Made by a program: the position numbers and the translations under genes. Positions 1 to 40,823 of a stretch of 40,823 nucleotides of DNA are shown here, piece after piece. Numbering within the stretch: the stretch's first letter is position 1; every line of letters starts with the position of its first letter. The stretch spans positions 1 through 40,823 of the forward strand of contig JAGQPS010000015.1 in the NCBI GenBank assembly GCA_020426595.1, in the 5' to 3' direction. This stretch comes from Planctomycetales bacterium (lineage in GTDB: Bacteria; Planctomycetota; Planctomycetia; Pirellulales; Pirellulaceae). The notes under the pieces were generated by a model. It saw only the letters and a program-made list of their open reading frames with translations, made no database searches and had not been told where the DNA came from.

Positions 1-444
1 CGGACCTGGCGAACCGGTGGGACGATTTCCGCCGGGCCCTCGACGAGGCCCCTGGCGATTGTTTCCTTCGGTTTCCAAGGCTTGTCGCGCCTCGGCTCGT
101 TCGTCGGCATCCAAGAAGCCATTGGCATCGGCGTCAAAGCGGTCGACGAGTTCAATCTTGGCTTGTTGCCCTGGACCTCCCGGCCCAAATCCAGGAGGCC
201 CTCCCCGACCTGGCGGTCCAGGAAAGCCGCCTGGCCCTTGCCGATCCCCTGGACCGGGCACCCCGCCAGGCCCCTGAAAACCGGGGCGTTGCAAGTCCTG
301 GGGTTGGTCGTCCAGACGATTGGGTCGAGTTTCCAAGCCGCGATCGGCCTGGGGTGCCGCCGCTGCCCATGAACTTGTGGCAACCAGGGCAAGACAACCA
401 ATGCCCGTGGTGATCATCAAGCTGTTGATGGAAAGGAGTCGCAT
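1..444 (-). CDS. Exported EF-hand protein, N-terminal part (CotH-like?), cut by window edge
   Basis: This is the first 148 codons of a protein that runs off the left edge. The ATG at 444 has a GGAGG motif 11 bases upstream; an in-frame ATG at 480 lacks one and would add 12 residues before the signal peptide. Residues 1-30 form a Sec signal peptide (basic start, hydrophobic core, cleavage after AAA or WAAA). Residues 52-93 are Gly/Pro/Phe-rich and collagen-like. Residues 104-115 make a canonical EF-hand loop (D104, D106, N108, G109, L111, D112, E115), so calcium binding is likely. From family knowledge, this order of signal peptide, Gly-Pro-rich linker and one EF-hand resembles the front of planctomycete CotH-kinase-like surface proteins. 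The catalytic part is outside the window, so the CotH assignment is an inference; a small stand-alone EF-hand protein is the alternative. Confidence 0.7.
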   Translation of the reverse strand, partial: MRLLSINSLMITTGIGCLALVATSSWAAAAPQADRGLETRPNRLDDQPQDLQRPGFQGPGGVPGPGDRQGPGGFPGPPGRGGPPGFGPGGPGQQAKIELVDRFDADANGFLDADERAEARQALETEGNNRQGPRRGPGGNRPTGSPGP

Positions 445-1224
445 AGCGACACGGTCCTCCGAGAAAAGAGAAGCAAACATGCACAAGCTGGGCTGTCGCG
501 GAATCGCGCCGCGCGGTGATCGACCGGAAGAGGAGCGGGAGTCGAGCGATGACGGCTGCTCAAGGACACCTTAGTGAGTCGTCGAACGACTCAGTGAGGT
601 CGGCCCGAACCTGGGATGAGCGTTACACCCCATCTCGTTACGCCGCGACCGCCGACGTTTCTACACGAAGGATCGTGAAATGCACGTCGCGCGTGTCGCC
701 AGCTCAGGCGTCCGACCGATAACCCAACGCGACGAAACGGCGCCGCGCGACCGAGGGTCGCGCGAGTGCGATGAGCGGAATCGACCTTACGGGATTGACA
801 GCGGGATCCGGTCTAGTGGGGGTTACACCTTCAGCTTTAAGATCGTGTAGTCGGCGCAGGGTTACTAGGTCGAAAGTCAATGTAACCGTTCGCGACCTAC
901 GACTCGACCCGCATCATTCCCTAACCGGAATCGAGTCGAAGGATCCTCACCTTGGACCGCCTGTTGCATTGGCCGCCGAGCGAACTTGCGAGATGGCTCT
1001 CCCGCGGTTTCGATGCCTGCCCTCACGGACTCGCACCCTGGTACTTCACCGAACCGATCGATTGACTCCTTGTCGCGGGCCCACCCACCGACCCCACCTT
1101 TTCCCACTCATCGAATTGGCGAGCAACACGGCGAATTTCTGAGTCCGTGGACCGCGCGTCCCCAGGGTACGACCATTCACGTGACCGTTTTCCGGCGGCT
1201 TTGGCTCCGTTTCCTCGCAGTAGG
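445..1224. other. Gene-free divergent intergenic region with three hairpins
   Basis: No reading frame here has a convincing ribosome-binding site or recognisable protein; the frames present are arginine-rich shadows. The stretch separates the leftward EF-hand gene from the rightward dab operon and should hold both promoters. Three inverted repeats stand out: 575-593 (8-bp stem TGAGTCGT, 3-nt loop), 744-764 (9-bp stem CGCGCGACC, 3-nt loop) and 900-938 (7-bp outer stem CGACTCG with an inner ATTCC/GGAAT stem). None is followed by a T-run, so they are not ordinary terminators. I could not identify a confident -35/-10 pair. Confidence 0.5.
744..764. promoter_or_regulatory. Perfect 9-bp hairpin between EF-hand gene and dabA
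   Basis: The arms CGCGCGACC (744-752) and GGTCGCGCG (756-764) are perfectly complementary around a GAG loop. The element is about 300 bases upstream of the EF-hand start and 460 upstream of dabA. It could be an RNA structure or a protein-binding palindrome; no function is shown by the sequence. Confidence 0.3.
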
Positions 1225-4200
1225 ATGCACGCAGTGACGCTCACTTCCGAGTCAAATTCCTCCGCTGCCGAGCACGCGTTACCGGCACGCCTGAATCACC
1301 TGCTGCACCAGCTTGAACACGCGGCTCATCTCTTGCCGGCTCAAGGGCCAATCCGAGTCTTTGTTCACCACAATACGCTGCATTCGTTTGAGGAACTGCC
1401 CTTCGACAAGGCCGTGGTCGCCGGCGCCCGGACGTTTTCCTGCCAACCTTATCTCGCGGAAAGCCGCTACCGGGACTTCTTACAGCGTGGCCGGATCCGA
1501 ACCGAGGATCTTCAGGCCGTGCTCCGCGATGACCTCGGCGAGCGCGCTGGAGACAAGGTCGCCAATCTCTCGAGCCGCTTGGACATTCGCTCCAGCATGC
1601 TGGGCTATTCGCTTCGCTCGGCTCCGACGGCGGAGTTGCGATGGCTGGTGGCGGAGACCGATGCTCTGAACCGATTTCGCTCCGAGGCTCCTTCCGCCGT
1701 CCGCGAGGGCTTTATCGACGAAACGCGTCGCTGGATCATGCGAGACTGGCGCAACGGTCATCGGCCGCAATCGACAACCGGCGAGCCCGATGGGGCGGAG
1801 TTGGTCACGTCGCTGCTCGAGCAATTCGGTCGCAAGTCGATCGAGCGTTGGACGGCAGCTCAGTGGGAAGCCATCTCGCTGCAGCTCACTTGGCGACTGT
1901 GTCTTGCCGGAGCGCGTCATTTCCAACCAGCGGCTCCCCAACCGACCGCGGCGAGCCGGCGGCATCGCACCGTGCTGTTCGAGGCCACGGGTCTGGACAT
2001 CGACCTCTGGGTCGACGACGTGATGATCCGCTTTTGTGGAGCGTTCCTCGACCAGGGTTTCGCCAGGTGGCCGTTGCCGGACCGTAGTCGCGGATTCTTG
2101 CGGTCGTTCTGCGAACTCTACGACCGGCTCGCTCCCATCGAGTCGTGGATGAAGCAACTCGGCAACGAGCTGCAACGAGTCCGTTCGTCGAAGCAATCCG
2201 CGTTGGCGTTGATCGCCGAGATTCTTGACGACCTCGGTGTGGAGCAGGGGGAGACGGCGGACTTCATTGGAGCGACCTTGCTCGCGCTGCGTGGCTGGGC
2301 CGGCATGGTATGGCAAGTCGAGACGCGCGGTGATCGGGCCGTCGTGCCGATTCCTCATGGGAGTCTCGTGGAGTACCTCGCGGTTCGGTTGCTGCTCGAG
2401 CGAGTCGCGCTCAACCACGCCCAGCGGACCGTCACGAAGTTCCGTGGCCCCTTGTCCCAGCTCCGTCAGGCACTCGCGCCGCCCGAGCGCGCGGAGAGTC
2501 AAGGGCTGGAGCAGCGAGCCTTTCGACTGTTTCAGTTGGCTCAAGTTCTCGGTTGGTCTCCCAATTGTCTCTACGGGCTATCTCCGACTCAGTGGGAAGC
2601 GCTAAGCGGTGAGGTCGAGGCGTTTCATGGCCTCGAACGAAGACGTGTGCTTCAGGCCGCGTATGAAAGGAACTACCGACAGAAGGTGTTGGACGCGCAC
2701 GCGATTCGCAACCGCCTGCCGGTCGAGCGTCCCCGAGAGCCACTCTTCCAAGTCATCACGTGCATTGATGATCGCGAGGAGAGTTTCCGACGACACATCG
2801 AGGAAGTCGAGCCGCGCGCCGAGACGTTTGGGGCGGCCGGGTTCTTCAGCGTCGCCATGTATTATCGCGGCGCGGGGGACGCTCAGTACGTACCGCTCTG
2901 CCCCGTGGTCGTGCAGCCGCAACATTTCGTCCGCGAGGACGTGATGGTGACTTATGAGGAGTCCCATAAGCGGCGAGCCAAGACCCGCCAGGCTCTTGGC
3001 AATGCTTCCCACTCGGTGCATGTTGGCAGCCGAACCATCGCGGGCGGAGCCTTGTTGACCGGATTGTTTGGGCCACTGGCGTCGGTGCCGCTCGTCGCCC
3101 GAGTGTTGTTTCCTCGCTTCACCGGGCAAATCAAGCGATTCGCCAGTCGACTCGTCCAGCCCCCGCCCATGACTCAGTTGCAGTTGGAACGCTCGGCGCC
3201 AACTCCGGGCAACCACGAAGAGGAAATTGGCTTCTCCGTCGAGGAGATGACCAACATTTGCGAGCGATTGCTCCGCGATATGGGGCTCACTTCCAACTTC
3301 GCGCGGCTCGTGCTCGTGATGGGGCACGGCAGCAACAGCCTCAATAATCCGCACAAGAGCGCGTACGACTGTGGTGCCTGTGGCGGTGGCGCGGGAGGCC
3401 CGAACGCGCGAGCCATTTCCGAAATGATGAACGATCCACGAGTCCGGGAGGGACTCGCCGCCAGGGGTCTGACGCTGACCCGAGACACGTATTTCGTGGG
3501 AGCGTTTCACAATACGTGCGACGATTCGATCACCTATTACGATCTCGAGCGATTACCCAAGAGCCATCAACGGTCGTTCGGCGACGCGTTCCGGGCCATT
3601 GACGAGGCATGCGATCGCAACGCGCACGAACGCTGCCGTCGATTCGTCTCGGCTCCGCTCTCCCTGACGTTCGAGCAAGCTCGGCGGCACGTCGAGGCGC
3701 GCAGCGAGGATCTGGCTCAAACACGCCCCGAGTGCGGCCACGCGACCAACGCGATTTGCATGGTCGGGCGGCGCGAGCGCACTCGCGGTTTGTTCATGGA
3801 TCGACGAGCCTTCTTGACGAGCTACGATCCGACGCAGGACACGGCCGACTCGGCGATTCTGACTCGGATTCTCCAGGCCGTCGTCCCGGTCTGTGGTGGC
3901 ATCAATCTCGAGTATTACTTTTCCTACGTCGATCCGACCGGCTGGGGTTGCGGCACCAAACTTCCCCACAACGTCTCGAGCATGCTGGGTGTGATGGACG
4001 GTCCATTGAGCGACCTGCGCACCGGGCTCCCGTGGCAGATGGTCGAGATTCACGAACCGGTGCGGCTGTTGTTCGTGATCGAGTCGACTCCCGAGCGACT
4101 ACGGGGCATCATGCAAGCCAACCCGCCGATCGCCCGCATGATCGAGAACCACTGGGTGCAGTTGGCCACTCTTTCGCCCGACAACGACGAGATTCATGTT

Positions 4201-4353
4201 TACGAGCGGGGCGAGTTCCATCGGTATCAACCTGAAGTCGATTCCTTGCCGAACGTCGACAACAGCGTCGAGTGGTACCGAGGTTGGCGCGACCACCTTG
4301 GTTTTGCCCTCGTGCGACCGTCCTTGCCAACAACCAACGAGAAGGGTCGGTAG
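1225..4353 (+). CDS. dabA: DabA-type inorganic carbon transporter subunit (DUF2309)
   Basis: DabA is the cytoplasmic, zinc-containing, carbonic-anhydrase-like subunit of a two-part system that accumulates dissolved inorganic carbon using the ion gradient across the membrane. The protein is about 1042 residues, near the family's usual length. The four metal/catalytic positions are visible: C513 and D515 in CIDDREES, H701 in VMGHGSNS and C716 in YDCGACGG, with the family's 15-residue spacing between His and the last Cys. The start is uncertain. I chose the ATG at 1225; a GTG at 1234 lies better spaced from AGTAGG, and a GTG at 1147 would add 26 unconserved residues. The stop is three bases from the next start, so it is the first gene of a tightly coupled operon with two membrane subunits. 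No Rubisco or carboxysome gene is nearby, so the role is probably supply of bicarbonate for anaplerosis or growth at low CO2. Confidence 0.9.
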   Translation: MHAVTLTSESNSSAAEHALPARLNHLLHQLEHAAHLLPAQGPIRVFVHHNTLHSFEELPFDKAVVAGARTFSCQPYLAESRYRDFLQRGRIRTEDLQAVLRDDLGERAGDKVANLSSRLDIRSSMLGYSLRSAPTAELRWLVAETDALNRFRSEAPSAVREGFIDETRRWIMRDWRNGHRPQSTTGEPDGAELVTSLLEQFGRKSIERWTAAQWEAISLQLTWRLCLAGARHFQPAAPQPTAASRRHRTVLFEATGLDIDLWVDDVMIRFCGAFLDQGFARWPLPDRSRGFLRSFCELYDRLAPIESWMKQLGNELQRVRSSKQSALALIAEILDDLGVEQGETADFIGATLLALRGWAGMVWQVETRGDRAVVPIPHGSLVEYLAVRLLLERVALNHAQRTVTKFRGPLSQLRQALAPPERAESQGLEQRAFRLFQLAQVLGWSPNCLYGLSPTQWEALSGEVEAFHGLERRRVLQAAYERNYRQKVLDAHAIRNRLPVERPREPLFQVITCIDDREESFRRHIEEVEPRAETFGAAGFFSVAMYYRGAGDAQYVPLCPVVVQPQHFVREDVMVTYEESHKRRAKTRQALGNASHSVHVGSRTIAGGALLTGLFGPLASVPLVARVLFPRFTGQIKRFASRLVQPPPMTQLQLERSAPTPGNHEEEIGFSVEEMTNICERLLRDMGLTSNFARLVLVMGHGSNSLNNPHKSAYDCGACGGGAGGPNARAISEMMNDPRVREGLAARGLTLTRDTYFVGAFHNTCDDSITYYDLERLPKSHQRSFGDAFRAIDEACDRNAHERCRRFVSAPLSLTFEQARRHVEARSEDLAQTRPECGHATNAICMVGRRERTRGLFMDRRAFLTSYDPTQDTADSAILTRILQAVVPVCGGINLEYYFSYVDPTGWGCGTKLPHNVSSMLGVMDGPLSDLRTGLPWQMVEIHEPVRLLFVIESTPERLRGIMQANPPIARMIENHWVQLATLSPDNDEIHVYERGEFHRYQPEVDSLPNVDNSVEWYRGWRDHLGFALVRPSLPTTNEKGR

Positions 4354-4356
4354 TCC

Positions 4357-5745
4357 ATGAACTGGGATCCTTGGTTTCTATCGTTGGGTTTGGCGACGGT
4401 GATCGCACCGACCGTCCTGACGATCGTCCTGTCATTGCCGGCTCTGATTAGCCGCCCGCTGGGCGAGGGAACGATCGCCCGATTGACGCAGGTCTCGGTC
4501 GTCGTGGGACTCGTTTCATCCATCGCGATCCTGGCGTTGATGCTGTTCACGGGCAGCCGGGATGTCCCGATCGATCTGGGCACGTGGGTGCATTTGGAGG
4601 AACAAGACTTCCACTTCAGTGTCCTGTTCCGATTCGATCGCCTTAGCGTCCCGTTCGCGATCTTGACGTTCGTGCTTTGCGGAACCATCAGCGCTTTCGC
4701 CAGCAAGTACTTGCATCGCGAACCGGGCTATGTCCGCTTCTTCGTCCTGTTCTCGTTCTTCCAACTCGGCATGATCATCGCGAGCCTCGCGGCCACGATC
4801 GAGACGCTGTTCGCGGGATGGGAACTGGTGGGTCTTTCGAGCGCCTTGCTCGTGGCGTTCTTCCAGGAACGTGTTTCACCCGTTCGCAACGGTCTGCGCG
4901 TCTGGGCGGTTTACCGAGTCGCGGACGCCGCGTTCCTGGTCGCCGCCGTGGCGCTGCACCACATGACCGGCAAGGGTGACTTCTTCAAGTTGATGGGCGA
5001 GACTCCCTGGCCCGATGGAACGACGGCTCTCGCGAGCAACCAAGCGTTCTTCGTGGGGATCCTGCTGTTGATCGCGGCGGCCGGGAAAAGCGCGTTGGTG
5101 CCGTTCAGTGGTTGGCTGCCTCGAGCCATGGAAGGACCGACTCCTTCCAGCGCGGTGTTCTATGGAGCCCTTTCGGTTCATCTCGGAGCGTTCTTGTTGT
5201 TGCGTTTCAGCCCGATCATCGAGGCAGCCGTCGCGACTCGAGTCCTGACCGTCGCGCTCGGACTCGGTACGGCGCTGTTCGCGACCTCGGCGGCTCGAGT
5301 CCAAACCGATATCAAGACCGCGCTAAGCTTCGCATCGCTAACTCAAGTCGGTTTGATCGTCGCCGAGATCGGCTTTGGTCTGTATTACATCGCCTTGATC
5401 CACATCATCGGACACGCGTGTCTGCGAACCTTGCAACTGCTCCGGGCTCCCTCGCTGTTGCGTGACTATCACTCACTCGAAAACGCGATTGGTGGGCAGC
5501 TTTCCACGGAGCGTCCGGAGGAAGAGCGAACCGGCGTGTGGCTCAGTCACGTCTGGTATCGCTGGGCGTTCGATCGCGGATTACTTGACGCGGGCCTCCA
5601 GCGAGTGTTCGTCGATCCCTTCCTGTCGATGTTTCGTCTATTCGACCGTTGGGAACGAAAATGGACGGACACGCTCAGCGGTGGCGAGTCTCGGGAATCC
5701 GATCGCGTGTCGGCTCACATTGACTCGTTGGAGGACTTGGCGTGA
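4357..5745 (+). CDS. dabB: DabB-type NuoL-like proton-conducting membrane subunit
   Basis: This 462-residue polytopic membrane protein belongs to the proton-antiporter (NuoL/MrpA-like) family and should couple ion entry to DabA. The conserved core is clear: [11 protein letters not shown] with E156, and [20 protein letters not shown] with K244, matching the Glu and Lys essential for proton movement in complex I antiporter subunits. The usual HAATMV motif after PTP is replaced by [10 protein letters not shown]. The protein is shorter than NuoL and ends in a soluble tail of about 100 residues, as in DabB. The ATG follows the dabA stop by three bases and the stop overlaps the next GTG by four bases (GTGA), so the three genes are translationally coupled. 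The gene name rests on the adjacent DabA; on its own it would be called NuoL-like. Confidence 0.87.
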
Positions 5746-7418
5746 TCGAGCTGCACATTCCTTGGCTGGAACTCGCCGTCCTCTTGCCCGCGTTGGGAGC
5801 CTTGCTGCTTGGTCGCGGAGGCCGTCCCGAGGTCAATTGGTATCGCAGCGTGTGGTTCAATGGCCTGACTCTCGTCTGCGCGACCGGCGCGTGGTGGGAC
5901 TTTGGCACGCTGCACACCTGGGAAGCCCACGATCGCTGGAGCGTCTTCTCGACCGTGTTCGGTCATGAGATGTTGGTGATCGACGAGCTCAGCGCCCCGT
6001 TGTTGCCGTTGGCCGCGTTGCTTTACTTGCTCACGACCCTCACCACCCTGCGAACCAAGCAGCGGCGATTCTCGTTTTCGTGGAACCTGCTTTCCGAGTC
6101 GATCCTGATGGCCACGTTGGCTTGCAAGGATCCTTGGGGAGTCATCGCGCTGCTGACCCTGGCGACATTGCCACCGGCGATCGAATTGCGAGCCCGCGGC
6201 CGGTCGCTCCGCGTGTACGCGCTGCACATGGGACTGTTCGTCGCGCTGATGATCATCGGCTACGCGATGGTCGAACGTGCGGGACGAGACGCGGTGCATT
6301 CGGCTTGGGCGATGGCTCCGCTGATCGCCGCCGTATTGATTCGCAGCGGAGTCGTTCCGCTGCACTGCTGGATGACCGACCTCTTCGAGAACGCCACGTT
6401 TGGTACCGCGTTGCTGTTCGTGACTCCGATGACCGGCGCTTACGCGGCGATGCGATTGATCATGCCCATCGCGCCCGACTGGGCTTTGCAGAGCATCGCG
6501 GTCCTCTCGTTGTTAACCAGCGTGTACGCGGCCGGGATGGCGATGGTGCAACACGAGGCAAGGCGGTTCTTCTGTTACTTGCTGCTGAGTCACGCATCGC
6601 TGGTGCTCGTCGGTTTGGAACTCGCCACGCCGATCGGTTTGACCGGCGCGCTGAGCATCTGGCTGTCGGTCGGACTCTCGCTCGGCGGCTTTGGGCTGAC
6701 GCTCCGCTGTATGGAATCGCGGACCGGTCGCCTGACGCTCGATGGCTTCCACGGCTATGCCGAGCAAGCTCCCGTCTTGGCGAGCTTCTTCTTGTTGACC
6801 GGATTGGCGAGTGTCGGTTTTCCGGGGACGATCGGTTTCATCGCCATCGAACTCATGGTGGAGAGCGCCTTGGACGTCTTTCCCGTCGCCGGTCTCGCGG
6901 TGATTATCGCGGCCGCGATCAACGGCATCGCGGTCGTGAACGCTTTCTTCCGCATCTTCACGGGCACGCGGCACATCACGACGATCTCGCTCGGCTCGCG
7001 CCCCCGCGAACGATTCGCGGTGCTGACGCTTACACTCTTGATCTTGGGAGGAGGCCTGTATCCCCAACCAGGGATCCACTCGCGGCACCATGCCGCCATG
7101 AAGTTGTTGGAGGAACGAGCCCAATCGGGAGCGATCACCGACGAATCGCTGAAGCGAGAGCTGTCGGGCGAGCACGACGGTGATACGGAAGACGATGGCG
7201 ATCCGGAACACGATGGCGATCCGGAACACGATGGCGATCCGGAACACGATGGCGATCCGGGACAGGATGGTGCCGGAGGACAAGAGGGCGGATTGGAGCA
7301 AGAAGTCGCTCCGGGAATCGAGGACAATGCGGAGCCGTCCGGTGCGGTGCGACTCGGCGGTGACGAAGTGATCAGCGTGCCGCCGACCACGGGAGTTTCC
7401 GAGGACACTCCGAATTAG
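5742..7418 (+). CDS. NuoM-like membrane subunit with acidic repeat tail, third gene of dab operon
   Basis: This 558-residue protein has about a dozen hydrophobic segments up to residue 460 and the fold of the proton-antiporter family, closest in outline to NuoM. It starts with GTG in a four-base overlap with dabB. The central motif reads [21 protein letters not shown], so the lysine expected in NuoM is R201, and the TM5 region ([17 protein letters not shown], about 130-145) lacks the usual WEL glutamate. It may therefore be a structural or altered-coupling subunit. Residues 466-558 are hydrophilic and acidic, including tandem DGDPEH repeats near 480-507. Well-known Dab systems have a single membrane subunit, so this is probably a second membrane half of a three-subunit variant. 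An unrelated antiporter subunit captured in the operon is the alternative. Confidence 0.75.
7176..7265 (+). repeat. 18-bp tandem repeat inside the NuoM-like gene
   Basis: The unit GATGGCGATCCGGAACAC occurs exactly at 7194-7211, 7212-7229 and 7230-7247, with a variant fourth copy at 7248-7265 and a diverged copy at 7176-7193. Each unit encodes DGDPEH. The near identity suggests recent slippage, so copy number may vary between strains. Confidence 0.95.
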
Positions 7419-7571
7419 GAAACGCCGTCGGGCCAGCAAGACGGGCGCGAGCGCTGGCGTACGCGGCAGGTTCTTGGGATAGCCCGACCGATGTTCGCGG
7501 ATGCCGGCCCCAGCGGTTGGATTAATCGAGGGGACTTTTGGACGAAGCCAACTTGGCGCGCGGCGATCGTT

Positions 7572-10500
7572 CTAGGCGACGAGCTCGTCGTCCGATGCGG
7601 ACTCCGATCGTTCGATCGCTTCGTCCGAGATTTCTCCGTCGTCGCTCACGTCCTCGAATCGCACGCTGACTCGCTTGCTGATGCCCGATTCCTGCATCGT
7701 GACACCGTAAAGCGTGTTGGCCGCGGTCATCGTCTTCTTGGAGTGCGTGACGATGATGAACTTGGTCGTATCGAGGAAGCCCTTGAGAACATCGACGAAA
7801 CGACCAATGTTGGCTTCGTCGAACGGCGCGTCGACTTCGTCCAGCACGCAGAAGGGGCTAGGTCGGTGCTGGAAAATCGCCATCAACAAGGCGACGGCGG
7901 TCAGCGCCTTTTCGCCACCACTCAGCAGTGAGTTGCTGAACTCCGGCTTGCCAGGCGGAGTCGCCACGATGTCGATCCCGGCCTCGAGTATGTCGGCGTC
8001 TTGTTCGACCACGAGATCGGCCTTTCCACCGCCGAACGAGCGACGATAAAGCACTTGGAAGTTGGCGCGAATCGCCTCCAACGTTTCGGCGAACATCCGT
8101 CGACTATCGGCGTTGATTCGTTCGATGATCTTCTCGAGTTGGGACTTGCTGTCGATCAAGTCTCGATACTGAGCGTCGAGCATCGAGAAGCGTGCCTCGA
8201 GTTCGTTCAATTCATTGAGCGCGTCGAGATTCACGGCGCCGATCGCGTTGATCTTGCGGCGGAGCGATTCGATTTCTTGCTCGATCTCCGAGCGATCGGT
8301 GTCACCACCCTCGGGCTCTTGCACGTCGATGGAACTGATATCGATGCCATAATCGTCGCGAAGTCGCTCGGCGAGCTTGGCTTTCTCCAATTGCAGCTGG
8401 CCCAGCTCCAACTCCAATTTATGCAGTTCCCCCTCGAGTCGCCGCTGCGTTTCGCGAGAGCGTTCCAGTACGTCAAGCGCCTCGCGTCGACGAGCGTTCA
8501 CGGTTTGACGTTCGCTCTGCAGTTCCTTGACTGCTTGATGAAGTTGCTGGTGTTCCCACGCGGCCAGCGCGATTTCCGTCGTGGCGGCGAGCTGTCCGAG
8601 CATTGCTTGCCGCAGGGCGGACTCGGCCCGCTGGCATTGCCCCAGTGTCTCGGCGAGCGTCGTGCATCGTTCGTCGCGTTCTTCCCGCAGCGTCTCGGCC
8701 CGAGTCTCCTCGTGGGCCAGCATTTGCTCGGCTTTCGCTCGCGCTACTTCCGCGTCGGTGAGTCGCTTGGACATTCCAGCGAGCTCTTTCTCCACGCGCT
8801 TGAGTTCACTTTGCCGCTCACCCAGGCTGGATTCACCTTCGCCAATCCGGATCGAGAGATCATCGATGGTCTCGCCGGCTTGGTCATGCTGGGCATCGAT
8901 TCGCGATTTACGGTCTCGCTTTTGGACAACGTCTTGTTCGCCATCAGCGATGTCGGCCAGAACTCGTTCGACCTTCTGAGCGATGGACTGAAGCACGAGT
9001 TTTTGTTCGCCGAGTCCCTTGGCGAGTTCTTGTTGCTGGCCGCGAAGCAGAGTGACCTCGCCTTGCTTTTGCTCGATCCGGTCGCGAAGTTCGATCAACT
9101 CCCCTTGAATGACATCTTGGCGTCCCTCGAGATCGGATAGTTCTCGCTTCAGGGCTCGCAACTCACTGCGGCGCGAAACAATGCCGAGCCCGCGGCCTCG
9201 AGGTCCGACCGACACGGTTCCGTCGACATCGACGATCTGACCGTCGAGCGTGAGATAGCAGACGTCATGCGCTCGCTCGGACCGCAAACGCAGCGCGTCG
9301 TCGAGCGACTTGACGATCCATGTTCCGCCTAGCAACTGAGTCGCCAGTTCGCGAAACCCGGATGCCGTTTGCACCATTTGGTCGGCCCGCCCGACGACGC
9401 CCTCGAGCCCCGCGAGATCGGGCCGAATGGCGGCTGGTGGCCGAAACCGACCGAGCCGCAACAGGACGACTCGGCCTTCCAACACCGTGGCGCCGCTCGC
9501 GACGGAGCGAATCAAACCGTCGTCCTCGACGACGACCGCCTGGGCCATTTCCCCGAGCGCCGTATCGACGAGCTCGGCTTGTTGCACTTGGACTTGGATC
9601 AGATCGGCCACCATGCCGACGACCCCTTGGAACTGAGGCGACTCGTTTTGTTGAGCCGCTCGCAACACCTGCTTGGTTCCAGCGGTGATGCCCTCGAGCT
9701 TTTGCTCCAACTCCTCGATCACGGCGGCACGTTGCTCGACGCCGTGATATTGGTTTCGTAGGGTCGCCGCTTGCTCTTGAAGCTGATCACGGCGCCGCGT
9801 GGCTCGGTCGAGCTCGGCCGAGGTTCCGGCCAGCGCGGTGGACCGCGAGTCCATTTCTTCCTCAAGCGAGCGTTGCTTGGCTTTAGCCGCTTGCTGTTCT
9901 TGCGCGAGCTGTTGTTGGTCGAGCCCCCATCGCTGCAGCCGAGCATCGAGCTGATCGATTTGCTGCTGCAGCTGGTTGCCTTCTTGCTCCAAGAGATCGC
10001 GAGTCCGCTCGGCTTGAGCCAAGAGCGATTTCTGTTCGGCGAGCTCCGTCCGGCCTAGCTCGATCGATTCGCGAAGTTCGTTGGATTGGGCTTGGGCCGA
10101 TTCGATCGAGGAACGAGCCGATTCGACTTGGTCGCTCGCGGCCCGGTACGTGAGCTCGGCCTCGATCAAGACCTGTTCATGGGCATCGAGTTGCCTGAGG
10201 AGTTCGGCATCACGTCGGCGCTGCGCGTGGTATTGTCGCCGGAGCGGACCAATTTGTTGCTCGAGTTCCTCGCCGCGCGAGTGTTGCAGCTTGCGAAGCG
10301 ATTCCTGTTCGGCCAACCGGCCTTTCACCGCCGCCAGACGACTTTCCTCGCCCGCGGCACCCTCGACGATTTCGCTCAGCCGCGATTCGGCGACTTGGAA
10401 ATCGGCTTCGGCTTGTTCGACCCGCGCGCTCGACTCTCGCAACGCTTCCTGGAACGAGCCTTGATCATCGAGCAACTGAGTTTCACGCTCCGTCATGCGG

Positions 10501-11207
10501 CGCCAATCGACTTGGCCCACGAAGGTGCGTAGCTCCTGAAGTCGCTGAGTGCATTCCTGGTAGCGAACCGCCTTGGAAGCCTGGGCCCGCACGGTACGCA
10601 AGCGATTCTCGACTTCCTCGACGATGTCCGAGAGCCGCAGGAAATTCTGTTCGACTCGAGCCAGACGACGCTGGGTCTCGATCTTCTTGACCTTGAAGCG
10701 ACTGATCCCGGCCGCTTCCTCGAAGATGGCTCGTCGGTCCTTCGGCGAGGCCTGTAGCATCCGGTCGACCTTGCCTTGCTCGATCAAGCTGTAGGCATCG
10801 GTGCCGGCTCCCGTGCCGCGAAACAGATGGCGGATATCCTTGAGGCGACAGGGCTCGCCATTGATCAGGTACTCGCCCTCGCCATCCCGATAGACCCGCC
10901 GCGTGACTCGGACCTCATCGGCATCGAATTCGAATCGCCGATCGGTGTTCTCCAGCACGATGGAGGCTTCGGCCATGCTGGCTGGCTTGCGCCCACCTCC
11001 GCCGGCTCCCTTGAAGATGACATCGGCCATGTCCTTGCCGCGGAGTCCCTTGGCGCTTTGCTCGCCCAGAACCCACTTGATGCCATCGACGATGTTCGAC
11101 TTGCCCGAACCATTGGGACCGACGACCACCGTGATTCCCGGTGGAAACTCAAACCGAGTCTTGTCGGCGAAGCTTTTGAAGCCGACGAGTTCCAAGGCCT
11201 TGAGCAT
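7572..11207 (-). CDS. smc: Chromosome segregation ATPase SMC
   Basis: SMC dimers extrude and hold DNA loops to condense and separate chromosomes. The protein is 1211 residues, the usual SMC length. The N-terminal head carries Walker A (GPNGSGKS, residues 30-37). Long coiled coils rich in Glu, Gln, Arg and Leu span about 170-510 and 670-1010, around a hinge at roughly 520-660 ([11 protein letters not shown] onward). The C-terminal head has the signature [10 protein letters not shown] near 1095 and Walker [12 protein letters not shown] near 1120. The N-terminus [17 protein letters not shown] is typical, which fixes the ATG at 11207 although its ribosome-binding site is weak. The partners scpA and scpB are not in the window. 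It faces the dab operon tail to tail with no obvious terminator between them. Confidence 0.97.
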
Positions 11208-11537
11208 GCGACGAATCCGACTAGTTGCAGACGACGATGTGCCCCGAAATGCTTCGCGGCGTGCGATTCATTCGGGCCGAGTGATGGAAGCTGGCTCGCC
11301 CCGTTCGGGCGATTCTCGGGCAGCCACCACAATAACCTGCGGGCCGGCCAGAGGCCAATGCGGTCGCTCCTCCGACGAGCCGCGCATCGACGGTGGATTC
11401 ACGATGGTCGAGCGGCCGCGGTGCCCGCCGGTCGTTTAGACCAGTGGCGATCGCCATCCAAGCCGAGGGCCCGGCGGACGACTCGCCATCGCGCCGTGGA
11501 CCTGGCCGCCTGAATATCCAGCCACGAAGCCCCCAGC
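11208..11537. other. Intergenic region upstream of smc
   Basis: About 330 bases separate smc from the FlgI/HEAT gene, both leftward. No reading frame is convincing; the 110-codon frame on the minus strand is arginine/proline-rich and resembles nothing known. The only structure noted is a 12-bp palindrome, TGGCGATCGCCA, at 11445-11456. The smc promoter should lie here but I cannot place it. Confidence 0.45.
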
Positions 11538-13466
11538 CTAGCGACTGAACCAACCACCGACTCGCTCGAATAGGTTGGGAGACTCCTCGGGCACGAGCTG
11601 GTCGATCGACTCGGTCGCGAGTCGTTGTCCACTGTCATTCCGCCAGTCGGGAGCCGAATCAATCGGCTCATTGAACAGGCTCGGAAGATCCGGCTGTGCC
11701 GTGGTGAGTTGTCCCGGTTCGCGATTGTAGCGCCGGTTCGGATCGGGAATCGCATGGACCGCGAGCTGGCCGGCCAGCATGCGATTGGCGTCGACTTGGC
11801 GGAACATCCGCAGCATTTCGCCATAACGCACGCCCAACGCTCCGAGCGTGAAGATCAACTCCTCGAGCTGAGTCGAGGTAGTCCGCACTTGATCGCCCGA
11901 GGGATCGTACTTGCTGACCTGTAGGCTCCCGTCGCCCATTCCTTTCACCGTCAGGCCCGTCCCGACGTACAGGAACTGATCCGACACACGTTGATCATGG
12001 CCAAAGATGACGACTTCTGGCTGCCGAACTCGCGAGAAATGGAGCGCCGGCGGCCCGCTGCTGTTGAGCGAATGGAGACGGAACTCGTTGTTGATGTTGC
12101 GGCCAGACACCGTCGGGTCGTAGGGCGAGCGAACCAGCATGGCTCGGAACGCGCCGTATCGAGTCTCGATGTCAGGATGATTGAGCAGGTGCTCGAGAGC
12201 CGCGCCCGCCTCGACGTCATCCATGCTGGCGAGGGCGGTGATCGCATGCCAGCGGAAGGTGGGAATGTTGTTGGCGATCTCCCCCAACACGCTCGCTGCT
12301 TCGCGGACGCCTTGGTAAGCGAGCCCCTCGGCGGAAAGGAATCGAACCTCCGGGTCCGGATGCGAGAGGCCTCGCAAGAGAATTGGTTGGGCATCGCGGC
12401 CGATCGCCTCGAGTCGAGCGGCGGCGGTTCCGGCGGACAGCGGGTCACCAAGCTGCTGAGCCAATTCCTCGAGCAACGGCCCGCGCATCGCGGCGGTTTC
12501 ATTGAACGACAAGTGGCGAATGACTTGCAGGTACCGACCAATGTTGTGCTGGTATTGCTTGGGAATCATCAGCTCGATGATCTTGTTGTCCTTGGGCGTC
12601 GCCACGCCAGTACGAGCACCCTCGAAGTAGGTGTCGAATCGTTCATTGATCGTACGGGCGATGCGAACCGTCGCCACGACGCTCTGCGCATCGTCGCGAA
12701 TGAAGAGCCCGATGGGGCGATTTTGGAGAGCGACTCCGCCGCCGAGGACTCGACCATGGAGCTCGAGCGTGTCGTCACCTTCCCAGAAGACACTGTCGAC
12801 CAGGATCGAACCCTTGGCCATGCTCAGCAGGTGGCCGGTCCGCACGGCGGCTCCGACGACTTCGGCCGTGGTCAAACGGGTTGAGAGCAGCGTGCCGCCA
12901 TGGAGACTCTTGGTGTCCGATCGCCTCGGCACGTAGACCTCGACGTCATACGTATCTCCTTTTTGGATTCCGGGAGGCAACAAGCCTCGCACGATCACGA
13001 GGGACGTATTGGGGTCGTTGAGCACGGCATTCGCGTCGGGAATGTCGTGGATCTTCATTTCATTGAGCAGGCGTCGGCGGAGGTCATCGGCGGGAGGCGA
13101 GGAGCCGGTTCCCGACAGATTGGTGACCAGCGAGATGCCTTCGACCTTGGCGAAGTTCGTTCCCCAGACGCCTGCGATCTCACCGATGAAGCGTGGGCGA
13201 GAGACGTCGAAATACTCTTGCTTGAAGTGCTCGGCGTCGCTTTCGTCATCCTTGCCGAAGAACGACTTGCAGCCAGCGAAGAAGGCGGCCCCAAGCGACA
13301 GAAAAGCACGCCGCGACCAAAAGAAGCCGCCGGGTGGGATGGCTCGATCGGAAAGGCCAAAATCCTCGGGCGTATGGTTGGAGCTCGAGTGGGCCGTGGC
13401 GAGTTCGCCCCCAGCGGTAGGTTGGCCGGATGATGGTTGGCTGGTCTCGGACCGACGCGCTTCCAT
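11538..13466 (-). CDS. Lipoprotein with FlgI (flagellar P-ring) domain and HEAT repeats
   Basis: I chose the ATG at 13466 (642 residues) because GAGGG lies 8 bases upstream; a longer frame begins at ATG 13541 without a good site. Residues near 50-66 read SRRAFLSLGAAFFAGC, a twin-arginine-like signal ending in a lipobox Cys, so this should be an exported lipoprotein, although the cytoplasmic stretch before the signal is unusually long. Next comes a FlgI-like region (KVEGISLVTNLSGTGSS, then VVGAAVRTGHLL and the GGVALQNRPIG stretch), as in the P-ring around the flagellar rod. It is followed by about five HEAT-type helical repeats (near 320-440) and a C-terminal domain of unknown role. True FlgI is about 370 residues, lacks HEAT repeats and is not a lipoprotein. 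No flagellar gene is adjacent, so a ring-forming or scaffolding envelope role other than the flagellum is possible. Confidence 0.75.
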   Translation of the reverse strand: MEARRSETSQPSSGQPTAGGELATAHSSSNHTPEDFGLSDRAIPPGGFFWSRRAFLSLGAAFFAGCKSFFGKDDESDAEHFKQEYFDVSRPRFIGEIAGVWGTNFAKVEGISLVTNLSGTGSSPPADDLRRRLLNEMKIHDIPDANAVLNDPNTSLVIVRGLLPPGIQKGDTYDVEVYVPRRSDTKSLHGGTLLSTRLTTAEVVGAAVRTGHLLSMAKGSILVDSVFWEGDDTLELHGRVLGGGVALQNRPIGLFIRDDAQSVVATVRIARTINERFDTYFEGARTGVATPKDNKIIELMIPKQYQHNIGRYLQVIRHLSFNETAAMRGPLLEELAQQLGDPLSAGTAAARLEAIGRDAQPILLRGLSHPDPEVRFLSAEGLAYQGVREAASVLGEIANNIPTFRWHAITALASMDDVEAGAALEHLLNHPDIETRYGAFRAMLVRSPYDPTVSGRNINNEFRLHSLNSSGPPALHFSRVRQPEVVIFGHDQRVSDQFLYVGTGLTVKGMGDGSLQVSKYDPSGDQVRTTSTQLEELIFTLGALGVRYGEMLRMFRQVDANRMLAGQLAVHAIPDPNRRYNREPGQLTTAQPDLPSLFNEPIDSAPDWRNDSGQRLATESIDQLVPEESPNLFERVGGWFSR

Positions 13467-14472
13467 GCTCATCTCCCTCAAAGTCCTCTCGAGATCGGCC
13501 CGCGACGGTTGGGTCGGGGCGGTCTTGAAAGGGCCGGGCATCCTTGCCCACGTGGCTTACGTGCGAGCCTTTCGTTCGGTCGATCAGGCCGACGAAACTA
13601 GCTCGGGTGATTCGAATGGGGGACGGTAGTGGGACTCCCCAGGAGTGTCAATATCGTTCGGTCATCCCGCGGGAACGGCGGTCGAGCGGAGCACGCCGTT
13701 GCAGGTTTATGGAGCCACGCATGGGCTTGTTGCGAATCGATACACCTTGCCGATTTACGCTGGGATGGATCGAACAGTGGCTCGAGATTCGCCGGGAGGC
13801 CATTCGACTCGAACTTGACTCCGGCATGCGGAAATACCGGGCTTTCGCACGTTTCGGTCGGATTTCTCCTGGTTGGCATCGCGCTTGCCTTAAGGGAACC
13901 GCAACGTCGGCAATCGTTGTCGACGGGCCAGCCCGTGAGGTCCTGGCGCGTTGGGGTCGTCCGTGGTTGCCCCCACAATCGCGAGTCATCGGCCGATCGG
14001 CCCAGAGTCGATCCGCCAGGAGCCTCACTTTTTTATTCATCGCACCGTTCGCCGTCGGTGGTCCCGCGTTCCCTGTGACTTACCTCAGGGTGGACGCGTA
14101 TTCCCACCCAACGAAACGTCGAACCAGCCAGATCCGCTGGGAAAGCGTTCGGGATCAGGGCGAACGGGTTATTGAACGTTCCCCAGGGGGAATGAAAAGG
14201 GATCAAAGCCGGGACAAGACGGGGGGATAGGAGAGGCGATTGAGGGTGAGAGAAGGTCGTCACATGTGGACCTCTGTGGCTCTCATATCTTCAAAAACCT
14301 CTTCCACCGCCCGTTTTCCTTGCTCACCCAAGAGCCCCCAATTACCATGAATGGAGTCCTCGCGGAGAGCCCATGTGAAGTGGCTGTTCGCGAGGCTTTT
14401 CGGCTTACCTGCTCGCATCTTCTCCATCGCGGCTTCCGCGGCGAAACGAGTCCTGTTTGGAGGTCTTCATCT
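13467..14472. other. 1-kb divergent intergenic region
   Basis: This separates the leftward FlgI/HEAT gene from the rightward DUF1598 gene; the first 75 bases could be coding if the upstream ATG at 13541 is used. Several open frames cross it on both strands, but all are Arg/Ser/Pro-rich, lack ribosome-binding sites and overlap one another, so I call none. A small palindrome, TTCCCC-A-GGGGGAA, lies near 14178-14192. The stretch is long enough to hold a small RNA or an untranslated leader, but I cannot identify one. Confidence 0.45.
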
Positions 14473-15858
14473 ATGAGCTTGCGTCGAATCGGTCTTGGTC
14501 TGATGGCTGCCTTGGCGGCTTTCGGGCTCGTGACGCAAACCAGCATGCCAGCGATGGCTCAGAACACCGGTGTTCAGCCTGCCGGTGTGGAAATCAGCCC
14601 CGAGGGTGTGCTTCGTACCCTGACGGTGGCGGATCCCACCGGAACTTTGACTCGAACCCGCATGGCGGAAGCTCGAAGTCGAGTTGATGGGGACGCGATG
14701 CGTCACAGCGAGCTCCGAAAGGTCTCGTTGGTTCGCCTCGAGGAGGCGATTCGCGAGCGAGTCGAGGCGGGACGTCCGTTGACTCCTGAAATGCTCTCGT
14801 TGGCGGGTCTCACCGAAATCCGCTACGTCTTCTATTACCCCGAGACCCAAGACATCGTCTTGGCGGGTCCGGCCGAAGGTTTCTTCGAGGACGTGACCGG
14901 TCGCACCGTGGGTATCGAGACCGGCAAGGCGACTCTGCAACTCGAGGACTTGGTCGTCGCGTTGCGGACCTTTGCTCCTGGCGAGTCTCGCTCGACCGTG
15001 ATTGCTTGCTCGATCGACCCGACCCAAGAGGGTTTGGCGGCCATGCAGCAATTCCTGGCGAACGTCAATTTCCGTGGCTTGGGTGATGCTCCTCGCATCG
15101 CCGACGGCCTCAAGCAAAGCCTCGGACTGCAAACCGTGACGCTCCAAGGCGTTCCGGGTTCGAGCCACTTCGCTCAGGTGCTCGTCGAAGCCGACTACCG
15201 CATGAAGCTCATTGGGATTGGCCTCGAGCGTCCGGCCGCGGAGATTCGCAGCTATGTGGCGATCGCCAATCCGGCCGAAGTCCGCGCCAATGCCTTGGCT
15301 CGCTGGTACTTCACTCCGAATTACGACTGCGTTCGCGTCAGCGAGGACCGCAATGCGATGGAACTCGTCGGTTCCCGCGTCCGTCTGATTGGCGAGGACG
15401 AGCGAGTCACGAACGATGGTGTTCGCGTGGCCGAAGGCCGCCGTCACAATCGAGCCAGCATCGCGTTCACCGAAGGCTTCACCAAGCAGTACGACGCCTT
15501 GGCGACGAACTCGCCGGTCTTCGCTCAATTGCGAAACTGCATGGACTTGGCCATCGCGGCGGCTTACATCCAACAACAAGACTTCTATGGACAGTCGGGT
15601 TGGAACATGGACTTGCTGCAAGACGAGTCGATCGTGAATGTCGAGCGTCTCGTTGAGCCGCAACAGGTCGAGACCGCGGTCAACGCCGTGCTGAAGGGGA
15701 ACCAATTGGTGACTCCGATCGGTGGTGGCGTTCAGATCGAAGCTCACCGAGCCATTGATCCGGCTCGCGTCCAAGTCGACCAACAAGGCGAGCTGAGCCG
15801 AGCTCAAGGTTCGGTGGATCCGGCCGCCGTCGACGTCAACCGCTGGTGGTGGGACTGA
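14473..15858 (+). CDS. Exported DUF1598-type protein of unknown function
   Basis: The 461-residue protein starts at ATG 14473, which has GGAGG 9 bases upstream; longer in-frame starts would place 69 unlikely residues before the signal peptide. Residues 1-30 (MSLRRIGLGLMAALAAFGLV, cleavage after MAMAQ or PAMA) are a Sec signal. The mature part contains a central block on rates and positions typical of the planctomycete DUF1598 family (VFYYPETQDIVLAGPAEGF near 120, ANALARWYFTPNYDCVR near 280), ending WWWD. No enzyme motif is visible. Codon use is very regular, as in well-expressed genes, and it has its own strong terminator, so I infer an abundant periplasmic or envelope protein transcribed alone. 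Function is not known to me. Confidence 0.85.
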   Translation: MSLRRIGLGLMAALAAFGLVTQTSMPAMAQNTGVQPAGVEISPEGVLRTLTVADPTGTLTRTRMAEARSRVDGDAMRHSELRKVSLVRLEEAIRERVEAGRPLTPEMLSLAGLTEIRYVFYYPETQDIVLAGPAEGFFEDVTGRTVGIETGKATLQLEDLVVALRTFAPGESRSTVIACSIDPTQEGLAAMQQFLANVNFRGLGDAPRIADGLKQSLGLQTVTLQGVPGSSHFAQVLVEADYRMKLIGIGLERPAAEIRSYVAIANPAEVRANALARWYFTPNYDCVRVSEDRNAMELVGSRVRLIGEDERVTNDGVRVAEGRRHNRASIAFTEGFTKQYDALATNSPVFAQLRNCMDLAIAAAYIQQQDFYGQSGWNMDLLQDESIVNVERLVEPQQVETAVNAVLKGNQLVTPIGGGVQIEAHRAIDPARVQVDQQGELSRAQGSVDPAAVDVNRWWWD

Positions 15859-15888
15859 GTTTCCCTCAGCGAGCTGAATTAAGAACGA

Positions 15889-15919
15889 GGCACGCGGTCA
15901 TCGACCGCGTGCCTTTTTT
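15889..15919 (+). terminator. Rho-independent terminator of the DUF1598 gene
   Basis: A perfect 11-bp stem (GGCACGCGGTC at 15889-15899, GACCGCGTGCC at 15903-15913) with a 3-nt loop is followed at once by six T residues. It lies 30 bases after the stop. Confidence 0.95.
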
Positions 15920-16194
15920 CATGCGCGGATCGTGTGATTGCTTCCTTCCCAACGACCGCATGGAACCGTGCGAGGCGATGAGAACAGCAAGAGTCGGACA
16001 GCGGAACAGTTAGGCTGGCGACGTCGTATTTCGCCGCTGAAACTCGTCAGCGAATTCTTGCGAGACGGCGATTCGGCCCGGACAATGCGACGTGTTTTTC
16101 GGTGTAAGTCGGACCCAGTCGATTGACTCCACCCGCCGCATCCGAAAGGCTGACCGAGCGATCGTAATCTCCCCACACCCCGCGCCGAGAGTCG

Positions 16195-17232
16195 ATGACC
16201 ATGTCGCATCGTTCGCCTTCGTCCGCAGTGTCTTCCCTTACTCGCCGCCACTGGCTGGGACTCACCAGCCTCGCCGCCGCCTCGTTCGCCCTGGTTCCAG
16301 GAATCGATGCGAGCGCGGACGACTCAACCTCGGCGGACGATTTCAAGATCGACACGCATCAGCACCTCTGGGACCTCTCTAAGTTCCGCTTGCCCTGGAC
16401 CGACGGCAGCGAGTTGTTGGGCAAGAGTTTTCTGCTCGACCAATACGCCGAAGCGATCGAGGGAACGGGGATTCGCCATGCCGTCTACATGGAAGTCGGC
16501 ATGGACAAGAGCCAGCAAGCCGACGAGGCTCAATGGGTCGTTGAGCTCTGCGAGGACAAATCCAATGGCACGCTCGCTGGAGTGATCGCCGGGCAGCCCT
16601 ACGAGGAAGGTTTCGAAGCCTACGTAAGACGGTTCGCGCGACACGACTGTATCAAGGGAGTAAGGCACTTGCTGCACACGGCCGATGCTCCTCCAGGCAC
16701 ATGCCGAACGGCCGAGTATCGCCGAGGCATCCAACTCTTGGGTGAACTCGGCTTGCGTTTCGACCTGTGTGTCCGGCCCCAGGAATTGGCGGACGCTTTC
16801 GCCTTGGCCGAGAGTTGCCCGGAATCTCGTTTCGTGCTCGACCATTGCGGCAATGCCGACGTCGCCGCGTTCGTGCCCGCTGGTAAGGCGTGGCGTGAGC
16901 CGGGACATGACGCGGACCAATGGCGCCGAGACATCGAGCGTCTCGCATCGCTCGACCACGTCATTTGCAAGATCAGCGGCATCATCGCGCGGGTCCAACC
17001 GTCCGCCTGGACCGCCGAGCAGCTCGCGCCGATCGTCGATCATTGTCTCGACTGTTTCGGTCCGCGGCGTGTGGTCTTCGCGAGCGATTGGCCGGTCTGC
17101 TTGAACGGCGCGAGTCTCGCCGAATGGGTCGAAGCCCTCGAGGCGATCACGGCGGGGCGAGGAGAAGAGTATCAGCGCGGTTTATTCCGCGACAATGCCC
17201 GCCGCTTTTATGAGCTTGAGATCGACCTTTAG
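16195..17232 (+). CDS. Tat-exported amidohydrolase (fuconolactonase-like, COG3618 type)
   Basis: This 345-residue protein begins with a twin-arginine-like signal (LTRRHWLGLTSLAAASFALV, residues 15-34), so it should act in the periplasm. The mature protein is an amidohydrolase TIM barrel: DTHQHLWD with H55 and H57 at the first strand, RHLLHTA, FVLDHCGN and, near the end, VVFASDWPVC with the conserved aspartate. This pattern fits the lactonase branch that includes L-fuconolactonase and 2-pyrone-4,6-dicarboxylate lactonase. A sugar-lactone substrate is a family-based guess, compatible with polysaccharide-degrading planctomycetes. The start could be the ATG at 16195 or the one two codons later (16201). 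The preceding 275 bases hold no gene. It converges with the next gene. Confidence 0.85.
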   Translation: MTMSHRSPSSAVSSLTRRHWLGLTSLAAASFALVPGIDASADDSTSADDFKIDTHQHLWDLSKFRLPWTDGSELLGKSFLLDQYAEAIEGTGIRHAVYMEVGMDKSQQADEAQWVVELCEDKSNGTLAGVIAGQPYEEGFEAYVRRFARHDCIKGVRHLLHTADAPPGTCRTAEYRRGIQLLGELGLRFDLCVRPQELADAFALAESCPESRFVLDHCGNADVAAFVPAGKAWREPGHDADQWRRDIERLASLDHVICKISGIIARVQPSAWTAEQLAPIVDHCLDCFGPRRVVFASDWPVCLNGASLAEWVEALEAITAGRGEEYQRGLFRDNARRFYELEIDL

Positions 17233-17349
17233 GCCCGCGGCGCGAATCATCCGGCGCGACTCATTCACTGGATGCAATTCGTCGGGCCCGATCCATCGCA
17301 CCGACGAAGAAGGTCACGCGCTGGCGATCGTGGAATGGAGCCAACGGAC

Positions 17350-17382
17350 GGCGCCGCGATTCATGCAACGAACCGCGGCGCC
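17350..17382. other. Inverted repeat between convergent genes
   Basis: The arms GGCGCCGCG (17350-17358) and CGCGGCGCC (17374-17382) are perfectly complementary with a 15-nt loop. The site lies between two converging stop codons, where a two-way transcription stop would be expected, but no T-run follows on either strand. Confidence 0.45.
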
Positions 17383-17397
17383 GCGCTGGCCTTTGGG

Positions 17398-19197
17398 CTA
17401 ATGGCGAGCGTAGTAGTAGGAATCGACCTTGGCTTCGAATTCCTCGCCTGGCTCAATCGTCCCTTGCCATCGAACCACGGAGTGTTGGTTGATCGCCACG
17501 CTTCCGCGGTAGTTTTCCCAATCCGCACCGTTGAATGGCATCAGTTGAACCACTCCTTCGGCTCCCGCTTCCGTCACCGTACCTGGCACGTGGCAGATGA
17601 TCTCGAAGTCGATCGCCTCTCGCTTGCGATTGGCCAAGAGGATCTCGCCTTGCTTGGCGATCTTCGCATAGTCGTAGCCATCCCAATTCAAGGCTCGTAG
17701 CTCGCGACCGGTCTCCGATTCCTCGTAAGCCCCGCGCAAGTCAACCGCGACGGTGACCGGAACCCGCACCTTGCCCCCTCGTGGCGTGTAGGTCAGCAGT
17801 TCCTGCGCCAGAGGCTGGGCCCCTTCGAGAATCATCGCGGCCCCCGTTGTCCAAGGCACGTCCGAGTTGTTCGTGAGTTCGAGGTAATGCCAAACCTCGT
17901 TGGTGGTCAGCTTGAGTGGCGACGCGGCTCCCGATTGAGTCGGAGCGGTTTCAACATCGGCCCTCGTGACCGAAATGTTCCACGAGTAGATATGTCGGCA
18001 AGGAACGGTCTGTCGCGAAATGGGAATGACCGACCGAGCTCCGCGCGCGATCTCTTGTGGATCGAGGTGAATCACGTAGAGGTCCTGAGTCCCCGCTCCG
18101 TTGAGTTCCGCCGGTACCTCGGGCAACGTGTCGTTGTTCACGATCGCGCCGCGATCCATCTCTCCGCCACGTTGCGAGAGCATGACTTGGGACCGGTTGT
18201 TGGCGAATCCATTGTTGAACATCTGCGGCGCCGCTTGCGCGAGCGTGTGTCGCATCTCGGCTTCGAGGCTAAGTGGACTCGGTGTATTGCGGAAGCGAAA
18301 ATTAGGCACGCCCACCACGAGATCGATGGCGGTCTCCTCGAGATCCTCGGCCTCGTTGAGGATCTCGGCCTGCAACGAGAGTACCGCCTCCGACGTGTCA
18401 TCCGTCAGAGCGACTCGATAGGTGGGAATCCAACGAATCCCGGATCGAAAATAGATCAAGCGAACTTCGACTTCCGCGTTGGGGCGGTCGAATTGTAGCG
18501 CCCACTGCTTGGTGTTTCGCCTGACGGCCGTGGTCCGCTCGACGTCGGTCTTCAACGCAGGACTTTGGAGCCGACGAATCTCGGATACGGACAAGGCGGT
18601 GTCGCCTAGCGGAGTCGCGATGATCACATGGGTCGCCATGCGTCGGATCGCCAACGCCGCCTCGATGACTCGGTCGTCCGGATCGGTACCGAATCTTGAT
18701 TCGGTCGTCGGTACCGCCGTCGTTGTCTCGCTACCAACGAGTCGCTTGAGCGTTCCTTGAATCAGATCACCTTGCGTGGTCGTGATCGTCACTTCTCCCT
18801 CGAGATTCGCCTCGAGCAGATCATTCAACGTCTCGCACGAAACGGATTCCTTCTTCTCGGACTCCAGGTTCACGCGGTTGGCGACCACGCTAAGTAGCTT
18901 CGCCGGGTTCTCGGCCTCACCCTCGGCGACATCGGTAACGTCCAAGGCATCAATCCAAACGGAGCCCAGCACGGCTTCGTCGGGCACCTCTTCCGAGATG
19001 ACTCGTCCCTCGGCATCGGTCTTGGCGGTGCCCTGTTTGACGAACAGGCAATAGCCATCCTTGAACACAATGACCCGTTCGGTGCGGAACTCGATGGTTC
19101 CCTCCTGGGCGTGACTCGAACGGTTGACGGAGAGCAGGGCGGCGAGGGCGAGCAGGCCACCATGAAGCATGGCCAATGGCATGGAACGGCGTGGCAT
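17398..19197 (-). CDS. Exported DUF4139-like protein of unknown function
   Basis: I chose ATG 19197 (599 residues), which has GGGAG 8 bases upstream and opens directly into a Sec signal (MPRRSMPLAMLHGGLLALAA, cleavage near SHA before QEG). An alternative start at 19296 would add 33 residues, including several Cys. The mature protein begins with a beta-rich module (RVIVFKDGYCLFVKQGTA) followed by a segment on encoded outcomes (EVTITTTQGDLIQGTLKRL) and a long beta-rich C-terminal half (RSGIRWIPTYRVAL, then LQAEILNEAEDLEETAIDLVVGVPNF near 300-325). That layout resembles the DUF4139 family, whose members assemble at the envelope; the match is by eye only. No catalytic motif is visible. It lies 209 bases downstream of bioD on the same strand and may be transcribed separately. 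Confidence 0.75.
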   Translation of the reverse strand: MPRRSMPLAMLHGGLLALAALLSVNRSSHAQEGTIEFRTERVIVFKDGYCLFVKQGTAKTDAEGRVISEEVPDEAVLGSVWIDALDVTDVAEGEAENPAKLLSVVANRVNLESEKKESVSCETLNDLLEANLEGEVTITTTQGDLIQGTLKRLVGSETTTAVPTTESRFGTDPDDRVIEAALAIRRMATHVIIATPLGDTALSVSEIRRLQSPALKTDVERTTAVRRNTKQWALQFDRPNAEVEVRLIYFRSGIRWIPTYRVALTDDTSEAVLSLQAEILNEAEDLEETAIDLVVGVPNFRFRNTPSPLSLEAEMRHTLAQAAPQMFNNGFANNRSQVMLSQRGGEMDRGAIVNNDTLPEVPAELNGAGTQDLYVIHLDPQEIARGARSVIPISRQTVPCRHIYSWNISVTRADVETAPTQSGAASPLKLTTNEVWHYLELTNNSDVPWTTGAAMILEGAQPLAQELLTYTPRGGKVRVPVTVAVDLRGAYEESETGRELRALNWDGYDYAKIAKQGEILLANRKREAIDFEIICHVPGTVTEAGAEGVVQLMPFNGADWENYRGSVAINQHSVVRWQGTIEPGEEFEAKVDSYYYARH

Positions 19198-19406
19198 ATC
19201 GTGGGCTCCCGATGCGAAGTAAGGTGCGAATCGCCCGCAAGCGACTTTTCTCGATCTTACTGACGCGACGGCCCGCTTAGCGCAACATCCGCGCAACGCT
19301 GGCGGCGAGAGACAAGCGAGAAATCACCGCCGTGTCGCATGTCGATCACGAGCCGTGGGGCCAGGCCCGCCACCGAGGGCACGCAATCGAATGGTTCCCG
19401 CGACGA

Positions 19407-20084
19407 CTAGCCCACGAGCCGATCCACGATCTCCGGGGCGAGCGAGGCCGCTTCGTATGGCAGGACTCCCAACATCCGGGCGCCGATTTTCCGCGTGAGA
19501 AAATCAACATGCGTTTCGGAGTCCGCTGGATCGCGCGGATGGGGTTGACTGAGGACCACGCCAGCGATCGGCAGGTCGGGGCCATGGAGCTCGGCGGCCG
19601 CCAGCGCCATGAGGACTTGATTCATCGCACCTAAGCGATCGGGAGCGACCAAGAGCAAGGGGAGCTTGAGTCGAACAGCCAGATCGATGACCAGCAGCGT
19701 GGGCGTGATCGGGGAACAAAGGCCTCCGGCTCCCTCCACCAGCAGCCAATCCACCGCGTCGGAGTAAACCGACATGCCCGAGATAAGAAGCCGCTCGTCG
19801 ACCGTCCTTCCCTCTTGCCGAGCCGCCAGGTAGGGAGCGAGCGGAGCGGCGAAATGCTGGGGGCAGACCCGATCCAGAGACCCCGACTCGCCAGCCGCGC
19901 GCCACAACTGGAAGGCGTCGGTGGTTCGCGGGTCATCTCCCCAACCCGTCTCCACCGGTTTATAGACTCCGACCCGGTCGCCTCGCTCGGTGAGGGCGGC
20001 CGCGAGGCGAACTCCGAATCGTGTCTTGCCGACCGAGGTGTCGGTCCCCACGATGAACCATCCGCGAGGTCTCTTTTCATCCAT
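19407..20084 (-). CDS. bioD: Dethiobiotin synthetase
   Basis: BioD closes the ureido ring of biotin by carboxylating 7,8-diaminopelargonate with CO2 and ATP, the penultimate step of biotin synthesis, in the cytoplasm. The 225-residue length is typical. The P-loop GTDTSVGKT (residues 13-21), the substrate motif YKPVETG and the metal/nucleotide loop VEGAGGLCSPI are all present. No other bio gene is in the window, so it appears as a stand-alone locus. It is divergent from aguB; the 141 bases between them should hold both promoters. BioD uses CO2/bicarbonate, but its distance from the dab operon gives no reason to link them. Confidence 0.95.
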   Translation of the reverse strand: MDEKRPRGWFIVGTDTSVGKTRFGVRLAAALTERGDRVGVYKPVETGWGDDPRTTDAFQLWRAAGESGSLDRVCPQHFAAPLAPYLAARQEGRTVDERLLISGMSVYSDAVDWLLVEGAGGLCSPITPTLLVIDLAVRLKLPLLLVAPDRLGAMNQVLMALAAAELHGPDLPIAGVVLSQPHPRDPADSETHVDFLTRKIGARMLGVLPYEAASLAPEIVDRLVG

Positions 20085-20225
20085 GGTCGATCCGCTACGA
20101 TCTTCGAGGTCCTGGGACTGCCTTTCGCATTGATCGTCGGGGATCGAGCACCGCTTGTCGACCGGTCAGCGAAGAGCCGCAGGGGACTTTGGACTTCTTT
20201 CCGTTCCACGCATAGGTCAGTCGGC

Positions 20226-21122
20226 ATGTCGTCCTCAAGAACACGTTCCTCCGAGTCCGGTTCCCGCGTTCGAGTCGCTGCCATCCAAAGCACCGCCTCG
20301 ACGAATGTCTCCGAAAATGTCGATCGGACCGTGGAAAAAATCCGCGAGGCGGCCCAAGAGGGTGCTCGGCTCGTTTGCCTACAAGAGCTTTTCGCCAGCC
20401 GGTATTTTTGCCAGAGCGAGGACCACACCCAGTTCGATTTAGCGGAGAGCATTCCGGGGCCAATTTCCGAGCGGCTCGCGGCTCTCGCCAAGGAGCTGGG
20501 CATCGTGCTGGTCAGTAGCCTGTTCGAACGTCGGGCTCCTGGTCTGTTTCATAACACGGCCGTGATCTTCGAGAGAGACGGCTCGACTGCGGGCGTGTAT
20601 CGGAAGATGCACATTCCCGATGACCCGCACTACTACGAGAAGTTCTTTTTCACTCCGGGCGATCTTGGCTTCCAGGCATTCGACACCAGCGTTGGCAAGG
20701 TGGGCGTTTGCATTTGCTGGGACCAGTGGTATCCCGAAGCCGCGCGGCTCACGGCGCTGCGTGGAGCCCAGTTCTTGATCTATCCCACCGCGATTGGCTG
20801 GCTGGCGGAAGACAAACAAGAGTATGGCGAGACTCAAGTCTCGGCGTGGCAAACGATGATGCGGTCCCATGCGATCGCCAACGGCGTCTTTGTCATCGCG
20901 CCTAATCGTGTGGGCGTGGAAGACTCGATCGAGTTCTGGGGCCATTCGTTCGTCGCGAATCCGACGGGTCGGATGTTGGCCGAGGCCGACGACGCGCGGG
21001 AATCGACTTTGTTGGTCGATTGCGATCTCGATGAAATCGAGTTTGCTCGAACTCATTGGCCCTTCCTCAGGGATCGACGCATCGATGCCTATGGGGACAT
21101 CGTGAAACGATTCATCGATTGA
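20226..21122 (+). CDS. aguB: N-carbamoylputrescine amidase
   Basis: This nitrilase-superfamily enzyme hydrolyses N-carbamoylputrescine to putrescine, CO2 and ammonia. The 298-residue protein carries the full Glu-Lys-Cys triad: E54 in CLQELF, K127 in YRKMHIPDD and C164 in VCICWDQWYPE; the WDQW and HYYEKFFFTPGD motifs are characteristic of AguB rather than other nitrilases. I chose ATG 20226, about 17 residues before the first conserved strand RVAAIQ; the frame stays open far upstream but that part overlaps bioD on the other strand. The ribosome-binding site is weak (ATAGG). It is followed after 120 bases by aguA, so the two form the agmatine-to-putrescine pathway. Pathway substrate supply (arginine decarboxylase) is not in the window. 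Confidence 0.95.
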   Translation: MSSSRTRSSESGSRVRVAAIQSTASTNVSENVDRTVEKIREAAQEGARLVCLQELFASRYFCQSEDHTQFDLAESIPGPISERLAALAKELGIVLVSSLFERRAPGLFHNTAVIFERDGSTAGVYRKMHIPDDPHYYEKFFFTPGDLGFQAFDTSVGKVGVCICWDQWYPEAARLTALRGAQFLIYPTAIGWLAEDKQEYGETQVSAWQTMMRSHAIANGVFVIAPNRVGVEDSIEFWGHSFVANPTGRMLAEADDARESTLLVDCDLDEIEFARTHWPFLRDRRIDAYGDIVKRFID

Positions 21123-21242
21123 CGTTGCCGCAACCCTTGTTCTCTTGGCTCGACCATGGGATGTGGCGTTCTGGAATTCGTGACGGTGCCCAAACCGTTC
21201 CACGCGTCGCGTTTGCTTCCGTTAGTTGGAAAGCCCTGCAAT

Positions 21243-22274
21243 ATGCATGACCTCGCGGTTCCCTATCGCGGACTTCGCTGGCCGGCGGAGTTTTCTCCTC
21301 ACGACGCCACGTGGGTTTCGTGGCCTCGTAATGCCGAGACATGGCCGAACAACCTGGCGCTTTCCCAGTCGGAGCACGCGACGTTCGTCCGCACGATCGC
21401 GGATTTCGAAAAGGTCCATGTGCTCGCTGGCGGTGACGCCCGGGAAACGGCGGAGCGTGCGTTGGGAGATCACCCGAACATTGAACTGGTCGACATCCCG
21501 ACCAACGACGCTTGGGCTCGAGACCATGCACCCACGTTCGTGTTGGATGAAGACCAGCGGCTTGTCGCCATCAACTGGATCTTTAATGCGTGGGGAGGCA
21601 AGTACCCGCCGTTCGACAACGATCAGGCCGCCGGAAGCCTGATCGCCAAACACCTCGGCTGCGGACTCGTGCGATCCGACAAGGTGTTCGAAGGGGGCGC
21701 GATCGAGACCAATGGCGAGGGACTCCTGCTGACCACGCGGTCGTGTGCCCTCGACCCGATTCGCAATCCCGGCATCACCGCGGAGGAATTCGAGTCGATC
21801 TTCCGGAGCCTGCTCGGAGTCGATCGGATCGCTTGGCTCCCTGGCGATCCCATCATCGGCGACGACACCGATGGACACATCGACCAGATAGCGCGTTTCG
21901 TGGATCGCCACCGCGTATTGGTGGCGGTGCAACAAGAGACCGACGATCCCAATCACGCGCCGCTCCAAGGCAATTGGAATGAGCTCCATGCCTGGAACGA
22001 ACGTGAACAAGCGGGGCTCGAATTGATCGAACTTCCGATGCCGGGTCCGGTGGAGTTGTTTGGAGTCCGCTTGCCGGCCAGCTATGCGAATTTCTACATC
22101 GCCAACTCGTTGGTACTGGTCCCGCAATTCGATGATCCTCGTGACGATTACGCGCTGGGACTCCTCAAGGATCTTTTCCCGAAACGACAGGTGATCGGTT
22201 CACCAGCCCGGAACCTGGTCGTGGGTCTTGGCTCGATCCACTGTATGACTCAGCAGCAACCGGCTCAGTTCTAA
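21243..22274 (+). CDS. aguA: Agmatine deiminase
   Basis: AguA converts agmatine to N-carbamoylputrescine and ammonia and supplies the substrate of the neighbouring AguB. The chosen ATG at 21243 gives 343 residues and places the conserved motif WPAEFSPHDATWVSWPRN about 12 residues from the start, as in the family; an ATG at 21156 would add 29 unconserved residues. The guanidine-modifying fold signature is intact: DAWARDHAPTF, VFEGGAIE, DTDGHIDQIARF with the catalytic His, and C334 in GSIHCMTQQQP near the C-terminus. The ribosome-binding site is weak. Being downstream of aguB on the same strand suggests co-transcription, although the 120-base gap leaves room for a separate promoter. Confidence 0.95.
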   Translation: MHDLAVPYRGLRWPAEFSPHDATWVSWPRNAETWPNNLALSQSEHATFVRTIADFEKVHVLAGGDARETAERALGDHPNIELVDIPTNDAWARDHAPTFVLDEDQRLVAINWIFNAWGGKYPPFDNDQAAGSLIAKHLGCGLVRSDKVFEGGAIETNGEGLLLTTRSCALDPIRNPGITAEEFESIFRSLLGVDRIAWLPGDPIIGDDTDGHIDQIARFVDRHRVLVAVQQETDDPNHAPLQGNWNELHAWNEREQAGLELIELPMPGPVELFGVRLPASYANFYIANSLVLVPQFDDPRDDYALGLLKDLFPKRQVIGSPARNLVVGLGSIHCMTQQQPAQF

Positions 22275-22770
22275 CCGCGGGCCTTCGGCGATTGGCCTGG
22301 TGGGCGGCCGGTCCTTGACGGGCGCCGCCTGCCGCGACGGTGTGGGGCCGATTCCAATTCGCGAGGCCAATCCGGTTCGGTTGCTCGCGGCCTCAGGGGC
22401 CGTCGGTTAGAATGTGGGTGGTTCCTTCATCACCGCTGATACCGGTCGAAGTCGATCATGTGCTCCGCCCCCGATGTCCGTTTCCTTGTCGCGACAACGC
22501 GAGGGAACTCACGCGGGCGGCCACGGATGCTTTGATCGAAGCGATTCGACGATTTTGATCGAAGCGACCCTCGTCGAAGCGCTGTCCGTAACACTCGGCG
22601 GCGATCGTGAACCGAATCCTCACGAGCCGTTTGACGGCTCCCCGCCTACCCTCCAAAACACTTTTTGTACTCCACCCGTCGTTGGACTCCACGATCACGT
22701 CGACATGGTTGTCATTGAGCAACTTCCGACCGCTTTGATTCGTGGCTTGAAAGGAGCGTATTCGCAGACC
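22275..22770. promoter_or_regulatory. Leader region of the SGNH/PVC dehydrogenase gene
   Basis: No gene is visible in these 496 bases. A 14-bp direct repeat TTTGATCGAAGCGA occurs at 22531-22544 and 22554-22567, with a partial third copy (TCGAAGCG) near 22573; this spacing, 23 bases, is about two helical turns and could be a tandem operator. A hairpin GAGCCGT-TTG-ACGGCTC lies at 22624-22640. TTAGAAT at 22407-22413 resembles a -10 box, but I see no -35 at proper spacing. Confidence 0.4.
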
Positions 22771-25404
22771 ATGGCTTCATTCCCGCTTTCCTTGTTGTCG
22801 AGTCAACTAGCTCGACTGCGGCGATCGGCCGCATGCTGCCTAACTGGACTGGTCCTGCTTTCGATGGTGACGAGTCCCTTGTCGGCCGAGGAACTCGAGC
22901 TGCGACAAGGGGACCATGTGATCATCGTCGGCGGCACGATGCCCGAACGAATGCAGCAATTCAATCACTTCGAGACGCGGATGCAGATCCGACATCCGGA
23001 GCTTGAGTTGTATGTGCGCGACTTGGCATGGTCGGCCGACGAAGTCGCATTGCGGCCACGTTCCCAAGCGTTTCAAGATCACGGCCATAGCTTGCAAGAG
23101 CATGGAGCCACCGTGGTCCTGGCTTTCTGGGGCTTCAATGAATCGTTCGGTGGCGAGGCGAAGCTTGGCGAATTCGAGACCAACTTGAATCGCTGGATCG
23201 ATGAGACCAATGCGATCAAGACCGCGGATGGTCGCGAGATGAAGATCGTGTTGATCGCTCCCATGGCTCACGAGAATCTTGGGAATGTCCACATCCCCGA
23301 TGGCTCGGCGACCAACGCCAACCTCGAGATCTACACCGCCGCGATGCAAAAGGTGGCCGAGGCCAAGGGATGCCATTTCGTCGATTTGTTCCATCCCACC
23401 TTGGCCGCCATGGAGAGCGATGCCGAGCCTTGGACGCTCAATGGCATTCATCAAACCGAAGCGGGCGACGCGAAGATCGCCGCGATCTTGGATGAAGCAC
23501 TCTTTGGCGATTTCGATTGCCAAGTCGATTACGAGGCCGTGCGCGGTGAGGTTTCGGAAAAGAACCTCCAGTTTTGGTACGACTATCGAGCCGTGAACGG
23601 CTTCTACATTTACGGTGGTCGAAAGGAACCGTTCGGAGTCGTCAACTTCCCCGCCGAGTTCGCGAAGCTGCGCAACATGATCGGCGTGCGAGATCGGCGC
23701 GTCTGGGCGGCCGCCAAGGGTGAGTCGCTTCCGGCCGAGATCGACGATTCGCAAACCGGCGAATTTGTCGAGATCCCGACCAACGTCGAGGCGGAAGTCG
23801 TGATTTCGTCCCCCGAGCAGCAACTCAACTCGTTCCATCTTCCCGATGGATACACGGTGGATTGCTTTGCGTCGGAAGTCGACTTTCCGGATCTGAAGAA
23901 CCCGGTTCAATTCGCGATCGACGCGCGGGGACGCGTGTGGGTCTGCACCATGCCGTCGTACCCGATGTACCTGCCAGGCGAGCCGGTCAACGACAAGATC
24001 TTGATCCTCGAGGATACGGATGGGGACGGTAAGGCCGATAAGCAAACGGTCTTCGCCGAAGGCTTGCACCTGCCCACGGGCATCGAACTCGGTTACGGCG
24101 GCTGCTTCGTCGCTCAGCAGCCCAACTTGATGTTCCTGAAGGACACCGATGGCGATGACGTGGCCGATGTGCGCGAGATCGTGCTGCACGGTTTCGACTC
24201 GGCCGACTCGCACCACTCGATCAGCGCCTTTACTTGGGGACCGAGTGGCGAACTGTACTTCCAGGAAGGCACCTTCCATCACACGCAAGTCGAGACTCCT
24301 TACGGTCCTCAACGAGTCAAGAACGCCTCGGTGTTCCGGTTTGAACCGCGCACCTGGCGATTCGAGATCTTCGTGTCGTACGGTTTCGCCAATCCATGGG
24401 GACACACGTTCGACGACTGGGGTCAAAACTTCGTCGCCGACGCGTCGGGTGGAGCCAACTACTTCGGCACCGCTTTCTCGGGCGATGTGGTGTATCCCCA
24501 CAAGCACGCCGGGCTCAAGCAGTTCCTGGTGAAGCAGTGGCGACCGACGTGCGGATGTGAGTTTGTCTCGAGCCACAATTTCCCGGCCGAGGCGCAAGGC
24601 AACTACTTGCTCAACAACTGCATCGGCTTCCACGGTGTGTTGCAATACAAGATGCACGACGAAGGGTCGGGCTTTGGAGCCGATCCGGTCGAGCCTCTAC
24701 TTCGCAGCGAGGACACCAACTTCCGACCTGTCGACCTGCAGTTTGGCGCCGATGGCAGCTTGTTCATCTGCGACTGGTTCAACCCGCTCGTCGGCCACAT
24801 GCAACACAACTTGCGTGATCCCAAGCGCGACAAGAACCACGGACGCATTTGGCGAGTCTGGTATCAAGACAATCCGCTCCGCGAGGTCACGGATCTGTCT
24901 CAAGCGTCGAACGAGGAATTGCTCGAAACGCTCAAGGATTACGAGTACCGCGTACGCTACCGAGCCCGTCGTGAGTTGACTCAACGCGATACGGCGGACG
25001 TAATGGCCGCGCTCGACCAGTGGGTGAGTTCGTTGGACGAGTCGGATGAGGGAACCACGCACGCGTTGCTCGAGGCCCTCTGGCTCCGCCAGTGCCACGA
25101 TCAAGTCGATCGCAACCTGTTGGAAGCTTGTTTGCGTCACGACGACTATCGAGTCCGTGCCGCCGCGACTCGTGTCTTGTGCTACTGGCGCGATCGGTTC
25201 GACGATACGCTGGAACTCTTGCGTGTCCAGGTCAACGACGATCATCCGCGTGTCCGCTTGGAAGCCGTGCGTGCCGCCAGCTTCTTGAGTGGCACCGATG
25301 CGGAAGAGATGGTGACCGAAGTCCTGATCTACGACATGGACGACTATCTCAACTACACGTTGGATGAGACGCTCAAGACGCTGCAACACAAGGCCAACCA
25401 ATAG
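22771..25404 (+). CDS. Exported SGNH-like plus PVC-type membrane-bound dehydrogenase protein
   Basis: The 877-residue protein starts at ATG 22771 with a signal peptide (hydrophobic core CCLTGLVLLSMVTSPLSA, residues 24-41). AAGGAG lies 14 bases upstream, rather far. Residues about 45-265 form an SGNH/GDSL-like domain: LAFWGFNESFGGEA corresponds to block III and LNGIHQTEAGDAKIA to block V, but block I reads IIVGGTMPERM without the catalytic serine. From about 357 (LPDGYTVDCFASEVDFPDL) a beta-propeller typical of PVC membrane-bound dehydrogenases runs to about 710, with two calcium-loop-like motifs (DTDGDGKADK, DTDGDDVADV). HEAT-type helices follow to the end. Homologues often carry a C-terminal cytochrome c domain in the same chain; here that part is absent and sits in the next gene. 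Probable role: periplasmic oxidation of sugars or similar alcohols, with electrons passed to the partner cytochrome. Confidence 0.82.
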   Translation: MASFPLSLLSSQLARLRRSAACCLTGLVLLSMVTSPLSAEELELRQGDHVIIVGGTMPERMQQFNHFETRMQIRHPELELYVRDLAWSADEVALRPRSQAFQDHGHSLQEHGATVVLAFWGFNESFGGEAKLGEFETNLNRWIDETNAIKTADGREMKIVLIAPMAHENLGNVHIPDGSATNANLEIYTAAMQKVAEAKGCHFVDLFHPTLAAMESDAEPWTLNGIHQTEAGDAKIAAILDEALFGDFDCQVDYEAVRGEVSEKNLQFWYDYRAVNGFYIYGGRKEPFGVVNFPAEFAKLRNMIGVRDRRVWAAAKGESLPAEIDDSQTGEFVEIPTNVEAEVVISSPEQQLNSFHLPDGYTVDCFASEVDFPDLKNPVQFAIDARGRVWVCTMPSYPMYLPGEPVNDKILILEDTDGDGKADKQTVFAEGLHLPTGIELGYGGCFVAQQPNLMFLKDTDGDDVADVREIVLHGFDSADSHHSISAFTWGPSGELYFQEGTFHHTQVETPYGPQRVKNASVFRFEPRTWRFEIFVSYGFANPWGHTFDDWGQNFVADASGGANYFGTAFSGDVVYPHKHAGLKQFLVKQWRPTCGCEFVSSHNFPAEAQGNYLLNNCIGFHGVLQYKMHDEGSGFGADPVEPLLRSEDTNFRPVDLQFGADGSLFICDWFNPLVGHMQHNLRDPKRDKNHGRIWRVWYQDNPLREVTDLSQASNEELLETLKDYEYRVRYRARRELTQRDTADVMAALDQWVSSLDESDEGTTHALLEALWLRQCHDQVDRNLLEACLRHDDYRVRAAATRVLCYWRDRFDDTLELLRVQVNDDHPRVRLEAVRAASFLSGTDAEEMVTEVLIYDMDDYLNYTLDETLKTLQHKANQ

Positions 25405-25438
25405 TCGGCTCTGTGTTGTCGAGCGACCATCGCGGTTC

Positions 25439-25472
25439 GCGGCGCCAAGTAGGTCAATCTTCTTGGCGCCGC
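25439..25472 (+). other. Perfect 11-bp hairpin between the dehydrogenase and cytochrome genes
   Basis: The arms GCGGCGCCAAG (25439-25449) and CTTGGCGCCGC (25462-25472) pair perfectly around a 12-nt loop, 34 bases after the dehydrogenase stop. No T-run follows. It could attenuate or stabilise a transcript spanning both genes, or mark the end of the first. Confidence 0.55.
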
Positions 25473-25647
25473 ACGGATGGCTCGAGCAGAAAACGAATCC
25501 GTTCCCGAGTGGATCGAAGCGAGGCAGCGGAGTCCTCGTCGCGGGGTACGAATTGTGCTTCCCGTCAGCACGAGATTCCGGGCCCGAGAACCGGCCTTAT
25601 CTAGCGAGACCGGTTTGTCCTTTGCCTTTTGTTTTAGAGAATCCAGG

Positions 25648-27408
25648 ATGCCCACGATCCGACGCGGCGCCCTTACCGCGCTGTTCACCGCCTGTTTGAT
25701 GTTGATTTCGATCCATGCGGCCAAGGCGCAAAACGCCGATGCCTTGATGCGACTTCTGCGCAGCGGGCGCTTGCCCGCGGAGCGAATGGGGAACGTGATC
25801 GACGCGGTTAGCAAACGCGGGTCGGCGGAGGATCTGGGATTCTTGCTTGAGCAATGCGCCTCGGCCGATGGGTTTCCCGCCGAGGTCCGGGCGACGACGA
25901 TGAGTGCGTTGGCCGACGCGGCGACCGCTCGAGGCGTCTTGCCGGCGGTCGAACCCCAAGTCTTGACTCCACTTCTGGTGGATTCGGACGCGGTGGTGCA
26001 GTTGGCGGCCTTGCGATTGGCCACGAGGTGGAAGGATCCCGCGTTCGGTGAACCATTGATCGAGGCGTCTCGATCGAGTGAATTGAACGAGCGGCAAGCC
26101 GAGGCGATTTACCTGGCCTTGGCCGCGAATGGATCGGCGCCGTGCGTTGCCGCGCTTCAATCGGAAATGGTCAACCGAGCTTCCAGAATCGCGTCGTTGG
26201 CGGCGGGCGCGTTGGCGAGCACGTCGGATATCGAGGCTCAGGAAGCGGCCGTGGCTTGGATACTCGCGGCCGACCCCAGTGCGGACATCGCCCCGGTCGT
26301 CCGCGCGTTTCTCAATCGTCAAGGCGGAGCCGAGCAGCTTGCCTCGATGTTGAGTCAAAACGAAGTGACTCAGGATCAAGCGCGGCTTCTGCTCCGCACG
26401 ATCTACGCGGCGGGTCGGAGCGATGAGTCATTGTTGAATCTGCTGACCGAGAAGGCCGGACTCGAGGCCGAGAACGAACCCTGGACGGCCGAACGGATGG
26501 CCAGCGAAGTTCAAATGGTCATGACCGAAGGCGATCCGGCTCGCGGTGAGGACGTGTTTCGGCGGGCCGATCTCAATTGCTTCAATTGCCACGCTCTCAG
26601 TGGAGCCGGAGGGCAGATTGGTCCGGATCTCAGTCCCGTGGGCGTGAGCTCGCCACCGGACTACCTGATTCATGCCATCATCAATCCCGCCCAGGACGTC
26701 AAGGAGGTCTATCAGGTTCACAAGATCATGACCCTCGATGGCTTGGTCATTTCTGGAGTCCGAGTGACCGAGGATGACGAGACCTTCGTGCTGCGAGACG
26801 CGGAAGGCAAGACTCATGTCATCCCGCAAGAGGATATCGACCAGAGCGTCGAAGGGGGCTCGTTGATGCCCAACGGGCTTAAGGTGTTGATGACCGATCA
26901 GGAGTTCCATGACCTGATCGCCTTCCTTTCCCAGCTCGGGAAGCCGGGGCCCTATGTCGTGCGCAGCAGACAAACCGTACAGCGCTGGAAGGTTTCGGGA
27001 GCCAAGCGACTTGGGCTCACGCTGGCCGTCGCGACGCCCCCCAATGGAATGCGATCGGCGGCGCTTTCCAGTATCGACGATTGGCAAAGCGTGTACGCCA
27101 AGGTGGCCGGAGCATTGCCCTTGGCCGAAGTCGCCGACACAACGGAAGACAACACGCTGTTTCTCAAGGCTGAGATCGAAGTCGTTGTCGGTGGCGAGAT
27201 CCGTTTCTCTTGGCAAGGCCCGGCGGCCGCCACGTTGTACGTCGACGATCAACCATGGACCGGAGCCGATCAGACATTCACGCTAGAACCGGGACGGCAC
27301 CAAGTCACGATCGGTATCTCGCGAGATGCCTGCGTGGGCGAAGCGTTGGGTGAGTTCATCAAACCCGAGGGGTCGACGATCGATTTTGGAGTCGTTGGCG
27401 GGCAGTAG
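25648..27408 (+). CDS. Exported HEAT-repeat c-type cytochrome
   Basis: The 586-residue protein starts at ATG 25648, directly before a Sec signal (TALFTACLMLISIHAAKAQ, cleavage after AKA). Residues about 27-275 are alpha-helical HEAT-like repeats. One heme c site is present: C311-F-N-C314-H315, followed by GGQIGPDLSPVG and a typical PVC cytochrome segment (PPDYLIHAIINPAQDVKEVYQ) with probable axial Met in SLMPNGL near 410. The last 150 residues (from about YVVRSRQTVQRW) form a beta-rich domain I cannot name. The HEAT-then-CxxCH order is what usually forms the C-terminal half of PVC dehydrogenases, so I infer that this protein completes the preceding gene product as its electron acceptor. It converges with the sigma factor gene, only 20 bases apart. 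Confidence 0.85.
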   Translation: MPTIRRGALTALFTACLMLISIHAAKAQNADALMRLLRSGRLPAERMGNVIDAVSKRGSAEDLGFLLEQCASADGFPAEVRATTMSALADAATARGVLPAVEPQVLTPLLVDSDAVVQLAALRLATRWKDPAFGEPLIEASRSSELNERQAEAIYLALAANGSAPCVAALQSEMVNRASRIASLAAGALASTSDIEAQEAAVAWILAADPSADIAPVVRAFLNRQGGAEQLASMLSQNEVTQDQARLLLRTIYAAGRSDESLLNLLTEKAGLEAENEPWTAERMASEVQMVMTEGDPARGEDVFRRADLNCFNCHALSGAGGQIGPDLSPVGVSSPPDYLIHAIINPAQDVKEVYQVHKIMTLDGLVISGVRVTEDDETFVLRDAEGKTHVIPQEDIDQSVEGGSLMPNGLKVLMTDQEFHDLIAFLSQLGKPGPYVVRSRQTVQRWKVSGAKRLGLTLAVATPPNGMRSAALSSIDDWQSVYAKVAGALPLAEVADTTEDNTLFLKAEIEVVVGGEIRFSWQGPAAATLYVDDQPWTGADQTFTLEPGRHQVTIGISRDACVGEALGEFIKPEGSTIDFGVVGGQ

Positions 27409-27428
27409 TCATCGCGACGTCAACCGTT

Positions 27429-28064
27429 CTAGCCGCCGCTTTCCCATAGCGACTCGAGGTCCTCGGCATCGACGAAGCAGAGACGCAAGCGTTGGAAGAC
27501 GCGTGACTTTGCCTTACGCACCGCCACCAAACTCATGCCGAGTTCCTCGGCGACCACATGAGTCGCGATGCCGTCGGCGGGCGTGCGCCAGAACGCCTGC
27601 CAAGTGCGTGGCTCGAATTCGGCCCGTACCATTTCGAGCGCGTGCCGCAAAAGCAACTCGCGTTCCTCGACCGACTGGGCGGGCAGGGCGTCGGTCTCGG
27701 CTAAGGGGTCCTCGACCGACTGCAAACGCGTTAACGCCTCGGAACCGCCATGAGCCATGGCGTGGCGAGTTTGAGAGCGCAGGTGGTCAATGATCTTGTG
27801 CCGCGTGACGGTGCGCAACCATGCTCGGAACGAGTCCTGGGGCCGATTCTTCTGGAACTGATGCAACTGGCAATAGACCGTCCGAAACACATCTTGAAAA
27901 ACGTCGGCTCGATCGGCCTCTTCCAATCCGGCTCGGCGACACCAGTAGAGCACCAGCCTTCCGTAAAGGTCGACCAAGCGTTCCCAAGCCACTGGGTCCG
28001 CCGCCCGCGCCGCATCGAGCAGGCCGGTGGAGGTCGAGTCATTTACGGGAGAAGGGGGGCGCAC
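27429..28064 (-). CDS. ECF-type RNA polymerase sigma factor
   Basis: This 211-residue protein has sigma-70 region 2 (DPVAWERLVDLYGRLVLYWC, then ADVFQDVFRTV and FRAWLRTVTRHKIIDHLR, about residues 23-97) and a region 4 helix-turn-helix near 165-195 (HVVAEELGMSLVAVRKAKSRV), without regions 1 and 3, as in extracytoplasmic-function sigma factors. A GTG start at 28064 with GAGG 7 bases upstream is well placed. No anti-sigma factor with a membrane segment is adjacent, so control may be by another route, such as a kinase, as is known for several planctomycete ECF groups. Its targets cannot be deduced; the divergent glycosidase gene is a candidate by position only. Confidence 0.93.
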   Translation of the reverse strand: MRPPSPVNDSTSTGLLDAARAADPVAWERLVDLYGRLVLYWCRRAGLEEADRADVFQDVFRTVYCQLHQFQKNRPQDSFRAWLRTVTRHKIIDHLRSQTRHAMAHGGSEALTRLQSVEDPLAETDALPAQSVEERELLLRHALEMVRAEFEPRTWQAFWRTPADGIATHVVAEELGMSLVAVRKAKSRVFQRLRLCFVDAEDLESLWESGG

Positions 28065-28482
28065 GAGCTACCTCGAGAAACCAAAAGCCGTTGATCGGGA
28101 ACGATCCATCATAAGTACCTAGAGTGTCGTTGTCAGACGAAACGAATTCGAGTCCGCCCTCGCGGGGGAGCCGCGGCCGGAGACCTTCGACACGAATCAT
28201 CGGGTGGGAGACATCGCCGAACTCCAACCGCTCGTGCCGATGGCTAACGGCCGCAAGTCGCTCAAGTCACATCGCGGCCAATTTGACCCTGACTTCGCGA
28301 ATCGCTTCTCTATTCGTGGCCAATGACTGAAACTTCGCTGCGTGCTTGGAGGATTCTCCGCATTCCACGATCCACTTCGGCCGTGCCGCGCGCTGGTTTG
28401 CTTGTGCGTCGCGCGCTAAGATGCATGAGCCGCCTCACGGCTCAGCCTGGGCCGACCTCACTCTCGAACACCGTGATCCGCC
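28065..28482. promoter_or_regulatory. Divergent region between sigma factor and glycosidase
   Basis: No gene is seen in these 418 bases. A hairpin TGAGCCG-CCTCA-CGGCTCA lies at 28426-28444, 38 bases before the glycosidase start; its core stem matches the one at 22624-22640 upstream of the dehydrogenase. A CTAAGAT sequence at 28416-28422 is -10-like, without a clear -35. Both divergent promoters should be here. Confidence 0.4.
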
Positions 28483-29697
28483 ATGAATTCGCTTCGCATT
28501 GTGATGTTGTCGTCGGTTTGGCTTTTTTCCCTCTTGCCGGGCGCCTCAAACCGCTTGGCGGCCCAGGAATCGCGGGACGAGCCGCCGCTGATCATGGCTC
28601 ATTACATGCCGTGGTACTCGGCCGACGAGGGCGCGGGACGGTGGGGTTGGCATTGGACAATGAACCACTTCGACCCGACTCGGGTGACCGAGGGACGCCG
28701 GGAGATTGCTTCCCATCACTACCCTCTGATCGGTCCCTATGATTCCACCGACCCGATCGTCGTCGACTACCACTTACTCACGATGAAGGCCGCGGGGATC
28801 GACGGAGTCATCATTGACTGGTACGGCCGCGAGGAGTTTCGAGATTACGCCCAGTTGCATCGCGCCACATCGCTCGTGATCGAGCGGGCCGAGGCTTTGG
28901 ACATGAAGTTCATCATCTGTTACGAGGATCAAATCCTCGGCGCGCAGGTCGAAGCCGGATTGCTGTTGGAAGACCAAACCGTCGCGCGAGCCCAAGACGA
29001 CATTCGTTGGGTGGCCGAACATTGGTTTCCGCTCCGTGGTTATGTTCGCCTCGATGACCGACCGATCCTGCTTTCCTTTGGACAAAACGGCCTATCGAAT
29101 TCGCAGTGGACCGAGTGCCTCAAAGGGATCGATCTCCCGTTGCACTATGTGAGTCTGCACCGCCGACGCGAGACGGCGAGCGGCGCGTATGATTGGCCGC
29201 TCCCCGCGGAAGGACTCGATGCCGTCAAGCGTTTTGAATCCGAGAGTCGCGCATGGAGCCTCGCCATTCCCGTCGCGTTTCCGAGGTTCGTCGACATCTA
29301 CGAACAAGCGGGACTGCACGACAGTTGGGGGACGATTCACGATGACGATGGCAGGACGTTCCGAGCCACGCTGGCTCGTGCCCTCGCCAGCAGACCTCGT
29401 ATCGTGCAGATCGCGACCTGGAATGATTGGGGCGAGGGTACCGAGATCGAACCGAGCCACGAATTTGGTTATCGAGACCTCGAGGAGATCCAACGGCGAC
29501 GCAAGACGTGGGATCCCGATTACACCGAGGCAACCGCCGACGACATCCGTCTCGGCTACTTGCTTTACGAGGCGCGGCGAGCGGATCCCGATGGGTCCCA
29601 CCAGGAGCAATACGATCGACTCGTCCAAGCGATCGTCAAATGCGAATGGCCGCGCGCTCGAGCCCAGGCCGCATCGCTCGAAGACCGTACGCGGTGA
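28483..29697 (+). CDS. Exported GH71/GH99-like glycoside hydrolase
   Basis: The 404-residue protein has a Sec signal (residues 1-28, SLLPGASNRLAAQ) and then begins at once with a TIM-barrel strand (PPLIMAHYMPWYS). Motifs agree with the GH99-like family: YMPWY, GIDGVIIDWYG, KFIICYEDQ and the C-terminal IATWNDWGEGTEIEPS, which carries the conserved acidic residues; family members are endo-acting mannosidases or related enzymes. I infer a periplasmic or secreted enzyme acting on alpha-mannan-type or other sulfated polysaccharides, but the substrate cannot be read from sequence. No clear ribosome-binding site precedes ATG 28483; the next in-frame ATG at 28504 would shorten the signal. A WbsX-like glycosyltransferase-associated domain is the nearest alternative. 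Confidence 0.85.
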   Translation: MNSLRIVMLSSVWLFSLLPGASNRLAAQESRDEPPLIMAHYMPWYSADEGAGRWGWHWTMNHFDPTRVTEGRREIASHHYPLIGPYDSTDPIVVDYHLLTMKAAGIDGVIIDWYGREEFRDYAQLHRATSLVIERAEALDMKFIICYEDQILGAQVEAGLLLEDQTVARAQDDIRWVAEHWFPLRGYVRLDDRPILLSFGQNGLSNSQWTECLKGIDLPLHYVSLHRRRETASGAYDWPLPAEGLDAVKRFESESRAWSLAIPVAFPRFVDIYEQAGLHDSWGTIHDDDGRTFRATLARALASRPRIVQIATWNDWGEGTEIEPSHEFGYRDLEEIQRRRKTWDPDYTEATADDIRLGYLLYEARRADPDGSHQEQYDRLVQAIVKCEWPRARAQAASLEDRTR

Positions 29698-29745
29698 GTA
29701 GCGATGCCGCGTCCCTCACGCCTCGCCTCAGTCGACAAATCAAAA

Positions 29746-29786
29746 GCGTGGCAAAACCAAAGGAAACCCGAAGCGTGAGCGAGGGA
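29746..29786 (+). repeat. Dispersed intergenic repeat, copy 1
   Basis: The core GCGTGGCAAAACCAA plus GGAAACCCGAAGCGT appears here with one extra A between the two halves and continues with GAGCGAGGGA. A second copy, same strand, is at 40700-40729. It lies between the converging glycosidase and unknown-function genes. Confidence 0.85.
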
Positions 29787-29884
29787 TTCTTCGATCTCTG
29801 ATAAAGACCAACAACTCGAGACGCCACGAGCACTTCCGGTTAGCCCCATCCTTGAAGGCGCAACACTCCAGGCGGTGAGTCCCC

Positions 29885-30772
29885 TTACTCCGTCACCCTC
29901 GAGTCAGCGCAACGCTTGAGCCAGTCGAGTACGCGATCAATGGAGAAGGGTTTGCCCAGAACCGTCTCGTTGACCATGCGTTGCAAGGATTCCACGGATG
30001 GGTCGTCGGGTGGACCGTTCAGATCCTCGACACGAGGGTAATTCACCAATCGCAATCGCTCGGAAGTAAGCGCGGCTATCGCGGCGTCGGTGACTCCCGC
30101 TGGACCGCACCCCGCTTCGTCACGGATCCAGCCAACGACTCGTTCGAATGAGAAGCCGGAATCGGACTCGTGCCACACCGACTCGCCACGGACCCAGCAG
30201 GCTTCCAGACCAACCTCGCCCACCAACGCCGACAACGCCTCGAAAGTCTCTCGATCCTGCGCCTCGATGACGATCCACGCCGAGGGTTCGGAAGCCGAAG
30301 GGCGCGGTGCCGTTGCCAGGGAAAGCTTGCGGGTCCTTGCTCGGCGAATCGATTCGCTCAACCATTGTTCGACCGAGTTCCAGGTTCTGGGGCGCCAATT
30401 CCGAGGCGCCAACCAATCGGCGTTGAGCTGCCGCCACTCGGTCCACCGCACGCGCTCCATTCCATCGACGGGAAAGCCGGTTCGCATTTCGCCGTCACAC
30501 CAAGGCCCGACCACTTGAATGCATCGAGCCAACGGAGCCGCCACGTTCCAGGCCTCCACGATTCGTTGATCGAGCAAGCCGGGACGAGGCGTCCAGAATA
30601 CGACACCGCCGACATTCTCGGTTGTCGCGACCTCGCTTAGCCAATCCGCATCGGCCCGGCGGGCCTCGTCCCACGTGACTCGTCCAACCGTCGATCGCAT
30701 CGCTTCAAGCGGGCCCCAGCGAAACTCGTCGCCGGCGATATCGCCAACAACCCACCACTTCGCCGTGTTCAT
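29885..30772 (-). CDS. Protein of unknown function, possibly two degenerate receiver domains
   Basis: I chose ATG 30772 (295 residues), which has GAGGA 8 bases upstream; an earlier TTG at 30835 adds 21 residues. There is no signal peptide or membrane segment, so it is probably cytoplasmic. Two alpha/beta halves are visible: residues about 5-125 (WWVVGDIAGDEFRW to RTGFPVDGMERVRW) and about 170-295 (SAWIVIEAQDRETFEAL to VLGKPFSIDRVLDWLKR). The second ends with a KPF motif at the position of the conserved lysine of response-regulator receivers, but neither half has a clear phosphoacceptor aspartate pocket. I suggest pseudo-receiver domains with low certainty. It is 88 bases downstream of the HTH-EIIA gene on the same strand, so a joint signalling role is conceivable. 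Confidence 0.6.
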   Translation of the reverse strand: MNTAKWWVVGDIAGDEFRWGPLEAMRSTVGRVTWDEARRADADWLSEVATTENVGGVVFWTPRPGLLDQRIVEAWNVAAPLARCIQVVGPWCDGEMRTGFPVDGMERVRWTEWRQLNADWLAPRNWRPRTWNSVEQWLSESIRRARTRKLSLATAPRPSASEPSAWIVIEAQDRETFEALSALVGEVGLEACWVRGESVWHESDSGFSFERVVGWIRDEAGCGPAGVTDAAIAALTSERLRLVNYPRVEDLNGPPDDPSVESLQRMVNETVLGKPFSIDRVLDWLKRCADSRVTE

Positions 30773-30860
30773 CGAACCATCCTCAATGACGCGAAACATG
30801 CTCGACAGCCCGTCGGGCCCTTGGTCCGTCGCCAAGACGACTGCGAATCACGAAGGCCGA

Positions 30861-31565
30861 CTAACCGTCGATCATCGCATCGTAATCGGCCACGACCTGA
30901 ACCGCTTCCGCGGAGGTTTCGCTGGCGCGCAGGCGAGGGACGAAATCAGGCAGCGCGAGCAAGCGGCTCAGGCGCGCGAGAGTTCTTAAATGAGTCGCAT
31001 CGTCGGTCGAGGCCAACAGAAAGAAGACATCGGTCAGGGCCCCACGCGGACCGCCGAAGGGAACGCCGTGCCGAGTCATTCCCAGACCGATCAATCGGTC
31101 GGGGAGAATACCGGGCAGGGGCCGCCGAGGGTGCAACAAGGCGACTCCGTTGTCGAGCGCGGTGGGATGCAATTCCTCGCGCTGCAGGATAGCGTCACAC
31201 ATCTCCTCAGGGTCCCACAACCAACCGGCATTCATCAAATGGTCGCACAATTCGCGGACAAGAGCCGTCTTGCTACGCGATGTCAAAGGAAGCTTGACGC
31301 AATCGACGGGAATCAAATCGGCGACCTTGATGATATCGCTCGTCCCGGTATCCTTCCGCTGACGCTGTTGCAGTACGTTCTCCACGCGCTCGAGCGCTTG
31401 CTCGTCCGCCACTCCGATTTGTTGTTCGAGCCAGTGGTGGATCTCCGACTCGTTGAATCGCCATTCGCCACCCACCTTGCGCCCCGGAATCTTGTCCCGA
31501 CTCGCCAGTTTCATGACTTGAGCCGGAGTCAGGTGAAGATAACTCGCAAGTTCCTCCAGCGACAT
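30861..31565 (-). CDS. HTH (excisionase-like) plus PTS EIIA(Ntr) fusion protein
   Basis: The 234-residue protein has an N-terminal MerR/excisionase-type helix-turn-helix (MSLEELASYLHLTPAQVMKL, then GRKVGGEWRFNESEIHHWL, residues 1-46) and a C-terminal EIIA domain of the PtsN type (about 80-234). The phosphorylatable histidine is H145 in DNGVALLHPRRPLPG. PtsN-type EIIA proteins receive phosphate from NPr and regulate nitrogen, potassium or carbon responses rather than move sugars; the HTH suggests direct DNA or RNA-polymerase contact. The start could instead be the TTG three codons earlier (31574), preceded by GGGGG. It lies 82 bases after hisG, with a small hairpin (GGAGTA-AAA-TACTCC, 31624-31638) between, and probably shares its transcript. 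No PTS permease, EI or HPr gene is present. Confidence 0.88.
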   Translation of the reverse strand: MSLEELASYLHLTPAQVMKLASRDKIPGRKVGGEWRFNESEIHHWLEQQIGVADEQALERVENVLQQRQRKDTGTSDIIKVADLIPVDCVKLPLTSRSKTALVRELCDHLMNAGWLWDPEEMCDAILQREELHPTALDNGVALLHPRRPLPGILPDRLIGLGMTRHGVPFGGPRGALTDVFFLLASTDDATHLRTLARLSRLLALPDFVPRLRASETSAEAVQVVADYDAMIDG

Positions 31566-31647
31566 CTCGTTCAATTTGTTTCCCCCGGACGCGAGTACTC
31601 GGACGGCGAAGCTGTACGACCTTGGAGTAAAATACTCCCGCTCGTAT

Positions 31648-32499
31648 CTACAGACGGCAGTTCGAGATCTTCGTCTCGAGAATGGCGGTGGCCCCAAGCT
31701 GATCGAGTTTCTCCATCACGTCGATCACGTCGTTCTTACGGACCATGGCTCGCACGGCACAGAGCGTGGCATCCTCGAGCGGATTGACGGTGGGTGAGTT
31801 GAATCCGGGCGTGAGCGCCTCGGCCTCGGCCAACCGATCGCGCGGCACGTTGTACTCGAGCAACGAAAACGCTCGAGCGATCACGACACCCTCGATACGC
31901 TTCACGATCCGATCACATAGCTCGGTCGACTCGGTGTGGTCGTTCTGAACCAGCACCGTTTCATACTGCCCAATATCCGTGAGCACCTTGAGTCGGTTGG
32001 CCGCGAGCGTGCTGCCCGTCTCGACCAAATCGACGATCGCATCAGCGACTCCCAGCGCGATCATGACCTCGACGCTACCAGTCAACAAAACGAGATGAGC
32101 CTCGATGCCATGCTCCGAGAGGAACTGGCGAGTCACGTTGGGAAAGCTGGTGGCGATTCGCTTGCCGTGGAGATCCTTGATCGCCTGGATTGGACCTTCG
32201 TCGGGCACGCAGACACTCAAGCGACAACGGCCGACTCCCAGCGGGAGCCGAAGCTTCAGATCGACCTCGGCCTCGGCCAACAAGTCGCTACCGGTGATCC
32301 CCATGTCGATCGCCCCCTCGGCGCACAACACGGGAATGTCCTCGGTTCGCAGGAAGGTCACGTCGACCGGGAGTTCCTTCACCTTGGCGAAGAGGCTGCG
32401 ATTCTGTCGGCGAAAGCTGAGCCCGGCATCCGACAACAATTGCTCGGCGAGTTCCGATAAACGCCCCTTGCTCGGAATCCCAATTCGAAATGGAGTCAT
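31648..32499 (-). CDS. hisG: ATP phosphoribosyltransferase, long form
   Basis: HisG joins ATP and PRPP in the first, feedback-controlled step of histidine synthesis. The 283-residue length identifies the long form with its own C-terminal regulatory domain (about 205-283), so no HisZ partner is required and histidine inhibition is expected. Visible motifs are IGIPSKGRLSE at the N-terminus, EGAIDMGITGSDLL, and the PRPP loop ADAIVDLVETGSTLAANRL near 150-170. The ATG at 32499 follows a GGTGG element. The upstream gene on the same strand is hisE, but a 508-base gap with an inverted repeat lies between, which is unusual for a his operon. The HTH-EIIA gene is downstream. Confidence 0.97.
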   Translation of the reverse strand: MTPFRIGIPSKGRLSELAEQLLSDAGLSFRRQNRSLFAKVKELPVDVTFLRTEDIPVLCAEGAIDMGITGSDLLAEAEVDLKLRLPLGVGRCRLSVCVPDEGPIQAIKDLHGKRIATSFPNVTRQFLSEHGIEAHLVLLTGSVEVMIALGVADAIVDLVETGSTLAANRLKVLTDIGQYETVLVQNDHTESTELCDRIVKRIEGVVIARAFSLLEYNVPRDRLAEAEALTPGFNSPTVNPLEDATLCAVRAMVRKNDVIDVMEKLDQLGATAILETKISNCRL

Positions 32500-33007
32500 G
32501 CCACCAATCTTCGTTTAGAGTCGAACGCGGCCCACGAGTGGGTGCATTGGAAAGAAGCCCAAGTCGGGAACGGTAACGCCCCAGGACCAACCGTTCCCAC
32601 GACGGGGCGACTGTATTAGTTGTCAAGTTTTGAGTCGGTACGCGTAACCTGCATTCGCGGAGCGAAAGCCGACGATGTCGCACGCCGGCGATCGGGCAAA
32701 CGGTGGAGCCAAGAACGGAGCCGCAAGAGTGTCGGCTTTCGCTCCGCGAAGGCACGTCTCTTTCAACCCAGTCGTCGGGAGACCTTCTCGATCAATATGG
32801 AGTACCTTCAGGTGGGCAACTCGATGAAGCCCAGCCCCGGCGCAGTCCTATTCTGATCGGATACCCGAGCTGTCGAAAGGGGCCAGTCTCGCGGCGTATC
32901 TCGCCGCTGATCATCGCCGACACTGGGAAAGTGTCTCGTGCCGGGGGCCGCTTCACCTGAGCCTGGGCCGAGCACGGCGTCTCCCGGCCGGTCCCGGACC
33001 GCCCCAG
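32500..33007. other. 508-base gap between hisE and hisG
   Basis: No convincing reading frame is present. The notable content is the inverted repeat at 32654-32750. The part nearer hisE (32751-33007) shows no structure I can name. The hisG promoter or leader is likely within the 150 bases before its start. Confidence 0.5.
32654..32750. repeat. Perfect 20-bp inverted repeat pair, REP/REPIN-like
   Basis: The arm at 32654-32673 (TTCGCGGAGCGAAAGCCGAC) and the arm at 32731-32750 are exact reverse complements, separated by 57 bases. Two palindromic units in opposite orientation in an intergenic space is the layout of REP pairs, which are mobilised by RAYT-type transposases. No transposase is in this window. 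On the transcript it would form a long hairpin between hisE and hisG. Confidence 0.9.
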
Positions 33008-33379
33008 TCACTCGGACTTCGCGGCACCCGGACGAGACGCCTTTTCGTCGATCCCAGAAACGCCAAACCTTCGGCCAAGCTCCTCTTCCACCTCACGCCA
33101 GTGCACGCCGCGCAGGCCGAGCAACACCATGAGATGGAACGTCACATCCGCCGCTTCCTTGATCGTGTGAACTCGCCCCTCTTCACCGGGCTCGCCAGCC
33201 GCCTCGATCACCTCGTGACTTTCCTCGAGAATCTTCTCCGCGATTTTGGGAATGCCACCTTGGAAAAGCTTGGTCGTGTACGACTTTTCAGGAGGATGAT
33301 CGCGACGATCCTCGATAACGGCCATCAGCTGATGAAGGATCGCCGCCGATCCGCTGGCTTGGCTGTTCATTTCATCCAC
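33008..33379 (-). CDS. hisE: Phosphoribosyl-ATP pyrophosphatase
   Basis: HisE removes pyrophosphate from phosphoribosyl-ATP in step two of histidine synthesis, using a metal held by acidic residues. The 123-residue all-alpha protein has the family motifs SYTTKLFQGGIPKIAEKILEES followed by HEVIEAA (metal ligands in EESHE), and KEAADVTFHLMVLL. It is stand-alone HisE, not fused to HisI. A GTG start at 33379 has GAGGA 6 bases upstream and is preferred to the ATG three codons later (33370). It precedes hisG on the same strand but at a distance. Confidence 0.95.
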   Translation of the reverse strand: MDEMNSQASGSAAILHQLMAVIEDRRDHPPEKSYTTKLFQGGIPKIAEKILEESHEVIEAAGEPGEEGRVHTIKEAADVTFHLMVLLGLRGVHWREVEEELGRRFGVSGIDEKASRPGAAKSE

Positions 33380-33459
33380 TCACTTTCCTCGATACCCCAA
33401 TCGATCAATCCGATCACGGCCCGGGCTGTCATCGCCTTACCGGTCATGTGCTGACTGTG

Positions 33460-33499
33460 AAATAAAAGACGGGCCTCGGCAAGATCACCGAGGCCCGTC
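33460..33499 (-). terminator. Rho-independent terminator of the Gfo/Idh/MocA gene
   Basis: On the minus strand a perfect 12-bp stem (GACGGGCCTCGG with CCGAGGCCCGTC, at 33468-33479 and 33488-33499) with an 8-nt loop is followed by TTTTATTT. It lies about 60 bases after the oxidoreductase stop and insulates hisE from it. Confidence 0.92.
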
Positions 33500-33560
33500 A
33501 TGGTTGGAACTTCACGAGACCTTATCGCGGGTCTCGTTCGACTGGGTCGAACCCGATCGA

Positions 33561-34955
33561 CTAGGCATCGAGGGTGTAACCGTCGCGGTACACCGGCTTG
33601 ATGATCCGCTTGACTTCCTCGTTGGCGCCAGCGGCCTCGAGCGTCTCGGCATTCCATTGCACCGCGTCACCCACGGTCTCGTGACCCGGGCCTTCGCCAG
33701 CGGCGACCCACACGGCCAAGTTGCCGAGCAACACCGTCTCGGAGAGCGGAGTCGCGTAGTTCGGGAAGTTCGAAACGGCTTCGCCTTCACCCTTGATCGC
33801 GTTGGCGAATTCCACGAAGTGACCCGGCGAGCGGGTGAAGCGAGCATCGCGGTTGCGAATTTCGCTTTGCGGAATGAACTGACCGTCACGCACGACACCG
33901 GTGTTGGTGCTGTCGCCGCCGTAGTCACCCGGCGAGAAGAGGTTGCCGTTCTCGCCGATGACCAAGGCACCGGAGCTGAACAGGTTGCCGTTTCCATCGC
34001 GCGGGCAGCCCGCCAGGATCGCCTCGGGAGGCAGCTTGCCACCGTCATACCAGTGCATGGTGACCGCGCCGCGATCTCCCAGGGCCGGGAACTCGTACAC
34101 GATCTGCGACCACTTCGGATAGGTCTGCTTGTTGTGACCATCGGTCGTGGCTTGAACCGAAGTCGGATCCTTGAGATCCAAGGCCATGAACGACATGTTC
34201 AGCGTGTGGCAAGCCATGTCGCCGAGAGCACCGGTGCCGAAATCCCACCAACCACGCCACTTGAACGGATGGTAGATGGCGTTGTACGGACGCTCCTTCG
34301 CCGGGCCGAGCCAGAGATCCCACTTAACGTGCTCGGGCACGGGCGGGTTGTCGGTCGGCATCTCGAGACCTTGAGGCCAAACCGGACGGTTGGTCCAGAT
34401 GTGGACTTCCTTCACGGCTCCGATCTCACCGGCGCGAATCAACGCGGCGCTCTTACGCAGCGTGCTGTCCGCCGTGCCTTGGTTACCCATCTGCGTCACG
34501 AGTTGCTTCTCGCGGGCCAAGTTGCCCATCAAGCGAGCCTCGTAGATCGAGTGAGTCATGGGCTTCTGGCAGAAGCAATGCTTGCCCATCCGCATCGCCA
34601 TCAAGGCGGCCGGGGCATGCGTGTGGTCAGGAGTACTGACCGTCACCGCATCGATGTTCTTGCCCATCTCGTCGAGCATGGCGCGGAAGTCGTGATAGAC
34701 AGCGGCACCAGGGAACTTCTCGGCGGCTCCCGCCAAGGTTTGATCGTCGATGTCGCAAACCGCGACCACGTTGCCGTTCGCCTTGGCGTCGGCCGAGTCG
34801 CTGGAGCCCTTTCCGCCAATACCGATACAGGCAAAGCTGATTTCATCGATCGCCATGCGGCTCGCCCGGGCGGATACGCCACCGGCGGCCCAGAAGCCCA
34901 CGCCGACGGCGGCCGTGGTCTTGATGAAATCGCGACGATTAGAAGATTGAACCAT
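33561..34955 (-). CDS. Tat-exported Gfo/Idh/MocA family oxidoreductase
   Basis: The 464-residue protein begins at ATG 34955, preceded by AAGGAG about 12 bases upstream, with a twin-arginine signal (NRRDFIKTTAAVGVGFWAAGG, RR at residues 7-8); the frame stays open another 46 codons upstream without a site. The mature protein has an N-terminal Rossmann fold (FACIGIGGKGSSDSADAK), the substrate-side motif VSTPDHTHAPAALMAM, the Gfo family lysine in HCFCQKPMTHS, and a C-terminal substrate-binding domain (WDFGTGALGDMACHTLNM). The Tat route fits export with folded NAD(P) cofactor, common in planctomycetes, which encode many paralogues of this type. The substrate, probably a sugar, inositol or amino-sugar derivative, cannot be predicted. 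It has its own terminator and so is probably a single-gene unit. Confidence 0.92.
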   Translation of the reverse strand: MVQSSNRRDFIKTTAAVGVGFWAAGGVSARASRMAIDEISFACIGIGGKGSSDSADAKANGNVVAVCDIDDQTLAGAAEKFPGAAVYHDFRAMLDEMGKNIDAVTVSTPDHTHAPAALMAMRMGKHCFCQKPMTHSIYEARLMGNLAREKQLVTQMGNQGTADSTLRKSAALIRAGEIGAVKEVHIWTNRPVWPQGLEMPTDNPPVPEHVKWDLWLGPAKERPYNAIYHPFKWRGWWDFGTGALGDMACHTLNMSFMALDLKDPTSVQATTDGHNKQTYPKWSQIVYEFPALGDRGAVTMHWYDGGKLPPEAILAGCPRDGNGNLFSSGALVIGENGNLFSPGDYGGDSTNTGVVRDGQFIPQSEIRNRDARFTRSPGHFVEFANAIKGEGEAVSNFPNYATPLSETVLLGNLAVWVAAGEGPGHETVGDAVQWNAETLEAAGANEEVKRIIKPVYRDGYTLDA

Positions 34956-35283
34956 GGGGAGAACACTCCTTCGCGAAGAAAGCGAATCTGGAAGCTCGGT
35001 ATCGACAGTGACCGGGAGTCGGAACGGACGCGCGATTCCGCTCCGCTCGTGATCGCTTGAGAGCTCGATACCGTTCGAGCCGCCAACGGTCACACCCTGA
35101 CCCTGCCTATCTACGCCTCACCCGTCTCCTTCGTTCGCACAAGCAAGCCAAGGAAGGGAAAACGCATGCACCGAACCGAAGCCATCGGTGAAGCCCGCTC
35201 TTTGGCGAGCGAATTCCCCCAAGGCTTCTGGAAAGGGTTGATATCAACCCGCACACGATAACTGCTGGCACTCGCTCAAGCAA
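34956..35283. promoter_or_regulatory. Intergenic region with a 16-bp palindrome
   Basis: No gene is seen. A perfect 16-bp palindrome, GGGTTGATATCAACCC, lies at 35235-35250, 34 bases beyond the mnmE stop and 280 bases before the oxidoreductase start. It has the form of a dimeric repressor site, but could also form a small hairpin at the end of mnmE; the distance from the downstream start argues against a simple operator. Confidence 0.45.
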
Positions 35284-36822
35284 TCATTTGCCGATGCAAA
35301 ACCGCGCGAAGACACGGTCCAATAAATCGTCGGTCGCGATCTCCCCGGTAACCGAGCCGAGCTCATTGAGGGCCAATCGCAGGTTGGCCGCGACAATTTC
35401 ATCCCCCCAAAGGCCGCGAACCGCCTCGGATGCCTCATCCAAGAATTCATCAGCCGCGCTAAGGGCCGAATGACACCTTTGAGCCGTTCCGTCAACCGCT
35501 CCCCCCGCCTGCAAAACAGTCGCCAACTCCGCCGCTATCCGCTGACGCAATTCCTCGAGCCCTTGCCCGGTCGCGGCGGAAACAGCACCAATCGACGCCG
35601 GCAAGGATGAAGCCGCCCCCTCCGTCGAACCAGGTGGAGCGGAAATTGGCACTCCTTCATCGACCTTGGTTGCCAGCAAGATCAGTCGCTCACTTGGCAA
35701 CGCGAGGGTCTCGCGGAATCGATTCAACATCAGAGGGTCGAGCGTCGTCCAAGTTTCGGCGGGCAAACAAAGAATCACTAAATCGCAATTGGCGATCGCC
35801 AGCAAACTCCGTTGCTGAGCGGCCGCATCCACGGCATCCAATGTCCAATGCGCTGCGCTGGCGACGGTATCCAACGGAGGCCGATGAGACTGTTCGCTGA
35901 TCGGCGATTCGACCGCTGACTCCGAGATCAGCGCGCCCAGCCCCGCGGTATCGATCAGCACGCACGCTTGACCCCCGCACTCCCACTCCGCCTCGAGGTG
36001 GTCGCGGGTCGTCCCACGCTGGTCCGATACCAAGGCCCAATCCTGATTCACCAGCGCGTTGAACAGCGTGCTCTTCCCGGCATTGGGAGGCCCCACGAGC
36101 GCGACTCGGGGCACGAGTCCCGAGCGGCGCCGTCCGTGGAACCGATCGATCAACTCGCGAACTTGTACTTGCGCGGCTTGCACCGCACGCAAGACCTCGT
36201 CGCTCGAAACGAACTCGATGTCCTCATCCACGAAGTCCAGCCCCGCCTCGAGATCAGCCAAGACTCCCAGCAGCGTTTCCCTCAGCGCTTGCAGCGGCCG
36301 GTACAGTCCTCCCGCCAGTTGATCGAGTCCCGTTCGCAGTTCGTTGGCGTTGCGCGCGTCGATGACACCCAACACCGCTTCCGCGCGAGTCAGATCGATG
36401 CGACCGGCTAGAAACGCCCGCAGGGTGAACTCGCCTCGCTCCGCGGGCCGCGCGCCCGCCGCCACGCAAGAAGCGATGAGCCGCTCGACTCGCCTTGGCC
36501 CGGCTCGCCAATGAAACTCAACAACCGGCTCACGAGTGAAGCTGCGGTCGGATGGCCACACGAACAAATCGATCGGTCGGCCGTCCTCGAGAGCACCGCC
36601 CTCGTCCAGCTCAAACGATTCGGTATCGTGGGTTGGAGCTGGACGAAGCGTGCCGCTAACCAGCGCCGCATGACTCGGTGGCCAACAGGCGGGATTGAGT
36701 GGCTCGAAGACTTCTCGTGCAACTTCCAAGGCTCGCTTGCCCGAAAGTCGCACGATGGAGCGAATGCCGGGTCCCGAGGCGGTGGCAGGAGCCACGATGA
36801 CATCGTCGAGATCGAATCGCAC
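35284..36822 (-). CDS. mnmE: tRNA uridine-5-carboxymethylaminomethyl GTPase MnmE
   Basis: MnmE with MnmG modifies U34 of several tRNAs. The 512-residue protein has the formyl-THF-binding N-terminal domain (about 1-118), a helical domain, the G domain (P-loop GPPNAGKS 244-251, GTTRD 270-274, DTAG 291-294, TKVD 385-388 in place of NKxD) and the terminal FARFCIGK whose Cys-509 is essential. The GTG start at 36822 has GGAG 9 bases upstream. Two things are odd. The segment after DTAG is about 29 residues longer than in E. coli (to CDLVILCLP near 346), and the general-base glutamate, 12 residues after D270 in E. coli, has no exact counterpart; E305 (+14) is the nearest. The usual HCHGG motif is reduced to VEFHWRAGPR. 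It follows yidC by 96 bases, the common bacterial order. Confidence 0.95.
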   Translation of the reverse strand: MRFDLDDVIVAPATASGPGIRSIVRLSGKRALEVAREVFEPLNPACWPPSHAALVSGTLRPAPTHDTESFELDEGGALEDGRPIDLFVWPSDRSFTREPVVEFHWRAGPRRVERLIASCVAAGARPAERGEFTLRAFLAGRIDLTRAEAVLGVIDARNANELRTGLDQLAGGLYRPLQALRETLLGVLADLEAGLDFVDEDIEFVSSDEVLRAVQAAQVQVRELIDRFHGRRRSGLVPRVALVGPPNAGKSTLFNALVNQDWALVSDQRGTTRDHLEAEWECGGQACVLIDTAGLGALISESAVESPISEQSHRPPLDTVASAAHWTLDAVDAAAQQRSLLAIANCDLVILCLPAETWTTLDPLMLNRFRETLALPSERLILLATKVDEGVPISAPPGSTEGAASSLPASIGAVSAATGQGLEELRQRIAAELATVLQAGGAVDGTAQRCHSALSAADEFLDEASEAVRGLWGDEIVAANLRLALNELGSVTGEIATDDLLDRVFARFCIGK

Positions 36823-36918
36823 CGCCAGTCACTCCACGAATCGCGGCAGGGTGAGGTCATCGTCTTGATGAGTGGCCGCGACGCCAATCAAGCCGTCGCG
36901 GCACGACTCGCGCGACCA

Positions 36919-39384
36919 TCACTTCTTCTTGGGATCACGCCGCTTCTGACGTCGACGGCGTTCTTCCTCGATTCGAGCCTGTCCGGCGCTCTTGTCTCGA
37001 GCCGCCTCGTCGGCATCGACTTCGGTCGTCTCGATCGAGGCGATGCGGCCGTCGATGCTTGGCTTGGGGAGAACCTTGCGCTCGACGATGCCCCACAAGC
37101 TCGAGGTGATGAAGTAGATACACAGTCCCGAGGGAACCTTGAAGAACATCAACCCCATGAAGACCATCATGAAGGTCATCATCTTTTGGGTCGCTTTTTG
37201 TTGTTCGTCGACCGCCGGCGGCATGAACATCTTTTGCTGAATCAGGAACAGCACGATCGTGATGATCGGCAGCACGTTGAAGTAGGGACCAAGCCAGCCG
37301 GTTTCCGACGTGAGGAATGGCGCCCAGTTGCCCCATTCGAAGAGTCGATCGGGACCGGCGAGGTTGGAACACCACGACAAACCGGGGAGCAGCGATTGAT
37401 CTCGCAATTCAACGTCCACGCTCAGGCCTCGGTAGAGTCCGAGGAAGATGGGGAGCTGGATGAACATCAGCAAACAGCCGCCCATCGGATTGTAGTTGTA
37501 CTTGCGGAACAACTCCTGCTGAGCCTTGGCTCGCTTCTCCATGTCGTTCTTATACAGCTCGGCGATCTTCTTCATCTCCGGCTGCAGGTGCTGCATCATT
37601 TGAGCGTTCATCGCCGCTCGTCGGCTCACTGGAATCATCGCGGCCCGCACGACGACGGTCAGCATGATGATCGCGATGCCATAGTTGCCCACGATCATGT
37701 AGAAGAAGTGCAGCGTCCAAACCAAGGGCTTCGAGAACAGCGCGAACCAGCCGTAGGAGACGACTTCGTTGAGATTGTATTGCTCGAGGAGTTCCGGAAA
37801 CTTCGGTCCGGTGAAGATCGTGAAGTCGTAGGTCTGTCCGTCGCCGCCCGCCGCCGCATCGTAAGGCTCGACCTCCAGCGGCATGGTCTGCAAACGAAAA
37901 CTCACATCGGTTCGTCGCCGTTGCTTGCGATCGATGTCGCTCGGGTCCTGCGTGACATCGACCGAGCCAGAGAAGCAAGTAAACGGGGGTTGTCCCTCGG
38001 CCACTTCGGGAATCATCGCGACATTGAAGTACTGCGTGTCCACGGCGGCGAACTCGACCGTGCGATCATCGGTGTCATAGGTTTGCGGGAAAATCTCTAA
38101 CCGGCTGCCGTCCTCCTGGAGCGCGTTGGCGACGATCTCGGGACCACCCAAGAATCGGAATCCGAGCCCTCGACTCGACCCTACCACGTCTCGGCTACCC
38201 GCCGTGTAGAAGATGGCGGTGGAACGACCGTGGATCTTGTTGAGATACCACCATCCTTCCTCGGGCAACCCGGTGGGACCGCCGAACTGCACCGCGAGCC
38301 GCTGCACCTCGGTGGTTTGGTTGCGAATCTCGAATTGCATCTCGAGGTGATACGACCGATCGAACTCCGGTAGTCGAGTCGGCTCCGAGACCTGGGCTCG
38401 TCGGGCGATACGGAATCGCTTGATCAGCGTGATCGGACCTTGCAGCCGGGTTCCGGCCAATTCCTTATCCGTCAAGACGTAGTGAAACGTCACGAGGTCT
38501 TCGTCCGCGGGGGCGTCCGAGGCGTCACCGGGTTCGCCAACCGCCCAATCCGCCGTGGTCAAGTCCACGGTAGGCGCCGTGAACAGGCCATTGACGATGC
38601 CACCGACGACCGTGGTGAACGACGGAGGATTCCAAAGGTCCGGATCGCTCGTCTCCTGAGGGAAGGGCTGGATCACTTCCATGGGTCGAGCCAACAACTC
38701 GGCGGTCAACGTCAACGGCGAACCATCGCGTTGGACTTTGATTTCCAGCTTGTCGCCCGGCTTCGTGCGACCGAGTTTGGCGAAGTAGTCGCCCGCGTCG
38801 AGCACCGGCTCACCCGCCAACTCGACAATCAAATCGCCCGGTCGTATTCCGACCGTGCCATCGCTGGCCGCGGCCTGTGCGGCGGGAGTGCCACTTCCCA
38901 CGAAACGGACGATCGCACCGGAGGAAGTCAGCTCCGTCTCGACCTCAAGATTGCCAAGATATCCAGCGCGGTCATCGACGTGCTTGAAGCGAAACTGGCC
39001 ATCTGGCTTGCGATCGGAAAGTTCGATTCGGCGGACGCTGCCACCTCGGGAATCGAGCGTCACCAGCATGCGATACGGGGAATCGCTCGAGAGTGATCCG
39101 AGCCCGACGAGTTCGGGCGCGGCGACGAACGGTGGTTCCTCGGGGGTTTCTGGGCCCGCATTGTCTCCGGTCCCATCACCCGAACTTGGTTCCGTGACCT
39201 CGCCATCGGTCGAAGTCGAATCTCCCTCCGATCCTTCGTCGGTTCCAGACGGATCCCCGTCGCCATTCTCTTGGGCCAGTCGGTTCGGCGGAGCTTGCGG
39301 GGGATTGAGGATCGGTTCGAGAGCGATCCAGGAAAGCAGGACCACTGACGAAAGCAGAATGAAGGTGATGGCACGTCGATCCAC
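36919..39384 (-). CDS. yidC: Membrane insertase YidC with a PDZ-like periplasmic insertion
   Basis: YidC inserts and folds inner-membrane proteins, alone or with SecYEG. The 821-residue protein is far longer than E. coli YidC (548). TM1 is residues 5-25, followed by a low-complexity acidic Gly/Ser/Thr/Glu linker (38-85). The periplasmic domain begins near 90, but residues about 165-232 (GIRPGDLIVELAGEPVLDAG, then GDKLEIKVQRDG) read as a PDZ-like domain inserted into it. The insertase core with five TMs starts near 540, with the conserved Arg in LTVVVRAAMIPVSRR, the coiled hairpin QMMQHLQPEMKKI and a basic C-terminus (KKK). The GTG start at 39384 is preceded by a weak GGAT element. MnmE follows, a conserved pairing; rnpA and rpmH, usual upstream neighbours, are not seen. 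Confidence 0.95.
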   Translation of the reverse strand: MDRRAITFILLSSVVLLSWIALEPILNPPQAPPNRLAQENGDGDPSGTDEGSEGDSTSTDGEVTEPSSGDGTGDNAGPETPEEPPFVAAPELVGLGSLSSDSPYRMLVTLDSRGGSVRRIELSDRKPDGQFRFKHVDDRAGYLGNLEVETELTSSGAIVRFVGSGTPAAQAAASDGTVGIRPGDLIVELAGEPVLDAGDYFAKLGRTKPGDKLEIKVQRDGSPLTLTAELLARPMEVIQPFPQETSDPDLWNPPSFTTVVGGIVNGLFTAPTVDLTTADWAVGEPGDASDAPADEDLVTFHYVLTDKELAGTRLQGPITLIKRFRIARRAQVSEPTRLPEFDRSYHLEMQFEIRNQTTEVQRLAVQFGGPTGLPEEGWWYLNKIHGRSTAIFYTAGSRDVVGSSRGLGFRFLGGPEIVANALQEDGSRLEIFPQTYDTDDRTVEFAAVDTQYFNVAMIPEVAEGQPPFTCFSGSVDVTQDPSDIDRKQRRRTDVSFRLQTMPLEVEPYDAAAGGDGQTYDFTIFTGPKFPELLEQYNLNEVVSYGWFALFSKPLVWTLHFFYMIVGNYGIAIIMLTVVVRAAMIPVSRRAAMNAQMMQHLQPEMKKIAELYKNDMEKRAKAQQELFRKYNYNPMGGCLLMFIQLPIFLGLYRGLSVDVELRDQSLLPGLSWCSNLAGPDRLFEWGNWAPFLTSETGWLGPYFNVLPIITIVLFLIQQKMFMPPAVDEQQKATQKMMTFMMVFMGLMFFKVPSGLCIYFITSSLWGIVERKVLPKPSIDGRIASIETTEVDADEAARDKSAGQARIEEERRRRQKRRDPKKK

Positions 39385-39651
39385 GAGTTCATCCGTCCAA
39401 AGAGGGCCAAGCCGGGCCAGAATACAAACTCCTCATTCTGACGAACGAGTCCAAGATTGGCTAGGAGGAACCTCCCCCGGAGACGCGGGGAGTGGCGATG
39501 TTGTTAGCAAGCAATCAGCGCGACTCGCAGAATCACCCCCGCCGCTTCGGATCAAGGCGGCCGATTCACGCCCGTCCCCCCAACGAGTCGAAACGGCGGG
39601 CCCGTCAACTCCGATTGCGGAGCGAGGCGGGGCATAAGAAGGCCTGGGGCG

Positions 39652-40395
39652 CTAGCGACCCAGCTCGAGTCGGTCGCCCAACAGATCGTCCAGTTCGGGG
39701 ATCTGGTGGATCTTGGCTCGAGTCCGCTCCCAGGGATACTCGACTCGGACGAATTCGAGTCGGTCGTCGTGAATGAGCAAGTAACAAGCGCGGGGATCGT
39801 TATCGCGAGGCTGCCCCACGCTCCCCACATTCACCATGAACTTCTCGTCGGTCCAATGGTAGCCCTCGACCAAATCGGCGGGCCTCAGGAATCGACAGTC
39901 CGAGGTAAACACTCCGGGGACATGCGTGTGCCCCTGGAAGCAGCACCGAGGAATCATCGCGAAGATCTTCTGGATCTTTCGCTCGTTGTAGATGTCCTCG
40001 GGAAAGACGTATTCGTTCAACGGCGCACGCACCGAACCATGCACGAAAGTCTTCCCGTCGACCAACAACGTCCGAGGCAGCACCGCGAGAAACTGAATGC
40101 GGGCCAAGCTCTCGGGGCCTTCGTTGGCCACTAATTGCTGACGGGTCCAAAAGGCGGCGCGTTCGGCGTTTTGACTGAACCCTTCTGGGTCGAACAAGGC
40201 CGCCTGATCGTGGTTGCCGAGCAAACAAAACTCGAACTGTCGCGCTCGATCCAAGCACTCGCACGGATTGGGACCGTAGCCGATGACATCGCCGAGACAC
40301 CCGATCCGAGTGATCCCACGCCGCTCAATGTCGCCCAGCACCGCTTCCAGCGCTTCGAGATTGCCGTGGATGTCACTCAAAATCGCCAGCGTCAC
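39652..40395 (-). CDS. Calcineurin-like metallophosphoesterase
   Basis: The 247-residue cytoplasmic protein has the five metallophosphoesterase blocks: DIHGN (D8, H10), GDVIGYGP (G35, D36), GNHD (60-63), a VHGS block and GHTHVPG. That is a complete two-metal site. The GYGPNPCECL form is typical of the YfcE/MJ0936-like phosphodiesterases often found alone in bacterial genomes; the physiological substrate is unknown. It stands 267 bases upstream of yidC on the same strand. The ATG at 40395 is immediately before the first strand and is clearly right. Confidence 0.92.
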   Translation of the reverse strand: MTLAILSDIHGNLEALEAVLGDIERRGITRIGCLGDVIGYGPNPCECLDRARQFEFCLLGNHDQAALFDPEGFSQNAERAAFWTRQQLVANEGPESLARIQFLAVLPRTLLVDGKTFVHGSVRAPLNEYVFPEDIYNERKIQKIFAMIPRCCFQGHTHVPGVFTSDCRFLRPADLVEGYHWTDEKFMVNVGSVGQPRDNDPRACYLLIHDDRLEFVRVEYPWERTRAKIHQIPELDDLLGDRLELGR

Positions 40396-40823
40396 GATGC
40401 ACCCAAAAGACGAAGGAAGGTGAGGCCTAGTCGTTCCCCAATGTTCGGTTCCAAACCCGTTCGGCCAACTCTAGAAACCCGCGACTCGCTCCGGCGCCGC
40501 CCCAAGTCGTGTCGACGATCCGGAGATCTCTCCGGTCACCGCCGCACAATCATAGCAAATCCAACTCCCGTGTGAGCGAGCGAGGAGTTTTAGGAGAAAG
40601 TGCCGGCTCACGGTCGCCAATCGACTCGGGCGAGCGACTCGACGGCGGACGTTTTGATGTCGCGCTCTTCACGCATCGCCCCGTTCGACCAAGCCAATTG
40701 CGTGGCAAAACCAAGGAAACCCGAAGCGTCACGGGCTGTTGATGTCATCAGACTCGCCGCATCGTGCGGCCGTGAGACGCCCATCGAGGTCGTCTCACGG
40801 ATCGGTTTTGGGGTGGGCACTCG
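40396..40823. other. Gene-free right end of the window
   Basis: No convincing gene is present. It holds the upstream region of the metallophosphoesterase, the dispersed repeat copy at 40700-40729 and two adjacent hairpins at 40756-40770 (GCCGCA-TCG-TGCGGC) and 40770-40800 (10-bp stem CCGTGAGACG, 11-nt loop). The second is followed by a short T-run, ATCGGTTTTGGGG, and might be a weak terminator for a gene beyond the window or part of the repeat. Confidence 0.5.
40700..40729 (+). repeat. Dispersed intergenic repeat, copy 2
   Basis: This is the same element as at 29746, 30 bases long and one A shorter, in the same orientation: GCGTGGCAAAACCAA followed by GGAAACCCGAAGCGT. Flanking bases differ, so only the core is shared. 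Confidence 0.85.

Follow-up and report, generated by a model that had tools for sequence, protein, structure and literature searches.

A conserved planctomycete dab operon with an additional NuoM-type gene and altered DAB residues

Background

DAB2 of Halothiobacillus neapolitanus is thought to couple the PMF to CO2 hydration (PMC13144422). The current model of how proton flow and hydration are coupled in DAB relies on a glutamate in the finger of DabA and on channel residues of DabB. We analyzed a stretch of 40,823 nucleotides from a Planctomycetales bacterium (hereafter, the window) in which dabA is followed by a gene for a DabB-like/NuoL-like subunit, g2, and by a gene for an extra NuoM-like subunit, g3. 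The locus raises the question of whether the extra subunit is a regular member of the system, and whether ion flow is coupled to carbon uptake as in the two-subunit pump. A first-pass annotation of the same DNA had proposed a catalytic/structural split between a normal DabB and an altered extra subunit, possibly with different ion coupling.

Results

Gene content of the operon

The genes dabA, g2 and g3 form a single operon (Table 1), with 3 nt between the dabA stop and the g2 ATG. Matches to PF10070 and PF00361, together with the GTGA shared by g2 and g3, confirm the three genes, their coordinates and the 4-base overlap described in the first-pass annotation. The window DabA scores 800 bits against PF10070 (cut-off 25), the subunit family that characterizes the DAC/DAB superfamily, and 236 bits against the DabA2 chain 9rd0_A. 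The adjoining g2 provides the NuoL/DabB-type membrane partner typical of the superfamily. It scores 127 bits against PF00361, also matches Proton_antipo_N, and has its best profile among the NuoL models (202 bits); of the PDB sequences, NuoL/ND5 (148 bits) ranks above DabB2 of DAB2 (83 bits). The corresponding values for g3 are 68 bits against PF00361, 139 bits against NDH_I_M, which makes NuoM its best profile, and 74 bits against NuoM, its nearest PDB sequence.

Table 1. Coordinates of the operon and of the residues discussed in the text
Feature	Position in window	Strand	Remarks
dabA	1225..4353	+	long type; 1042 aa from ATG 1225; alternative start GTG 1147
C513-x-D515-x-R517-E518: Zn ligand Cys, Asp-Arg dyad, Ser356->Glu	2761..2778	+	C, D, R kept 60/60
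G613 at essential DabA2 finger Glu444	3061..3063	+	G32/A15/S11/T2 among 60 long DabA
H701, C716, remaining zinc ligands	3325..3372	+	60/60
H839 at DabA2 Leu658	3739..3741	+	His 58/60, Asn 2/60
g2, DabB-like/NuoL-like subunit	4357..5745	+	462 aa
E156 = NuoL E144	4822..4824	+	E in 60/60 g2
K244 = NuoL K229	5086..5088	+	K in 60/60 g2
Y269 at NuoL H254 / DabB2 H260	5161..5163	+	Y in 60/60 g2
R357 at NuoL K342 / DabB2 K347	5425..5427	+	R in 59/59 g2
GTGA stop/start overlap, g2/g3	5742..5745	+	sequence
g3, NuoM-like extra subunit	5742..7418	+	558 aa
R201 at TM7 Lys (NuoM K234; NuoL K229)	6342..6344	+	Arg 63/63 (57/57 near, 6/6 distant)
E370 on broken TM12	6849..6851	+	E 57/57 near; D4/E2 in six distant

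The next gene after g3 in the window is a convergent SMC gene (7572-11207). This copy of the operon has no adjoining SulP, beta-CA or regulator genes and contains none of the Mrp small subunits MrpB/C/E/F/G. The window corresponds to contig C66 of an assembly of 5.96 Mb in 867 contigs, which is 91% complete. Elsewhere in the same genome we found a second, canonical dabB-dabA pair on C732, with its dabA split over two frames, and a SulP-CA fusion on C244, which is the sole PF00484 match. A search of this whole 91% complete genome returned no large RuBisCO subunit and no NuoL/M/N beyond DabB, g2 and g3, and hence not the full NuoL/M/N set of complex I. No NuoL/M/N were found in the genus mate either, and the idea that g3 is a stray complex I gene was rejected. 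We also discarded the possibility that g2 and g3 are the halves of a fused DabB: no g2-g3 fusion was seen across the loci examined, and the long g3 frames (to ~1080 aa) of distant planctomycetes are out-of-frame 5' extensions over g2.

Conservation of the gene order in planctomycetes

DabA is present in 121 of 199 genomes of the same family. We typed it by match length and score, adding by hand the split short copy of the window's own genome. Matches are listed for 112 genomes: the long type found in the window occurs in 95 of them, the short canonical type in 51 and a mid type in 4, with 37 genomes carrying long and short together. In this family, the uncharacterized long form is thus the most frequent Dab system.

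We then sampled about 60 loci with long DabA and 80 from GTDB genomes scanned with g3 across Planctomycetota. The order dabA-g2-g3 on one strand is found in 112 non-redundant loci, and no locus has the three genes in another order; g3 is present in the genus mate (L098) as well. The extra NuoM-like subunit of the first-pass annotation is therefore a conserved component. Many of the loci are coupled by stop/start overlaps between g2 and g3, of 4 nt in 54 of the 112 and of 1 nt in 27. The exceptions are contig or region ends, one mid-type locus, genes that are broken or split, and the Schlesneria-type loci (L157, L161, L162 and L167), in which g2-g3 have no adjacent dabA and DabA genes lie elsewhere in the genome. 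Hosts include Rhodopirellula baltica, Lacipirellula limnantheis, Botrimarina, Bythopirellula, Thalassoglobus, Schlesneria and many metagenome bins, the rest being labelled 'bacterium', and divergent versions of the system occur in distant planctomycete families. Because gene order and residue signatures persist among proteins 37-72% identical to those of the window, the arrangement is not due to chance.

In 77 of the 122 loci with enough flanking sequence, the gene after g3 belongs to the SulP family and lies on the same strand, and a beta-CA gene is nearby in 18 of these 122. SulP proteins are commonly annotated as sulfate permeases, and bicarbonate as their substrate here is an assumption. 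A divergent histidine kinase and/or NtrC-type regulator lies upstream in 33 of 89 loci. The mid-type DabA genes sit within complete Mrp Na+/H+ antiporter operons. DabA matches on plasmids all have less than 60% identity and none covers 80% of the query; the six that we inspected, from Actinomycetota, Pseudomonadota, Bacillota and Haloarchaea, are dabB-dabA pairs with a single DabB.

Residues of the long DabA

Residues are numbered as in DAB2 (PMC13144422) or as in E. coli NuoL/NuoM. The DabA2 and DabB2 sequences were taken from PDB alignments, against which the cited DAB2 residue numbers were checked. We counted residues in 60 long DabA of one family, window included, plus four distant ones, in 54 plus six distant g2, and in 57 near plus six distant g3; all these counts refer to related sequences and do not represent independent events.

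Judging from its sequence, DabA is a beta-CA-like zinc subunit. The zinc ligands (Cys351, His524 and Cys539 in DabA2) and the Asp353-Arg355 dyad, which are common to the superfamily, are kept in all 60 long DabA, and the metal site is thus intact, as first annotated. Beside the dyad, E518 takes the position of DabA2 Ser356 and is a fixed difference between long and short DabA. The finger hairpin is acid-free in 59 of 60 aligned long DabA, and the four distant sequences carry G, A, L and L at the Glu444 position. The same four all have His in place of Leu658. Glu444 and Leu658 are both kept in nine short DabA, in DabA2 and in six DabA from Actinomycetota, Pseudomonadota, Bacillota and Haloarchaea, and Leu occupies 658 in every short, mid and other-phylum DabA checked. 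Long DabA shows neither of these DAB2-type features. Replacing Glu444 with Ala or Gln abolishes the activity of DAB2 (PMC13144422). Leu658 is strictly conserved across 150 DabA2 homologues and lies at the transition-state site of beta-CAs, which carry Gln or His there (PMC13144422). Since L658Q/G/A/N are tolerated in DAB2 (PMC13144422), His at this position alone need not alter function.

Residues and predicted fold of g2

In g2, the NuoL residues E144, R175, D178, K229, K305 and H334 are retained, and H338 nearly always. The first-pass annotation had read E156 and K244 as the canonical Glu and Lys of DabB. Both are invariant and the Glu is as in NuoL, but canonical DabB does not have it: the NuoL E144 position is I151 in DabB2, I in the DabB of the same genome, V/L/I/M/T in 24 planctomycete DabB (two more are gapped there) and S/I/G/V/L/T in six DabB from other phyla. 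E156 is therefore itself a departure from DabB. Every canonical DabB checked has His and Lys at the positions of DabB2 H260 and K347, and their mutation in DAB2 impairs or abolishes activity (PMC13144422). Thus g2 has neither the H260/K347 pair nor the loss of NuoL Glu144 that are typical of DAB2. The Arg at the NuoL K342 position had escaped the first-pass annotation.

The AF2 model of g2 (54 sequences, pLDDT 80) has 11 TM helices and a C-terminal lateral amphipathic helix, and superposes on NuoL 7p7e_L (residues 1-560) with Z 41.6 and an rmsd of 3.3 A over 407 residues. We therefore predict that g2 is a NuoL without TM12-15 that retains the start of the lateral helix, unlike the 15-TM DabB. 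In DAB2, a tilt or repositioning of TM12-15 makes room for the DabA finger (PMC13144422).

Residues and predicted fold of g3

The model of g3 (57 sequences, pLDDT 87) predicts a full NuoM fold with an acidic repeat tail, and matches NuoM/Nqo13 4he8_G with Z 45.2 and an rmsd of 2.1 A over 439 residues. DAB2 (9rd0) is not among the listed fold matches of either g2 or g3 in a fold library through April 2026. The invariant charges of g3 are R201, E325 and E370. R201 aligns with the TM7 lysine, as stated in the first-pass annotation, and the TM5 (WEL) glutamate is missing from 62 of 63 g3, again as reported there. Of the NuoL channel residues, g3 has lost E144, R175, D178 and H334. An Arg at the NuoL K342 position was seen in just one of two alignments and is therefore not claimed.

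The TM7 Arg was considered as a mark of new ion coupling, and this reading was weakened by canonical DabB of other phyla, which have R, R, P or Q at this position in four of six cases, the two Arg being those of Nocardia and Mycolicibacterium. R201 is thus weak evidence for a changed coupling. The searched literature returned no report of K234R, K229R or K342R mutants.

Phylogeny of the three proteins

In the tree, g2, g3 and canonical DabB each form a single, strongly supported group. g2 lies closer to DabB than does the NuoL of E. coli (support 95/78), and g3 branches on the NuoM/NuoN side. Long DabA also forms one group in a quick tree (SH-aLRT 100). As g2, g3 and long DabA are each monophyletic, the three proteins look inherited as a set.

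Discussion

We lean towards a three-subunit variant of DAB (DAC), with a rewired ion path, in which energy coupling would let a heterotroph capture CO2 as bicarbonate. The fixed gene order at 112 loci, often with stop/start coupling, the complete zinc site, the monophyly of the three proteins, the grouping of g2 with DabB and its NuoL channel residues all argue for it, as do the SulP and beta-CA neighbors, which both fit inorganic carbon, and the failure to find NuoL/M/N in the genome. Counted against it were the missing finger Glu444, K347 and H260, the Schlesneria-type loci and the assumed substrate of SulP. From these data we infer complex formation, the placement of the subunits, a DIC function, the ion and the direction. 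DabA would probably be seated on g2, which is missing TM12-15, the docking place of DabA in DAB2, and g3 would probably be the neighbor of g2 in the way that NuoM is of NuoL. An ion, most likely H+, would flow inward through g2/g3 and so drive one-way cytoplasmic hydration of CO2, and the resulting bicarbonate may feed the carboxylases of the heterotroph. With the finger acid gone, our guess is that g3 E370 on TM12 could supply the acid of the periplasmic half-channel.

Since the finger Glu444, K347 and H260 are not kept, the proton path of DAB2 cannot be transferred unchanged. Ion flow is probably coupled to carbon uptake differently from the two-subunit pump, and it is the loss of canonical-DAB residues in DabA and g2, rather than R201, that points to this. 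The different coupling suggested in the first-pass annotation is upheld in this sense, and not for the reason given, while the split between a normal DabB and an altered partner is not supported, because canonical-invariant residues are changed in both g2 and DabA. A bolder proposal, which we consider doubtful and offer tentatively, is a distinct class of energy-coupled CA in which g3 E370 replaces the finger acid, the active-site His is beta-CA-like and the wiring involves two membrane subunits.

An ordinary two-subunit DAB, with DabA-g2 working like DabA2-DabB2 and g3 as a structural or stabilizing add-on, is unlikely. It would account for the clustering of g2 with DabB and for the channel residues lost from g3, but not for the changes at canonical-DAB invariant positions in g2 and DabA, for the predicted lack of TM12-15, or for the strict retention of g3, with its own invariant charges, together with both other genes. 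Similarly improbable in our view is coupling to Na+, or Na+/HCO3- symport, with g2/g3 as a sodium-translocating pair like MrpA/MrpD. MpsAB has been argued to use Na+ (PMC13144422, PMC6689103) and the related mid-type DabA genes lie in Mrp operons; however, the window operon has no Mrp small subunits, the TM8 His that is specific to NuoL/MrpA and has been studied in connection with Na+ (PMC4938563) is replaced by Tyr in every g2, and DAB2 does not need Na+ (PMC13144422). Finally, bicarbonate dehydration or other zinc chemistry driving ion export, in line with the exergonic reaction proposed by COGNAT 2017 (PMC5700660) and with a possible shift of direction or substrate through His at 658 and Ser356->Glu, is highly improbable, as the PF10070 systems tested to date supply DIC (PMC13144422, PMC6689103), their zinc site is of the same kind, and the SulP and beta-CA neighbors fit DIC uptake.

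The three-subunit variant that we favor amounts to a natural experiment on the DAB model: a large family that keeps the zinc site, lacks the residues on which the model relies and adds a NuoM-type subunit, in bacteria that are not expected to fix CO2.

Comparison with known systems

The first-pass annotation had presented the arrangement as unlike known Dab systems. The variant is indeed conserved, but COGNAT 2017 had already noted DabA-NuoL-NuoM-SulP neighborhoods, with no function or carbon role assigned (PMC5700660). Its clade C, in which ybcC (DabA) precedes a nuoL homologue and genes for NuoM and SulP are close by, is very probably the same system; that work describes the neighborhood, with no residue analysis or structure, and its main text does not mention planctomycetes (PMC5700660). 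The searched literature held nothing specific on planctomycete DabA or Mrp-DabA. Relative to it, what is new is the fixed residue set, the truncation of g2 and the prevalence, the neighborhood being known since 2017.

DAB2 (DabA2-DabB2, 9rd0) shares the PF10070 zinc subunit with its C-D-R...H...C site, the NuoL-type membrane partner and the hydrophobic finger hairpin. In comparison, the planctomycete system adds a NuoM-type subunit, lacks the finger Glu, and has His at 658 and Glu at 356. Its DabA is longer, with insertions around 141-232 and 414-468, and its g2 differs from DabB2 by K347->R, by H260->Y, by a Glu at position 151 and by the missing TM12-15. DAB1 of H. neapolitanus is likewise a DAC of three subunits in which the gene numbering starts with dabA, but the third protein, hneap_0908, is reported to be a small membrane protein rather than a NuoM homologue (PMC13144422). 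MpsAB of Staphylococcus aureus is also a PF10070 and NuoL-type pair that supplies DIC to a heterotroph, and differs in having a single antiporter subunit and a claimed coupling to Na+.

The predicted g3 also resembles NdhD of NDH-1MS (6tjv_D), with Z 44.1 and an rmsd of 2.5 over 444 residues. Cyanobacterial NDH-1MS (NdhF3-NdhD3-CupA) combines a CO2-hydrating subunit with one NuoL-type and one NuoM-type subunit. It has an electron-transfer arm and CupA, whereas the zinc protein of the planctomycete system is instead the beta-CA-like DabA.

Variation in the g3 tail and g2-g3 pairs at other loci

The acidic EHDGDP tail of the NuoM-like subunit g3 is encoded by a short tandem repeat (Table), and the tail region that carries it varies between homologues. 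In the Schlesneria-type loci L157, L161, L162 and L167, g2 and g3 are present without dabA alongside, and long-span dabA genes lie at other sites of these genomes, up to three per genome.

Other genes of the window and its genome

The genome hosts a second dabB-dabA pair, of the canonical type, whose dabA consists of two overlapping frames, owing to either a frameshift or an assembly error. It also encodes a SulP-carbonic anhydrase fusion, which is the sole PF00484 match in this assembly. No NuoL/M/N beyond those of Dab systems were found in the two assemblies of the genus, this genome included; they are present in most relatives. Two further window genes encode multidomain proteins: one joins a FlgI domain to HEAT repeats, the other is YidC-like with a PDZ domain (Table).

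Table. Locations of the additional features
Feature	Location	Strand	Details
g3 tandem repeat	window 7173-7270		18-bp unit, 5.4 copies
FlgI (flagellar P-ring) domain, then HEAT repeats	window 11538-13541	-	667 aa; adjoins SMC gene
YidC-like protein	window 36919-39384	-	PDZ domain in N-terminal part
Second dabB-dabA	C732 (L092:7000-11254)
SulP-carbonic anhydrase fusion	C244:8275-10545		806-aa frame
Mrp-dabA	L220:7933-18484		dabA-mnhE-(mnhF)-mnhG-MbhD/E-like-mnhB-mnhC-NuoN/D-like-NuoL/A-like-NuoM/D-like
Mrp-dabA	L219:86-12241		sulP upstream
Two-domain antiporter gene, dabA	L218:1-5321		840-aa protein

Mid-type DabA with antiporter genes

At comparison locus L218, a protein with two antiporter domains is encoded immediately 5' of a mid-type dabA. 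Loci L219 and L220 contain a complete Mrp Na+/H+ antiporter operon with a mid-type DabA gene within. We found no description of the DabA-Mrp combination in the literature searched, and these operons are perhaps of greater note than the three-gene dab operon of the window.
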